Part shown: positions 1 through 64,000 of the stretch, one piece after another
How positions within the stretch are numbered: position 1 is the stretch's first letter
How the letters are laid out: each line of letters starts with the position of its first letter
Origin: an uncultured Bacteroidales bacterium
Lineage (GTDB): Bacteria; Bacteroidota; Bacteroidia; Bacteroidales; Paludibacteraceae
Direction: 5' to 3'
Assembly: GCA_946411385.1 (NCBI GenBank)
Contig: CAMKDV010000003.1
Location: 174,545 to 238,544 of the forward strand
DNA: 64,000 nucleotides
The notes under the pieces: generated by a model
Told to the model about the DNA's origin: nothing
The model's database searches: none
What the model saw: the letters and a program-made list of their open reading frames with translations, nothing else
Position numbers and translations under genes: made by a program

Positions 1-696
1 AAGGTTTTCCAACGCATTCACAATAGCTTCAATATTATTTCCGTCAATCTCCTCCACATCCCAATTGAATGCGCGCAACTTATCAGCCATCGGGTCGAGC
101 GATAGCACATCCTTTGTGTCACCCAATGCTTGCATCTGATTCTTATCAATTATCAGATACAGATTATCCAACCGATGATGTGCTGCAAAGGCAATCGCTT
201 CCCAGTTCGAACCTTCATCCATTTCGCCATCGCCTACCAGGCAATAGACTTTGAAATTCTTGCCGCTCTTCTTGGCACCCAATGCCATACCGCATGCCAC
301 AGGCAAACCATGTCCCAAACTGCCGGTAGACAGCTCTACACCCGGAAGTGTATGGGTGGCATGCGCATAATAGTGCGTACCATTCTGCGCAAAGTTCTTC
401 AGCAACTCATCTCGATCCAGAATCCCCACTTCTGCCAGCATCGCATACAGACTTGCGCAACAATGACCTTTGCTCAAGATAAACCGATCACGTTCAGGAC
501 TCTCGGCCTTCACTTTCTCCACGTCTATATACTCCGAATAGAGTACAGCCAAGATGTCTGCCATCGACAATGCTCCGGCAGAATGCGACTCATTCACATT
601 ATGCGCCAATGTCAACGCCAATGCACGAGCACGATTCGCAATCGCGTGTAATTCGTCTATTCGCTCACTCTTTAACTCCTTCATCCTTTCACTCAT
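1..696 (-). CDS. Transketolase N-terminal subunit (TPP-binding half), 3' end outside window
   Basis: Reverse-strand translation begins MSERMKELKSERIDELHAIANRARALALTLAHNVNESHSAGALSMADILAVLYSEY and contains GHGLPVACGMALGAK..VGDGEMDEGSNWEA typical of split transketolase N subunits. Confidence 0.88.
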   Translation of the reverse strand, partial: MSERMKELKSERIDELHAIANRARALALTLAHNVNESHSAGALSMADILAVLYSEYIDVEKVKAESPERDRFILSKGHCCASLYAMLAEVGILDRDELLKNFAQNGTHYYAHATHTLPGVELSTGSLGHGLPVACGMALGAKKSGKNFKVYCLVGDGEMDEGSNWEAIAFAAHHRLDNLYLIIDKNQMQALGDTKDVLSLDPMADKLRAFNWDVEEIDGNNIEAIVNALENL

Positions 697-1591
697 TTAT
701 AATTGATTCTATAACGCCATCAAAACTATGATACGGCATATTGCCTATTGTAGCATGCAACTTTATCATATTGGGTTGCAGCGAAACAACGGTATTGGAC
801 GATGGTATCGCGCCATAATGCAATTCGCTATTCGTCTTCGTCAACGCTCGCATACGTTCGATGAACAACTTCAGTGGATGCGAATCATCCGATGCGATAT
901 TGTATATTCCGTTCTCAAACTGCTCCGTCTGCATGCCATAGTCACACAAGCGCTTAATCATCTCCGCAGCATCCGGTGCGTACAAGAAATTCCAATTCTG
1001 CGTACATGCACTCAAATCAATCGGCGCATTCCGCTTCATCTTATCAAGGCACGACATCACCAAGGTGTACGGATGATCATACTCACCAAACAAACTGAAG
1101 ATGCGCAGATGGATATATTTCATGCCTAACTCATTTGCCAGTGTCGAACACTCCTTCCATACTTGCAATTTAGCCTTGCCATACTCCGAGAATGGCTCAC
1201 AAGGCATATCTTCTTTCTGCGGCTCAAAAGTACTGCCATATTCAGCTTGCGATCCTGCCATTACGAACAATTTACAACCCATCGCATGAGCAGAACGCAA
1301 GGCGTCTTTTGCATACGTTACGTTCCGCTGCTGCACCTCCGGATTATTGCGTCCTTCATGACCGGTACCATCCCATGCCAAGTGGATGAACACATCCGCT
1401 TTTACAATCCGCTCCGACAAGGCTGCATATTCTGATAATTGCAGTTCGATAGGCTCACATTGCTCGCGCACCTCGGCACGCAACTTACCTGCATCGCGGC
1501 ATACGGCATACACCTCTGCCCCACTCTGCGCAAGCGTTCGAATCAACTCCTGCCCAAGAAAACTCGTTGCTCCTGTAATTACGTATTTCAT
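689..1591 (-). CDS. NAD-dependent epimerase/dehydratase family protein (SDR)
   Basis: MKYVITGATSFLGQELIRTLAQSGAEV Rossmann motif; YGKAKLQ active-site-like motif. Confidence 0.85.
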   Translation of the reverse strand: MKYVITGATSFLGQELIRTLAQSGAEVYAVCRDAGKLRAEVREQCEPIELQLSEYAALSERIVKADVFIHLAWDGTGHEGRNNPEVQQRNVTYAKDALRSAHAMGCKLFVMAGSQAEYGSTFEPQKEDMPCEPFSEYGKAKLQVWKECSTLANELGMKYIHLRIFSLFGEYDHPYTLVMSCLDKMKRNAPIDLSACTQNWNFLYAPDAAEMIKRLCDYGMQTEQFENGIYNIASDDSHPLKLFIERMRALTKTNSELHYGAIPSSNTVVSLQPNMIKLHATIGNMPYHSFDGVIESIINE

Positions 1592-1618
1592 CCGTTCATT
1601 CGTTCAACGTTCATTCGT

Positions 1619-2959
1619 TCACTCCTTACCGCAATACTCTCGTATGGAGGTGATCATCCAATCAATCATCTCATCCGTCATACCGGGATAGACGCCAATC
1701 CAGAAGCCGTTATTCATCACAAAGTCCGTCATCCGCAGTTCACCCACCACGCGATAACCTTCCCCACTCTTGCGCATCTCGTCAAATGCCGGGTGCTTAA
1801 TCAGATTACCGGCAAACAGGTTACGCGTCTGAATCTTACGGCTCTCCAAGAAACTCGTCAACTCATTGCGCGTGAATCCGGCATCGTCCTTCACCGCAAT
1901 CAGGAACCCAAACCAACTCGGATTGCTGTTTGCTTCCGCTTCCGGCAAAATCAACTGCTCCACGTTCTTCAATCCCTCATGCAAACGTGCCCAGTTCTTA
2001 CGACGCGCAGCCACAATCGTATCCAGTTTCTCCAACTGTGCACAACCAATAGCCGCTTGCATGTCCGTGATCTTCAGGTTGAACCCGAAATGGCTATAGA
2101 CATATTTATGGTCATACCCTTGCGGCAACTCGCCGAACTGCCCCGTAAAACGCATCTTACACGTGTTATCCACACCTCCGACGCACCAGCAATCGCGTCC
2201 CCAATCGCGGAACGAACGGACGATCTTATCCAGCAGTGCATCGTTGGTATAAACAGCGCCACCCTCACCCATCGTCATGTGATGCGGAGGATAGAAACTA
2301 CTTGTGCCAATATGCCCCCACGTACCGGTTTTCTTGGTCACTCCGTCAATCGAATATTCCGAGCCCAACGCGTCACAATTGTCCTCAATCAGCCACAAGC
2401 CATGCTTGTCGCAAAATGCCTTCACTGCTTTGATATTGAACGGATTACCCAACGAGTGTGCTAACATCACAGCCTTTGTCTTGTCGCTGTAAGCAGCCTC
2501 CAGTTGGTTCACGTCGATGTCGAATCCCGGCAATGCCACATCCACGAACACCGGCACAGCGCCGAACTGAATAATCGGGTTCACTGTCGTCGGGAATCCT
2601 GCTGCCACAGTAATCACTTCATCCCCACGTTTGATGGCTTTGTCACCAAGTTTCGGCGAAGTCAAGGCATAGAATGCCAACAGGTTCGCACTACTGCCTG
2701 AGTTGCACACCGCGCAATGCTTCACGCCCAACCAGTTCGCCAGACGCGTCTCGAACTTATGCGCCCATGGACCGGCTGTAAGCCAGAAATCCAACGACGA
2801 ATCCACGAGGTTCACCACCTCCGCATCATCGAAGTACCGTCCGCCATAGTTCACAAACGTCTCTCCTGGTTTGAACTCCTTCTTCACCCCATGTACCTCG
2901 CGGTAGTACTCGCGAGTGAGATCTAATATCTGTTGTTTTAGTTCTTGTTTCTTATCCAT
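1619..2959 (-). CDS. rfbH: DegT/DnrJ/EryC1/StrS-family CDP-4-keto-6-deoxyglucose-3-dehydrase (RfbH-like E1)
   Basis: 446 aa; GSSANLLAFYALTSPKLGDKAIKRGDEVITVAAGFPTTVNPI and GTSSFYPPHHMTMGEGGAVYT typical of RfbH. Confidence 0.92.
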   Translation of the reverse strand: MDKKQELKQQILDLTREYYREVHGVKKEFKPGETFVNYGGRYFDDAEVVNLVDSSLDFWLTAGPWAHKFETRLANWLGVKHCAVCNSGSSANLLAFYALTSPKLGDKAIKRGDEVITVAAGFPTTVNPIIQFGAVPVFVDVALPGFDIDVNQLEAAYSDKTKAVMLAHSLGNPFNIKAVKAFCDKHGLWLIEDNCDALGSEYSIDGVTKKTGTWGHIGTSSFYPPHHMTMGEGGAVYTNDALLDKIVRSFRDWGRDCWCVGGVDNTCKMRFTGQFGELPQGYDHKYVYSHFGFNLKITDMQAAIGCAQLEKLDTIVAARRKNWARLHEGLKNVEQLILPEAEANSNPSWFGFLIAVKDDAGFTRNELTSFLESRKIQTRNLFAGNLIKHPAFDEMRKSGEGYRVVGELRMTDFVMNNGFWIGVYPGMTDEMIDWMITSIREYCGKE

Positions 2960-2984
2960 AAAATTTCAAATGTAAAATGTCAAA

Positions 2985-4055
2985 TTACAAATTCGCAAAA
3001 CGCTTTATTTCTTCAACGCATAATTCATATACGTTTTGCGATTGGTATCGCTTATACCAATCAGCCGTTAACTCAATTGCCTCTTTCGTACTCAGCTTTG
3101 GCTCCCATCCAAGCCGTGTCTGTGCTTTGGTGATATCGAGCATCAGCAGATTTGCTTCATGGACTGCATTGGGTTCGGTTTGGTCAAGCAGTGTACCCTT
3201 ACCGTATGCCTCTGTCAGCATCGATGCCACATCCCATACCGGCACTACCGCATCCATCTTCGGACCGAAGTTCCAACCTTCGCAGTATTTCGTCGGTTCT
3301 TCCCACATCTTCTGCGCTAGCAGCATATATCCGCTCAATGGCTCTAATACATGCTGCCACGGACGCACCGCATGACGGTTACGTATTGCTATCGGTTGTC
3401 CGGCTTCTATTGCACGGATGCAATCGGGGATGATTCTGTCCTTTGCCCAATCGCCACCACCAATCACGTTTCCGGCTCGGACAGATGCAATTGCCTTGCC
3501 GTGCTTCGCATACTTGTCCGGATGCATAAACGAGCGTCGCCAACTGCTGATCGCTATCTCGCAAGCACCCTTGCTGCTGCTGTACGGATCATATCCTCCC
3601 ATCGGTTCGTCCTCAGTATAAGCATGGTTCTGTTCGCGGTTCTCGTAACACTTGTCGGTAGTGATCATCACAGCAACCTTGGCACTCTTGCAATGCCGAA
3701 ACGCTTCCATCACGTTAATCGTACCCATCACGTTCGTCTGCCAAGTATCCACCGGCTCGTCATAACTAAACCGCACCAACGGTTGCGCAGCGAGATGGAA
3801 CACTATCTCAGGCTGATACTCCTCAAATATGCGCCGCATAGCAGCAGCATCACGGATGTCTGCACGCAAATCAGCCTTGATTTTAGAGCCGATTCCAGAT
3901 AACACGAAGTTATCTTTGAGCGTACTAGGCTCTAGTGCCACACCTATCACCTCCGCACCTAACTCATGCAGCCAGATACTCAACCACGAGCCTTTGAAAC
4001 CAGTATGACCGGTGATTAATACGCGTTTACCCTTATAGGAATTATCGAAAGTCAT
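2985..4055 (-). CDS. rfbG: CDP-glucose 4,6-dehydratase
   Basis: YKGKRVLITGHTGFKGSWLSIWLHELGAEV; DKCYENRE; operon context with rfbF/rfbH. Confidence 0.93.
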   Translation of the reverse strand: MTFDNSYKGKRVLITGHTGFKGSWLSIWLHELGAEVIGVALEPSTLKDNFVLSGIGSKIKADLRADIRDAAAMRRIFEEYQPEIVFHLAAQPLVRFSYDEPVDTWQTNVMGTINVMEAFRHCKSAKVAVMITTDKCYENREQNHAYTEDEPMGGYDPYSSSKGACEIAISSWRRSFMHPDKYAKHGKAIASVRAGNVIGGGDWAKDRIIPDCIRAIEAGQPIAIRNRHAVRPWQHVLEPLSGYMLLAQKMWEEPTKYCEGWNFGPKMDAVVPVWDVASMLTEAYGKGTLLDQTEPNAVHEANLLMLDITKAQTRLGWEPKLSTKEAIELTADWYKRYQSQNVYELCVEEIKRFANL

Positions 4056-4095
4056 AAATTGTTCATTCGTTCAACGTTCATTCGTTCATTCTTTA

Positions 4096-4863
4096 TTACA
4101 CAGCCCACGGTGCTTTTCCGCTTGCCCAGAGTGCTTCCAGTTTTTCCTTCTCACGCAGCGTATCCATGCACTGCCAGAAGCCTTCGTGCTTATAGCAATC
4201 CAGCTCGCCTTTAGCAGCAATAGACTCCAGCGGTTCGCGCTCCAGAATAGTGGTATCATCTTTGATGTAATCAAACACTGTCGGTTCAAATACCATGAAA
4301 CCTCCATTGATCCAACCGGTATCATCTTTACTCTTCTCGCGGAAGGACAATATGCTATCTCCATCCAAGTCCATGATTCCAAAGCGTCCTTCCGGCTGCA
4401 CACCGGTCAAGGTAGCGATATGCCCATGCGCTTTATGAAAAGCTATCAACTTCTTGATATCCACATCGCACACGCCATCTCCATAAGTCAAGCAGAATGC
4501 CTCATCACCTACGTACTTCTGAATACGCTTCACACGCCCGCCGGTCATGGTGTTCAGTCCGGTATCAACCACTGTCACTTTCCACGGCTCGGCATGCTGA
4601 CTATGCACGATGATGTCACGTCCGTTCGTGAAATCAAACGTGATGTCGCTGGTGTGGATGAAGTAGTTTGCGAACCACTCCTTGATCACATCCTGCTTGT
4701 ATCCGGCACAGATGATAAACTCATTGATGCCGAACTTACTATACCATTTCATGATATGCCACAAAATAGGCATACCACCTATTTCAATCATAGGTTTTGG
4801 TCTCAAATGGCTTTCCTCGCTAATACGAGTGCCAAACCCTCCGGCTAAGATTACTACTTTCAT
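4096..4863 (-). CDS. rfbF: Glucose-1-phosphate cytidylyltransferase
   Basis: MKVVILAGGFGTRISEESHLRPKPMIEIGGMPILWHIMKWYS; 255 aa. Confidence 0.95.
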   Translation of the reverse strand: MKVVILAGGFGTRISEESHLRPKPMIEIGGMPILWHIMKWYSKFGINEFIICAGYKQDVIKEWFANYFIHTSDITFDFTNGRDIIVHSQHAEPWKVTVVDTGLNTMTGGRVKRIQKYVGDEAFCLTYGDGVCDVDIKKLIAFHKAHGHIATLTGVQPEGRFGIMDLDGDSILSFREKSKDDTGWINGGFMVFEPTVFDYIKDDTTILEREPLESIAAKGELDCYKHEGFWQCMDTLREKEKLEALWASGKAPWAV

Positions 4864-4864
4864 A

Positions 4865-5737
4865 TTACCACTTTATCTGATTTTTCTTCAGTTTGTTACG
4901 CTGCACTTGCTCAATGGGAAGCACATCCATACTCTTGTAAGTCAACGCTTTGGCAACAGCTCGACAATCGCGTGCAAGTTTGCGGACACCATCTGGCTCC
5001 AAGGAGGCTGCATGATCAGTACCTTTCCAAGTCCTATCCAAGGTATAGTGACGTTCAATCCATTCCGCTCCCAATGCCACCGCTGCAGAATCAACGGCTA
5101 TACCAAGATGGTGGCCACTAAACCCTATAGCCTTCACTCGATTGGCATATTGTTCACGCATACGAGTGAGTTCCAGCAGACAAATATCCTCAAACGGAAC
5201 GGGATAACCACTGGTACAATTATATAGCACCAAATCCTTGTTCCGTCCTTTAGACTCAAAGAATGAAACAATTTCCTCTTCCTCTGCCTTTGTGGTCATG
5301 CCGAACGACAAATGAATCTCCCCCTCATAGTTAGTGCAGAGCCATCCGAGCATTTCCATGTTCAAATTGCATGCTGACGGAATCTTGATGAGTTTGGGGT
5401 GCAAGGAGACAATCTCCTTGGCGCTGGTCAAGTCCCAAACAGATGTTGAATATTCGATGCCAAATTCCTTGCACCAAGCCTGTAATTGACGATGCTGCTC
5501 AAGATTGAACTCAAGGAATTCACGATGCTCGCCATACGTCGCTCCATACGAATTCTCAGGATGCGGATGGGGTGCATTGTATTCTTCAGGCGTCAGCAAC
5601 TCGCGATTACAACGCTTCTGAAACTTCACTACGTCTGCCTTGCAGTACAACGCAGCTGTCTGAATCATCTCTCTGGCAATAGTCATATCGCCCTTGTGAT
5701 TACAACCTATCTCTGCTATTATTTTCGGTGTTTGCAT
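4865..5737 (-). CDS. N-acetylneuraminate synthase (NeuB)-family protein, short form without visible SAF domain
   Basis: IIAEIGCNHKGDMTIAREMIQTA, VKFQKR, SFGMTTKAEEEEIV, GFSGHHLGIAVDSAAVALGAEWIERHYTLDRTWKGTDHAASLEP; 290 aa. Confidence 0.85.
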   Translation of the reverse strand: MQTPKIIAEIGCNHKGDMTIAREMIQTAALYCKADVVKFQKRCNRELLTPEEYNAPHPHPENSYGATYGEHREFLEFNLEQHRQLQAWCKEFGIEYSTSVWDLTSAKEIVSLHPKLIKIPSACNLNMEMLGWLCTNYEGEIHLSFGMTTKAEEEEIVSFFESKGRNKDLVLYNCTSGYPVPFEDICLLELTRMREQYANRVKAIGFSGHHLGIAVDSAAVALGAEWIERHYTLDRTWKGTDHAASLEPDGVRKLARDCRAVAKALTYKSMDVLPIEQVQRNKLKKNQIKW

Positions 5738-5771
5738 TTTTTTAAATTTAACTTAATAATTCTTCTTTTTT

Positions 5772-7262
5772 TTATGGAATATATTTATGATATATTTGTA
5801 AAAATATAGATTTTAGCTCTACATATTCGTAAGGCTTGAATATTTCACATATTGCAAAAAACACGACTGTCCCGGTAATCAATTGAACAGGAAGAATAAC
5901 AAATGGTGATAGAGGCAGAAATTTAAAGAAATACACACTTATTGCCACACACATTGCTACCATATACGATGGCGTTACGTCTCGCATCTGCATTCTGGTT
6001 GAGTAATCAACTTCTCGACCGACATAATATGTATATATAAAAAACGCAGCTATTCGGGCAAATATCATGCCGACAAGCATTGGTATGATACCATAAAAGA
6101 TACCCAGCAATACCGGACCGATATCCAAACTCTTGGATACTATAAATACGCGCATATACAAATCGGGCCTTCCTATTATTTTGAGCATTGACTTGTTAAC
6201 TGACCACAAAGGGAAAAGCGAAACAGCGACACAAATATATGGAAGATAGCGAGCCGCATCCAACCACTTTTCGCCAATAAGACAGACTATAAAAGGCTTG
6301 GCTATTGCAGCAAGGAAAAACAGCGATATTGTAGTAACAAACATGGTAACCTTAATCATACGCCTATATACCGCAATCATGCGCGCCGGATCTTCCTGGA
6401 TGCTGGATAATGTAGGGTAAGACACGCGCTCTACGACATTCGTGAGGTTGACGGATAACAACTCTGCATAACCTCTCGCCCTAGTATACTGCCCAAGTGC
6501 CTCCATAGCATAGAATTTTCCGACTACCAAAACATATATTCTAGTCCAAATCGCCCCGATAAGATTAGTGAGAGTCAGACGCCAGCCGAATACCCACATA
6601 TATTTTGCACTTTCGGTAGAAAAAGATAGACGTGGTTTCCACGGACATACAATGAACAGATACGAAACACTGAGAATGGAGGTTAGCATATTTTGAGCCA
6701 CCAAGGACCATACTCCTAATCCGCAAAAAGCACAAATAATCCCCACAACTCCTCCCAATATACTGGATATTACTTGGGAATATGTGAAAGGCTTGAAATT
6801 TATCTCTTTTGTCATTTTTGCACCTTGGGCTGCTGATAGAGAGCCTATCACCATCGTCAATCCTAATACTCGGGCTAATGAAGTTAACTCTGCATTGAAG
6901 AATCGAGACAAGTATGGAGCGAACACAAAAAGAAGAGTATAGGCTCCTACACTCATGCCCATAGTCATCCAAAACATCGTATTATAATCATCTTCCGTAA
7001 TATTAGGCTTACGTATTAGAGATGCCCCGAAATTTCCATCTACAAAAATACCTAGAATCGCCTGTACCACCATTACCATTCCCACCATTCCGTATGCCTC
7101 CGGCGAAAGCAAACGAGCCAGCACAATGCCGATAACAAATCTGACACCATTACTCACCAAGGACTGCGCTGCGGTCCATCCAACACCTTTCAATGTCTTA
7201 TTTCGCAAGTTATCAGATGCCATAAATACGCCTCCTGTGTAATAATATGGAACCTTTTTCAA
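5772..7262 (-). CDS. Lipopolysaccharide/oligosaccharide flippase, MOP superfamily (Wzx-like)
   Basis: Multi-span hydrophobic protein with KTLKGVGWTAAQSLVSNGVRFVIGIVLARLLSPEAYGMVGMVMV N-terminus. Confidence 0.88.
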   Translation of the reverse strand: MKKVPYYYTGGVFMASDNLRNKTLKGVGWTAAQSLVSNGVRFVIGIVLARLLSPEAYGMVGMVMVVQAILGIFVDGNFGASLIRKPNITEDDYNTMFWMTMGMSVGAYTLLFVFAPYLSRFFNAELTSLARVLGLTMVIGSLSAAQGAKMTKEINFKPFTYSQVISSILGGVVGIICAFCGLGVWSLVAQNMLTSILSVSYLFIVCPWKPRLSFSTESAKYMWVFGWRLTLTNLIGAIWTRIYVLVVGKFYAMEALGQYTRARGYAELLSVNLTNVVERVSYPTLSSIQEDPARMIAVYRRMIKVTMFVTTISLFFLAAIAKPFIVCLIGEKWLDAARYLPYICVAVSLFPLWSVNKSMLKIIGRPDLYMRVFIVSKSLDIGPVLLGIFYGIIPMLVGMIFARIAAFFIYTYYVGREVDYSTRMQMRDVTPSYMVAMCVAISVYFFKFLPLSPFVILPVQLITGTVVFFAICEIFKPYEYVELKSIFLQIYHKYIP

Positions 7263-7302
7263 TCAACTCTGATTGGGAAACATGGGTAAGTAAACTGTAA
7301 AT

Positions 7303-8196
7303 TTACAAATTAAAATCTTTCCTGACTCTTCTGGCAAACAATGTCGCTCCAATAGAATTCAGATGATTGGCATTATAATAAATGGAATCTGCACGGAATT
7401 CGTCATCATACAGATAATTGTGGTATTCTATTGGATAATGTGATTGCACACTATCGATTAAGGCATACAAATCTTGTACACCTTCCGGTTGAATGTTTTC
7501 AAGATAGTAATCCGCACAAGGGAACGTAATTGCAATCAAACGGATACCATTCTGATGGCAGATTTGTGCAAAATCCGTAAGATAGTTCAAATATTCGCGA
7601 TAGCATTCTTGTGCCGGCCAACTACGATGAATATTCCTTTTTACAGACATCTCCCACTTTGGGCTCTTTCCTACTATCGGGTAATAGCCCAGCGAATCAT
7701 ATGTAATATCTTTCCATTTCTTATGTCTCAACTGATTCATATATAAAGCTGAACGGCATGTAAATCTTTGAGGTAGTCGGTCATAATAAATATTCATGTA
7801 TTTCGAGTATTTATACATGTACAACTCATTTTCGGGATTGCACGGCTGGTAGTGATAAGAAGAATATACTGCCTCATATCCGATTGGAAAAATTACTGTT
7901 TTGAGATTTGACATAGTAGGAAATATTCGCTCTGCCAACTGGACATCCCAATATATCCAACGACCGGATATTGCGAAATCATAGATACTATCGTTATCTT
8001 GCAGCAAGTGGGGATTCATACAATTCTCAAGATAGGACGATCCCATAAATAATGTCGTGATTGCAGGATTACCATAGACTTGAGAATATTTATGAGTGTA
8101 ATACGAATCTCGATGTCCTTCAAACCATTCGGCGAACATCCATAGTGACAAAAAGAGAACACAAGTCCAAAGTATTAAGCGGAAAGATTTATTCAT
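7303..8196 (-). CDS. Membrane-anchored SGNH-like protein (DltD/AlgJ-type partner of MBOAT), putative
   Basis: N-terminal TM segment; LFMGSSYLEN (GxSx block) and C-terminal YNANHLNSIGATLFARRV; adjacent to MBOAT/ACP. Confidence 0.55.
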   Translation of the reverse strand: MNKSFRLILWTCVLFLSLWMFAEWFEGHRDSYYTHKYSQVYGNPAITTLFMGSSYLENCMNPHLLQDNDSIYDFAISGRWIYWDVQLAERIFPTMSNLKTVIFPIGYEAVYSSYHYQPCNPENELYMYKYSKYMNIYYDRLPQRFTCRSALYMNQLRHKKWKDITYDSLGYYPIVGKSPKWEMSVKRNIHRSWPAQECYREYLNYLTDFAQICHQNGIRLIAITFPCADYYLENIQPEGVQDLYALIDSVQSHYPIEYHNYLYDDEFRADSIYYNANHLNSIGATLFARRVRKDFNL

Positions 8197-8217
8197 TTTG
8201 GGGACAATGACAAATAA

Positions 8218-9669
8218 CTAGAATTGGAAGTAAACAAAATCAGCACTTCCTCCTCGCAATAATAAAATAATGAATAGAGTAAATGAATACAACAAAGCTA
8301 GCACTATTGGTCGTTGAATATTTTTGATATATGATAGCAGTAGGGATTTATCTCTATTGAACCATTCTATAATGAGCATTAATATAATACTGACAAAAGC
8401 AGTGTATAGTTCAACTTTCCCATCCAAATCAGGTATGGAAAATAATGTCCTGTCGCTCATGCCGCAAAAGTATGACCACGCTTGAGAAATGTTACCTGCC
8501 CGGAAGATTGTTAGACCTATGGTAACAAGCATGAATGTCAATACCATTCGGCCAAAGTCCGCTATAACAGGAAGTCCCAAGCGATTAGTATGAATCTTGC
8601 TTTTCTTAAAGAACGCTCCTGATAAGATGAGAGGCACGAAGAGTAATCCATGATACAACCCGAACACTGCAAAGGTCCAATTTGCTCCATGCCACATACC
8701 TACAACTATCATGTTAATAATGATTGCCAATATCATGCCGAATTTTCCCCAATCTCGGAAACGAATGTTAAGCGGCATAAAAACATAATCCGTCAACCAT
8801 GAAGTTAGTGACATATGCCATCTACGCCAATAGTCTGCCATGTTTAATGCAAAGAATGGGTGATTGAAATTCTTTGCAATAGTGAATCCCAATAGTCTGC
8901 TGACTCCAATAGCCATATCACTATATCCTGAAAAATCGGTGTACATCTGAAAACTGTACAAGATTGCGGCTATAGCCAATGTACTGCCTGTCGCGCCATC
9001 TATGTTATTCCATACTTGGTCTATGCTTGTTGCCAGATTATCTGCGATGACTACTTTTTTGAACAATCCCCATAGAAATTGACCACAACCTTCGATGGTG
9101 TTGTTGTATTCAATTGTTCTTACGGTTTTCAATTGGTTGATAAACGTTGGCCGGTCAATCGGTCCTGATAGCAGACAAGGGAAAAAGGCCACATACGTTC
9201 CAAATGCCACGATATCATTGATTGGTTCAACTTTACCGCGATAAATGTCTATTACATAACTCAACAACCGAAATGTAAAGAACGAGATACCCAACGGCAT
9301 GATGATATTGAAAGTATGCAAGTTAGTATGCTGCCCGCATGTCTCGAGCAAAGCGCCAAACGACTCAATGAAGAAATTAAAATACTTGAAATACAGCAGC
9401 GTACTGACGCCGAGCACCACGCCTAATGCAGTCAGCCAATAACTTTGCTTCTCTGACTTTGCCGTAGCAATACCTTTGCCTAAGAAATAAAAAATCAGCG
9501 TCGCCACAATCAGTAGGGGCAACATCCGCCAATCAGCATAGCCATAAAAGAAATAGCTTGCCAATAGCAAAAAAATATTCTGTCCTTTGGTCGTGTTCTT
9601 CAGCGGTACCCAACAAATCAGATACACTACCGAAAAGAATACCAAAAATATAAGTGAATTAAATACCAT
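8218..9669 (-). CDS. MBOAT-family O-acyltransferase (AlgI/DltB-like)
   Basis: MADYWRRWHMSLTSWLTDYVFMPL and GMWHGANWTFAVFGLYHG motifs; polytopic. Confidence 0.93.
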   Translation of the reverse strand: MVFNSLIFLVFFSVVYLICWVPLKNTTKGQNIFLLLASYFFYGYADWRMLPLLIVATLIFYFLGKGIATAKSEKQSYWLTALGVVLGVSTLLYFKYFNFFIESFGALLETCGQHTNLHTFNIIMPLGISFFTFRLLSYVIDIYRGKVEPINDIVAFGTYVAFFPCLLSGPIDRPTFINQLKTVRTIEYNNTIEGCGQFLWGLFKKVVIADNLATSIDQVWNNIDGATGSTLAIAAILYSFQMYTDFSGYSDMAIGVSRLLGFTIAKNFNHPFFALNMADYWRRWHMSLTSWLTDYVFMPLNIRFRDWGKFGMILAIIINMIVVGMWHGANWTFAVFGLYHGLLFVPLILSGAFFKKSKIHTNRLGLPVIADFGRMVLTFMLVTIGLTIFRAGNISQAWSYFCGMSDRTLFSIPDLDGKVELYTAFVSIILMLIIEWFNRDKSLLLSYIKNIQRPIVLALLYSFTLFIILLLRGGSADFVYFQF

Positions 9670-9905
9670 TACTTAGACGCTATGCAATCAATCATCTGCC
9701 CGATATTCTGCCAAGAGAGAATCTCTTTGCTCGTGAACTTTATCTTGAAATGTTTCTCTATAGCCACAATCAACTGAATATGTGTCAGACTATCCCACTC
9801 CTCAATATCATCTGCAGTAGTCGCATCCAGCAACTCAATCTCTTCATTGTCCAATACATCGCGGAAAATCTCTTGCACTTCCGCCAAAATCTGATTTCTT
9901 TCCAT
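9669..9905 (-). CDS. Acyl carrier protein
   Basis: EWDSLTHIQLIVAIEKHFKIKF with DSL phosphopantetheine site; start MERNQILAEVQ preferred over the upstream ATG at 9935. Confidence 0.88.
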   Translation of the reverse strand: MERNQILAEVQEIFRDVLDNEEIELLDATTADDIEEWDSLTHIQLIVAIEKHFKIKFTSKEILSWQNIGQMIDCIASK

Positions 9906-9913
9906 ATCTTCAA

Positions 9914-11635
9914 TTATTTCTTTACTATATAACATTCACGTGGTTTGTATGTTTCCACGTTTAATTCATAGGTGTTTTCAGCAATCGGCACAAATCCCAA
10001 ATTCGGATAATGCTCCCTCACCATGCCGTTCTTCAGCGTCGGGATATACTCTCCGATGATGCGTTTGAAACCATGCTCTCGCGCATAATCGGCAATCGTA
10101 TTCAGCGTGAAGTTCTCCATGCCGCGTTTGAGCACCCGGCAACTCATAAACCATGTATCCACAAACAATGTCTCGGCATCTTTCTTCTTCAGAATCACCA
10201 CACATATCAAGCCGTTATCGCCGAATTTATCCTCCAGCGTGAATGAGAAACAAGCATGCTTGTCACTCTCGCCCAATGCCGCAATTTCTCCGTCCGTATA
10301 ACGTACCGTGCGCAAGTTGAACTGGTTGCTGCGCTGACTCAACTGCGCCACACGTGGTGTGTTGAAAGCCGTGAATCCTTCCACTACAGACACCATCTCC
10401 AGTGACTTCATGAAGTCCGCTTCGTTCGTGAACTTCTGTGCAGATTGCACACGCTTTGCCTCCGTCTGATATTGTTTCGTCCGGTCTTTATCGCCACTAC
10501 TATACGATGCCGTTTCAAACAAGTTCAGCGAGTACAGATATTCGAGATAATCCCCCGGATCTTCAGGCAGTTCCGGCACACAGATTGCTGGTATATTCTC
10601 TCGCACAATAGCGCGTTCCACAGGGTTGTCATCAAGGAACACCATGCTATCAAAACCGATGTTCAGTATCTGCTGAACAGTGCGGATATTGTCGGCTTTG
10701 TTCTCCCAGTTCGCCACAAACACCGCAATGTCATCCATCCGCAATACCATCTCCGGATTCTTTTCGAACGGCTCCTTCGCCTTGTCCTCATCGTTCTTAC
10801 TGCACACTGCAATGATGATACCACGGTTCTTGAGTTTCTTTACCCACTCTTGGAACTCCGTGAATGCCTTGCCGATACCCAGTCCGTGCCCCACTTGGAT
10901 GTTCTCCCATCCGTCATCACCGACTACTCCACCCCAAACGGTGTTGTCCAAATCCAGTATCAGGCACTTGTGGAACTTCCCTTCAATCGCGCAAATGATG
11001 TCCATCACACGGCTTGCCACATACGGCAGTGCGTCCAGCGACAGAATCATCTCCGTGCTGACATACACCGAACTATCGAACATCCAATCGCGACCGAACT
11101 TGTTTTGCAGTGCCGCAATATCGCAGATGAACAGGTTCGGATATTCTTGCGTCAACTGCATCAGTTCGTAGTTCAGTTTCCGCGCTTGCCATGTGAACGA
11201 CAACTCCGTCCGGTTCGCGTACTGTCCAAACACGGTATCGTCTATCTCCGGATAATTGAAGTATATCACCTTTCCTTCCGTCGTCTCACAAAGGGTACGC
11301 ACAAATTGGAGCCTTTCACGCATTAAGTCATTCACTCCTTCATTCGTTAATTCGTTCAACGAATACTGTTCAAGTAGCTTATGCGTCGATTGGAACACTA
11401 CCGTGTACTTTGCTCCGAACTGATGATAATCGGAAGTCGGATCTAATACTTGCCGTTCCACTTGGTTGTACTCTGCTTCGAAGAGGTTCACGTTGTAACC
11501 TCTCTCCACGCCTATCCCTTTGATGGCCGTAGCCAGGAACTGCGTCGCCGTATCACCTAATAAAGCCATTGAAACAGATGGCATCGCATCTGTAACTAGA
11601 TTTATTTTTTTCTTGAGTTTATTAAAAGATGTCAT
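9914..11635 (-). CDS. HAD-IIIC / FkbH-like phosphatase domain protein
   Basis: KCLILDLDNTVWGGVVGDDG, VCSKNDEDKA, DSMVFLDDNPVER; GNAT-like C-terminus. Confidence 0.92.
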   Translation of the reverse strand: MTSFNKLKKKINLVTDAMPSVSMALLGDTATQFLATAIKGIGVERGYNVNLFEAEYNQVERQVLDPTSDYHQFGAKYTVVFQSTHKLLEQYSLNELTNEGVNDLMRERLQFVRTLCETTEGKVIYFNYPEIDDTVFGQYANRTELSFTWQARKLNYELMQLTQEYPNLFICDIAALQNKFGRDWMFDSSVYVSTEMILSLDALPYVASRVMDIICAIEGKFHKCLILDLDNTVWGGVVGDDGWENIQVGHGLGIGKAFTEFQEWVKKLKNRGIIIAVCSKNDEDKAKEPFEKNPEMVLRMDDIAVFVANWENKADNIRTVQQILNIGFDSMVFLDDNPVERAIVRENIPAICVPELPEDPGDYLEYLYSLNLFETASYSSGDKDRTKQYQTEAKRVQSAQKFTNEADFMKSLEMVSVVEGFTAFNTPRVAQLSQRSNQFNLRTVRYTDGEIAALGESDKHACFSFTLEDKFGDNGLICVVILKKKDAETLFVDTWFMSCRVLKRGMENFTLNTIADYAREHGFKRIIGEYIPTLKNGMVREHYPNLGFVPIAENTYELNVETYKPRECYIVKK

Positions 11636-11717
11636 AATGAGGACTCTTAGAGGATCTCACCAATTGTCAAAAACAACGTAAGCCCATTATCACAAACGGA
11701 AAAGGAATGGTTCAACA

Positions 11718-11750
11718 GCATAACATAAGCATAAGATAAGCATAACATAA
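11718..11750. repeat. Three tandem 11-mers GCATAACATAA/GCATAAGATAA/GCATAACATAA in the 5' region of the FkbH-like gene
   Basis: Direct reading of sequence. Confidence 0.9.
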
Positions 11751-11784
11751 GAACATCGTCACTATATTATCGTTACCTTCTCAT

Positions 11785-12147
11785 TCATTTACACAATGCC
11801 ATCAGTTCCGCAACTTTTCCTTCCCTGTCCGATTTTGCTTCTCTCAAAAAACGTGTCAGCAGATATTGATACAGGCTCTGTTGCCCTCCCTGTTTGGCTT
11901 TCTGCTGCTCAAAATCGGCCATATACGGCGCAGCCAACCGGTTGTCCTTGCTTATCCGTGATGCCAACTTCGACAATTGACCAAAGCCCAAATGCAATCC
12001 CTTTTCTTTCTCACTGAACTTCTCACGAGGATTCACCAGTTGCACAGCAAACTGTTTTCCGTTACGCTTACGAAAGTAAATATCGTCTCGTCCGGCCAGC
12101 TTTCCTCTGATTCCGTCTATTCCGTTACTCAACTCAATATCTGCCAT
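11785..12147 (-). CDS. Hypothetical protein
   Basis: 120 aa ORF MADIELSNGIDGIRGKLAGRDDIYFRKRNGKQFAVQLVNP, same strand as flanking operon genes. Confidence 0.65.
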   Translation of the reverse strand: MADIELSNGIDGIRGKLAGRDDIYFRKRNGKQFAVQLVNPREKFSEKEKGLHLGFGQLSKLASRISKDNRLAAPYMADFEQQKAKQGGQQSLYQYLLTRFLREAKSDREGKVAELMALCK

Positions 12148-12157
12148 CTACTTTTCC

Positions 12158-13318
12158 TTATATTGACATTTGCAACACTTTCTGTATCACCGGAGCCATA
12201 TCATAGTAGGCATAATCTGCTAACCTACCTCCGAAAATCACATTATTCTCCTCTGCTGCCAAGGCCTTATATTGCGTCACTATCTCTGCATTACGTGCAT
12301 CATTTACCGGATAGAACGGCTCCATACCGGCTTGCCATTCAGTGCTGTACTCGCGGCTGATTACGGTCTTCGGATTAGCGTACACCTCAGCACCGAACTT
12401 CTCAAAATGCTTGTGCTCAATAATGCGTGTAAAAGGTACTTCACGTTCGGTATAATTAATCACTGCATTCCCCTGATAGTTAGGAGTATCAATCGTTTCT
12501 TGCTCAAATCGCACCGTTCTATACTGCAGTTGCCCGAACCTATAATCGTAATATTGGTCAATCTTGCCCGTGAACACCATCTTATCCGCTATCTCGCGCC
12601 ATGCATCCTTCAGCAGTCTTTCATCCTCAAAATCGTGAAGGACATCACTAACTTTGGCGGTGAAATAATCTACTCCTGTCACGCAATCTGCTCCTTCCAG
12701 CAGCTTATTGATCAGCACATTGTACCCGCCAATCGGAATTCCTTGATACGCATCGTTGAAGTAATTGTTGTCGTACACCATACGTACCGGCAGACGACGG
12801 ATAATGAACGCCGGCAACTCAGTGCAGGCTCTCCCCCACTGTTTCTCCGTATAGCCTTTGATCAGTTTCTCGTATATATCCTTCCCGACCAGTGTAAGCG
12901 CCTGTTCCTCAAGATTCTGCGGCTCACGTCCGTTCAACGCTTTGACAGCCTCAGCTTTCTGCTCGTCAATCTTCGCCTGTGCCTCTTCCGGAGTAATCAC
13001 GCCCCACATCTGGTAGAACGTGTTCATATTGAACGGCAGGTTATACAGCTTGCCCTTGTAGTTGGCTACCGGCGAATTTGTATAGCGGTTGAATGGAACC
13101 AGACCATTCACAAAATCCCAAACCTGCTTATCGTTGGTGTGGAAGATATGTGCACCATACTTGTGCACATGGATGCCTTCCACATCCTCACAATATACGT
13201 TGCCGCCCAACTGCTCACGACGGTCAATAACCAAACAGCGCTTACCGGCCTGCATTGCCCGATATGCGAATGTCGCTCCAAAAAGTCCTGAACCTACTAT
13301 CAAATAATCGTATTTCAT
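12158..13318 (-). CDS. glf: UDP-galactopyranose mutase
   Basis: MKYDYLIVGSGLFGATFAYRAMQAGKRCLVIDRREQLGGNVYCEDVEGIHVHKYGAHIFHTND; GRACTELP. Confidence 0.95.
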   Translation of the reverse strand: MKYDYLIVGSGLFGATFAYRAMQAGKRCLVIDRREQLGGNVYCEDVEGIHVHKYGAHIFHTNDKQVWDFVNGLVPFNRYTNSPVANYKGKLYNLPFNMNTFYQMWGVITPEEAQAKIDEQKAEAVKALNGREPQNLEEQALTLVGKDIYEKLIKGYTEKQWGRACTELPAFIIRRLPVRMVYDNNYFNDAYQGIPIGGYNVLINKLLEGADCVTGVDYFTAKVSDVLHDFEDERLLKDAWREIADKMVFTGKIDQYYDYRFGQLQYRTVRFEQETIDTPNYQGNAVINYTEREVPFTRIIEHKHFEKFGAEVYANPKTVISREYSTEWQAGMEPFYPVNDARNAEIVTQYKALAAEENNVIFGGRLADYAYYDMAPVIQKVLQMSI

Positions 13319-13337
13319 ATTCGATGAACTATATTTC

Positions 13338-13368
13338 GTCAACAATTAACAACAATTTTTCAACAATT
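13338..13368. repeat. Decamer array L1 (GTCAACAATT AACAACAATT TTTCAACAATT), outer left end of non-coding block 1
   Basis: Direct reading; related copies at 13898, 15148, 17119, 17358. Confidence 0.85.
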
Positions 13369-13897
13369 TACAATGATCAAGAGTTTGTCAAAAATTATCA
13401 AAAATTATTCAAAAATCTAACGAAGGCTTGTTAGTAAATAAACCGACATAAACCCCAAGTTTGTCTGTTGCCTTTCTGGCTCTGTGTCTTGCGTCGCTAA
13501 AGTCCTCTCTCAAATACATTTGGCGAGGCCTTTCTCGCCCCAATCCACACCTCTTGCGAGGTACCGGCCAAACTTGGCGATAAACATAAATAAACTTCTA
13601 TGATTCACCGAATTATGACCACTTTTGAGCCTTAAATATTTGAGTTGTGACTACATTTTGAGTCATGACTACTTTTAGTCTATTAGGGGTGATTCTCCGC
13701 TTATTGATTCAATGGGTTTATTTTGGTTTATTGCTGCTTGATTGGTTGCACTTCGATAGAAGTAAGGATTAGTTGGGTAAGACACACGTCAAATGTATTT
13801 GTAAGGGTGGCTTATCCGACTAAGCCTTATAGCGCAAAGCGCGTGCAACCAAGTAAGCGGTGTTTATGTATGTTTATTTTCAAACTAATCTTTCTAA

Positions 13898-13927
13898 AAT
13901 TATGGATAATTGTTGGTAATTGTTGAC
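13898..13927. repeat. Decamer array R1 (AATTATGGAT AATTGTTGGT AATTGTTGAC), inverted relative to L1
   Basis: Direct reading; 11-bp perfect terminal inverted repeat with L1. Confidence 0.9.
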
Positions 13928-13930
13928 ATA

Positions 13931-15136
13931 CTAAGCAAGTGACTCATTATACCACTCGAACAAGCGGCCAACACCATCTTCTATTTCCACTTTGTGCGTC
14001 CAGCCGAGGGAGTGAAGCTTGCTGACATCAATCAGTTTGCGCATCGTGCCATCAGGTTTGGTTGCATCAAATAGCAGTTCACCTTTGAAACCAACAGTCT
14101 TTACCACCAGTTCAGCCAATTCGCGAATAGTCAGTTCCTTGCCGGTTCCTACATTGATGTGGCAATTCCGTATCTCACCCAGCGAAGGAATAGCCCCGCC
14201 TCTACCGGTCGAATGATTCCTATCCACAGCACCGTCAGCGGCTACACCGTAATGTACCTGCGAATACTTCTCGATACCAATAATGTCGGAGAAGTTGACA
14301 TTCAGCAGGACATGCACACTTGCGTCCGCCATATCTTCGCTCCATAAGAACTCACGTAGCGGTTTGCCTGTGCCCCAAAGTGTAACTTTGTTCGCCTCAA
14401 TGCCATAGAATGCCAGCACTTTGGCAATCGTTGCCTCATCGCTATTGCCGTCCACAACATAACGCACCACTTCGCCTTCCTCGCGGATATTCGCGCCTAC
14501 AGGACGGATAGCCAGATCCTTGCGGATCATATCCCAAGCATCTTCAGCCAACAGTTTCGACAGATAGACCTTTCTCATCATGGCCGGCATCACATGCGAG
14601 TTTTCCAGATGGAAATTGTCATTTGGTCCATACAGGTTCGTCGGCATCACGGCGATATAGTTTGTTCCGTACTGCAGGTTATAACTCTCGCACATCTTCA
14701 GCCCGGCAATCTTGGCGATGGCGTACTCCTCGTTGGTATATTCGAGCGGCGATGTGAGCAGGCAGTCCTCTTTCATCGGTTGTGGCGCATTCTTCGGGTA
14801 AATGCAGGTCGAGCCAAGGAACAGCAGACGCTGCACGCCGTGCTTGTATGCCTCTTCAATCACGTTGCACTGTATCTGCATGTTCTTCATGATGAAGTCC
14901 GCTCTGTACAGGCTGTTTGCCATGATTCCTCCCACGAAAGCCGCAGCCAATACAACAGCCTCAGGCTTCTCCTCGTCAAAAAATTTCCTAACATCGGCCT
15001 GACAGGTCAAATCCAGTTCCGCATGACTCCTGCCCACCAGGTTGTGATACCCCCGTTCCCACAGATTTTTCCATATAGCCGATCCTACCAATCCTCTATG
15101 TCCTGCTACGTATATCTTTGCACTCTTGTCTAACAT
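13931..15136 (-). CDS. fcl: GDP-L-fucose synthase
   Basis: AKIYVAGHRGLVGSAIWKNL, FLGSTCIYPKNAPQPMKED, YAIAKIAGLKMCESYNLQYG. Confidence 0.95.
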   Translation of the reverse strand: MLDKSAKIYVAGHRGLVGSAIWKNLWERGYHNLVGRSHAELDLTCQADVRKFFDEEKPEAVVLAAAFVGGIMANSLYRADFIMKNMQIQCNVIEEAYKHGVQRLLFLGSTCIYPKNAPQPMKEDCLLTSPLEYTNEEYAIAKIAGLKMCESYNLQYGTNYIAVMPTNLYGPNDNFHLENSHVMPAMMRKVYLSKLLAEDAWDMIRKDLAIRPVGANIREEGEVVRYVVDGNSDEATIAKVLAFYGIEANKVTLWGTGKPLREFLWSEDMADASVHVLLNVNFSDIIGIEKYSQVHYGVAADGAVDRNHSTGRGGAIPSLGEIRNCHINVGTGKELTIRELAELVVKTVGFKGELLFDATKPDGTMRKLIDVSKLHSLGWTHKVEIEDGVGRLFEWYNESLA

Positions 15137-15147
15137 TTCTCTTCGAA

Positions 15148-15177
15148 AATTGTTGATAATTTTTGGTAATTTTTGAC
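15148..15177. repeat. Solo decamer array S (AATTGTTGAT AATTTTTGGT AATTTTTGAC) between fcl and gmd
   Basis: Direct reading; reverse complement matches L2 at 28/30. Confidence 0.9.
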
Positions 15178-15187
15178 GAACCTGATT

Positions 15188-16324
15188 CTATTTTACAACT
15201 CCTTTTTCGAGGTATTCCGCCAGATTGACATGCTCCTTGATCGCATCGGCTGCCACCTTCTTCATGTCGCTATCCACCATCAGTTCCACGAGCTGCTCGA
15301 ATGTCGTTGTCTGCGGATTCCATCCCAATTCTGCACGCGCCTTCGTCGGGTCCCCCCAGAGGTTCACGACATCCGTCGGGCGGTAGAAATCTTCGCTTAC
15401 TGCTACCAATGTCTTACCGATAATATCTTCACCTGCATGGCGTTTTACAGCATCGGTTGCACTCACGCAGATACCTTTCTCGTTGATTCCCTTACCTTCC
15501 CAGCGCAGCTCGATACCAGCGTGGTGGAAAGCAAGCGTAGCAAACTCACGAACGGTATGCTGCACACCGGTAGCTATCACGAAATCTTCCGGAGTCTTGT
15601 GCTGCAATATCAGCCACATGCATTCTACATAATCTTTCGCATACCCCCAGTCACGCAAGCTGTCCATATTACCGAGCAAGAGTTGTTTCTGTTTGCCTTG
15701 CGCGATACGTGCGGCTGCAAGTGTGATTTTTCTTGTCACGAACGTCTCACCGCGGCGCTCCGACTCATGGTTGAACAATATACCCGAGCAGCAGAACATA
15801 CCATACGCCTCTCTATACTCTTTCACTATCCAATAGCCATAGAGCTTGGCTACAGCATACGGGCTGTAGGGATGGAATGGCGTATTCTCGTTCTGCGGGA
15901 CTTCTTCCACTTTGCCGTATAACTCCGACGTAGAAGCCTGATAGATACGACATGTCTTCTCCAGATGATTGGTGCGAACTGCTTCAAGGATACGCAGAAC
16001 ACCTACGGCATCTACGTCGGCCGTAAACTCCGGCGCATCAAAACTGACCTGTACATGACTTTGCGCTGCAAGGTTGTAGATCTCAGTAGGTTGCACTTGA
16101 CCGACAAGTTTGACAAGCGACATCGAGTCCGACATGTCGGCATAGTGCAGATGAAAATGCGGCTGACCTTCCAGATGAGCGATACGCTCACGATAATCGA
16201 CTGACGAACGGCGGATAATACCATGAACCTCATAGCCTTTTTCCAATAAGAACTCACTCAGATACGAGCCGTCTTGACCGGTCACACCGGTGATTAATGC
16301 GATTTTCTTTACGTCTTGCATCAT
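15188..16324 (-). CDS. gmd: GDP-mannose 4,6-dehydratase
   Basis: [57 protein letters not shown]. Confidence 0.96.
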
Positions 16325-16381
16325 TATTGTTGATGTTTGATATTTTTTCTTTATTTAGTTGTCGTCCAAGCTTGGCGACCA

Positions 16382-17086
16382 TTACTTCTCATTTATCTTC
16401 TTCAGAAATGCCTTTGGCACGTATGCCGTTGATGCGATGCAGATGCCTTCCAATTCAACGAGGACACAAGTTTGACCGTGCAAACGTGCCACACGTCCGC
16501 GCACACCTGCGAACTTGCCTTCTATCACCTCCACATAATCGCCTTCTTTGGCGGCAAAAGTATTATTCAAATATATGCGCACATGCTCGTCATCCTGCAT
16601 CGTCACGCGGATAAAATTGAGCATCTGCCCAAACGGAACAATCATCTTCCGGTCATATCCGGATTCATTCTTCCGCGTATGGTCGTACATGAAATGTAGC
16701 TGCCCTGGCACCCATTCCGGATGATCAGGAAAAGCCACAGGACGCTCATGCAGATAAATCAAATCATCTTCGCGCGCGTATGCAAAAAACATGTTCGGTA
16801 AAGCGGACTGCTCCACAAACTCACGCTTGCCGTTCTTCATACGCACCACCGTGCGCGTAGGCACATACGTGAGCAGACTGTCAGATTGGATTGTCTTTGC
16901 CACCTCACGCTCCTTGCCGTACGGCACGCGCATCACAAACCAATGGTAATCTTCAGGCTCTACAAACGTTGGGGATAGTACATAGTTTAGGGACACCCCC
17001 GCTCCGCAATTCATCGAACAGAGGTTGTCCGGCAGCCCCGCCGCCTTCCTTGTTAGTTCATCCATTACTGCATTCACAGCCAACAA
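16382..17086 (-). CDS. UpxY-family/NusG-like transcription antiterminator
   Basis: HWFVMRVPYGKEREVAKTIQ NGN start; C-terminal KOW GDYVEVIEGKFAGVRGRVARLHGQTCVLVEL; polysaccharide-locus context. Confidence 0.88.
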   Translation of the reverse strand: MLAVNAVMDELTRKAAGLPDNLCSMNCGAGVSLNYVLSPTFVEPEDYHWFVMRVPYGKEREVAKTIQSDSLLTYVPTRTVVRMKNGKREFVEQSALPNMFFAYAREDDLIYLHERPVAFPDHPEWVPGQLHFMYDHTRKNESGYDRKMIVPFGQMLNFIRVTMQDDEHVRIYLNNTFAAKEGDYVEVIEGKFAGVRGRVARLHGQTCVLVELEGICIASTAYVPKAFLKKINEK

Positions 17087-17118
17087 CTTAGCCTATTGAA
17101 TACAAGATGTTACGTTTA

Positions 17119-17148
17119 GTCAACAATTACCAAAAATTATCAAAAATT
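17119..17148. repeat. Decamer array L2 (GTCAACAATT ACCAAAAATT ATCAAAAATT), left end of non-coding block 2
   Basis: Direct reading. Confidence 0.9.
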
Positions 17149-17357
17149 TCACTTTTTGAAGTAATTGTTATTAAGTCTTTGGTTTATGTTTATCGCTCTT
17201 GAATGCTTTTACTCTATATGAGTGTGTGATTTGATGATAGAAATTATCTGGAAGTTTACTTACAAGAAATTTATATCAACAAAGCACACAAAGCGCGTAG
17301 CGCTAAAAGCATTCAAAAGTATTTATCTTTGTTAATTGTCTTACTTTCCTTTCACAA

Positions 17358-17387
17358 AATTGTTGTTAATTGTGGATAATTGTTGAC
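17358..17387. repeat. Decamer array R2 (AATTGTTGTT AATTGTGGAT AATTGTTGAC), inverted relative to L2
   Basis: Direct reading; 11-bp perfect terminal inverted repeat with L2. Confidence 0.9.
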
Positions 17388-17408
17388 CCCTTATCCCACA
17401 CCAACAAC

Positions 17409-18797
17409 TCAATACGCATGTTCATCATCATGCTTGAGAATGGTTTTGATAGTTAGAATGATAATCTGTAAATCAAGCATGAGACTATAATTTTCGATAT
17501 ACCAAACATCTTTTTCTATACGCTCCTGCATCTGCCATAGATGCTCGGTCTCACCACGTGCGCCGGTTACTTGTGCCCAACCTGTAATGCCCGGTTTTGC
17601 CCAATGGCGTACCATATACTTATCCACCAGTTGCGAATACTCCTCCGTATGTTTCAGCATGTGCGGACGAGGACCTACTACGGACATTTCGCCACGCAAC
17701 ACATTGATAAACTGCGGCGTCTCGTCTATATTCGTGCGACGGAGAAAGTCACCGAACGGGAATTTACGAGGATCATTCTTCGTTGCCTGAAGCTCGTCGG
17801 CCTGATCATTCAGATGCATCGAACGGAACTTGTAACACGTAAACTCCTCCCCACGTATTCCGGTACGTTTCTGCTTGAAGAACACCGGCCCCTTGCTTGA
17901 TAGTTTGATTCCAATTGCACAAAAAATGTATATGAACGGGAATATTGTACACAAAAACGACAACGAGAATACTATATCGAACGCACGCTTAATGATGCGA
18001 TTAACCGGTTCATTCAAAGGTTCTTCGCGAATAGACAGAACGGGCATATTGCCAACCATCTCCACCTGCATCACATGATGCACATAGTTACGCACATTCG
18101 GAACGGAATAGAATCGTATCAGGTGGTTCTCGCAGTAGTTCATCAGCTCTAATATCTCCTTGTTATGTCTGCTTGTGAGATTACAGAAGATGATGTCAAC
18201 AGGCTGTTTTTTCAGATAGGGCTCTATATCAGCAATTGCGCCGAGACGAGGTAGCACATCGGTGAACTGGTTGTCAGTGCTTTCGTCAAAATACCCCTTC
18301 ACCCGGAAACCTGTTGTGGGGTTCTCGGACAGTTCATCATACAGATACCGCAGATTGTGTCCGGCACCGACAAACAACACCCGACGATTGCTTATACCAT
18401 ATGTGCGGAATCTACGGATTATACCTCGTGCCCCCATGCGACTAAAAAAAAGTGCCAACGCCAATGCAGCCCAAAGTATCGGCAAATACCATAAGTGCTC
18501 CATCGGTTGATATATATTAGCAGTATAGACTGCCAGCGCATACAGCCCGAACAGTAGAATGGAACTCAACAGAGCATGATTTGCTATCTGTGCAGCCTTA
18601 GCTAATGGCAAGTGCGCCATTGGGGGATAGAAGAGGAGGATGATGATGTAGCATATTCCCAGCCAAACATACCACCCTTGTATCATTGGTATCATACCTA
18701 TCGCCATACCTCCCCAATAGAGAAGGTAGATGACGAGCAAATCGACCAGAGCAACTAGCCATCGCCACAATGATTCACTATCCGAAAAAGTTGGCAT
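17409..18797 (-). CDS. Undecaprenyl-phosphate sugar phosphotransferase (WcaJ-like initiating glycosyltransferase)
   Basis: Polytopic N-terminus; KRAFDIVFSLSFLCTIFPFIYIFCAIGIKLSSKGPVFFKQKRTGIRGEEFTCYKFRSMH; VGPRPHMLKHTEEYSQ. Confidence 0.93.
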   Translation of the reverse strand: MPTFSDSESLWRWLVALVDLLVIYLLYWGGMAIGMIPMIQGWYVWLGICYIIILLFYPPMAHLPLAKAAQIANHALLSSILLFGLYALAVYTANIYQPMEHLWYLPILWAALALALFFSRMGARGIIRRFRTYGISNRRVLFVGAGHNLRYLYDELSENPTTGFRVKGYFDESTDNQFTDVLPRLGAIADIEPYLKKQPVDIIFCNLTSRHNKEILELMNYCENHLIRFYSVPNVRNYVHHVMQVEMVGNMPVLSIREEPLNEPVNRIIKRAFDIVFSLSFLCTIFPFIYIFCAIGIKLSSKGPVFFKQKRTGIRGEEFTCYKFRSMHLNDQADELQATKNDPRKFPFGDFLRRTNIDETPQFINVLRGEMSVVGPRPHMLKHTEEYSQLVDKYMVRHWAKPGITGWAQVTGARGETEHLWQMQERIEKDVWYIENYSLMLDLQIIILTIKTILKHDDEHAY

Positions 18798-18806
18798 TAG
18801 TGGGTA

Positions 18807-21215
18807 CTATGATTCTTTGTGTTTTTCTCCGTAATAGCCATAACCATAACCTCCGTAACCATAACGGCCATAACCATAACGGCCATAACCGTAACGGCCA
18901 TAACCATAACCGTAACGACCATAGCCATAGCCACGCTTGCCGCCTGTAGAAGCATTCAGGATGCATGCCATATTGTGCATCTTCTGCTGCTCATAGATGT
19001 CTTGGATATACGGAAGCATCTCACGTGAGATATAGTTGGCACGGGTCACGAATATCGTCATATCTGCATACTTGTCCAAATGGAACGTATCCGATACCAG
19101 ATACAACGGTGATGTATCTACTACAATATAATCATACCGTTCTTTCAGCGCGTTGAACAACAGTTCCATGTTCGGAGACTGAATAAGTTCACCCGGGTTA
19201 GGAGGAATAGCGCCGGATGGCATCACATCCAGATTATCTACTGCGCCGGATGGGATAATCAGATCATCCAATGGCATGGTCGGGTCAATCAGGAACGAAG
19301 TCAAATGCCCTTTGAAGTCTATATGCAGATATTGCGACAAAGTAGGCTTGCGGATATCCAATCCTACAATGATAACTTTTTTCTTCAGTAAAGCCAACGA
19401 GGCAGCTATATTAATCGCTACATACGACTTTCCCTCACCGTTCAATGCGGATGTCACCAGCAATATCGGAGACTTTTTGTCGGGCAACATAAAGCGGAGA
19501 TTCGTGCGTATAGTTCGGAATAGTTCTGCCTGTGCCGAGTTGTTATGGCTGTCCACCGCCACCACATTATCAGAAGGCATATACAACACATGTCCTAGGA
19601 ATGGAGCTTTTACAACCGACTGGAACTCTCTTAAGTCCTTAACCTCATCATTTAGGTAATCTATCAGGAAGATAATGAGAAATGGAAACCCTAAACCTAT
19701 CGCTATAGCAATCAGCGTTATGCGCTTACTACGAGGAGCTATCGGACCTGATGTAATCGGCGCATCGATGGTCTTGGCAGGCATAACCGTAGAAGCCAAA
19801 GTCAGGGCATTCTCCTCACGCTTCTGATAGAGGTAAATGTATAGTTTCTCCTTTATCTCTTGCTGACGCTTTATTTCCACATACTTTCGCTCCTTCTCCG
19901 GCGTCTTGTACAATTGTGATGTCAGTTCCCTGTCTTTCTTCGCCAAATCAGACTTCTGTATTTGCAGCCCGCGACGGATGTTCGTAATAGAGGATAAGAT
20001 GGCTTGCCGTAAAGTGCTCGCTTCTTCTACCGACTGCGAATATGTCGGGTTCTGCTCCGTTGCGCTACGAGCTATGCGAATTTGTTTTAACAACAATGTA
20101 TTATAATCATTTATCAGTTTCTGCAATGCGCCATCTTTCACGCCAAGGTTAGACGGTATAAGTGCTTGTTCGTTATTCGGTTCATTCAAATAATCCGCCA
20201 AAAAGTCCAAAAGATTGATTTGGGTCTCCACATCCATCAATTCGCGCTGATAGTTTGTTTGATTCGACAGGACAAGACTAAGTTCGCGTGAAATATCAGT
20301 CAGGCCATTCTCTTTCATATACGTCTCCACCGCAGTTTCCACTTCACCTAACTCTGTCTCGACAATCTCCAATCGTTCATTAATAAAGTTCGCTGTATTG
20401 GTAGCCATGATATTTTTGTCTATCACCGCATCCAGATTATACAACTCAACAACTTTATTTAAGATATCTCGAGAACGTTGAGGCATATCACTATTCATGG
20501 TTAGAATAATAACATTGCTCTCTTTTTTAGCTGGACGGCACGCCAAGGCTCCAAGGTGATTATTTGCAATGGCGGGAACAGGAGCAGTCCATATTCGCAT
20601 CTTATCCCCCACCTTCATTGCACGCATTTCTGTAAAGGTCAACAAACCGGCTTGGGAAGGTATCGGGTCTTGCAAACCATTCGCATGAATCTCGGTTTCA
20701 ACACCGCGGTAATTAATCGTCAATGCATAATCGGTCTCGTTGCGCTCTATCTCAACAAACAACCCGCCTAACGTATCAAGCGCCCCCGGCTGGAACATTA
20801 GCGTTACATCTGGATTGGGATATTGCCCAACCCAACGCAGTCCGACCTTCTTTCGATATTCAGTTTGCAAATTAAGAGCTCTAACCGTCTGCTCCATAAT
20901 GGTATGGGAGCGAAGAATCTGTATTTCGTCATCAATAATCTTGCTCGTCTGATACCCCATCAACTCCAACATATCCGTCTGTAATGACGAGCGGGACATA
21001 TTATTGTCCGTTCGGATCATGATTGTAGATGATGTCGAAAACACATTTTGTTTAGTCTGCAAATATAGTACCGCCAGCCCAACACTTACCGCGGCACATA
21101 GCACAAACCAATACCACTTATGTAGGCAATGAAAGAGCAATCTGATATAATCAAACTCCTGAATATCTTGTTGTTTCTGTTGCTGAGCCATAGTATTGTT
21201 ATTGGATACTTGCAT
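18807..21215 (-). CDS. Polysaccharide co-polymerase / bacterial tyrosine kinase (Wzc-like)
   Basis: Wzz domain; Walker A TSALNGEGKSYVAINIA; GLDIRKPTLS; Tyr-rich C-terminal tail. Confidence 0.94.
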   Translation of the reverse strand: MQVSNNNTMAQQQKQQDIQEFDYIRLLFHCLHKWYWFVLCAAVSVGLAVLYLQTKQNVFSTSSTIMIRTDNNMSRSSLQTDMLELMGYQTSKIIDDEIQILRSHTIMEQTVRALNLQTEYRKKVGLRWVGQYPNPDVTLMFQPGALDTLGGLFVEIERNETDYALTINYRGVETEIHANGLQDPIPSQAGLLTFTEMRAMKVGDKMRIWTAPVPAIANNHLGALACRPAKKESNVIILTMNSDMPQRSRDILNKVVELYNLDAVIDKNIMATNTANFINERLEIVETELGEVETAVETYMKENGLTDISRELSLVLSNQTNYQRELMDVETQINLLDFLADYLNEPNNEQALIPSNLGVKDGALQKLINDYNTLLLKQIRIARSATEQNPTYSQSVEEASTLRQAILSSITNIRRGLQIQKSDLAKKDRELTSQLYKTPEKERKYVEIKRQQEIKEKLYIYLYQKREENALTLASTVMPAKTIDAPITSGPIAPRSKRITLIAIAIGLGFPFLIIFLIDYLNDEVKDLREFQSVVKAPFLGHVLYMPSDNVVAVDSHNNSAQAELFRTIRTNLRFMLPDKKSPILLVTSALNGEGKSYVAINIAASLALLKKKVIIVGLDIRKPTLSQYLHIDFKGHLTSFLIDPTMPLDDLIIPSGAVDNLDVMPSGAIPPNPGELIQSPNMELLFNALKERYDYIVVDTSPLYLVSDTFHLDKYADMTIFVTRANYISREMLPYIQDIYEQQKMHNMACILNASTGGKRGYGYGRYGYGYGRYGYGRYGYGRYGYGGYGYGYYGEKHKES
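18838..18937. repeat. In-frame tandem repeat encoding (R)YGYG units at the kinase C-terminus
   Basis: Repeated ccataaccataacgg / ccgtaacggccataacc units; translates GYGYGRYGYGYGRYGYGRYGYGRYGYGGYGYGYYG. Confidence 0.9.
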
Positions 21216-22047
21216 TTCGAGACTTGTTCAACTCTTGCAATGTGAGAGAATTAGAATATACAGAAACTATCACCGTAGCCATAGAGCCAAGAGTCGTAAT
21301 CATTGACAAATAGAGCGGAATATTTTGCGATGATATGGCTCGCGCATTATTCGGCTCTACATAGATCACATCATTCTGGCGAATATAATAATACGGCGAC
21401 GCAAAGATTGCCTGCTCATTCAGATTCAGTCGGGCAAACTCCATCTTTCCATCCACCTCACGAGAGATGAGCACATTATTGCGCTTTCCGTATATCGTCA
21501 AATCGCCCGCCAAGCCCAATGCATCAAATATTGTCATCCCTTGCGAACTTACAGCATGACGTCCGGGATTCTTTACCTCACCTAGTATCGTCACGAAGAA
21601 GTTCATGAAATTGATATTGATAATAGGGTCTTTTACCGACCTACCTATTAACTGCGTCAAAGTATCTTTCAACATCGTGGTTGTCATGCCCTGTATGTGC
21701 AATTTTCCCAACACGGGAAAATCGATGTTTCCATCCGGATCCACCCAATAGCCCTGCAAAGAGCCTCCACCGGTCGCAGCAGCGACTTGACGCGCGCCCA
21801 AGTTCTGCACGTTTGCCACCGGCATATTGAAAGCTTGTACCGCCTCTACATCCAAAGCATTCACAAAGATGGACAACAAATCACCTTGCGTGATATAATT
21901 TTCCTTCTGCGGCGTATATGTCTGATTGATTGAATCAGCCGATGCTGCAGTCACATCCCGCAAGTAAGATAACTTCCTTTGCGACACGCAAGAAGATGCC
22001 AATAGGGCAACCACCAATAATATGATGCTACTCGTTTGTTTCATCAT
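21199..22047 (-). CDS. Polysaccharide biosynthesis/export lipoprotein (Wza-like)
   Basis: Lipobox ASSC; ITQGDLLSIFVNALD SLBB/Poly_export features; TILGEVKNPGRHAV. Confidence 0.9.
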   Translation of the reverse strand: MMKQTSSIILLVVALLASSCVSQRKLSYLRDVTAASADSINQTYTPQKENYITQGDLLSIFVNALDVEAVQAFNMPVANVQNLGARQVAAATGGGSLQGYWVDPDGNIDFPVLGKLHIQGMTTTMLKDTLTQLIGRSVKDPIININFMNFFVTILGEVKNPGRHAVSSQGMTIFDALGLAGDLTIYGKRNNVLISREVDGKMEFARLNLNEQAIFASPYYYIRQNDVIYVEPNNARAISSQNIPLYLSMITTLGSMATVIVSVYSNSLTLQELNKSRNASIQ

Positions 22048-22055
22048 TCTCCGGA

Positions 22056-23252
22056 TTATTCTTGCTTAGGCAACGGGAACATCACTACATGCGAAGCACG
22101 AGCCATCTTTGCATCTCCTGACGGAACGATCTCTGTGCGAACCTCTATCTGCTCCTCCTGGATGCCGTTATCCAGCAATGCTTGCTTGATTGCCTCAGCA
22201 CGTGCAGCGGACAACTGCTTGTTGTATTCCAACGAGCCTGTACCCTTATCCGCCGTACCGGTTACAAGGAAATGATGCTTTCCTTCCGGATCATTCATCT
22301 TGATTACTCGCAGATAGGTGCGTAAATGCGCTTGCTCATACGATGATAGTTTCGATGAGTTGATGGCATAGTACACAGTCATTTCAAGCGTATCAGGAAG
22401 CCCGCCGTATACTTCTTTGGTCACCTGCTCTTTTATGCGTTTTGCCTCTGCTTCAGCCTTTGCCTTGCGCGCAAGCTCATCATTCTTCATGCGTAGTTCA
22501 TCCACCTGATGCAGTAGATCCTTGTTCTCATCTTTCAATCGGCTGACTTCCGGGCCATAGGGATTATACATTTTCTTCTTCCATCCCGCAGTATTGAAGC
22601 GATAGGTCACTCCCAGCAAAGCATTTAGCTCTACAGCCAGTCCTCCCTCCAATCCAAACTTGCGTGCAGAAGTTGCTGTTGCGCGCAAATCAAGGTTAAT
22701 TAGCCAATGCTCGTTGATATGGAAGCGGTTCAGAAAACCGAGACCACCACCTACCATGATATTATAAGCAGGATTGCCTACAATTCCTGCATGAATATAT
22801 GGCACAGCATCGTACTTACGATCTGGCTTATATCCGCCGAATTGTGTAGTCCAATCCCACAACATATCAATGTGCCCATAGTTATGCCATGCAGCATCAG
22901 GATGATCAGCCTTGAGGGCATTATCCTTCGACATCTTATATGGCAAATATCCGGTCATCCAGCCGAAACGCCCTGCTATGTAAGGGTTAAACCATTTTGT
23001 AGCAGTAATCTCACCTACGCCGCCGGTCGCATTATAAGGCGCACCTGTCATCTGGTCGTATCGCATATTGTCAATCAACACAGATACGCCACCGGCAATC
23101 GACAATTCCCAATTGTCCTTGAATTTGTTCGGCACATACGTCACCTTAATCGAATCCGGATTCTCCTCATCCATCGTCGGATTAACATCTTGTGCCGATA
23201 CTACATACGGCATAGCCAAAAGTGCCACAATTGCAAAAATAATCTTTTTCAT
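22056..23252 (-). CDS. OmpA-family outer membrane protein
   Basis: Signal peptide MKKIIFAIVALLAMPYVVSAQ; C-terminal OmpA-like HHFLVTGTADKGTGSLEYNKQLSAARAEAIKQAL; promoter at 23327-23357 excludes the longer ORF start. Confidence 0.87.
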   Translation of the reverse strand: MKKIIFAIVALLAMPYVVSAQDVNPTMDEENPDSIKVTYVPNKFKDNWELSIAGGVSVLIDNMRYDQMTGAPYNATGGVGEITATKWFNPYIAGRFGWMTGYLPYKMSKDNALKADHPDAAWHNYGHIDMLWDWTTQFGGYKPDRKYDAVPYIHAGIVGNPAYNIMVGGGLGFLNRFHINEHWLINLDLRATATSARKFGLEGGLAVELNALLGVTYRFNTAGWKKKMYNPYGPEVSRLKDENKDLLHQVDELRMKNDELARKAKAEAEAKRIKEQVTKEVYGGLPDTLEMTVYYAINSSKLSSYEQAHLRTYLRVIKMNDPEGKHHFLVTGTADKGTGSLEYNKQLSAARAEAIKQALLDNGIQEEQIEVRTEIVPSGDAKMARASHVVMFPLPKQE

Positions 23253-23326
23253 TTTTGAAAGCAGATAATTATTCTTTATTTTTTCAAAGTTTTCACGTAA
23301 AAAATTCGCTTTTTCCAAAAAGCCTA

Positions 23327-23357
23327 CAAAGATACTATTTTTTTTTGACATTTGCAA
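23327..23357 (-). promoter_or_regulatory. Bacteroidetes-type promoter for the OmpA-family gene (TTG -33, TATCTTTG -7, 20 bp gap)
   Basis: CAAAGATA at 23327-23334, CAA at 23355-23357 on + strand. Confidence 0.8.
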
Positions 23358-23458
23358 ATAAAAATGAAACTTTTATTCTCAAACTTACATTTTTCGTCAT
23401 TTTTCATCCCCATACTCTGCAATCTGCTTATGTTCGCTCAACATCTAATATCTATCAT

Positions 23459-23497
23459 AAAAAACCAACAACCGGCGAAACAATCGTCGGTTGTCGG
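23459..23497 (-). terminator. Intrinsic terminator downstream of groEL
   Basis: Minus-strand CCGACAACCGACGA-TTGTT-TCGCCGGTTGTTGG followed by TTTTTT. Confidence 0.7.
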
Positions 23498-23521
23498 TCT
23501 CTACTGCCTGTATTTGCGGTA

Positions 23522-25174
<1,653 letters not shown>

Positions 25175-25197
25175 CTAGTCATCTAGTCGTTGGCCGA

Positions 25198-25473
25198 CTA
25201 GTTTAATTTTGCCAATACGTCGCTCTGCCGCATAATCAGCAGCTTCTCGCCGTCGAACTCCAGCTCTGTACCGCTATACTTACCATACAGCACCTCGTCT
25301 CCGGCTTTGAGCACCATGGCCTCATCTTTCGTGCCCGTACCTACGGCCAGCACTTTGCCACGTAACGGTTTCTCTTTTGCGCTATCCGGAATGATGATTC
25401 CGCCGATAGTCTTTTCTTCTGCAGCTGCGGGCTGAATCAGCACACGGTCTGCTAAGGGTTGAATGTTTGTCAT
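25198..25473 (-). CDS. groES: Co-chaperonin GroES
   Basis: [47 protein letters not shown]. Confidence 0.98.
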
Positions 25474-25558
25474 ACCATATTTGATTTTTTTAGTTTCCGT
25501 CTTTCCAAACGCATGATCACATACGGTTGCTCTCGTGCGTCTGTCCACCCTATATTAT

Positions 25559-25572
25559 GCAAAATCTGTGCC
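25559..25572 (-). promoter_or_regulatory. Sigma-54-like -24/-12 element upstream of groES (GGCACAGATTTTGC)
   Basis: Minus strand cGGCAC-A-GATT-TTGCA; GG and GC separated by exactly 10 nt. Confidence 0.5.
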
Positions 25573-25729
25573 GAAAATGCATGTGGATTGTTTTTGTCAG
25601 TTGGCCTGCCAAATTGTCAGTTGTCGTAAAAATCGGATAAGGAACTTAAGAAATACACGTATGGAAACGATAAAAAATGTTATTTTTTATGAAAAAACGC
25701 ACAAAATCGCAACAAAATCGCGTAGAAAT

Positions 25730-25760
25730 TTGCAAGTACGATTTTTTTTTTGTATCTTTG
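25730..25760 (+). promoter_or_regulatory. Bacteroidetes-type promoter (TTG-N20-TATCTTTG) for the spt-like gene
   Basis: TTG 25730-25732; TATCTTTG 25753-25760. Confidence 0.85.
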
Positions 25761-25829
25761 TAGCCTTAAATTGCCTTAGAGTGGTCTTTAGCCACCCTGA
25801 CATAAATAAAGCACATTATACATTAAAAT

Positions 25830-27008
25830 ATGGATTTGTTTGATAAATGCAATTTTGATTTGCTGAACAAGGTGCGCGACATGGGTATCTATCCCTATTT
25901 TCATTGCTTGGAATCGCGTCAAGCACCTGTTGTTACCATGGAAGGCAAGCGTATGATCATGTTGGGTAGCAACAACTACCTCGGATTTACGGAAGACCAG
26001 GAAGTTATCAATGCCGGCGTAGCCGCCCTCAAGCGTTATGGCACCGGCTGCTCGGGCAGCCGTTTCCTCAACGGTACACTTGACCTGCATCTGGAGTTGG
26101 AGAAAGAGCTGGCAGCGTTCACAGGCTATGAGGAAGCTATGACATGCTCTACTGGTTTCCAGACCAACCTTGCCATCATTTCGTCCATCTGCGGCAAAGA
26201 CGATTATATCCTCAACGACCGCGAAAACCATGCAAGCATCTATGATGCATGCCGCCTCACATACTCCACAGTACTGCGATACAAGCATTCGGATATGGAG
26301 GATCTGGAGAAAAAACTTCAGACCATTCCTGAGAATGCCGGCAAACTGATTGTTACGGATGGCGTCTTCTCCATGCGAGGTGATATATGCAAGTTGCCCG
26401 AAATAGTCAAGTTAGCAGAGAAATACGGTGCTCGTGTCATGGTGGACGATGCCCACGGATTCGGCGTTCTGGGTAAAGGTGGCCGCGGTACAGCCAATCA
26501 TTTCGGGTTGACCGACAAGGTGGATATCACCATGCTTACCTTCTCCAAGTCGCTTGCCTCCATCGGCGGATGTATGCTCACGTCTCATCGCGTAGCCGAC
26601 TATGTGCGGCACGTGTCACGCCCATTCATCTTCTCAGCAAGCATGACGCCTTGCTCCGCAGCTACAGCATTGGCTGCGCTGCATCGTCTTATAGAAGACC
26701 ACGAACGTCCGCAACGGCTCAATGACATCGCCGCCTATTTCCGTCAGCAATTGTTGGCTCATGACGTTAAGATCATTGAGGCCCCCACACCTATCGTGCC
26801 GATCTTTACCTACAACACGCTCGATACCTTGTATTTCGGCAAGGCCATGTTCGATGCCGGAGTCTATCTCAATCCCGTTATTGCCCCTGCATGTGTCGAA
26901 GGTGAGTGCTTGCTCCGTACCACGCTGATGGCCACCCACACCAAGCCCCTCATCGATGAAGCAACAGAGATTATCGCGCGCGTGCTCAAGCAAGGTGTAA
27001 AGATCTAG
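25830..27008 (+). CDS. Serine palmitoyltransferase-like alpha-oxoamine synthase (PLP-dependent)
   Basis: YGTGCSGSRFLNGTLDLHLELE; VDDAHGFGVLGKGGRGTANHFGL; TFSKSLASIGG. Confidence 0.88.
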   Translation: MDLFDKCNFDLLNKVRDMGIYPYFHCLESRQAPVVTMEGKRMIMLGSNNYLGFTEDQEVINAGVAALKRYGTGCSGSRFLNGTLDLHLELEKELAAFTGYEEAMTCSTGFQTNLAIISSICGKDDYILNDRENHASIYDACRLTYSTVLRYKHSDMEDLEKKLQTIPENAGKLIVTDGVFSMRGDICKLPEIVKLAEKYGARVMVDDAHGFGVLGKGGRGTANHFGLTDKVDITMLTFSKSLASIGGCMLTSHRVADYVRHVSRPFIFSASMTPCSAATALAALHRLIEDHERPQRLNDIAAYFRQQLLAHDVKIIEAPTPIVPIFTYNTLDTLYFGKAMFDAGVYLNPVIAPACVEGECLLRTTLMATHTKPLIDEATEIIARVLKQGVKI

Positions 27009-27037
27009 ATTTCCGAGGAATATTAAGCAGCGGAAAT

Positions 27038-27820
27038 ATGAATAAGACTTTGGTCATAACAGGCGGTAGTTCAGGCATAGGCTTGGCTACCGCCACGCTT
27101 TTTCAGCAAAACGGCTGGACGGTATACGAACTCAGCCGACATGGCAAGAGCCACGACGGCATCACCCATATTGATTGTGATGTCGTTTCTCCGGAATCCG
27201 TTCGTGCAGCTATTCACGAGGTATTGCAGCTCAGCCCTACTATTGATGTGCTCATCTCCAATGCAGGATACGGCATATCCGGTGCCATCGAGTTTACCTC
27301 GCCTGAAGATGCCAAGCATCAGATGGATGTCAACTTCTTCGGTGCGCTCAACATCGTCCAGGCTGTCCTTCCGCAAATGCGCCGGCAGCAGCACGGACGC
27401 ATTCTCTTCACGTCTTCAGTGGCCGCCGTACTGCCTGTCCCTTACCAGGCTTTCTACTCCGCTTCCAAAGCCGCCGTCAACGCCATGGCGCTGGCGCTGG
27501 CCAACGAGGTACGTCCTTTCCATATCTATGTAGGCTGTCTCATGCCCGGCGATGTCGCCACAGGGTTCACCGATGCACGCTACAAATCGGAGAAAGGTGC
27601 AGATGTATATGCCAACATCGGCAAAGCTGTCTCTGCCATGGAGAAAGACGAGAAAAACGGCATGAAACCCGAGCAGATGGCTGGCATCTTTTACAAGATG
27701 GCTACACGCCGCAATCCTTCCCCCTATTACATCGGCGGACTGCCGTACAAGGTCTTCTGTTTCCTCAATCGCATCCTGCCTACCCGTTTCGTCAATTGGG
27801 TAGAAGGAACAATGTATTGA
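27038..27820 (+). CDS. SDR-family oxidoreductase
   Basis: TLVITGGSSGIGLATATLFQ; ISNAGYG; YSASKAAVNAMALAL. Confidence 0.92.
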   Translation: MNKTLVITGGSSGIGLATATLFQQNGWTVYELSRHGKSHDGITHIDCDVVSPESVRAAIHEVLQLSPTIDVLISNAGYGISGAIEFTSPEDAKHQMDVNFFGALNIVQAVLPQMRRQQHGRILFTSSVAAVLPVPYQAFYSASKAAVNAMALALANEVRPFHIYVGCLMPGDVATGFTDARYKSEKGADVYANIGKAVSAMEKDEKNGMKPEQMAGIFYKMATRRNPSPYYIGGLPYKVFCFLNRILPTRFVNWVEGTMY

Positions 27821-27850
27821 TAGCCGGACTTGGCGGTTATCTCTTATTTA

Positions 27851-27889
27851 CACAACAATAGCCTGCCCGAATGGCAGGCTATTGTTGTG
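27851..27889. terminator. Perfect 17-bp hairpin between convergent genes (bidirectional terminator candidate)
   Basis: CACAACAATAGCCTGCC - CGAAT - GGCAGGCTATTGTTGTG. Confidence 0.85.
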
Positions 27890-27911
27890 TAACATGGATC
27901 TAATAACCGTT

Positions 27912-30900
27912 TTACAGTACAGCGTTGTCATAGATCGGATAATACTCCTCTACAATGGCGTGCATGCCATTTCGTTCGCATTGCTGGAGGATGTATCCGA
28001 GCACGGCATCATAATGCTCTATAGTATTCTTCATCGCCTTACGACGATCCTTGTCGAGCGTTGCCCCCCATGCCATATACTCGGCACACGAGCGTGCCAC
28101 GTCACGCAGTATCGGCTCGGCTTTCTCCTTCTCGCCCATACGCGCATAGAGCAGCGCCATAGTAGCAGCGGTATAGTCGTAGTTGACATTCTTGCCCGGC
28201 AGTTCGTCAAATGCCTTGTCGAGCACGGCTGTAGCGCGCTCATAATCGCGGCGGTTGTAGAGAGCCTCTGCCAACTGGGCGAACATCATCCGATGCGTGC
28301 GGCACATGCGTAGCGTGTTCTCGTCAAGATAGATGCCGTCGGCATTGCAGTTGCCATAGGCAAACTTGTTCATCATGTTGTCGTACATCTCTTCTACCGC
28401 CACGCGCGGCTGACCGTTAGGCGAGCGCGTAGGCGTGATGCGGTACGCCATGCCGGTGCACTCGAAGTACGGCTCCAGCCCCATATAATAGTCAGGACCG
28501 ACGCTCACGGCGAAATACATCGGTCGCTGCCAGTTGTTCTGCGATAGCATCTCCATGATCATCATCTCCGAGCGCGTGAATCTACGTGCTTTCTTCAGAT
28601 TGATTCTGCTGCTGTCCGGTGCCAAAACGTAGAGTTGGTCTGATGGGATATAGTTCTCTCCCTCACGGTTCTTCGTCTTCGGGTCATCCGAGCGCAAGAA
28701 CTGGAACGCACGGCTCACCTCCAGAGGCTGACCGAGCTTGTTGTCGGTCCAAACAACCTCGTTCGTACCGGGCATGAAATCCTTGTACTCCCATGTAATA
28801 GGCAATGCCGGCGAATCATAGTACGGACGTTTCATCTGTGAGATGTACCAGTCGGTCTGCAGGTACGACAGGTTGCACACGCGCAAGTCAGTACCTACTC
28901 CCTCCACCTCCTGATTGTACCACAAGGGGAAAGTGTCGTTATCGCCGTTGGAGAAGATGATTCCGTTCTTCTGGCACGACTTGAGGTAGTTCGCTCCGAA
29001 ATCGCGGCACACGTAGCGCTGCGAACGGTCATGATCATCCCAGTTCTGTGAAGCCATCTGTGCGGGCACACCCAGACAAACGATGGTCACCAGTCCTGCC
29101 ATAGCCGCCTTGCCGCCTTCGCTGTGGATGCTCGTGACTATGCTGTCAATAAGTGCCAGCACGCCAAAACCTATCCAGATGCAGAACGCATAGAACGAGC
29201 CTGCATAAGCATAGTCACGCTCACGAGGCTGATAAGGCGTCTGATTCAGGTATACCACGATAGCCAGACCCGTCAGAAGGAACAACAGTGCTGTGATGGC
29301 AAATGAGCGCAAACCTACCAGATCCTTGATGCGCTTTACGATGCCTTTTTCTTTCTGCTCCTTCATCTCCACCTTCGTGGCTTGCCACAGCATACCAATA
29401 AGGCCGAGCAGCAAGGGCAGCATATAATACACGTTGTGTCCTTTGTTCTCCTTCAGTTCGGTGGGCAGTGCATCCTGATCGCCAAGCATGGCATTGTCTA
29501 TGGCATGGAATCCTGTTATCCAGTTTCCTTTGTGTATCTCGCCATAGCCTTGCAGGTCATTCTGACGTCCGGAGAAGTTCCACATGAAATAGCGCCAGTA
29601 CATGTAATGTACCTGATAACGGAAGAAGAACCGCAGGTTCTCACCAAACGTGGGTACATAGTCGGTCTTCTGCTGACCACAATAGTCATACTTGACGCGT
29701 TTGCCCTTGATATTCGCCCATTCCTTGTAGGCGTTCACATGCGAGCCTTGCCCCGACCACATACGTGGGAAGAGCATCATAAAGTCCTTCATGTAGATGT
29801 ACTGCGATTTGTAGCCGGTGATGGCATAATGGTCTTTCTCACCCTCTACACGCGGTGCGGGAGCATACTGCGCATGACCTTTCTTCTCCATAGGGATGCA
29901 CATGTTTCCTCTAACCTCCAGTTGCACAGGAGCATTGTAGGTCTGTCCGTACAGCAGCGGTGTATCACCATACTGCTCACGATTCAGATAGTACTTGAGC
30001 GAGAATACATTATCCGGACTGTTCTGGTCCATCGGCGTATCCGCATTCGAGCGGATTACCAGTGCAGCATACGAGCTATAGCCGATGATGATAACGGCTA
30101 TGGACAAGGCTGTAGTATTGAGCAGACGCGAAGAGATGTTCGCTTTCTGCCATAGCAATATCCCTGCTGCTGCAGCCGTGATCAACACGCCGATAGCGGC
30201 ACTCTCTCTCAGGAATGGAGTTCCTGCCAGCGCAAAAGCACACAGGAAAGCGATAATCTGCTGCGTAGACACCTCATCCTGATCTTTGGACGTACTCAAC
30301 ACAGCCCACACAAGAGCCGCCACGAGCAGCACCAGATATACAGCCAAACCCGTATTGAACGGCAAGCCCATACCATTTACGAACGCCAATTCAAACCAGC
30401 CTGCTATGGTCGGCACACCCGGAATGATGCCATACAACACAAATGCGAGGATAGCCACCGAAGCAAGGAATGCAAGGCACACCCCTCCCCAACTGAACGT
30501 ATACTTACGGAAGTAGTATACAAGCACTATCGCAGGTATGGTCAGCAGGTTCAGCAGGTGGACACCAATACTCAGACCCATCAGATAAGCAATGAGTATG
30601 AGCCACTTGTCCGAGCCACGCTCATCGGCATGTTCGTCCCACTTAAGTATGAGCCAGAATACTACAGCCGTAAACAGCGATGACGAGGCATACACCTCAC
30701 CCTCTACGGCGCTGAACCAGAATGTATCCGAGAATGTATACGCCAACGCGCCAACGGCACCACTGCCCAGCAGAGCAATGATCTTGGCTACGCTTTGTGG
30801 CGCAACAAGCTTCTTGGCAAGAGCCGTGATTGTCCAGAATAGGAAAAGGATAGTGAATGCCGAAGCGAGTGCCGACAACGCATTCACGCACATCGCCACG

Positions 30901-31127
30901 TGCGAGGCGTCACTCGCAAACAGCGAGAAGAAATGCCCCATCAGCATGAAGAACGGTGCTCCGGGTGGATGACCTACATCCAACTTGTCAGCTGACGAAA
31001 TAAACTCACCACAGTCCCAGAACGAGGCTGTCGGCTCAACGGTAAGCAGATACGTAGCAGCCGCGATGGCAAAAACCACCCAACCTACTACCACGTTCCA
31101 CAACTTGAATTGTTTCTCCATATACAT
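27912..31127 (-). CDS. DUF2723-type polytopic membrane protein with TPR-like C-terminus
   Basis: N-terminal AAATYLLTVEPTASFWDCGEFISSADKLDVGHPPGAPFFMLMGHFFSLF; many TM segments; 1071 aa. Confidence 0.87.
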   Translation of the reverse strand: MYMEKQFKLWNVVVGWVVFAIAAATYLLTVEPTASFWDCGEFISSADKLDVGHPPGAPFFMLMGHFFSLFASDASHVAMCVNALSALASAFTILFLFWTITALAKKLVAPQSVAKIIALLGSGAVGALAYTFSDTFWFSAVEGEVYASSSLFTAVVFWLILKWDEHADERGSDKWLILIAYLMGLSIGVHLLNLLTIPAIVLVYYFRKYTFSWGGVCLAFLASVAILAFVLYGIIPGVPTIAGWFELAFVNGMGLPFNTGLAVYLVLLVAALVWAVLSTSKDQDEVSTQQIIAFLCAFALAGTPFLRESAAIGVLITAAAAGILLWQKANISSRLLNTTALSIAVIIIGYSSYAALVIRSNADTPMDQNSPDNVFSLKYYLNREQYGDTPLLYGQTYNAPVQLEVRGNMCIPMEKKGHAQYAPAPRVEGEKDHYAITGYKSQYIYMKDFMMLFPRMWSGQGSHVNAYKEWANIKGKRVKYDYCGQQKTDYVPTFGENLRFFFRYQVHYMYWRYFMWNFSGRQNDLQGYGEIHKGNWITGFHAIDNAMLGDQDALPTELKENKGHNVYYMLPLLLGLIGMLWQATKVEMKEQKEKGIVKRIKDLVGLRSFAITALLFLLTGLAIVVYLNQTPYQPRERDYAYAGSFYAFCIWIGFGVLALIDSIVTSIHSEGGKAAMAGLVTIVCLGVPAQMASQNWDDHDRSQRYVCRDFGANYLKSCQKNGIIFSNGDNDTFPLWYNQEVEGVGTDLRVCNLSYLQTDWYISQMKRPYYDSPALPITWEYKDFMPGTNEVVWTDNKLGQPLEVSRAFQFLRSDDPKTKNREGENYIPSDQLYVLAPDSSRINLKKARRFTRSEMMIMEMLSQNNWQRPMYFAVSVGPDYYMGLEPYFECTGMAYRITPTRSPNGQPRVAVEEMYDNMMNKFAYGNCNADGIYLDENTLRMCRTHRMMFAQLAEALYNRRDYERATAVLDKAFDELPGKNVNYDYTAATMALLYARMGEKEKAEPILRDVARSCAEYMAWGATLDKDRRKAMKNTIEHYDAVLGYILQQCERNGMHAIVEEYYPIYDNAVL

Positions 31128-31202
31128 TGTTATCCACAGTGTTGTATGTCATGTTTATGCGCAACGTACACTACGTCATGCTATGCGCATTGTCTTATAT
31201 GT

Positions 31203-31229
31203 CCAAAGCCGCCATAACAGCGGCTTTGG
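31203..31229 (-). terminator. Hairpin CCAAAGCCGC-N7-GCGGCTTTGG downstream of rplQ
   Basis: Perfect 10-bp stem, no strong T-tract. Confidence 0.5.
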
Positions 31230-31277
31230 CAGACGACTGACCACCCCGAGAGGTGGCCAATGCATGTGTGCAGCGTC

Positions 31278-31751
31278 TTACTCAGCCTTCGGTGCTTCCT
31301 CTGCAGGAGCTTCCTCAGCCTTCGGAGCAGCTTTCTTACCGGCACGACGAGTGCTCTTCTTGGTTGCTTTCTTCACATCCTTGAGCATGTTCTCGTTGTA
31401 ATCTACCAGCTCGATGATACACATCTCGGCAGCATCGCCCTGACGGAAACCGGTGCGGAGGATACGTGTGTAACCACCCGGACGGTTTGCAATCTTCTCT
31501 GCTACGTTCTGGAAGAGTTCGGTAACAACCGCTTTCTGCTTGAGTTCGGAGAACACGAGGCGGCGGTTGGCCTGATTGTCCTCTTTAGCGCGTGTGAGCA
31601 GCGGCTCAACATAGATGCGCAAAGCCTTTGCCTTTGCAAGCGTAGTATGAATACGCTTGTGCGTGATCAGCGAGCATGCCATGTTCGACAACATCGCAGC
31701 GCGGTGGTTCGCCTTACGGCCAAGGTGATTGAATTTCTTATTGTGTCTCAT
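31278..31751 (-). CDS. rplQ: 50S ribosomal protein L17
   Basis: [30 protein letters not shown]-terminal extension rich in K/A/E. Confidence 0.97.
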
Positions 31752-31810
31752 TGTTGTTGTTTCATTTTGGGCTGTTAGCCGTTGGCCATCAGCCGTTGGC
31801 ATCGAAAGAG

Positions 31811-31840
31811 CCAAAAGCCAAAAGCCAAAAGCCAAAAGCC
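31811..31840. repeat. Four tandem CCAAAAG heptamers in the rpoA-rplQ spacer
   Basis: ccaaaagccaaaagccaaaagccaaaagcc. Confidence 0.95.
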
Positions 31841-31846
31841 GATTAA

Positions 31847-32839
31847 TTATTCGTTAAGTTTGTACTTGCTAACATCCATACCGAATGCCAAGCCGTTGCG
31901 CTCGAGCAGTTCGTCAAGCTCTGAAAGCGACTTCTTACCGAAGTTGCGGAACTTCAGCAGGTCAGCTCTGTGGAACTTAACGAGGTCGCCCAGCGTCTCA
32001 ACCTCAGCAGTCTTCAGGCAGTTCTGTGCACGAACGGAGAGATCCATATCCATCAATCGCTGGTTAAGCAACTGACGCATACGCAGGAGCTCCTCGTCCA
32101 AAGCGGAAGTCGTGATCTTCGTCGTCTCTTCGATTACAATCTTCTCATCGGAGAAGAGCATGAAGTGGAAGATCAGGATCTTCGCAGCCTCCTTCAGTGC
32201 CTCTTTCGGACTGATCGAACCGTCGGTCTCAATAACGAGCGTCAGTTTCTCATAGTCCGTACGCTGCTCCACACGATACTGGTCTACAGCCATCTTCACG
32301 TTGCGGATAGGCGTATAGATGGAGTCGATAGCCAGCACGCCGATCGGATCGTTCGGACGATGGTTCTCGTCACCGGGAACGTAACCGCGACCTTTGTTGA
32401 TAGATATCTCTATCTCAAAGTCTGCAGTCTCGTCCATCTCGCACAAGCGAAGTTCGGGATTGAGCACCTCAAAGTTCTGAAGAAAATTGTTCATCTCGCC
32501 TGCAAGGAACTCATTCGAGTTGCGGATATGCATGCGGATAGTTTCGGTAGTGGCGTCCACTCCGTCAATGCGGCGGAAGCGAACCTGCTTGAGGTTAAGG
32601 ATAATGTTGGTTACATCATCGATGACGCCGGGGATAGTAGCAAATTCATGATCAATACCATTGATTTTAATTGCGCAGATGGCGAAACCCTCCAGCGAGT
32701 TCAGGAGAACGCGACGGATGGCATTACCAACTGTAATACCATAACCCGGTTCGAGCGGACGGAACTCGAAAGTTCCTTTTGTCTTGCTCGACTCCAACAT
32801 GATAACCTTGTCAGGCTTGATGAAATCTAATATTGCCAT
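31847..32839 (-). CDS. rpoA: DNA-directed RNA polymerase subunit alpha
   Basis: [49 protein letters not shown]. Confidence 0.99.
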
Positions 32840-32850
32840 GAATTTATTTG

Positions 32851-33456
32851 TTATTTAGAGTACAACTCAACGATTAATTGCTCCTTGATGTTCTCAGGAA
32901 TCTCCTCACGCTGCGGTACATTCAAGTACTTACCGCCCTTGAGGTTCTCATCCCAAGCCAGCCACGGATATTTCGAGTGGTTAAAGCCCTCGAGCGAAGC
33001 AGCAATCACTTCAAGCGATTTGGCTTTCTCGCGAACGGCTACCACCTGACCGGGTTTCACCTCATACGAAGGAATGTTTACAACCTTGCCGTCTACTGTG
33101 ATGTGACGATGGCTGACGAGCTGACGGGCAGCGGCACGTGTAGGAGCAATGCCCAGACGATATACAATGTTGTCCAGGCGGCTCTCAAGCAACTGGAGCA
33201 GGATCTCACCGGTAATACCTTTCTTACGCGATGCCTTTGCGAACATCAGACGGAACTGACGCTCCAGTACACCGTAGGTATATTTGGCTTTCTGCTTCTC
33301 GGCCAACTGTGTGCCGTACTCCGAGTTTTTCTTACGACGGTTTACGCCGTGCTGACCGGGAGCGTAATTACGCTTGTCAAGCACTTTGTCCGGGCCAAAA
33401 ATAGCCTCTCCAAAGCGACGCGAAATACGCGACTTAGGTCCAATATATCTTGCCAT
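32851..33456 (-). CDS. rpsD: 30S ribosomal protein S4
   Basis: [53 protein letters not shown]. Confidence 0.98.
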
Positions 33457-33498
33457 AATTATTTACGATTTACAAATTTACGATTAATTGTTACTATT

Positions 33499-33888
33499 TT
33501 ATACACGGCGACGTTTCGGAGGACGGCAACCGTTGTGCGGCAGCGGTGTTACGTCTACAATCTCAGTAACGTCAATACCTGCTGCTACGCATGCACGGAT
33601 AGCGGACTCGCGTCCTTGTCCGGGACCTTTCACGTATGCTTTCACTTTGCGCAATCCGAGGTCATAAGCCACCTTGCCGCAATCCTGTGCTGCCATCTGT
33701 GCAGCGTACGGGGTGTTCTTCTTCGAGCCACGGAAGCCCATCTTACCTGCCGACGACCAAGATATAACCTGACCGTCACCATTTGCCATAGTTACAATTA
33801 CATTGTTGAACGAAGACATTACATGTAGTTGACCCACACCGTCAATCTTCACAACGCGCTTTTTAGCGGCTACTGTTTTCTTTGCCAT
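33499..33888 (-). CDS. rpsK: 30S ribosomal protein S11
   Basis: [43 protein letters not shown]. Confidence 0.98.
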
Positions 33889-33912
33889 AATTCTACAAAT
33901 TTAGTGGGTTAA

Positions 33913-34293
33913 TTACTTCGTTGCTTTCTTCTTGTTAGCAACCGTCTTCTTCTTACCCTTGCGGGTACGTGCATTATTCTTCGTGCTCTGGCCACGTACC
34001 GGCAAACCGATACGGTGACGAACGCCACGATAGCAACCGATATCCATCAAACGCTTGATGTTCAGCTGCGTTTCCGAACGGAGATCACCCTCAACTTTGT
34101 ACTGCGCACCGATGATCTCACGAATCTTAGCTGCTTGGTCGTCTGTCCAATCCTCGACTTTGATGCTTGGGTCTACGCCTGCCTCTGCTAGGATCTTCTT
34201 TGCGCTCGAACGACCTATTCCGTAGATGTAAGTCAAACCGACTTCTCCGCATTTGCTCTGCGGCAGATCTACTCCGACAATTCTTATAGCCAT
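33913..34293 (-). CDS. rpsM: 30S ribosomal protein S13
   Basis: [35 protein letters not shown]. Confidence 0.98.
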
Positions 34294-34344
34294 AATTACT
34301 TACTTAAGGATAAAACGTTTTTTACTGTTACTAAGTGTAGATGC

Positions 34345-34461
34345 TTATCCTTGACGCATCTTCATCTTAGGTTCTTTTTTGTTGATTACATACAAATGCC
34401 CTTTGCGGCGTACAATCTTGCAGTCCGCATTGCGCTTTTTGATTGATGCTCTTACCTTCAT
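34345..34461 (-). CDS. rpmJ: 50S ribosomal protein L36
   Basis: Read directly: [38 protein letters not shown]; 38 aa, absent from the ORF track. Confidence 0.97.
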
Positions 34462-34548
34462 TGTAGTAGAGTTTTTAATGGGTTGCCTTAAGGCACTTTT
34501 TTGTTGCTACAAAAATCGTGCCAAAGTGCCTAAGGTGCTTCCGATTTT

Positions 34549-34767
34549 TTACTTGTACCTAAAGGATATACGACCTTTAGTCAGATCATAGGGGCTCATT
34601 TCAAGCTTCACACGGTCACCCGGCAGTATCTTGATGTAATGCATACGCATCTTGCCTGAGATATGCGCCGTGATGATGTGTCCGCTCTCCAGCTGAACCC
34701 TGAACATTGCGTTCGACAATGCTTCGGTGATAACACCATCCACTTCAATTGCGTCTTGTTTAGCCAT
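34549..34767 (-). CDS. infA: Translation initiation factor IF-1
   Basis: [72 protein letters not shown]. Confidence 0.98.
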
Positions 34768-34807
34768 AGTCTTGCTCTCTTTTAGTATGATTGGTCTGTT
34801 TTCCAGA

Positions 34808-35593
34808 TTAGATGAACCTGTCACCAAGTACCTCTTGGATATAGTCAAATGTCGAGAGTATATCCGCCTTGCCGTTACGCACGCATACGGAGTGCTCGTA
34901 GTGAGCGGTAGGCTTACGGTCGATGGTTCTGGCTGTCCAGCCGTCATCCTCGATGAGGATATGACGTCTGCCCATGCTGATCATAGGCTCTATAGCCATC
35001 GTCATTCCCGACTTGAGCACAATGCCATTGCCTCGTCTGCCGTAATTGCAAACTTCAGGATCCTCGTGCATGTCTCTACCTATGCCGTGTCCTACAAACT
35101 CGCGAATCACGCCGTAGCCCGCTTTCTCGCAATACGATTGGATTGCACTACCTATGTCACCCAAACGATGCCCGGTCACGGCTTGCTCTATACCCTTGTA
35201 CAGCGCCTCTTTGGTCGTACGCATCAGTCGAAGTGTCGCTTCTGCCACGTTGCCCACAGGGAACGTGTATGCGCTATCCGAATGAAAGCCGTTCAGGCAG
35301 ATGCTGCTGTCCAGAGTGATGATATCACCGTCCTTGAGCACAACCCTGTCCGATGGTATGCCGTGTACAATCTGCTCGTTGACGGATGTACACAAAGCAT
35401 TCGGAAAATCATCGTAACCCTTGCAGGCGGGGATACCTCCGTTGTCGCGTATATACTCTTCGGCGATTTGGTCGAGTCGCGCGGTAGTCACACCCGGCTG
35501 GATGTACTTTGCCACTTCGGCATACATCTTCGACAGCAGGATATTGCTCTGCCGCATCAACTCAACCTCTTCGTCCGTTTTCAGAAAAATCAT
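34808..35593 (-). CDS. map: Type I methionyl aminopeptidase
   Basis: [55 protein letters not shown]. Confidence 0.97.
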
Positions 35594-35611
35594 ACTATCG
35601 GCTTTTGCTTA

Positions 35612-36949
35612 TTAGTAAGCCATAGCTCCACGTCCCTTGATACGCATGCCGGACTCGAAGAATCCGTCGTAGTGACGCATCAACAGGTGACTCTCAATCT
35701 GCTGGAGGGTATCCAGAATCACACCTACCATAATCAGCAAGCTCGTACCGCCGTAGAACTGCGCAAAGCCCATCGATACACCAAACAGACGTGCAAAAGC
35801 AGGTAGTACGGCGATAATAGCCAGCAGAATGGACCCCGGCAAGGTGATACGGCTCATGATGGTATCGATGTATTCTGCGGTCTTGCGGCCGGGCTTTACA
35901 CCCGGGATGAAACCGTTGTTGATCTTCAGGTTCTCTGCCATCTGAACAGGATTGATGATAACGGCGGTATAGAAGTACGTGAAGGCGATAATCAGAATCG
36001 CAAACACAAAGTTGTACCAGAATCCGTTGTTATCCATGAAAGCGTTCACAAAAGCGTTCGAACCGTCCGTACGGAAGCCGACGATAGCGATTGGGATGAA
36101 CATGATGGCCTGTGCAAAGATAATAGGCATTACGTTAGCCGCATTCACCTTCAACGGGATGAACTGGCGTACGCCGCCGTATTGACGGTTGCCCTCAATA
36201 CGCTTTGCATATTGTACAGGGATACGACGTGTACCCTGCACGAGCAGGATAGCAAACATGAACACTGCTATCAGCAGTACGATTTCCAAGAGGAATACTA
36301 CCAATCCGCCACCGGCATCGTTCAAACGGGAGCTGAACTCCTGAATGAGCGCACCCGGCAGACGGGCGATGATACCGATCAAGATGATGAATGAGATACC
36401 GTTACCTATACCACGGTCGGTGATACGCTCACCCAACCACATCACGAACATCGAACCTGCTGTCAGGATGATGGTCGAAACAATGGTGAATGCGTTCAAA
36501 CCGATTTCAACATGCTGCCCGGCTGCCGCCATCTGTACCGAAAGGTTAACCAGATACGACGGACCTTGGAACAACAGAATGAACACGGTCAGATAACGCG
36601 TAATCTGGTTCATCTTCTGACGTCCCGACTCACCTTCCTTCTGCATCTTCTGGAAATAAGGCACTGCTATCGAAAGCAACTGAATGATAATCGAAGCGGA
36701 GATGTACGGCATAATACCCAATGCGAAAATAGACGCATTCGAGAATGCACCACCGGAGAACATATCCAGCAACGCCATCAAGCCTCCTTCCGTCTGAGCA
36801 TGCAGAGCGCTCAGCGAGGTAGGATCAATACCCGGCAAGACAATGAACGATCCAAAGCGGTAGATGAGCACGAACAAGAATGTTGTCAGCACTCTACCGC
36901 GAAGATCCTCGATCTTCCAGATATTCCTGATTGTTTCTATAAATTTCAT
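35612..36949 (-). CDS. secY: Preprotein translocase subunit SecY
   Basis: KIEDLRGRVLTTFLFVLIYRFGSFIVLPGID; polytopic, position after rplO. Confidence 0.98.
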   Translation of the reverse strand: MKFIETIRNIWKIEDLRGRVLTTFLFVLIYRFGSFIVLPGIDPTSLSALHAQTEGGLMALLDMFSGGAFSNASIFALGIMPYISASIIIQLLSIAVPYFQKMQKEGESGRQKMNQITRYLTVFILLFQGPSYLVNLSVQMAAAGQHVEIGLNAFTIVSTIILTAGSMFVMWLGERITDRGIGNGISFIILIGIIARLPGALIQEFSSRLNDAGGGLVVFLLEIVLLIAVFMFAILLVQGTRRIPVQYAKRIEGNRQYGGVRQFIPLKVNAANVMPIIFAQAIMFIPIAIVGFRTDGSNAFVNAFMDNNGFWYNFVFAILIIAFTYFYTAVIINPVQMAENLKINNGFIPGVKPGRKTAEYIDTIMSRITLPGSILLAIIAVLPAFARLFGVSMGFAQFYGGTSLLIMVGVILDTLQQIESHLLMRHYDGFFESGMRIKGRGAMAY

Positions 36950-37027
36950 AATTAAAACTTTGCTTTGCTTATGGAGTCTTGATGCTGTCGAAATCGACTC
37001 ATTTACCTGGTAATCCTAGACCATTGT

Positions 37028-37059
37028 CAGGGTTTTAACAGGGTTTTAACGGGGTTAAA
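37028..37059. repeat. Tandem 11-mers CAGGGTTTTAA x2 plus degenerate third copy in rplO-secY spacer
   Basis: cagggttttaacagggttttaacggggttaaa. Confidence 0.9.
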
Positions 37060-37093
37060 GCCTTTCTTCGACTCGCTCAAGACTTCATACTTT

Positions 37094-37540
37094 TTAGAGT
37101 TTTACGATAGCACCACCGGCAGCTGTGATAGCCTCTTCGGCAGTCTTGCTGAAAGCGTGAGCCTCAACGGTCAGTTTGGCCGTAAGCGTGCCGTTTCCAA
37201 GAACTTTCACCAGTGCTTTCTTGGCTACGAGACCTGCCTCATGAAGCTCGGCTACGCCGATCTTCTCAAGTTTCTTCGCTTCAGCCAGAGCCTGCAGGGT
37301 GGCAAGGTTGATAGCCTTGTACTCCACACGGTTGATATTCTTGAATCCGAACTTCGGCAGACGACGTTGCATAGGCATCTGACCGCCCTCAAAACCGATC
37401 TTCTTCGAGTAACCCGAACGAGACTTTGCACCTTTGTGACCACGGGTAGACGTACCGCCCAGACCCGAACCCGGACCACGACCGATACGCTTTGCCGTCT
37501 TTACAGAACCGGCTGCTGGGGTTAAGTTATTCAATTCCAT
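37094..37540 (-). CDS. rplO: 50S ribosomal protein L15
   Basis: MELNNLTPAAGSVKTAKRIGRGPGSGLGGTSTRGHKGAKSRSGY. Confidence 0.98.
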   Translation of the reverse strand: MELNNLTPAAGSVKTAKRIGRGPGSGLGGTSTRGHKGAKSRSGYSKKIGFEGGQMPMQRRLPKFGFKNINRVEYKAINLATLQALAEAKKLEKIGVAELHEAGLVAKKALVKVLGNGTLTAKLTVEAHAFSKTAEEAITAAGGAIVKL

Positions 37541-37554
37541 AATTACAAACGATT

Positions 37555-37731
37555 TTAGTCAATTACTTTTACCAAGTGTTTTACTTTCTCCACCATACCA
37601 AGGATAGCTGGTGTAGCCTCATGCTCAACCACGGCGTTCATCTTGCGAAGACCGAGAGCTTCCATCGTCTCTTTCTGCACTTTCGGTGATTTGATAGTGC
37701 TGCGAACTTTCTGAATCTTGATTGTTGCCAT
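37555..37731 (-). CDS. rpmD: 50S ribosomal protein L30
   Basis: Read directly: MATIKIQKVRSTIKSPKVQKETMEALGLRKMNAVVEHEATPAILGMVEKVKHLVKVID*; absent from the ORF track. Confidence 0.97.
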   Translation of the reverse strand: MATIKIQKVRSTIKSPKVQKETMEALGLRKMNAVVEHEATPAILGMVEKVKHLVKVID

Positions 37732-37745
37732 AATCTTACACGAAT

Positions 37746-38252
37746 TTATCCGTTAAACACTGTTGAAAGGCTTACGCCACGGTTCTGAGCCACCATGCGT
37801 GCATCACGCAACTCGCCCAAAGCGGCGATGGTAGCCTTTACAAGGTTGTGAGGGTTCGACGAACCTTTGGCCTTGGCCAACACGTCCTTTACACCTGCGC
37901 TCTCCAATACGGCACGCATGGCACCACCGGCCTTCACACCGGTACCCTTGGAAGCGGGCTGAATATATACGCGGGCACCGCCGAACTTGGCGTATTGCTC
38001 GTGAGGCAGGGTGCCGTTCAGTACGGGCACTTGGATCAGGTTCTTCTTGGCAGCCTCGGTAGCCTTCTGCATGGCAGCGGCAACCTCACCGGCCTTACCC
38101 AGACCGTAACCTACTATTCCGTTCTCATTTCCTACAACTACGATAGCTGCGAAAGTGAACGTACGTCCACCCTTGGTAACTTTCGTTACGCGGTTGACTG
38201 CAACCAGGCGCTCCTTGAGCTCCAGGTCTTGTGTTGTTTTTACTCTTTGCAT
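37746..38252 (-). CDS. rpsE: 30S ribosomal protein S5
   Basis: [46 protein letters not shown]. Confidence 0.98.
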
Positions 38253-38264
38253 AATCGTCAGTTG

Positions 38265-38609
38265 TTAGAATTTAAGACCTGCTTCGCGGGCAGCGTCTGC
38301 CAATTGTTTTACTCGACCATGGTACAGGTAACCGTTGCGGTCAAATACAACCTCGGTCACACCGGCTTTGATTGCGTTCTCGGCAATAGCCTTGCCTACG
38401 AGAGCGGCTTTCTCTGTCTTGGTCATCTTATCTTTAATCGCGAGCGACGATGCGCTGGCAAGTGTTGCACCTTTCACGTCGTCAATTACTTGAGCGTAAA
38501 TTTGGCTGTTGCTGCGGAACACGGTCAGACGAGGACGCTCAGGCGTGCCGAACACTTTCGTGCGGATAGCAGCCTTGATCTTGAGTCTTCTTGCTATTTT
38601 CTGAATCAT
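38265..38609 (-). CDS. rplR: 50S ribosomal protein L18
   Basis: [57 protein letters not shown]. Confidence 0.98.
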
Positions 38610-38624
38610 AATCTTTCCTTTCTA

Positions 38625-39182
38625 TTATTTACCAGCCGACTTACCAGCTTTACGACGTACAACTTCACCTTGGAAGCGGATACCCTTGCCCTTATACGGT
38701 TCCGGCATACGGAACGAGCGGATCTTTGCACATACCTGACCAAGCAGTTGCTTGTCAGCCGACTCCAGGATTACCAACGGGTTCTGGTTACGCTCTGCCT
38801 TCGTCTCTACTTTCACCTCTGCAGGGAGTTGCAGATAGATGGGGTGAGTATAACCGAGCGAGAAGTTAAGCAACTGAGGCTTTGCCAACTCAACACGATA
38901 ACCTACACCTACAAGTTCGAGAGTAGCTTTATAACCATCATGCACACCTACCACCATGTTGTGGATCAGGGCGCGATACAGACCGTGCTTTGCACGCATC
39001 TCTTTCTCGTCGTTCGGGCGGGTTACGTGGCACTCTGCACCCTCTACTGCTACCTTGATAGCGGGGTCTACGGCCTGTACGAGTTCGCCTTTCGGACCTT
39101 TTACTGTAACGATATTCTCAGCGCTAACGGTTACGGTTACGCCGGCAGGAATAGCGATAGGCAATTTACCAATTCTTGACAT
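38625..39182 (-). CDS. rplF: 50S ribosomal protein L6
   Basis: MSRIGKLPIAIPAGVTVTVSAENIVTVKGPKGEL; PEPYKGKGIRFQGEVVRRKAGKSAGK. Confidence 0.98.
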   Translation of the reverse strand: MSRIGKLPIAIPAGVTVTVSAENIVTVKGPKGELVQAVDPAIKVAVEGAECHVTRPNDEKEMRAKHGLYRALIHNMVVGVHDGYKATLELVGVGYRVELAKPQLLNFSLGYTHPIYLQLPAEVKVETKAERNQNPLVILESADKQLLGQVCAKIRSFRMPEPYKGKGIRFQGEVVRRKAGKSAGK

Positions 39183-39199
39183 ACTCTGTTCCTCCTTTT

Positions 39200-39595
39200 T
39201 TAATATACGTAACAAATAACCTCTCCACCGAGTTTCAGGCCAAGAGCCTCTTTGTTGGTCATCACACCCTTCGAAGTGGAAAGGATAGCGATACCAAGAC
39301 CGTTCAATACGCGAGGCATCTCACGATAGCCTACATACTGACGAATACCCGGAGTGGATACGCGTTGTAACTTCTTGATGGCGTTAACTTTGTTAACCGG
39401 ATCATACTTCAAGGCAATCTTGATCGTGCCTTGAGGGCCATCCTCCACGAACTTGTATGAAAGGATGTAACCTTTCTCAAACAAGATACGGGTGATCTCT
39501 TTCTTCAGATTCGAAGCAGGTACTTCCACTACGCGGTGGCCTGCTTTGATTGCATTTCTCAACCTGGTGAGATAATCTGCGATAGGATCTGTCAT
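39200..39595 (-). CDS. rpsH: 30S ribosomal protein S8
   Basis: MTDPIADYLTRLRNAIKAGHRVVEVPASNLKKEITRIL; ORF-track start extended too far upstream. Confidence 0.98.
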   Translation of the reverse strand: MTDPIADYLTRLRNAIKAGHRVVEVPASNLKKEITRILFEKGYILSYKFVEDGPQGTIKIALKYDPVNKVNAIKKLQRVSTPGIRQYVGYREMPRVLNGLGIAILSTSKGVMTNKEALGLKLGGEVICYVY

Positions 39596-39755
39596 TGTTG
39601 ATTGTTTGTTTAAAATTATCAGGACTGTCCTGACATTGTTTAAAAATTGTTCGGGTACTCGGCAACCTCTATGTTGCTCTTCCCCATTGTTCACTCCCGC
39701 AGTTTTCCGGAATTACCGACCTTGGTCGGACTTTCCGGAACTTGCGGAGCGTTTC

Positions 39756-40025
39756 TTACCAGCTTGCTTTCTTCACACCCGGGATCAAGCCTTTCGAAGC
39801 CATCTCGCGGAACTGAATACGGCTCAGTCCGAACATGCGCATGTAGCCTTTCGGACGACCGGTAATTGAGCATCTGTTGTGCAGACGCACGGGGCTGGCG
39901 TTCTTAGGCAGAGCCTGCAAGCCCTCATAGTCGCCGTCCTTCAAGAGCTGGGCACGCTTTGCAGCATACTTCTTGCAAAGAGCTGCACGCTTCACCTCGC
40001 GGGCTTTCATTGATTCTTTTGCCAT
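39756..40025 (-). CDS. rpsN: 30S ribosomal protein S14
   Basis: [69 protein letters not shown]. Confidence 0.98.
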
Positions 40026-40030
40026 AACTC

Positions 40031-40573
40031 TTACTTTTTGAACGGTAAACCAAACTCACGAAGCAGAGCGAAGCCTTCGGCGTCGGTGTTGGCCGTGGTC
40101 ACGAAGGTGATGTTCATACCCTGCAGTTTCGTGATGTTGTCAATGTTAATCTCCGGGAAGATGATCTGCTCCTGAATACCCAGGGTGTAATTGCCACGAC
40201 CATCCATCTTGCTGTTGATACCTTTGAAGTCGCGTATACGAGGCAGAGCCACGCGAACGAGACGCTCAAGGAACTCATACATACGCTCGCCGCGAAGGGT
40301 GACGCGTACGCCGATCGGCATCTTCTTACGCACTTTGAACTGCGCAATATCCTTCTTCGAAAGAGTGGCTACTGCCTTCTGACCTGCGATCGTCGTCATC
40401 TCCTGAAGAGCTACTTCGATGATCTTCTTGTCAGCCGTGGCCTCACCCAGGCCCTGGTTCAGAACAATCTTCTCCAGTTTAGGGCACTGCATAACAGTAG
40501 TGTAACCAAACTCTTTTACCAAGGCTGGAACGATCCGCTCTTGATAATCTTGTTTTAAACTCGCTGTATTCAT
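40031..40573 (-). CDS. rplE: 50S ribosomal protein L5
   Basis: [60 protein letters not shown]. Confidence 0.98.
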
Positions 40574-40575
40574 TG

Positions 40576-40884
40576 TTAGATTTCTTTACCGGATTTTTTA
40601 CTTACGCGCACGAGTTTGCCATCCTTCAGAACACGTCCTACGCGAACGGGCTTGCCGTCCTCTACAGGATTGAGGTTCGAGATGTGGATGGGAGCCTCCT
40701 GCTTAACTATACCGCCTTGCGGATTCTTCGCACTCGGTTTGGTGGCTTTCGACACCATGTTGACACCCTCTACGATAGCACGCTGCTTGTCAACGATCAC
40801 TTCCAGCACACGGCCGGTCTGACCCTTCGAAGCACCTGCGTTTATATAAACGGTATCACCTTTTTTGATATGTAATTTTGCCAT
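40576..40884 (-). CDS. rplX: 50S ribosomal protein L24
   Basis: [51 protein letters not shown]. Confidence 0.98.
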
Positions 40885-40904
40885 TACTGTAACGTTTTAG
40901 ATGA

Positions 40905-41270
40905 TTAGAGCACTTCAGGTGCCAGAGAAATGATTTTCATGTTCGTTTGGCGAAGCTCACGAGCTACGGGGCCGAAAATACGGCTGCCGCGAAGCTCACC
41001 TGCATTCGAGATCAACACGCATGCGTTGTCATCGAAGCGGATGTAGCTGCCGTCGGCACGACGTACCTCCTTCTTCACGCGTACAACGATAGCACGGCTT
41101 ACCGTACCGTCCTTGATGTCGCTCGAAGGAATAACGCCCTTAACGGCTACCACGATGGTGTCACCAAGCGAAGCGTAACGCTTCTTCGTTCCGCCCAATA
41201 CGCGGATGCACAGAGCCTCTTTGGCTCCCGAGTTGTCGGCTACTACGAGCCGCGATTCTTGCTGTACCAT
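40905..41270 (-). CDS. rplN: 50S ribosomal protein L14
   Basis: [49 protein letters not shown]. Confidence 0.98.
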
Positions 41271-41271
41271 A

Positions 41272-41529
41272 TTACTTAGCCCTTTCGATGATTTGAGTTA
41301 AACGCCAACGAACAGTCTTGCTCAACGGACGAGTTTCCATGATACGAACGGTATCGCCGATACCGCACTCGTTCTTCTCGTCATGAGCATGGAACTTGCG
41401 AGTCTTGTTCACAAACTTACCATAGATGGGGTGTTTCTCTTTCCACTTAACGGCTACGACAATCGTCTTATCCATCTTGTTGGAAACGACTTCACCTACG
41501 CGCTCTTTTCTAAGATTTCTTGTTTCCAT
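41272..41529 (-). CDS. rpsQ: 30S ribosomal protein S17
   Basis: [51 protein letters not shown]. Confidence 0.98.
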
Positions 41530-41541
41530 GTGTTCGTCAAT

Positions 41542-41736
41542 TTACTTTGTTAATTCTCTGCTTCGGAGTTCCGTTGCCAGACGTGCGATGTTCTTGCGAG
41601 CCACCTTAATCTGCATAGGATTCTCAAGCGGAGAGATGCTGTGATTGATCTTCATGCGGGTCAGCGCCTCTTTCTCAGAAGCCAGACGCTCCTCAATCTC
41701 AGCGTTGGTTAATTCTTTAATTTCTGCAGTTTTCAT
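41542..41736 (-). CDS. rpmC: 50S ribosomal protein L29
   Basis: MKTAEIKELTNAEIEERLASEKEALTRMKINHSISPLENPMQIKVARKNIARLATELRSRE. Confidence 0.97.
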   Translation of the reverse strand: MKTAEIKELTNAEIEERLASEKEALTRMKINHSISPLENPMQIKVARKNIARLATELRSRELTK

Positions 41737-41742
41737 AATCCA

Positions 41743-42174
41743 TTATACATTTTGGGTTGGGTCGTAGTCGCGACGCACAACAAACTTTGTCAAAATCGGC
41801 AACTTCTGTGCAGCAAGACGCAAAGCCTCTTTTGCTACATCATACGGTACGCCGTCAATCTCGAAGATGATACGACCGGGCTCCAAGGGTACAACAAATC
41901 CTTCGGGAGCACCCTTACCTTTACCCATACGTACATCCAACGGCTTCTTGGTGATAGGTTTGTCCGGGAATACGCGGATCCACACCTGACCTTGACGTTG
42001 CATATAACGGGTTACAGCAATACGGGCTGCCTCAATCTGTCGACCTGTCAACCATATCGTACCCAGACTCTTTATTCCGAACGAGCCGAATGCCAGCTCG
42101 TGACCGCGCTGCGCGTTGCCCTTGATACGGCCTTTCTGCGAGCGGCGGAATTTAGTTTTCTTAGGTTGTAACAT
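41743..42174 (-). CDS. rplP: 50S ribosomal protein L16
   Basis: [59 protein letters not shown]. Confidence 0.98.
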
Positions 42175-42203
42175 AACTGTTCTGTTCTACAATTGGTTAA
42201 ACA

Positions 42204-42932
42204 TTATTGTTTTTTGTTGCGACGGAATCCGCGACGATCGCCACCTTCACGGCGCTCACCGCCACGACCTTCCTGCTTCACGTTGAAGTTAGGAGCAAGA
42301 TCCTTCTTGCCGTATACCTCACCGCGGCAGATCCAAACCTTCACACCGATGATACCCACTTTGGTGAGAGCACCTACGTGGCAGTAGTCGATGTCAGCGC
42401 GCAGAGTGTGCAGCGGGGTACGTCCCTCTTTGTACATCTCCTTGCGGGCCATCTCGGCACCGTTCAGACGACCGCTAACCTGCACCTTGATACCCTCGGC
42501 TCCCATACGCATGGTGGAAGCGATGGCCATCTTAACGGCACGACGATAGGCAATCTTGCCCTCGAGCTGACGAGCGATCTTCGTAGCAACGATCGTTGCA
42601 TCGAGTTCCGGACGCTTCACCTCGAAGATGTTGATCTGAACGTCTTGTTTGGTAATCTTCTTCAGTTCCTCTTTCAGTTTGTCAACCTCTTGTCCACCCT
42701 TACCGATAATATAACCGGGGCGAGCAGTGCAGACAGTAACAGTCACAAGTTTGAGAGTCCTTTCAATCACGATACGAGAAATACTTGCCTCAGCCAGACG
42801 GGCATTCAGATACTCGCGAATCTTGCTGTCCTCGAGAATCGTATTTCCGAAGTTCTTACCGCCAAACCAGTTGGAGTCCCAACCACGTACAATACCCAGG
42901 CGGTTTGCTATTGGATTAATTTTCTGTCCCAT
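42204..42932 (-). CDS. rpsC: 30S ribosomal protein S3
   Basis: [48 protein letters not shown]. Confidence 0.98.
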
Positions 42933-42938
42933 CTCTGT

Positions 42939-43346
42939 TTACTTTTCAGCGTTAGTTTTTTTCGTATCTACAAACACGGTGATATGGTTCGAGCGTTTAC
43001 GAACGCGGTATCCGCGACCTTGAGGAGCGGTCAGCAGACGCTTGAGCATCAAGCCGCCATCCACCGTTACTTTGGTTACATAAAGAGTTTCGGAATCAGC
43101 CTTCTTTCCTGTCTTAACTTCCCAGTTGGCGACAGCGGATTTCAGTACCAATTCGAGCGAGCGGGCTGCATGCTTCGTCGAGAAATGCAGTGCGCCGAGA
43201 GCACGGTTCACTTCCATACCGCGGATCATGTCTGCTACGAGACGCATCTTGCGCGGAGAGGTCGGAACATTATTGAGCTTGGCGAAGTACAACTCTTTGC
43301 GAGCCTCCTTCATTGCCTGAGCTGCGTTATATTTTCTAGCACCCAT
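42939..43346 (-). CDS. rplV: 50S ribosomal protein L22
   Basis: [51 protein letters not shown]. Confidence 0.98.
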
Positions 43347-43386
43347 TTTAATCTAATTTTAGTGTGTTAATTTTGATTGCAATGGA

Positions 43387-43650
43387 TTACCTATTTCCCG
43401 AGTGACCACGGAACGTACGGGTGGGGGCAAACTCGCCGAGCTTGTGACCTACCATGTTCTCCGTGACATACACAGGAATGAACTTGTTTCCATTGTGAAC
43501 TGCAATAGTGTGACCTACAAAATCAGGGGAGATCATCGATGCGCGGCTCCAGGTCTTAACAACTTCTTTCTTGTTAGCCTCATTCATCGCGAGCACCTTT
43601 TGCTCCAACTTAACGTTGATAAACGGTCCTTTTTTTAATGAACGACTCAT
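43387..43650 (-). CDS. rpsS: 30S ribosomal protein S19
   Basis: [60 protein letters not shown]. Confidence 0.98.
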
Positions 43651-43671
43651 GTTTTCTTCGATTTTAATAGG

Positions 43672-44496
43672 TTACTTTTTCCTTCTTTCAATTATGTACT
43701 GGTTCGACTGGTTCTTCGGATGACGAGTCTTATAACCCTTAGCCAGCAAGCCCTTACGGCTACGCGGATGACCACCGCTCTGACGGCCTTCACCACCACC
43801 CATTGGGTGATCTACAGGGTTCATTACAACGCCACGGTTGTGCGGACGACGGCCCAGCCAGCGGCTACGACCTGCCTTACCGCTCTTCTCCAAAGCGTGA
43901 TCCGAGTTACCTACAACACCTACCGTAGCTTTGCATGCAGCCAGCACCTTGCGAAGCTCGCCCGAAGGCAGCTTGATGATGGCGTACTTGTCCTCACGGC
44001 TCGAGAGCTGTGCAAACGTTCCGGCGGAACGTACCATGCAAGCGCCCTGACCCGGACGAAGCTCGATGTTGTGAATGAGAGTACCGAGAGGCATATTGGC
44101 CATAGGCAGGGCGTTACCTACCTCAGGAGCTGCCTCCGGACCGGACATAATTGTTTGACCTACTTGCAGTCCGTTGGGTGCAAGAATGTAGCGCTTCTCA
44201 CCGTCAGCGTAGAATACGAGAGCGATACGAGCCGAACGGTTCGGATCGTACTCTATCGTCTTAACGACTGCGGGTACACCGTCTTTGTTGCGCTTGAAGT
44301 CAATTACGCGGAACTTCTGCTTGTGACCGCCACCGATGTAACGCATCGTCATCTTACCGGTGTTGTTGCGGCCGCCGGTTTTCATCTTACCGAATACAAG
44401 CGACTTCTCTGGTGCGCTCGCGGTAATTGTCTCGAACGCGCCAATAACTTTGTGTCTTTGCCCCGGTGTAGTGGGTTTGAATTTACGAACAGCCAT
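43672..44496 (-). CDS. rplB: 50S ribosomal protein L2
   Basis: [63 protein letters not shown]. Confidence 0.98.
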
Positions 44497-44498
44497 TG

Positions 44499-44789
44499 TT
44501 AAATATTGCTATAAAAATCGATTGTTTCACCTTCGCACAACGTAACAACAGCTTTCTTGTAAGCCGGCTTCTCACCACGGAGCAGACCGGACTTCGTCCA
44601 GCGCTGTTTGCTCTTGGCTGCTGCAATCATCGTATTGACGTCAGCCACCTGAACGTTGTACATTTCCTCTACTGCCTTCTTGATCTCTACCTTGTTGGCA
44701 GTACGCTCTACCACGAAGCCGTAACGGTTGAACTTTTCGCCGGCGGCGGTCATCTTCTCTGTGACGATCGGTTTGATAATAATTGCCAT
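44499..44789 (-). CDS. rplW: 50S ribosomal protein L23
   Basis: [54 protein letters not shown]. Confidence 0.97.
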
Positions 44790-44802
44790 AGTTTGATCCT
44801 CC

Positions 44803-45429
44803 TTAAGCTAAAGTTGCCTCTACTGCTGCCAGTGCACCTTCGGTGAAGATGACAGCGTTGGCGTTCATGATTGAATAAGTGTTAAGTTCACCTGCGGTCA
44901 TCACTTTGGCCTTCTGCAGGTTCGTAGCCGAACGCAGTACATTGTAATCGTTCTCTGCGAGCACGATCAGCACTTTCTTGTCAGCCACTTTCAGATTGCC
45001 GAGAACCTCAATCATATCTTTCGTCTTCGGTGCCTCGAACTTGAGGGCGTCGAGCACGATGATAGCGTCCTGTGCGGCGCGCATGCTAAGAGCCGAGCGG
45101 CGGGCCAGACGTTTGAGTTTCTTGTTCAGTTTGAAATCGTAGTCACGGGGTACGGGGCCGAAGATGGTACCACCACCTACGCGTACCGGTGATTTCATAT
45201 CGCCCGGACGAGCGCCGCCGCCGCCCTTCTGGCGACCGAGCTTGCGCGTCGAGTGAGCGTTCTCACTACGCTGTTTTGCTTTTGCTGTACCCTGACGGTT
45301 GTTTGCCAAGAACTGCTTAACATCCAAGTAGATGGCATGGTCGTTGGGCTCGATAGCGAAGATAGCGTCATTCAAAGCAATCTTCTTGCCGGTTTCCTTA
45401 CCGGCCTGGTTCAAAATACTCAGTTCCAT
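44803..45429 (-). CDS. rplD: 50S ribosomal protein L4
   Basis: [64 protein letters not shown]. Confidence 0.98.
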
Positions 45430-45434
45430 ACTTC

Positions 45435-46055
45435 TTACTTGTTGATAATAACGATAGAATTCTTAGCACCTGGTACACTACCCTTGACCATGATCAAGTT
45501 GTACTCAGGGATAACTTTCAAAATTACAAGGTTCTGTACCGTTACGCGGTCCTGACCCATGTGGCCGGCCATACGTGTACCCGGGAAGATACGCGAAGGA
45601 TATGCACATGCGCCTACCGAACCCGGTGCGCGCAGACGGTCGTCCTGACCGTGAGTGCTCTGACCTACACCACCAAAGCCGTGACGCTTAACCACGCCCT
45701 GGAAACCTTTACCCTTGCTCGTGCCGATAACGTCAACGAACGAGTTCTCCTCGAATACGTCTGCCACGTTGATCGTGTCACCAAGCTTCAACTCTTTTGC
45801 GAAGCCGTCAAACTCCATAAGATGACGCATCGGCTGTACGCCTGCAGCATCAAAGTGACCCTTCTCAGCCTTGTTGGTGTGCTTCTCGCTCTTGGGCATG
45901 AAACCTACCTGAACAGCCTCGTAACCGTCTTTCTCTACGGTCTTCAACTGAGTCACTACACATGGGCCTGCTTCAATAACGGTGCACGGGATATTCTTGC
46001 CGTCGGCACCGAAGACGGATGTCATTCCGATCTTTTTTCCTAATAATCCTGCCAT
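45435..46055 (-). CDS. rplC: 50S ribosomal protein L3
   Basis: [96 protein letters not shown]. Confidence 0.98.
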
Positions 46056-46179
46056 GTTTGACTGATTAATTAATTATTGTTACCTTTTTGCCTGTTCTCG
46101 CCCGCGGGTTGGCTTGCGCTTTCACTAACGCCACTTGCCGTGGGAAACAGACCGATTTTTGTTTGTTAGTTTTCTTCGG

Positions 46180-46201
46180 TATCAGCCGCTTTCGGCTGAT
46201 A
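46180..46201 (-). other. Hairpin TATCAGCCG-AAAG-CGGCTGATA in the rpsJ-rplC spacer
   Basis: Perfect 9-bp stem, 4-nt loop. Confidence 0.6.
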
Positions 46202-46215
46202 GTTGCGCTTTTCTA

Positions 46216-46521
46216 TTAAACCTTGATCTCAACTTCCACACCGCTGGCAAGTTCCAACTTCATCAAAGCCTCAACGGTCTTTGCATTCGAGTTGTAGATA
46301 TCGATCAGACGCTTGTAGGTCGAGAGTTCGAATTGCTCACGAGCTTTCTTGTTTACGAACGTCGAGCGGTTTACCGTAAAGATGCGCTTGTGCGTAGGAA
46401 GAGCGATCGGGCCGGAGATAACGGCACCAGTTGCCTTCACCGTCTTTACGATCTTCTCAGCGGACTTGTCCACCAAGTTGTGGTCGAAAGATTTCAGTTT
46501 GATACGAATTTTCTGACTCAT
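46216..46521 (-). CDS. rpsJ: 30S ribosomal protein S10
   Basis: [65 protein letters not shown]. Confidence 0.98.
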
Positions 46522-46723
46522 TTTGTTGTATTTAATTAGTTGTTTTTGTATATTTTAGAGCGCGCAACATCCAAAGAGTCATTCGCTTGAATGTCTCACA
46601 CTCTAAAGTGGTTTTCTTTGCGCCGTACTCATCCAACACGTACGTGTGTACGTGTGTGCGTATGTGCGTTATTTTTTTAGGTACGTACGTGCGCTCGCTT
46701 GCGCACGTACGCGCCTTTGCCTA

Positions 46724-48838
46724 TCAGACAAGATCTACTCTACCGCCTACCTCCGTCAGCACAGCCTTGGCGATGCTGCTGGAAACGGGAGCGTAGTGGC
46801 TGAACTCCATCGAACTGGTAGCACGACCCGAGGTGATGGTACGCAACGCGGTCACGTAGCCGAACATCTCGCTCAATGGCACCTTGGCTTTCACCACGCG
46901 TGCGCCGTTGTGAGCGGTATCCATACCCTCTACCTGGCCACGGCGTTTGTTCAAGTCACCTATCACGTCGCCCATGCTCTCTTCCGGTGTAACCACCTCC
47001 AGTTTCATGATCGGCTCCATTAGTACCGGCTTCGCCTTGGCGCAAGCGTTCTTGAACGCCATCTGGGCGCATATCTCGAAGCTCAACTGGTCGGAGTCCA
47101 CGGGGTGGAAACTACCGTCAAGTACGGTTACCTTCAGTTGGTCTACAGGATAACCTGCCAGCACACCGTTTTTCATTGCGGTGAGGAAGCCCTTCTCAAT
47201 CGAAGGAATATACTCCTTAGGAATATTACCGCCCTTCACCTCATTGATAAACTGCAATGCGCCCTCAAAGCCTTCGTCTGCTGGCTCTACGCGAACAATC
47301 ATGTCGGCGTACTTACCACGGCCACCCGACTGCTTCTTGTAGGTCTCGCGGAGCTCTACCGGAGCACTGATAGCCTCACGGTAAGCCACTTGCGGACGAC
47401 CCTGGTTGCACTCTACCTTGAACTCGCGTTTCAGACGGTCGATGATGATCTCCAGGTGGAGCTCACCCATACCCGAGATAACGGTCTGACCGGTCTGCTC
47501 GTCTGTCTTCACGGTGAACGTAGGATCCTCTTCGGCAAGCTTAGCCAGACCGATACCCATCTTGTCGAGGTCAGCCTGCGACTTCGGCTCAACGCTAACG
47601 CCGATAACCGGTGCAGGGAACTCAATCGACTCAAGTACGATAGGCTTGTTCTCATCGCAAAGGGTGTCACCCGTACGGATATCCTTGAAGCCTACACCCG
47701 CACCTATATCGCCCGCGCCGATGAAATCAACGGGGTTCTGATGGTTGGAGTGCATCTGGAAAATACGGCTGATACGCTCTTTCTTGCCTGAACGGGGATT
47801 ATAGATGTACGAACCGGCGTCCAGTTTGCCGGAATATACGCGGAAGTAGCACAGACGACCTACATACGGGTCAGTGGCTATCTTGAATGCAAGAGCTGTC
47901 AAAGGCTCATCATCGTCGGGCTTGCGTGTGGCAGCCTCCTCATTGCGCGGATCAACACCCTCGATAACCGGAGTATCCATCGGCGAAGGCAGGTAAGCGC
48001 ACACAGCGTCAAGCATCGTCTGTACGCCCTTGTTCTTGAACGACGATCCGCAAACAACGGGGAAGATGTTCATGCCTACGCAACCCTTGCGGATAGCGGC
48101 ACGGATCTCCTCTTCGGTAATCGTTGCGGGATCGGAGAAATATTTCTCCATCAATACATCGTCGAACTCGGCGCAAGTCTCAAGCATCTTGTCGCGCCAC
48201 TCCTCAGCCTCAGCTACGAGGTTGGCAGGTACATCCTCAACGGAATATTCTGCGCCCATCGTCTCGTCATGCCAGAGGATAGCTTTCATCCTGATAAGGT
48301 CAACCACACCCTTGAACGACTCCTCAGCTCCGACAGGGATCTGGATGGGGCAAGGCTGTGCACCGAGCACATCTTTGATCTGACGAACTACTTCAAAGAA
48401 GTTGGCACCTGAGCGGTCCATCTTGTTCACGTAGCAGATACGGGGTACACGGTATTTGTCAGCCTGACGCCACACTGTCTCCGACTGGGGCTGCACGCCG
48501 CCTACGGCGCAGAACGTGGCTACGGCTCCGTCCAGAATACGTAGCGAACGCTCTACCTCCACCGTGAAGTCCACGTGCCCCGGAGTGTCGATGAGGTTGA
48601 TCTTGTATTTACGACCATCATAGTTCCAATAGGTGGTAGTAGCAGCAGAGGTTATTGTGATACCACGCTCCTGCTCCTGCTCCATCCAGTCCATCGTTGC
48701 TGCACCGTCGTGCACCTCGCCAATCTTGTGCGTCAAACCTGTATAGAACAGAATACGCTCCGACGTGGTCGTCTTGCCAGCATCGATGTGAGCCATGATG
48801 CCGATGTTTCGATTCAGATGTAAATCGTGTTTTGCCAT
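46724..48838 (-). CDS. fusA: Elongation factor G
   Basis: [58 protein letters not shown]. Confidence 0.99.
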
Positions 48839-48933
48839 TTAATTGTTTTGTTTAATTGTTTGACACGTGTGTTAATCGTGGTGTTACTCGTGATTTGTGT
48901 TACCTTAAATATTACGCACACGTGTACGCGCGC

Positions 48934-49410
48934 TTAGAAGCGGAAATGTGCGAATGCGCGGTTAGCCTCAGCCATTCGGTGCATATCTTCCTTACGCTTG
49001 AAGGCACCACCCTGGTTGTTGTAGGCGTCAATGATCTCACCGGCGAGCTTCTCGGCCATCGAGTGACCGCCACGCTTGCGGGCGAAGTTAATCATATTTT
49101 TCATCGCGATCGACTCCTTACGGTCGGCACGAATCTCCGTCGGCACTTGGAACGTTGCACCACCGATACGCTTCGACTTAACCTCTACGAGCGGAGTGAT
49201 GTTGTCCAACGCTTGTTTCCAGATGTCCAGAGCAGGTTTCTCCTCCTTCTCCATCTTTTTGCCAACGATATCCAACGATGTGTAGAACACATTGTAAGAG
49301 ATGCTCTTCTTGCCGTCCAACATGAGGTGGTTCACAAATTTTGCTACCATTACCTCACCGAATACGGGATCAGGCAGGATCACACGTTTCTTTGGTTTTG
49401 CTTTTCTCAT
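48934..49410 (-). CDS. rpsG: 30S ribosomal protein S7
   Basis: [43 protein letters not shown]. Confidence 0.98.
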
Positions 49411-49559
49411 TGTTTTAACTTGTTTTTTTGGTTGTCTAAAGTCTTCAGCCCCAACCCGTGAAGCTTACTCAACCTTCAACCCCTGTTTGTAATCGTCCCA
49501 ACGTATTGGAACATTTAGTTAGTTTGTTTTGGTAGTTTGCTTACTTGCTTGTCCTCGTC

Positions 49560-49940
49560 TTACTTTTTAGCTTTCGGACGCTTTGCACCGTATTTCGAAC
49601 GACGCTGCAGACGGTTAGCCACACCGGCGGTATCCAGCGTACCACGAACAATGTGGTAGCGAACACCCGGCAGGTCTTTCACACGACCGCCACGTACCAT
49701 TACGATACTGTGCTCTTGCAAGTTATGTCCCTCACCTGGAATGTACGCATTCACCTCTTTCGTATTCGTCAGACGAACACGTGCCACCTTACGCATTGCG
49801 GAATTAGGCTTTTTAGGAGTGGTGGTGTACACACGAACGCAAACGCCACGACGCTGAGGACAGCTGTCCAATGCGGGGCTCTTGCTCTTGTCGGTAAGTT
49901 CTGCTCTTCCTTTTCTAACTAATTGTTGAATTGTAGGCAT
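49560..49940 (-). CDS. rpsL: 30S ribosomal protein S12
   Basis: [59 protein letters not shown]. Confidence 0.99.
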
Positions 49941-50069
49941 TTTAACTTGTTTTGTTAATTGTTTATTTTGTTGTTTTATTGGTTATTCTGCTCTATTCGA
50001 AGCGCACACTGCCGCGTCCATTTTCTCTACTCCTTGCACGCCCCTGAGCGCGCGCCGCGAAAAAGCGTA

Positions 50070-50100
50070 CAAAATTACAAAAAATTATTGATTTATGCAA
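50070..50100 (-). promoter_or_regulatory. Bacteroidetes-type promoter for the rpsL operon (TTG-N20-TAATTTTG)
   Basis: CAAAATTA 50070-50077; CAA 50098-50100 on + strand. Confidence 0.75.
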
Positions 50101-50212
50101 ACATTTCTCACATATACGCGCACGCACCCGCACAAAAACTTATTTTTGCCACGCAAATGTAGCAACCAGAGCGACTTAGCGTTTCTACGACACATTTTTT
50201 CAGCAGTAACAT

Positions 50213-50243
50213 TTGCATATATGATTATTTTTTTGTACCTTTG
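50213..50243 (+). promoter_or_regulatory. Bacteroidetes-type promoter for aroC (TTG-N20-TACCTTTG)
   Basis: TTG 50213-50215; TACCTTTG 50236-50243. Confidence 0.85.
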
Positions 50244-50265
50244 CACCGACAAACACAAATCACGG

Positions 50266-51234
50266 ATGAACAGCATTGGCGAACATTTCATTTTTACCTC
50301 TTTCGGTGAGTCACACTCTTCCGCTATAGGCGGAGTGCTGGATGGCGTGCCGGCAGGTTTACACATTGACTTACAGATGATTCGCGAGGCGCTTGACCGC
50401 CGCGCCGGACGCACAGCCGATGCCCATGGCGTATCAGCCCGGGCCAAAAACGAAACCGACGAGGTGGAGTGGCTGTCCGGCGTGATGGACGGTGTGACAC
50501 TGGGCACACCTATTGCCTTTCTTATCCGCAATACGGACCATCGTCCCGAGGACTATGAGGTATTTAGACACACCTGCCGTCCTGCGCACGCTGACAGCAC
50601 GTACATAGCCAAATACGGCATCCGTGACTGGCGTGGGGGCGGACGTGCCTCGGCGCGCGAGACAGCCGCACGCGTCGCAGCCGGTACGATAGCAAGGCAG
50701 CAGCTCTCGGAGCAGGGCATAACCATCCGCGCGCGCCTCACGCAGGTAGGCAACGCCGTGCGCGAGGAAGATTTTGCCGCAGAGATCGACCGTTACCGCA
50801 GCCAGGGCGACAGCATAGGAGGTATCATCCTCTGCGAGGTAAGCGGTCTGCCCGCGGGACTGGGCGAACCGATCTTCGACAAGCTGCAAGCCCATCTGGC
50901 GTACGCCATGATGAGCATCAATGCGTGCAAAGGTTTTGATTATGGCAGCGGTTTTGAGGGCGTGACGCAGCCCGGAGAGGTTGCTAACCTGCAGAGCGGA
51001 GGCATCCTGGGCGGCATCACCGACGGCACTACCCTGTCCTTCCGCTGCGTATTCAAGCCTACTCCGTCCACGCCTAAGATGTTTGAGCGGCTGCAAAACG
51101 AACGAGCGATCAACAACAAGATTGTCAATCGCTCGGATGCTTGCGTAGCCGTACGCGCCGTGCCGGTGGTGGAAGCTATGACGGCTCTCGTCCTGGAGGA
51201 TTTCATGTCGAGCGCAAAAGAGTCTCACGTATAA
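50266..51234 (+). CDS. aroC: Chorismate synthase
   Basis: MNSIGEHFIFTSFGESHSSAIGGVLDGVPAG; RPGHADxTY-like RPAHADSTYIAKYGIRDWRGGGRASARETAARVAAG; the track ORF start lies upstream of the promoter. Confidence 0.97.
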   Translation: MNSIGEHFIFTSFGESHSSAIGGVLDGVPAGLHIDLQMIREALDRRAGRTADAHGVSARAKNETDEVEWLSGVMDGVTLGTPIAFLIRNTDHRPEDYEVFRHTCRPAHADSTYIAKYGIRDWRGGGRASARETAARVAAGTIARQQLSEQGITIRARLTQVGNAVREEDFAAEIDRYRSQGDSIGGIILCEVSGLPAGLGEPIFDKLQAHLAYAMMSINACKGFDYGSGFEGVTQPGEVANLQSGGILGGITDGTTLSFRCVFKPTPSTPKMFERLQNERAINNKIVNRSDACVAVRAVPVVEAMTALVLEDFMSSAKESHV

Positions 51235-51266
51235 TATTCCCTACGTCTATTCAGGCATAAAAATCA

Positions 51267-51298
51267 AACAGGCTCACGTCGTTTAGCGTGAGCCTGTT
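51267..51298. terminator. Hairpin AACAGGCTCACG-TCGTTTAG-CGTGAGCCTGTT between convergent aroC and 51307-52266
   Basis: Perfect 12-bp stem; outer AAATCAA/TTGATTT can extend it. Confidence 0.8.
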
Positions 51299-51306
51299 CG
51301 GTTGAT

Positions 51307-52266
51307 TTACCAGTCGGTGAGCATGGCATCGTCCTTTTTGAAGTATAGTTGTGTATCTTGATCCTCCCAATGGAACTTGTAGATATAGAACGCTTTCTCG
51401 GTCAGGTAGCCGTCCATCAGCGCTACAGCCGTATAATAGGTGTGACCTTCTTCAAAAATGGTGCTGGACGTGCCGTCGCCATAGCCGTTGTTGTCATGCG
51501 CATAGATGCCGAAATGAATCTTATCCACCATCTTCTTGTCGGCATAGCTTCCAAACAGATTCCAGAAATAGTCAGGCACGGTGGGGAAACCTGTCTCGAG
51601 CATATCCAAAGAATCAATCGTGGCACCTACCCATGGCACAAAGTCGATAATCTCGGAGTATGTCTCCGTTTCCCACTCGTAGTAAAAGACAGGATAGACA
51701 TAATCCCATTCTCCGCGCACGCGGTACTCAAAATCCAGCACTTCAAACGGAGTTTCCTCCATCGTGGTGAGGGAATAGGTGAATAGTCGGCCGTCAGGTT
51801 TGTTGGTCTTGGCGTCTACAACAAAAGCGTAAGCCATGTAATCCGACCTCGGTTCGAGGAAGTTGAAGTTCAACTCGTTGTGCCCGTACTGCAGCGAATG
51901 TGTCGGGAACTCAGCTATATACGGCACACCATCCTCCAGCAGCGTGTGACGCCATTGAATATACTTGGTATAGGCTTCGTCCAGTTTGAGGTTCATGAAG
52001 GCCCGTACAGATGCCTTACTGGTTGTGTCTGGTGCTTCACTTACTGGCACGATACCTACATGGTAATAGGCTTCCTTGTTCGTATTGAAAGCCATCTGCA
52101 CGAAACCTGATGAGATGATATAGGGGTCAAAGGTTATCTCTATATCCAGTCCGCTCACAGCCTTGGCTTCGGGGTTACAGGACGCCAGCGAAAGTACTGC
52201 CACCATGGCGATGGCAAGCATAGCAGCAAACGATTGCGTGTTGCGTATGGTTGATGGGTGTTGCAT
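51307..52266 (-). CDS. Hypothetical lipoprotein
   Basis: MQHPSTIRNTQSFAAMLAIAMVAVLSLASCNPEAKAV signal/lipobox; same operon direction. Confidence 0.75.
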   Translation of the reverse strand: MQHPSTIRNTQSFAAMLAIAMVAVLSLASCNPEAKAVSGLDIEITFDPYIISSGFVQMAFNTNKEAYYHVGIVPVSEAPDTTSKASVRAFMNLKLDEAYTKYIQWRHTLLEDGVPYIAEFPTHSLQYGHNELNFNFLEPRSDYMAYAFVVDAKTNKPDGRLFTYSLTTMEETPFEVLDFEYRVRGEWDYVYPVFYYEWETETYSEIIDFVPWVGATIDSLDMLETGFPTVPDYFWNLFGSYADKKMVDKIHFGIYAHDNNGYGDGTSSTIFEEGHTYYTAVALMDGYLTEKAFYIYKFHWEDQDTQLYFKKDDAMLTDW

Positions 52267-52273
52267 AGTTGTG

Positions 52274-53596
52274 TCAATTGAGGTATTCTTTTTTCTCATC
52301 TTCACGCTCTTGCTCGAGCAGCGTCTTGACGGTCAGCAGGAATCGCAGACAAGTCTTGATATGTCCGCCGTAGTGCCCGAAGTTGTACTGGATATTAGCA
52401 CCTGCCCATTTCTGCTTGGCATTGGTGGCATTGAGGTAGGTGACGGTCTCATCGTCCATGGAGTGGAGGATATACACCGGCGCCTGAGGTATCCATGCGT
52501 AGGATACTATGGAGTTCTGCACCATGGCTTTATACAATTCGCTTACATCCTTGCTCTTGACATCCATACCCGTCTCGGTAAGCATCCGGTGCGTTACCTT
52601 CGTGCCTATCAGTTCGTTGACCTGTCCGGTGGTATACTGCTTGCTGTTGACCCACTCGTCCAGCTTCTCGCACAGCCATGGCTGCATGATCGTTTCTACA
52701 TCAAGGTCAAGATTATTGCCTTCGATCATGCCTTGCAGCACCAGCGGCACGGCTATCGGATAATCCGCTACATCGGTGGTGACAAAGCGGTTGTAGGTAG
52801 CCTGTACGTCATACGGACCGCCTCCGGCAAACACCCTGCGGATCTTGATAGGATCGTCGTCGAGCACCCAGTTGTAGAGCGATTCGATCATATACTCCAC
52901 CGCCATGGTCGTGGCACCGCCTTGCGAGTAGCCCAGCAGATAGATGTCGTCGTACTTGGGGCGTATACCTGCCGCCTCGAAATAGTTCTTCACCGACAGA
53001 TACATATCTACTACGTTCATAGCAGTGATATCCATCACCAGATAGGGGTGTATCTTATCCCTCGTAATACCATACCCTATGTAGTCCGGACAGATGAGCG
53101 CATAACCCATGCTGCAAAGCAATCCTTCCAGCGGGAAAGCGTTGCTCGGGGCTTCCCGATCTGAACCGATGGTATAATGCGACACCAGTATATACCTATC
53201 GAACTTGCCGCTGGCGGGCATCAGCACCTTGCCTGAGAGGGTGATCTCACCATACTGGGTATCAACCGACTCATACGTACCGGCTATCTCCACCACCTTG
53301 GTTCCGTTCACCTTGTCAAGAAGGGCTTGGAAAAAGCCTGCGCTGGTCGTTCCGGATGCCTTGTGCGGTCCGTTCATGGATGACTCGTCGTGCCAGTCGC
53401 TCAAAGGCATACCGTCGGGCAGATAGCAGTCGTTAGGGATGCCGCTTGACAGGTCGGTATATCTCTTCGATGTCACCTTGAACATCGTTTCATCCGTCGG
53501 AACGTTGTCAAAATCCACGTAATAATATTCGCCCCATTGGCATGAGGTGAGAACCAATGAAAGTCCTATCAGTGCTATTCGTGTAAACTGTTTCAT
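52274..53596 (-). CDS. Alpha/beta-hydrolase (lipase-like) lipoprotein
   Basis: LSLVLTSCQWGEYYY lipobox; nucleophile elbow LLGYSQGG; YILHSMDDETV. Confidence 0.8.
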   Translation of the reverse strand: MKQFTRIALIGLSLVLTSCQWGEYYYVDFDNVPTDETMFKVTSKRYTDLSSGIPNDCYLPDGMPLSDWHDESSMNGPHKASGTTSAGFFQALLDKVNGTKVVEIAGTYESVDTQYGEITLSGKVLMPASGKFDRYILVSHYTIGSDREAPSNAFPLEGLLCSMGYALICPDYIGYGITRDKIHPYLVMDITAMNVVDMYLSVKNYFEAAGIRPKYDDIYLLGYSQGGATTMAVEYMIESLYNWVLDDDPIKIRRVFAGGGPYDVQATYNRFVTTDVADYPIAVPLVLQGMIEGNNLDLDVETIMQPWLCEKLDEWVNSKQYTTGQVNELIGTKVTHRMLTETGMDVKSKDVSELYKAMVQNSIVSYAWIPQAPVYILHSMDDETVTYLNATNAKQKWAGANIQYNFGHYGGHIKTCLRFLLTVKTLLEQEREDEKKEYLN

Positions 53597-53621
53597 CTTC
53601 TTATCCTTTCATTTTTGTCAT

Positions 53622-54275
53622 TTAAAACCTCACTCCTATCGAAGCCGTGAACAATCGGCTGCCCAGCAAATAGATATGCTGTCCGCCGTTCATGGCGACC
53701 ATGGCGCCGAAATCGACGGCCATGAACCAGTTGCGGTAGTTGGCGGACAAGCCTATCAGACGTATATCACCCGCCATGGCACACACCGTCTTCTTTCCAT
53801 TGGGTTCCTTCTCCGTACCGCCGTTGATATCCATGCCCACGCCCAGACCGAAGTACATCGACACGTATTTGTGATGCAGGTAGGTGAAGTTGACGGAAGG
53901 CATGATAACGAGGTTATACAGCGAATGATTCTTGTCGCGGTTGATCTCTTCGCCCCGTCCGTTGCGCGTAACGTTGTCCCAAACCACACCGCTACCGTCG
54001 AACAGACCGCCGAAACTGAACCAGTGGTTCAGGCGGTACTGGTAATCGACAAACCAGTGTTGGCTATAGCGGTAGTGCTCGCCGTAGGTGGCTGTATAGT
54101 TGGCCGGCAAGGTGTTGGCCGGGTACGGCGACGCATGCCATACGAGGTGCTCAAAATGCTGATCACCCCACCCCAGACGCAACTCGTGCGGCGTCATGGC
54201 CCTCGCCTCCTTGTCCTCCGCCATCAGCGGAAAAGCAAGGCACATGGCCAGAAATAGAAATACACATCGTTTCAT
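53622..54275 (-). CDS. Hypothetical outer-membrane beta-barrel-like protein
   Basis: Signal peptide MKRCVFLFLAMCLAFPLMAEDKE; alternating aromatic strands; ends LFTASIGVRF. Confidence 0.7.
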   Translation of the reverse strand: MKRCVFLFLAMCLAFPLMAEDKEARAMTPHELRLGWGDQHFEHLVWHASPYPANTLPANYTATYGEHYRYSQHWFVDYQYRLNHWFSFGGLFDGSGVVWDNVTRNGRGEEINRDKNHSLYNLVIMPSVNFTYLHHKYVSMYFGLGVGMDINGGTEKEPNGKKTVCAMAGDIRLIGLSANYRNWFMAVDFGAMVAMNGGQHIYLLGSRLFTASIGVRF

Positions 54276-56782
54276 CGTAATGTGGCGTTAAAGGTTTCTT
54301 CAAATGCTTTCTGCAGACGAGCCATGATCGATTCGATCTGCTTGTCCTTAAGGGTGTTCTCCTCGTCCTGAAGGATGAACGAAAGAGCGTAGGATTTCTT
54401 GCCCGCCTCGAGGTTCTTGCCCTCGTAAACGTCAAACAGGTAGACGTTCTTCAGATACTTCTTCTCCGTCTGGTAGGCAGTGCGGGCCAGGTCGGCAAAC
54501 TGCACGCACTTGTCGACGAGCAGTGCAAAGTCACGCTTGACGGACGGGAACTTGGGCAGGTCGGTGATCACCGGCTTGTACTGCTTGTTCTGCTTGAGCA
54601 GGGCTTTCCAGTCGAGGTCGGCGAAGAAGACAGGATTGTCGATATCGAACATCTTCCTCAGTTCGCGGCTCACGATAGCCAGTTCGCCCAAACGCTTGCC
54701 GTTCTGTGCGTTGACCACCAGTCCGTCCATATACAGCGGTGACTGCTCCAGCGGCGTATATACCAGTCCGGCGACATTCACGCCCAGACGACGGAGCACG
54801 TTCTCCACATAGGCGCGCAACTCGTAGAAGGTCGACTGCTGTTCTTTCATCACCCACGACTGCAGCGTCTTGTTGCCCGTGATCCACAAGCCCAGGTGCA
54901 TCTCCTCGCTGTAAGCGCGCAGAGGATCGTCGCCTATATTAGGGTCTTTCAATTTTATACTTTCAACTTTCAACTTATCATAATGGTAGCAGTTGCCGAA
55001 CTCATAGAACTTCAGGTCGGCATTCTTGCGGTTGGCATTGCGCTGGATGCTCTCCAATCCGCCGAACAGCAACGACTGACGCAGCACGCCCAGGTCTTGT
55101 GACAGCGGATTCATGATCTTCACGCAACTGTCCAGATTGCCGGCATACTCGTAGTACGACACTTTAGTCAGCGAGTTGTTGAGTATCTCGTTGAAGCCTT
55201 GAGCCGACAGCTGCTCGCTGATGCGCGTCTGCAAGCGTTGCGGGTCGGGTTTGATGCCGTAACTGAGGTTGGTATTGAGTTTGTCGGGGAACTCGATGTT
55301 GTTGTAGCCGTATATACGAAGTATATCCTCCACCACGTCGCACTCGCGCTGTACATCCACGCGGTAGCGCGGCACGCCCAGCAAGTACTCGCCCTTATCC
55401 TCTTTGAGGACAGCTATCTCCAGTGCGTTGAGGATGGTCTCGATAGTCTGTTTGCCCAGCTCTTTGCCGATGAGTGCGTGGCAGTGATCAAGGCTGAACG
55501 GCACCTCAAACGGCGGCATGAACAGTTTGTCGCTCACCGGAACGCTCTCGCCGTTCTGTACATCCAGCGGCGCACAGATAGTGCCACCCGCTATCTCCCG
55601 GATGAGTGCGGCACATCGGCGCAGCACGTGCAGGGTGTTATTCGGGTCACAGCCTCGCTCGTAGCGGAACGAAGCGTCGGTCTGCAACTGATGACGGCGG
55701 GCCGTCTTGCGGATACCTACCGGAGCAAAATAGGCGCTCTCGATGAAGATGTTGCGCGTCTTGTCCGTCACGCCCGAGTCCAGTCCGCCGAACACGCCGG
55801 CTATACACATCGGCTCTTCGGTGTTGCTGATCGTCAGATCGGCAGCACTCAGCTTGCGCTCTACGCCATCCAGCGTCACGAAGGGCGTACCCTCAGCGCA
55901 GTTCTTAACGATTATGCTATTGCCCTTTATCTTGTCGGCATCAAAGCAATGCAGCGCCTGGCCGTACTCGTGCAGCACGAAGTTGGTCACGTCCACGATA
56001 TTGTTGATCGGACGCAGACCAATGGTCGTCAAGGCTTTTTTCAGCCAGTCGGGACTCTCTTTTACCTCCACGCCCAGCATCGATACGCCGCTGTAACGCG
56101 GACAAGCGTGGGCATCTTCCACCGTCACTCTTACCGGCTGCTCATCTTTCTGCACGGCAAAAGCGCTCTCGTCAGGACGAGTGAGCACGATATCGTTCTG
56201 CCCATGAGCCTGATAGTAGGCGTACAGGTCGCGTGCCACACCGAAATGGCTGATGGCGTCCGAACGATTAGGCGTTATGTCCACCCCGATGAGTGTGTCG
56301 TTCTCCAGATGGTAATATTCGCTGGCAGGCAGACCTACCGGCGTATCTTCCGGCAGCACGATGATGCCTGTGTGGTCGCTGCCCACACCTATCTCGTCCT
56401 CGGCACAGATCATGCCCAGCGACTCTTCGCCGCGGATCTTGCCGCGCTTGATGGTGAAATGTTCGTCACCGCTGTACAGGGTCGTGCCTATAGTGGCTAC
56501 TATCACTTTCTGCCCTGCGGCTACGTTAGGCGCACCGCACACTATCTGCACGGGATTGCCGTCACCCAGGTCCACGGTGGTGATATGCAGGTGATCGGAG
56601 TTGGGATGCTCGGTGCAGGTCAGCACATGACCTACCACCAGGCCTTTCAGTCCGCCTTTGATCGATTGTACCTCTTCTATCGTTCCAACCTCCAGTCCGA
56701 TGGAAGTCAGGATAGTTGCCACTTTGTCCGCTTCATCTTTGAGGTTGATGTAGCGTTTGAGCCAGTTGTAAGAAATGTTCAT
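54272..56782 (-). CDS. pheT: Phenylalanine--tRNA ligase subunit beta
   Basis: MNISYNWLKRYINLKDEADKVATILTSIGLEVGTIEE; TPNRSDAISHFGVARDLYAYY; C-terminal FDX-ACB YALSFILQDEENTLKDKQIE. Confidence 0.98.
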   Translation of the reverse strand: MNISYNWLKRYINLKDEADKVATILTSIGLEVGTIEEVQSIKGGLKGLVVGHVLTCTEHPNSDHLHITTVDLGDGNPVQIVCGAPNVAAGQKVIVATIGTTLYSGDEHFTIKRGKIRGEESLGMICAEDEIGVGSDHTGIIVLPEDTPVGLPASEYYHLENDTLIGVDITPNRSDAISHFGVARDLYAYYQAHGQNDIVLTRPDESAFAVQKDEQPVRVTVEDAHACPRYSGVSMLGVEVKESPDWLKKALTTIGLRPINNIVDVTNFVLHEYGQALHCFDADKIKGNSIIVKNCAEGTPFVTLDGVERKLSAADLTISNTEEPMCIAGVFGGLDSGVTDKTRNIFIESAYFAPVGIRKTARRHQLQTDASFRYERGCDPNNTLHVLRRCAALIREIAGGTICAPLDVQNGESVPVSDKLFMPPFEVPFSLDHCHALIGKELGKQTIETILNALEIAVLKEDKGEYLLGVPRYRVDVQRECDVVEDILRIYGYNNIEFPDKLNTNLSYGIKPDPQRLQTRISEQLSAQGFNEILNNSLTKVSYYEYAGNLDSCVKIMNPLSQDLGVLRQSLLFGGLESIQRNANRKNADLKFYEFGNCYHYDKLKVESIKLKDPNIGDDPLRAYSEEMHLGLWITGNKTLQSWVMKEQQSTFYELRAYVENVLRRLGVNVAGLVYTPLEQSPLYMDGLVVNAQNGKRLGELAIVSRELRKMFDIDNPVFFADLDWKALLKQNKQYKPVITDLPKFPSVKRDFALLVDKCVQFADLARTAYQTEKKYLKNVYLFDVYEGKNLEAGKKSYALSFILQDEENTLKDKQIESIMARLQKAFEETFNATLR

Positions 56783-56840
56783 ATTTTAGTTTGTCTTTTG
56801 TTTCAGTATATATCCGCCACGCATGGCGGATGCCTTATGC

Positions 56841-57917
56841 CTACGTTTGCGCCAGCACGCTCTGCTCGTGGATGATATCCATGATCTGCTTGGCCGCCTG
56901 CGGGTCGATGCCCTGACCGGCAGCCCAGGCCATCCGACGGCTGAGGATCTCATCGTAGCGTGCCGTCTGCAGTACGGGCAGGTTTTTGGCGCGCTTGTAG
57001 GCGCCTATCTGCCGGACTATCTGCATCCGTCGGCTGATCAGTGCCCACAGTTCGTCATCCGTCTCGTCGATCTGCTCGCGCAGTACGGCCAGCGCGCTAT
57101 GTTCGTCAGCTGCCGGGGTCTCGTGCCTGTCAGCGCAGCGGTCTGCTATCATCGTTTCCAGCACGCTCTGCAACTGCTCGGGTGTGAGCTGTTGCCCGGC
57201 ATCGCTCAGGGCCTCTGCGGGATGGGGATGCACTTCGATCATCAGTCCGTCCATACCGATGCGCATTGCCTGATGCGCCACGTCTGCCACCAAGACAGCC
57301 TGACCGGCTATATGGCTGGCATCCGTCAGCACGGGCAGCGCCGGATAGCGCCGTTTCAGTTCGATCGGAACAGACCATACCGGTGCGTTCCTATACGCCG
57401 AGGCGCTGTGCTCCCCCAGGGCAAAACCTCTATGGATAGCTGCCACATGCTCATAGCCCGCTTGCCTCAGGCGCTCTATGGCGCCGCACCACAGCTCAAT
57501 GTCAGGAGAGGTAGGGTTCTTTACGTACCACGTGACCGCCGTCCTGTCGGCTATCTCAGCCGCAGCCAGGGTCTCTACCATGAAGGGGTTGGACGTGGTG
57601 CGTGCGCCTATCCAGAAATGCCGTATACCTGCCTCGTACGCCGTGATCAGATGTTCGGGTGTGGCTACCTCGGTGGCAGCCGGTACGCCCATAGCCTGTG
57701 CAGCAGCCGTCAGCCAGGGCAGCCCGTCGGCACCGGCGCCCTGAAAACTGTCAGGACGGCTGCGGGGTTTCCATAGCCCGGCACGCAACACGATACTCAC
57801 GCCATCGCCTATGCCCCTCACAGCAGCGCCTAACGACGATGCCACGGCATCCATCTGCCCGGCGCTCTCTGCAGCACAAGGCCCGACAATCAACGTCAAC
57901 GGTTGCATGGCATCCAT
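56841..57917 (-). CDS. Bifunctional DAHP synthase / chorismate mutase
   Basis: LIVGPCAAESAGQM, RAGLWKPRSRPDSFQGAG, C-terminal LREQIDETDDELWALISRRMQIVRQIGAYKRAKNLPVLQTARYDEIL. Confidence 0.93.
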   Translation of the reverse strand: MDAMQPLTLIVGPCAAESAGQMDAVASSLGAAVRGIGDGVSIVLRAGLWKPRSRPDSFQGAGADGLPWLTAAAQAMGVPAATEVATPEHLITAYEAGIRHFWIGARTTSNPFMVETLAAAEIADRTAVTWYVKNPTSPDIELWCGAIERLRQAGYEHVAAIHRGFALGEHSASAYRNAPVWSVPIELKRRYPALPVLTDASHIAGQAVLVADVAHQAMRIGMDGLMIEVHPHPAEALSDAGQQLTPEQLQSVLETMIADRCADRHETPAADEHSALAVLREQIDETDDELWALISRRMQIVRQIGAYKRAKNLPVLQTARYDEILSRRMAWAAGQGIDPQAAKQIMDIIHEQSVLAQT

Positions 57918-57931
57918 CTCAGGCGTGGCAG

Positions 57932-58408
57932 TTATTTCTCCTTTACGACAAGTGCGGGAACGAAAGGTGCAGCAACAGTGCCTTGGTTGCCATCGTTAAC
58001 GAAAACGAAGGCGTTGGCAGCCTCGAAGAGGTTGGTGTACTGCGCCGACCAGTATCTCAGGCTCACCAGCAGGCCAATCTCCGACTCCAGTTTCGGACCT
58101 GCCATGTACAGGTAGAACAGTCCGTCCAGCGGCTCAGCCACGCCTACGCACTCTTCGCCGACGAAGGCGGCAAGCAGGTCATTGTCGCTCACTACAAAAT
58201 CAGCCGCAGCCGTCGGGTACTGCTCTTTCAGATTCACGCGGATAACAGCAGTCATCGACGATGTGTAGTCGTATTCAGAGGGAGCTACCCAAGTAGGACG
58301 GGCTGCGTTGCCTTTCAGGCTCTGGATGTCTTTGCTCTCTTCCTTCTTGCAACCGGCTACCAGCAACAGCAGGGCACACAACACGATGGTCAACAGTTTC
58401 GTTTTCAT
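57932..58408 (-). CDS. Hypothetical lipoprotein
   Basis: MKTKLLTIVLCALLLLVAGCKKEESKD lipobox. Confidence 0.75.
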   Translation of the reverse strand: MKTKLLTIVLCALLLLVAGCKKEESKDIQSLKGNAARPTWVAPSEYDYTSSMTAVIRVNLKEQYPTAAADFVVSDNDLLAAFVGEECVGVAEPLDGLFYLYMAGPKLESEIGLLVSLRYWSAQYTNLFEAANAFVFVNDGNQGTVAAPFVPALVVKEK

Positions 58409-58518
58409 AAGTGATGTATTGTTTTTCGTTATTTTCTATGATGTTTCCACCCGCTCTAATCAACCCGTTTCCACACCAAAAAACCGCCACACGTATACGG
58501 GCGATACTTTTGCGCCTG

Positions 58519-58549
58519 CAAAGTTACAAAAAAATTCTGACATTTGCAA
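58519..58549 (-). promoter_or_regulatory. Bacteroidetes-type promoter (TTG-N20-TAACTTTG) for the 57932-58408 / DAHP / pheT operon
   Basis: CAAAGTTA 58519-58526; CAA 58547-58549 on + strand. Confidence 0.8.
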
Positions 58550-58837
58550 ATAATTGGCAAAAAAAATCGCTTTTGCAAAGCAAAAAGAAAATAAAGCGTA
58601 TTTTCATCATATATGGCAGAAAAATGAGTTTGGCACGGTTTTTGTTGTATAAAATGATGAAAATATCAGCAAGGCAAAACTGATAATCTTCGAGTTACAC
58701 ATCAGAAAAGTAAGCGTAACATCCCACTGATCACACACTAATCTCCCACTAATCACCCACTCAAAACGTGAGTTTGGGTAGTATTTGGCATGTATGAATA
58801 TAGGCTTGGGAGTGACGAGGGGAAGGCGGAAGAAGCG

Positions 58838-58872
58838 CCACCGAGGCAAACGGAAGGGGTTTGCCTTGGTGG
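58838..58872. other. Hairpin CCACCGAGGCAAAC-N7-GTTTGCCTTGGTGG
   Basis: 14-bp inverted repeat with one mismatch. Confidence 0.7.
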
Positions 58873-58931
58873 GGATTATAAATTCGCTCGCGGAACTCGC
58901 GAACACAGGACACTACCTACGATAGGCGAAG

Positions 58932-58994
58932 CTATTCCACCTTCACGCCGGTGGCGGAGTATTTGGTGCCATCAGGGAGAGCGATGAAGAGTCG
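58932..58994 (-). pseudogene. Remnant of a BspA-like gene 3' end (RLFIALPDGTKYSATGVKVE*)
   Basis: Matches the C-terminus of the 59997 ORF (MLYILLPDGRKYSATGVKVE*); no supporting ORF upstream. Confidence 0.75.
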
Positions 58995-59108
58995 GGCGCA
59001 TAGATCCATTAGCAAGCAGTTGAGTTAATGAGATTGACCTAAAAGTACACATAAAGATTATATATTTCAGCATTTGCAAAATTATTTTGCATTTTTCTTG
59101 CAAAATAT

Positions 59109-59139
59109 TTGCATATATCAAAAAAATGTTGTACCTTTG
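59109..59139 (+). promoter_or_regulatory. Bacteroidetes-type promoter for the Abi-family gene (TTG-N20-TACCTTTG)
   Basis: TTG 59109-59111; TACCTTTG 59132-59139; close to aroC promoter sequence. Confidence 0.85.
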
Positions 59140-59210
59140 CACCGCAGTCCCGGTAATTCCTCTCCCAGACATCGTGCTGGTGAAGAATCCGGGTTTTTGC
59201 TTTATTCAAT

Positions 59211-59867
59211 ATGACGGAATTAGAAATCATCACATCAGCCTTTTCTGCTCAACGGTTGAGCAAGTATCTTGCATATAATCATGGCGATGCAGAACGCACA
59301 GTTACACATTACAAGGCGAATCTGCGTCTGGCAGAGTCTTTGTATATCAGTCTGTCTGTATTTGAGGTGACGTTACGCAATGCGTTGAGTCGTGAGTTAC
59401 GCAACTTGGCTGGTAAGGATGATTGGTTTGACATCTTCTACACCACTCCAGAACTAGCTTCGCTTGTGCCGGAGATTGACAAGGCAAAGGCGCTTATTCG
59501 GAATCGTGGTGAGATGGTGACGACCGATAAGATCATCTCGGAAATGACATTCGGATTTTGGGTAATGTTACTAAACAGTCAATACGAGCGTGTGCTGTGG
59601 AAATCACTCCGTAAAGCTTTTCCATATTTGTCCAAGAAAGACCGTCAACGCAAGAATGTCTCTGCTCCATGTAACACTTTCCGTCGCTTACGCAATCGCA
59701 TATTTCATCAGGAGGCTATTTGCTGGGATTTATACTATGTTTCATGTATTCACGACAACCTTGTTACCGTTCTTGGTTGGATGAACCCCGATATGCCTGA
59801 TTGGTTAGCAAAAATTGACCCGTTTGACATTGTCTGTGCTGAGATTCGGAAGGAGATGGGGTGGTAG
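59211..59867 (+). CDS. Abi family protein (Abi_2/AbiD/AbiF-like), putative phage-defence protein
   Basis: LSVFEVTLRNALSREL, MTFGFWVMLLNSQYERVLWKSLRKAFP, FRRLRNRIFHQEAI (RxxxxxH HEPN-like motif). Confidence 0.82.
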   Translation: MTELEIITSAFSAQRLSKYLAYNHGDAERTVTHYKANLRLAESLYISLSVFEVTLRNALSRELRNLAGKDDWFDIFYTTPELASLVPEIDKAKALIRNRGEMVTTDKIISEMTFGFWVMLLNSQYERVLWKSLRKAFPYLSKKDRQRKNVSAPCNTFRRLRNRIFHQEAICWDLYYVSCIHDNLVTVLGWMNPDMPDWLAKIDPFDIVCAEIRKEMGW

Positions 59868-59898
59868 CTCAAACGCCAATTACCACCATAATAATCAA

Positions 59899-59931
59899 AG
59901 CGCCATGCAATCCCGAAGACTGCATGGCGCT
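59899..59931. terminator. Hairpin AGCGCCATGCA-N11-TGCATGGCGCT between convergent abi and BspA-like genes
   Basis: Perfect 11-bp stem. Confidence 0.65.
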
Positions 59932-59996
59932 ATGCTATCTGCCACGATGATGGTCGCCTACATGGCAATTCTCCACTTTGTGGCTGCGTAGAGCCC

Positions 59997-62900
59997 TTAC
60001 TCCACCTTCACGCCTGTGGCGCTATACTTCCTGCCGTCGGGGAGGAGGATATACAGCATATCATTGATGATTTGCTTGCGGATGACAGGTGCGGTGATGT
60101 CCATGTCCTCAAAGTCGGTCGTAACGCCACCAGTGGTGGTGAAGGACTGCGTGGAAGAACTGATGGTGTTACCACCATTATCTTTGGCAGTGAGCGTCAG
60201 GTCATATCCTGTGCCCTTGTCCAGACCTGTGACGGTGAACGAGAAACCTGCCGATTGTCCTGATGTCTGAGCGCGTCCCGGAGCAGAGAAAGCAATAGAT
60301 GTAAGCTGTCCGTTGCTGTTGAAGACGAGCGTGCAGATGATATTGCCGTTACGGTCGCGGATAGTCAGCTCGTAGGTGTCCGCATTTTCCACAGCCGGCC
60401 AAACAACGTCGGCGGTGTTCTCGGCAGGAGTGATAGTCAGCACGTCTGTTGTGGCCGTTTCCGCGCCGATAGGCTGGATGGAATAGAAGTCTCTCCATCC
60501 GGTAGCACTACGAAACATGTCTTCTGAACCGGCAAAGACGTAGAGGGTACATGCAAATTTGTCTACATCCTCAAAGGTCGTAGCGAACGCAGTTGCCGGC
60601 GTGCGGCGGTAGTTGTAGATGGATGTCAGACTGTAACAGTTACCAAAGGCATAATCCTGTATCTTGCGCACATCCTTGCCTATTGATACGGTTTCCAGTG
60701 TCGTGATATTGGCAAATGCACTATCACCGATGATGCCCACGCCATCTTCAATAATCAAGTCCGTCATTTCGTAGACTGCTTCTACACCATAACGCTTGTT
60801 CGTTGACAGATTACCGTTGCCACTAATGGTAAGAATCTTGTTATCTGAATCGTATTTCCATTCCAATTGCAGGTTATCGCCACACTCACCATATTTATCA
60901 ACAGCAAACTCTGCGCTTAATGTTGTATCTCGCGTCACTTCTATTGTGCGTGGATTATCTGTCAGGCCATCTGTCCAATGCGTAAAGTGATAGCCATAAT
61001 TGGCTTCAGCTGTCAATACGACTTCATCCATATACTCTGCTTGGGATAGACCGGATATAGCCCCCTGCTCATCATTACACGTTGTGCTTATCATGTACGA
61101 ATTCTTCGCGAACACAGCAGTAATAGTTGTGTCACGAGTTATTGTTATGGTGCGAGGATTGTCAGTATTACCGTCTGTCCATTGCGTAAAATGATAGCCA
61201 TAGTAAGCTTCCGCTGTCAGCGTAACTTCATCCAGATATTCAGCTTGTGACAGACCCGAGATAATGCCTTGTTCTTCGTTACGTTGTTTCGTTATTGAAT
61301 AGAGGTTTTTCTCAAATTCGGCAATTAGCGTAGTATCTTGTGTCAATGTGAAAGTATATGGATTTTCAGCACATCCATTGCTCCATCGTACAAAATGATA
61401 GCCGTATTTATTATTCGCGGTAATCACTACTTCATCTAAATATTCAGCTTGAGTTATACCGGAAACAGTACCCATAGTCTGCTCTGAGTCATACGTGATA
61501 TGATAAGTATTTTTTGCAAAAACAGCCTTGTACGATTTGCTTTCCGTGGCAGTAACAGTTTTAGGATTATCTGACGTGTTTAGATGTTGTAATATCCCAC
61601 CGCCTGTGGTTTCTAACGCACTTTTGTTGTTATAGGGTGAATGCCAGTTTGTTAGATAAGAATTTACTGCCACATAATCCCCTATGGAAGCGGATTGATT
61701 TGCATAATATATCACAAATATTCCTTCTCCATTACGTTTATCGGATATATAATATGATCTATCGTAATTACCATAGGTGCCAACTATGTATCCATAAACG
61801 GTATATCGAGTTGATGTTATCTGATTTGTACCTAAAGATGCTGCTATCGAACGTGCTTGCGATGCGCTCACCCAGTTTGATGGAAGAGACGCTAAATCAT
61901 CCCAATGGTCGAAATGGTAGCCATAATTAGGAACGGCATGAAGTTCTACATCATCTAAGTACAATACAGAAGTATCTTTTGTCATCCCCCATTGAGCGGT
62001 GTTGGTTGTAATAGAAATTGTATATGCATTCTTCGCAAACTCGGCTGTGAAAGAAGTGTCACTTGCAAGTATAATAGTGCGCGGATTATCTGTCACGCCA
62101 TCAGCCCATTGTGTGAAATGATAGCCGTAATTAGCACTAGCCGACAGTCTTACTGTATCCATATACTCTGCTTGTGATAAGCCGGAAATAGAACCTTGCA
62201 CATAATCGTATTGCTGAGTAATAATATAGTTATTCTTCGCAAACTCGGCAGTAAACGTCGTGTCGCGCGAAAGAATAATGGTACGTGGGTTGTCTGTGTT
62301 GCCATCGCTCCATCGAACGAAATGATAGCCATAGTTCGGTGTAGCAGAAATAGTCAATTCGTCCAAGTGCAATGCACTGGTAGTCCCTGCGGTCATACCC
62401 CAATCGGGCGTATTGTTGCTAACTACAAGTGAATATGTATTCTTTGCAAATTCGGCAATAATAGTTGTGTCACGCGAGATGATAATAGCACGCGGATTAT
62501 CCGTTATGCCATCCGACCATTGTGTAAAGTGATAGCCATATTTAGCATCGGCTGATAGTATTACTGTATCCAAGTACTCTGCTTGTTCGACACCTATAAT
62601 CGCACCCTGCACATTATCACATTGCTTAGTAATAGTATAACTATTCTTCACAAACTCGGCTGTAAATGCGGTGTCGCGCGAAAGAATAATGGTACGTGGA
62701 TTGTCAGTCACTCCATCGCTCCATTGTGCGAAATGATAACCGTAGTTCGGTGTAGCAGAAATAGTCAATTGCTCTAAATACAAAGCAGAACCATCTCCTG
62801 ATGTTGTTCCTCTATCCGTGTTAGCAGATGTAGTTGTTACAGAATATGTATTCTTCGCGAATTCAGCCGTAAAGGTAGTGTCCTGTGTCAAAACAATCGT

Positions 62901-64000
62901 TCGCGGGTTATCGGTATTCCCGTCTGACCATTTACTAAAATGATAGCCGTAGTCAGATGAAACGGTAAGCGTTACTTCGTCCAAGTATTCCGCAGAACTA
63001 TTTCCGGAAATAGAGCCATGCTCAGCATTCTTGGTGATGTTGTAGGTGTTCTTGGCAAAAGTCGCAGTAAAGGTTTTATCTTGTGTTAAAGTGATTATCC
63101 GTGGATTTGAAGTATTGTTATCGTTCCAGCGTACAAAATGATAGCCATAATTCGGAGTAGCAGAAATTTCTACATCATCCAAATAAAGCGCAGATTTTCC
63201 TCCGGCTGTTGTGCCCCATTCGGGATTAGCGGATTCCGTTGAAATGGTGTAGGTGTTCTTCGCGAACTCGGCTATGAAAGTCGTGTCTTGCGTCAGAACA
63301 ATAGTTCGTGGGTTATCCGTGTTACCATCTGACCATTTAACGAAGTGATAGCCATAGTCAGGAGTAGCATTCAACAACATATCGTCACATATCGTTTGCG
63401 GATAGGTAACATTTCCGTTTGTAGCATATATGGTAATTGTATATGGAAGAGGCGCATATTTTACTCTACTATCATTATTCAGCAGTTGTTTAAATCGCTC
63501 CATTTCTCCGCACGGCACATATATAGCAGTCAAACTGCTGCATTCAGAGAAAGCCCGAACTCCAATGCTGGTGACACTATTAGGAATCGTCACAGAGGTC
63601 AAACTGCTACAATAAGAGAAAGCCCAATCTCCAATGCTTGTCACGCTATTAGGAATGGTGACAGATGTCAGACCGCTGCAGTATCCGAAAGCAGCACTTC
63701 CAATGCTTGTGACGCTGTTGGGGATTGTGACAGAGGTCAAACCGCTGCAATCCCTGAAAGCATTATCTCCAATGCTTGTGACACTATTGGGGATAGTTAT
63801 GGAGGTCATACCGCTGCAACCCCAGAAAGCAGACCTTCCAATGCTTGTCAAGCTATTGGGGATGGTGAAAAATGTTAAACTGCTGCAATCCATGAAAGCA
63901 TTATTTCCAATGCTTGTGACGCTATTCGGAATCGTCACAGAGGTCAAACTGCTGCAATCCATGAAAGCATTATTTCCAATGCTTGTGACGCTATTCGGAA
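59997..64000 (-). CDS. Large surface protein: BspA-type LRR (LRR_5) repeats plus 11 Listeria-Bacteroides/InlB B-type repeats; 5' end outside window
   Basis: CSSLTSVTIPNSVTSIGNNAF repeats; YGYHFxxWSDGxTDNPRTIxLxxDTTFxAEFAKN repeats; reading frame stays open to position 64000, so the track ATG at 63962 is internal. Confidence 0.92.
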   Translation of the reverse strand, partial: PNSVTSIGNNAFMDCSSLTSVTIPNSVTSIGNNAFMDCSSLTFFTIPNSLTSIGRSAFWGCSGMTSITIPNSVTSIGDNAFRDCSGLTSVTIPNSVTSIGSAAFGYCSGLTSVTIPNSVTSIGDWAFSYCSSLTSVTIPNSVTSIGVRAFSECSSLTAIYVPCGEMERFKQLLNNDSRVKYAPLPYTITIYATNGNVTYPQTICDDMLLNATPDYGYHFVKWSDGNTDNPRTIVLTQDTTFIAEFAKNTYTISTESANPEWGTTAGGKSALYLDDVEISATPNYGYHFVRWNDNNTSNPRIITLTQDKTFTATFAKNTYNITKNAEHGSISGNSSAEYLDEVTLTVSSDYGYHFSKWSDGNTDNPRTIVLTQDTTFTAEFAKNTYSVTTTSANTDRGTTSGDGSALYLEQLTISATPNYGYHFAQWSDGVTDNPRTIILSRDTAFTAEFVKNSYTITKQCDNVQGAIIGVEQAEYLDTVILSADAKYGYHFTQWSDGITDNPRAIIISRDTTIIAEFAKNTYSLVVSNNTPDWGMTAGTTSALHLDELTISATPNYGYHFVRWSDGNTDNPRTIILSRDTTFTAEFAKNNYIITQQYDYVQGSISGLSQAEYMDTVRLSASANYGYHFTQWADGVTDNPRTIILASDTSFTAEFAKNAYTISITTNTAQWGMTKDTSVLYLDDVELHAVPNYGYHFDHWDDLASLPSNWVSASQARSIAASLGTNQITSTRYTVYGYIVGTYGNYDRSYYISDKRNGEGIFVIYYANQSASIGDYVAVNSYLTNWHSPYNNKSALETTGGGILQHLNTSDNPKTVTATESKSYKAVFAKNTYHITYDSEQTMGTVSGITQAEYLDEVVITANNKYGYHFVRWSNGCAENPYTFTLTQDTTLIAEFEKNLYSITKQRNEEQGIISGLSQAEYLDEVTLTAEAYYGYHFTQWTDGNTDNPRTITITRDTTITAVFAKNSYMISTTCNDEQGAISGLSQAEYMDEVVLTAEANYGYHFTHWTDGLTDNPRTIEVTRDTTLSAEFAVDKYGECGDNLQLEWKYDSDNKILTISGNGNLSTNKRYGVEAVYEMTDLIIEDGVGIIGDSAFANITTLETVSIGKDVRKIQDYAFGNCYSLTSIYNYRRTPATAFATTFEDVDKFACTLYVFAGSEDMFRSATGWRDFYSIQPIGAETATTDVLTITPAENTADVVWPAVENADTYELTIRDRNGNIICTLVFNSNGQLTSIAFSAPGRAQTSGQSAGFSFTVTGLDKGTGYDLTLTAKDNGGNTISSSTQSFTTTGGVTTDFEDMDITAPVIRKQIINDMLYILLPDGRKYSATGVKVE
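63520..64000. repeat. 69-bp coding tandem repeats (23-aa LRR units)
   Basis: 63877-63931 and 63946-64000 are identical, offset 69 bp. Confidence 0.95.

Follow-up and report, generated by a model that had tools for sequence, protein, structure and literature searches.

An intergenic block upstream of glf in a Paludibacteraceae genome: a probable gene-less GxxExxY-type cassette with a cloverleaf-ended element nested inside

What kind of element is the 590-base block at 13338-13927 that lies between a fcl-like gene and glf in an uncultured Paludibacteraceae bacterium? We analyzed it within a window of 64,000 nucleotides, the whole stretch of DNA under study. The block sits in a capsule-type gene cluster, together with gmd and a NusG-like gene, and we take its upstream neighbour to be fcl from the gmd-fcl context. 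A preliminary description had reported perfect terminal inverted repeats, GTCAACAATTA (13338-13348) versus TAATTGTTGAC (13917-13927), with terminal array arms matching at 26 of 32 positions. We found both, with 32 of 40 matches along the longer arm, and local alignment of the block arms gave a score of 24 compared with a Markov null mean of 8.9 (sd 1.8, max 19, n=2000). Equally borne out were a subterminal repeat (AAATAAACCGACATAAACCCC versus the reverse complement of 13859-13879, 18/21), a GCGC-AAA-GCGC hairpin at 13832-13842 and an interior without a convincing ORF, there being no ORF of at least 100 aa within the block. What did change was how these parts fit together. The subterminal repeat and the hairpin, formerly read as parts of one foldback, belong to two complete cloverleaf units, as their flanking decamers and arm 1 respectively. 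The term foldback fits the shape of the block but not the functional unit, which appears to be arrays plus cloverleafs. The features of the block and its surroundings were as follows.

12158-13318, minus strand: glf (UDP-galactopyranose mutase), downstream neighbour of the block (PF03275, E=1.2e-74)
13338-13367, plus strand: left terminal array, unit 1, a three-repeat motif of 10-bp period, GTCMAHAATTAYCMAHAATTATCMAHAATT (motif scan, 5 mismatches/30)
13387-13416, plus strand: left terminal array, unit 2 (motif scan, 2 mismatches/30)
13443-13591, plus strand: cloverleaf U1 including the decamer pairs on either side, AAATAAACC.. / ..GATAAACATAAATAAAC (covariance model R1, 105.9 bits, E=4.5e-24; fold)
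13592-13719, no strand: spacer between U1 and U2 (18-bp tandem repeat at 13639-13680; no ORF)
13720-13872, minus strand: cloverleaf U2, convergent with U1 (covariance model R1, 70.3 bits, E=2.6e-15; not in the seed)
13898-13927, minus strand: right terminal array, one perfect three-repeat unit (motif scan, 0 mismatches)
13931-15136, minus strand: GDP-L-fucose synthase-like gene (fcl), upstream neighbour of the block (PF01370, E=1.2e-56)
15148-15177, minus strand: solo array of the block's motif at the gmd-fcl junction (motif scan, 0 mismatches)
17119-17387, no strand: block 2, inverted arrays (17119-17148, plus, 0 mismatches; 17358-17387, minus) around a single cloverleaf (17182-17331, minus)

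At the threshold of 5 mismatches in 30, the motif scan returned 12 matches in the window versus 0.2 in shuffled sequence. U1, whose closing stems span 13455-13577, is one of the seed sequences of model R1, and arm 1 of U2 is the GCGC-AAA-GCGC hairpin at 13832-13842. Block 2, which the preliminary description had placed in the same element class, does belong with the block; its inverted arrays surround a cloverleaf.

The outer layer of the block consists of inverted arrays of three repeats with a 10-bp period (GTCAACAATTAyCAACAATTATCCA...). The left array is made of two tandem three-repeat units, separated by the spacer ACAATGATCAAGAGTTT, and the right array of one. Cassettes with a GxxExxY gene (PF13366, PD-(D/E)XK nuclease fold) terminate in this motif as well, and a complete cassette of this kind, with inverted arrays of the block's motif around the gene, lies at the gmd-fcl junction of RUG324 (G007). 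The right array of the block and the left array of this RUG324 cassette share an identical stretch of 22 bp (GTCAACAATTACCAACAATTAT) and agree at 24 of 25 aligned bases, with an alignment score of 23 compared with a null maximum of 15. The only GxxExxY gene of the block's own genome lies between nqrE and nqrF (C5) among similar arrays, whose repeated units on both sides are built on TCAAATATTA. The left array of the block bears a suggestive resemblance to this cassette and to the right array of RUG324, in alignments that did not rise above the low-complexity null maximum; a comparable CGATGA-type spacer occurs in both GxxExxY cassettes, and the spacer-spanning alignments likewise did not exceed that maximum.

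Compared with a GxxExxY-type cassette, the block carries at each end an array of three ~10-bp repeats, the two inverted to one another, and has no GxxExxY ORF between them; an intact relative with matching ends exists in the RUG324 gmd-fcl cassette and, more weakly, on C5 of its own genome. We consider the block to be, probably, a non-autonomous, gene-less copy of a small intergenic GxxExxY-type mobile cassette, with a cloverleaf-ended element nested inside. The cassette is apparently mobile, and since the block holds no ORF of the length given above, we claim it as a non-autonomous derivative only. A genome-wide array search, as the preliminary description had proposed, gave 21+21 motif matches versus 2+0 with a reversed-pattern control, and there were a few more inverted pairs; its second proposal, conservation in relatives, led to the same end arrays, flanking a gene there. 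Most arrays of the block's motif in the window genome (G000) are solo, a state that simple excision or insertion does not explain and that counts against our reading. Elsewhere in this genome a dense run of ten GTCAA-type motif matches, all in one orientation, lies between genes (G000:C6:156500-161800, L144).

The block is present in some species and absent from others. At the fcl-glf junction, RUG324 lacks the whole block, having neither arrays nor cloverleafs, and G001 has a convergent cloverleaf pair, its second copy truncated, without arrays. The cassettes of RUG324 have arrays without cloverleafs, so that, with the cloverleafs without arrays in G001, the two layers are separable; their nesting is something that we infer. 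No target-site duplication is visible at the block ends (13338/13927) and no empty site was found in a near-identical strain, and hence we infer insertion of the block from diverged species. The same comparison bears on whether the block is an invertible switch upstream of glf. Bacteroidales capsule loci often use invertible promoters, and here inverted ends do lie within a capsule-type locus, but an unsystematic look showed no recombinase next to the block, the relatives differ in presence or absence of the block and not in its orientation, and we give the switch almost no credence.

The inner layer is formed by two convergent copies of the cloverleaf, a ~124-bp three-armed fold with a four-way junction, which has a closing stem of ~15 bp, a short arm 1, a long arm 2 of near-fixed length and a short arm 3, and is bordered at either end by paired A-rich decamers. 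Covariance model R1, built on a hand-aligned seed of six copies, found 32 full-length cloverleafs in the window genome, and they occur in 22 of 37 genomes of the genus, with 0 to 33 matches per genome. Among 62 aligned copies, both-sided changes were seen in 48 of 49 stem pairs and single-sided changes were almost absent, although these counts lean towards the model to which the alignment was fitted. The covariation score of these copies was 0.644, compared with 0.181 when shuffled and at most 0.10 for slid controls, and the hand-aligned six-sequence seed behaved similarly (0.561 versus 0.190).

Watson-Crick pairs made up 85.9% of the cloverleaf stem cells and G-U pairs 1.1%. RNA helices normally tolerate far more G-U, and its rarity makes a constraint at the level of DNA more likely; the pairing suggests such a constraint. 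A structured RNA from the intergenic region, whether 3'-UTR element, leader or terminator, would share the strong conserved secondary structure with covariation, and many cloverleafs do lie directly after stop codons. The scarcity of G-U pairs and of single-sided changes speaks against it, however, as does the lack of strand preference relative to genes: on their 5' side, cloverleafs had 62 sense gene ends versus 56 antisense gene starts, with no preference for the transcribed strand. The Rfam models gave no match in the window and seven related loci. We regard a structured RNA as very unlikely; for lack of strand bias we rejected 3'-UTR or leader RNAs, and the structured leader once offered for the block is disfavoured by units that lie on either strand relative to genes and by covariation that avoids G-U.

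Neighbouring cloverleafs no more than 130 bp apart were convergent in 14 cases and divergent in none (158 copies). The same architecture with convergent pairs, without the decamers, was found in G248, a relative in another family of the order; the order-wide covariance search scored 10 candidates per genome, so that absence elsewhere is weakly indicated. One weak match in another family (G195:C27:9227-9341, L108) folds mostly as a single long hairpin, not as a cloverleaf, and is probably a different repeat. A cluster of five same-orientation cloverleafs with near-identical copies and solo arrays (G000:C4:12500-20500, L141) apparently represents nested insertions.

The block might also be a MITE of a classical DDE insertion sequence, given that some cloverleafs do lie in MITEs. 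These have terminal repeats of the form CAYTASTGTCC.. or TAGTACTGTTGCG.. and 9-bp target duplications (e.g. ttctctttt, atgtttaat, aggaatcat). Terminal repeats of these forms and target duplications are both missing from the block, whose ends match GxxExxY cassettes instead; a non-exhaustive look revealed no autonomous IS with the block's terminal repeats. We hold a DDE origin to be very improbable, and of the earlier label MITE/foldback, MITE-like comes close while target duplication and DDE-type terminal repeats are missing. MITE-like elements of ~330 bp carry cloverleafs at G000:C1:265059, C1:266327, C26:3395, C10:127440 and C6:29302 (L063, L068, L066, L055, L052) and at C2:144754 and C4:234888 (L074, L077). 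Those cloverleaf-bearing copies whose 9-bp duplications are clear (L052, L055, L066, L068, L074, L077) lie within unrelated IS-like MITEs, which counts against our main reading. We rejected cloverleafs as the mark of one IS family, as most copies are flanked by ordinary genes and IS-like ends surround only some.

Convergent cloverleafs also enclose genes. They tightly flank GxxExxY alone in G029 (C1), GxxExxY with a 135-aa ORF in the same genome (C26), GxxExxY with a TPR protein in G030, a TPR protein alone in G006 (C12), and a DUF3784 protein with a GxxExxY remnant in G006 (C22). In 16 species of the genus, the window species among them, mutA and mutB lie 4-12 bp apart. In others the mutA-mutB junction holds differing cassettes with inverted ends, namely cloverleaf pairs with cargo (G029, G030, G032), GTCAA arrays around GxxExxY (G035, and similarly G343), other arrays around GxxExxY (G353), arrays around a four-helix-bundle/IVS gene (G020) or, in G003, a cargo-less pair with cloverleaf-like loops, recognized by eye, to which the model gave no score. 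No target duplication can be read at this junction because the species are too diverged.

In a tree of 35 GxxExxY proteins, all five GTCAA-array proteins fell in one clade (SH-aLRT 92) and all twelve cloverleaf-flanked proteins in one half of the tree (3 changes compared with 10.3 when shuffled, 0/500). Two members of that half without an assigned end type have cloverleaf-like loops downstream, again by eye. Such clustering is inflated by near-copies and by sites that proteins have in common; the mutA-mutB site appears to be the source of three of the five GTCAA proteins, so that the array clade represents about three independent sites. The phylogeny of GxxExxY tracks end type, and protein and ends are co-inherited.

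Beyond the genus, we compared the two gene flanks at 76 GxxExxY loci drawn from many phyla. Their inverted match averaged 20.2, versus 10.7 for a control in which flanks were mixed between loci. The 95th percentile of the control was exceeded at 51 of the 76 loci (p=2e-24) and the 99th at 34, while a significant inverted array was absent at 25. Short-period repeats, mostly of lag 10, stood beside the gene in 51/125 flanks compared with 4/120 far flanks (at least 14/18 matches). Close GxxExxY relatives in the public scan were from Paludibacteraceae and rumen Bacteroidales MAGs. Conserved residues of the protein are D73, E83 and K85, and its AlphaFold prediction has a pLDDT of 95.5; the nearest solved folds are Cas4 SSO0001 and the Holliday-junction resolvase Hjc, with modest TM-scores of 0.4-0.5.

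Cloverleaf pairs and arrays might alternatively be chromosomal structural elements like the BIMEs of E. coli, that is, DNA cruciforms to which a nucleoid or topology protein binds and which selection holds in place, with the GxxExxY association a by-product of insertion at tolerant sites. Orthologous cloverleafs at mutA-mutB differ in place by compensatory changes (L091, L092), and arms that diverge while still pairing could reflect a local function; convergent pairing is kept in another family of the order, and the cloverleafs are without strand bias. Structural elements fit poorly, however, with the patchy spread through the genus, with differing gene-bearing cassettes at a mutA-mutB junction that is otherwise so short, and with GxxExxY clades that track end type. 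We hold this explanation to be unlikely, though deserving of consideration.

Under the reading of the block as a gene-less cassette copy, its outer ends would be inverted arrays of three helically phased 10-bp repeats, as around GxxExxY genes in the genus and elsewhere, and the element nested between them would have convergent cloverleaf ends, which in relatives flank GxxExxY of a different clade. A GxxExxY protein from an intact cassette would bind the phased repeats and one of the other clade the four-way-junction cloverleaf; the bound protein would then cut, making any DNA between two such ends movable into intergenic sites. The protein presumably acts on the ends and copies presumably move in trans, although co-inheritance is not in itself proof of such action. 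More tentatively, and short of thinking it probable, we propose GxxExxY proteins as the hallmark of a class of prokaryotic mobile element that had gone unrecognised. Its Cas4/Hjc-like nuclease would recognise either of two kinds of paired end, inverted, helically phased three-repeat arrays or a four-way-junction cloverleaf, and would move genes, or derivatives without any, into the junctions between genes; the repeats found upstream of glf would be one such derivative.

Several known systems resemble parts of this arrangement. The intervening sequences (IVS) of 23S rRNA with an S23/four-helix-bundle ORF are ~0.4-0.5 kb long, with terminal inverted repeats, one small ORF and short tandem repeats near it, and their origin and mobility are unclear (PMC4990558). 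The block shares their small size, terminal inverted repeats and short tandem repeats, and PF05635 genes in the genus also have inverted arrays. An IVS, however, lies in an rRNA gene, has an S23 ORF and forms one long stem, whereas the block is intergenic between fcl and glf and has no ORF, and its class has phased arrays or cloverleafs and typically a GxxExxY ORF. PF05635 (four-helix-bundle/IVS) genes occur in 48 of 61 genomes of the genus, and their loci (L279-L308) tend towards inverted arrays of short repeats, with 12 of 28 exceeding the 95% control. MITEs of insertion sequences are likewise short, ORF-less and intergenic in multiple copies with inverted ends, but the presumed partner of the block is a PD-(D/E)XK-fold protein, and the block lacks the duplication and terminal repeats of that kind. 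REP/BIME elements with RAYT transposases are also structured intergenic repeats with convergent pairs and DNA-level structure, unlike the three-armed 124-bp units here; a RAYT transposase (PF01797) was rejected as partner, being absent from the window genome and present in just 2 of the 13 genomes examined. Integron attC sites are ~120 bp long and conserve structure more than sequence, as does the cloverleaf, which differs in its four-way junction, flanking direct decamers, occurrence in either orientation and convergent pairs. Cas4 and Hjc nucleases, nearest in fold to GxxExxY, are separated from it by their low TM-scores and by the size of GxxExxY proteins, ~140 residues. We found no prior description of array or cloverleaf ends in the openly licensed literature on Bacteroides cloverleaf/cruciform/MITE repeats, GxxExxY, PDDEXK_3 or four-helix-bundle/IVS mobility.

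Genes of the GxxExxY and four-helix-bundle/IVS kinds occur widely, often in multiple copies, and their function is unknown. If the flanking arrays are mobile-element ends, they would explain a large set of intergenic repeats in Bacteroidota, Planctomycetota, Chloroflexota and others, and tie many unexplained repeats to one testable kind of mobile element. The spread of IVS-like elements, an old question, would then become testable with one small protein and one DNA substrate, and the cloverleaf end would be an unusually clear example of a four-way junction in DNA that compensatory changes have preserved.

Other short-period tandem repeats (8-15 bp) lie between genes of the window at 1587-1621, 4061-4091 and 11717-11751, and are possibly ends of similar cassettes. 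At 62022-64000, long tandem repeats (411, 207 and 69 bp) lie inside a large ORF, which probably encodes a repeat-rich surface protein.
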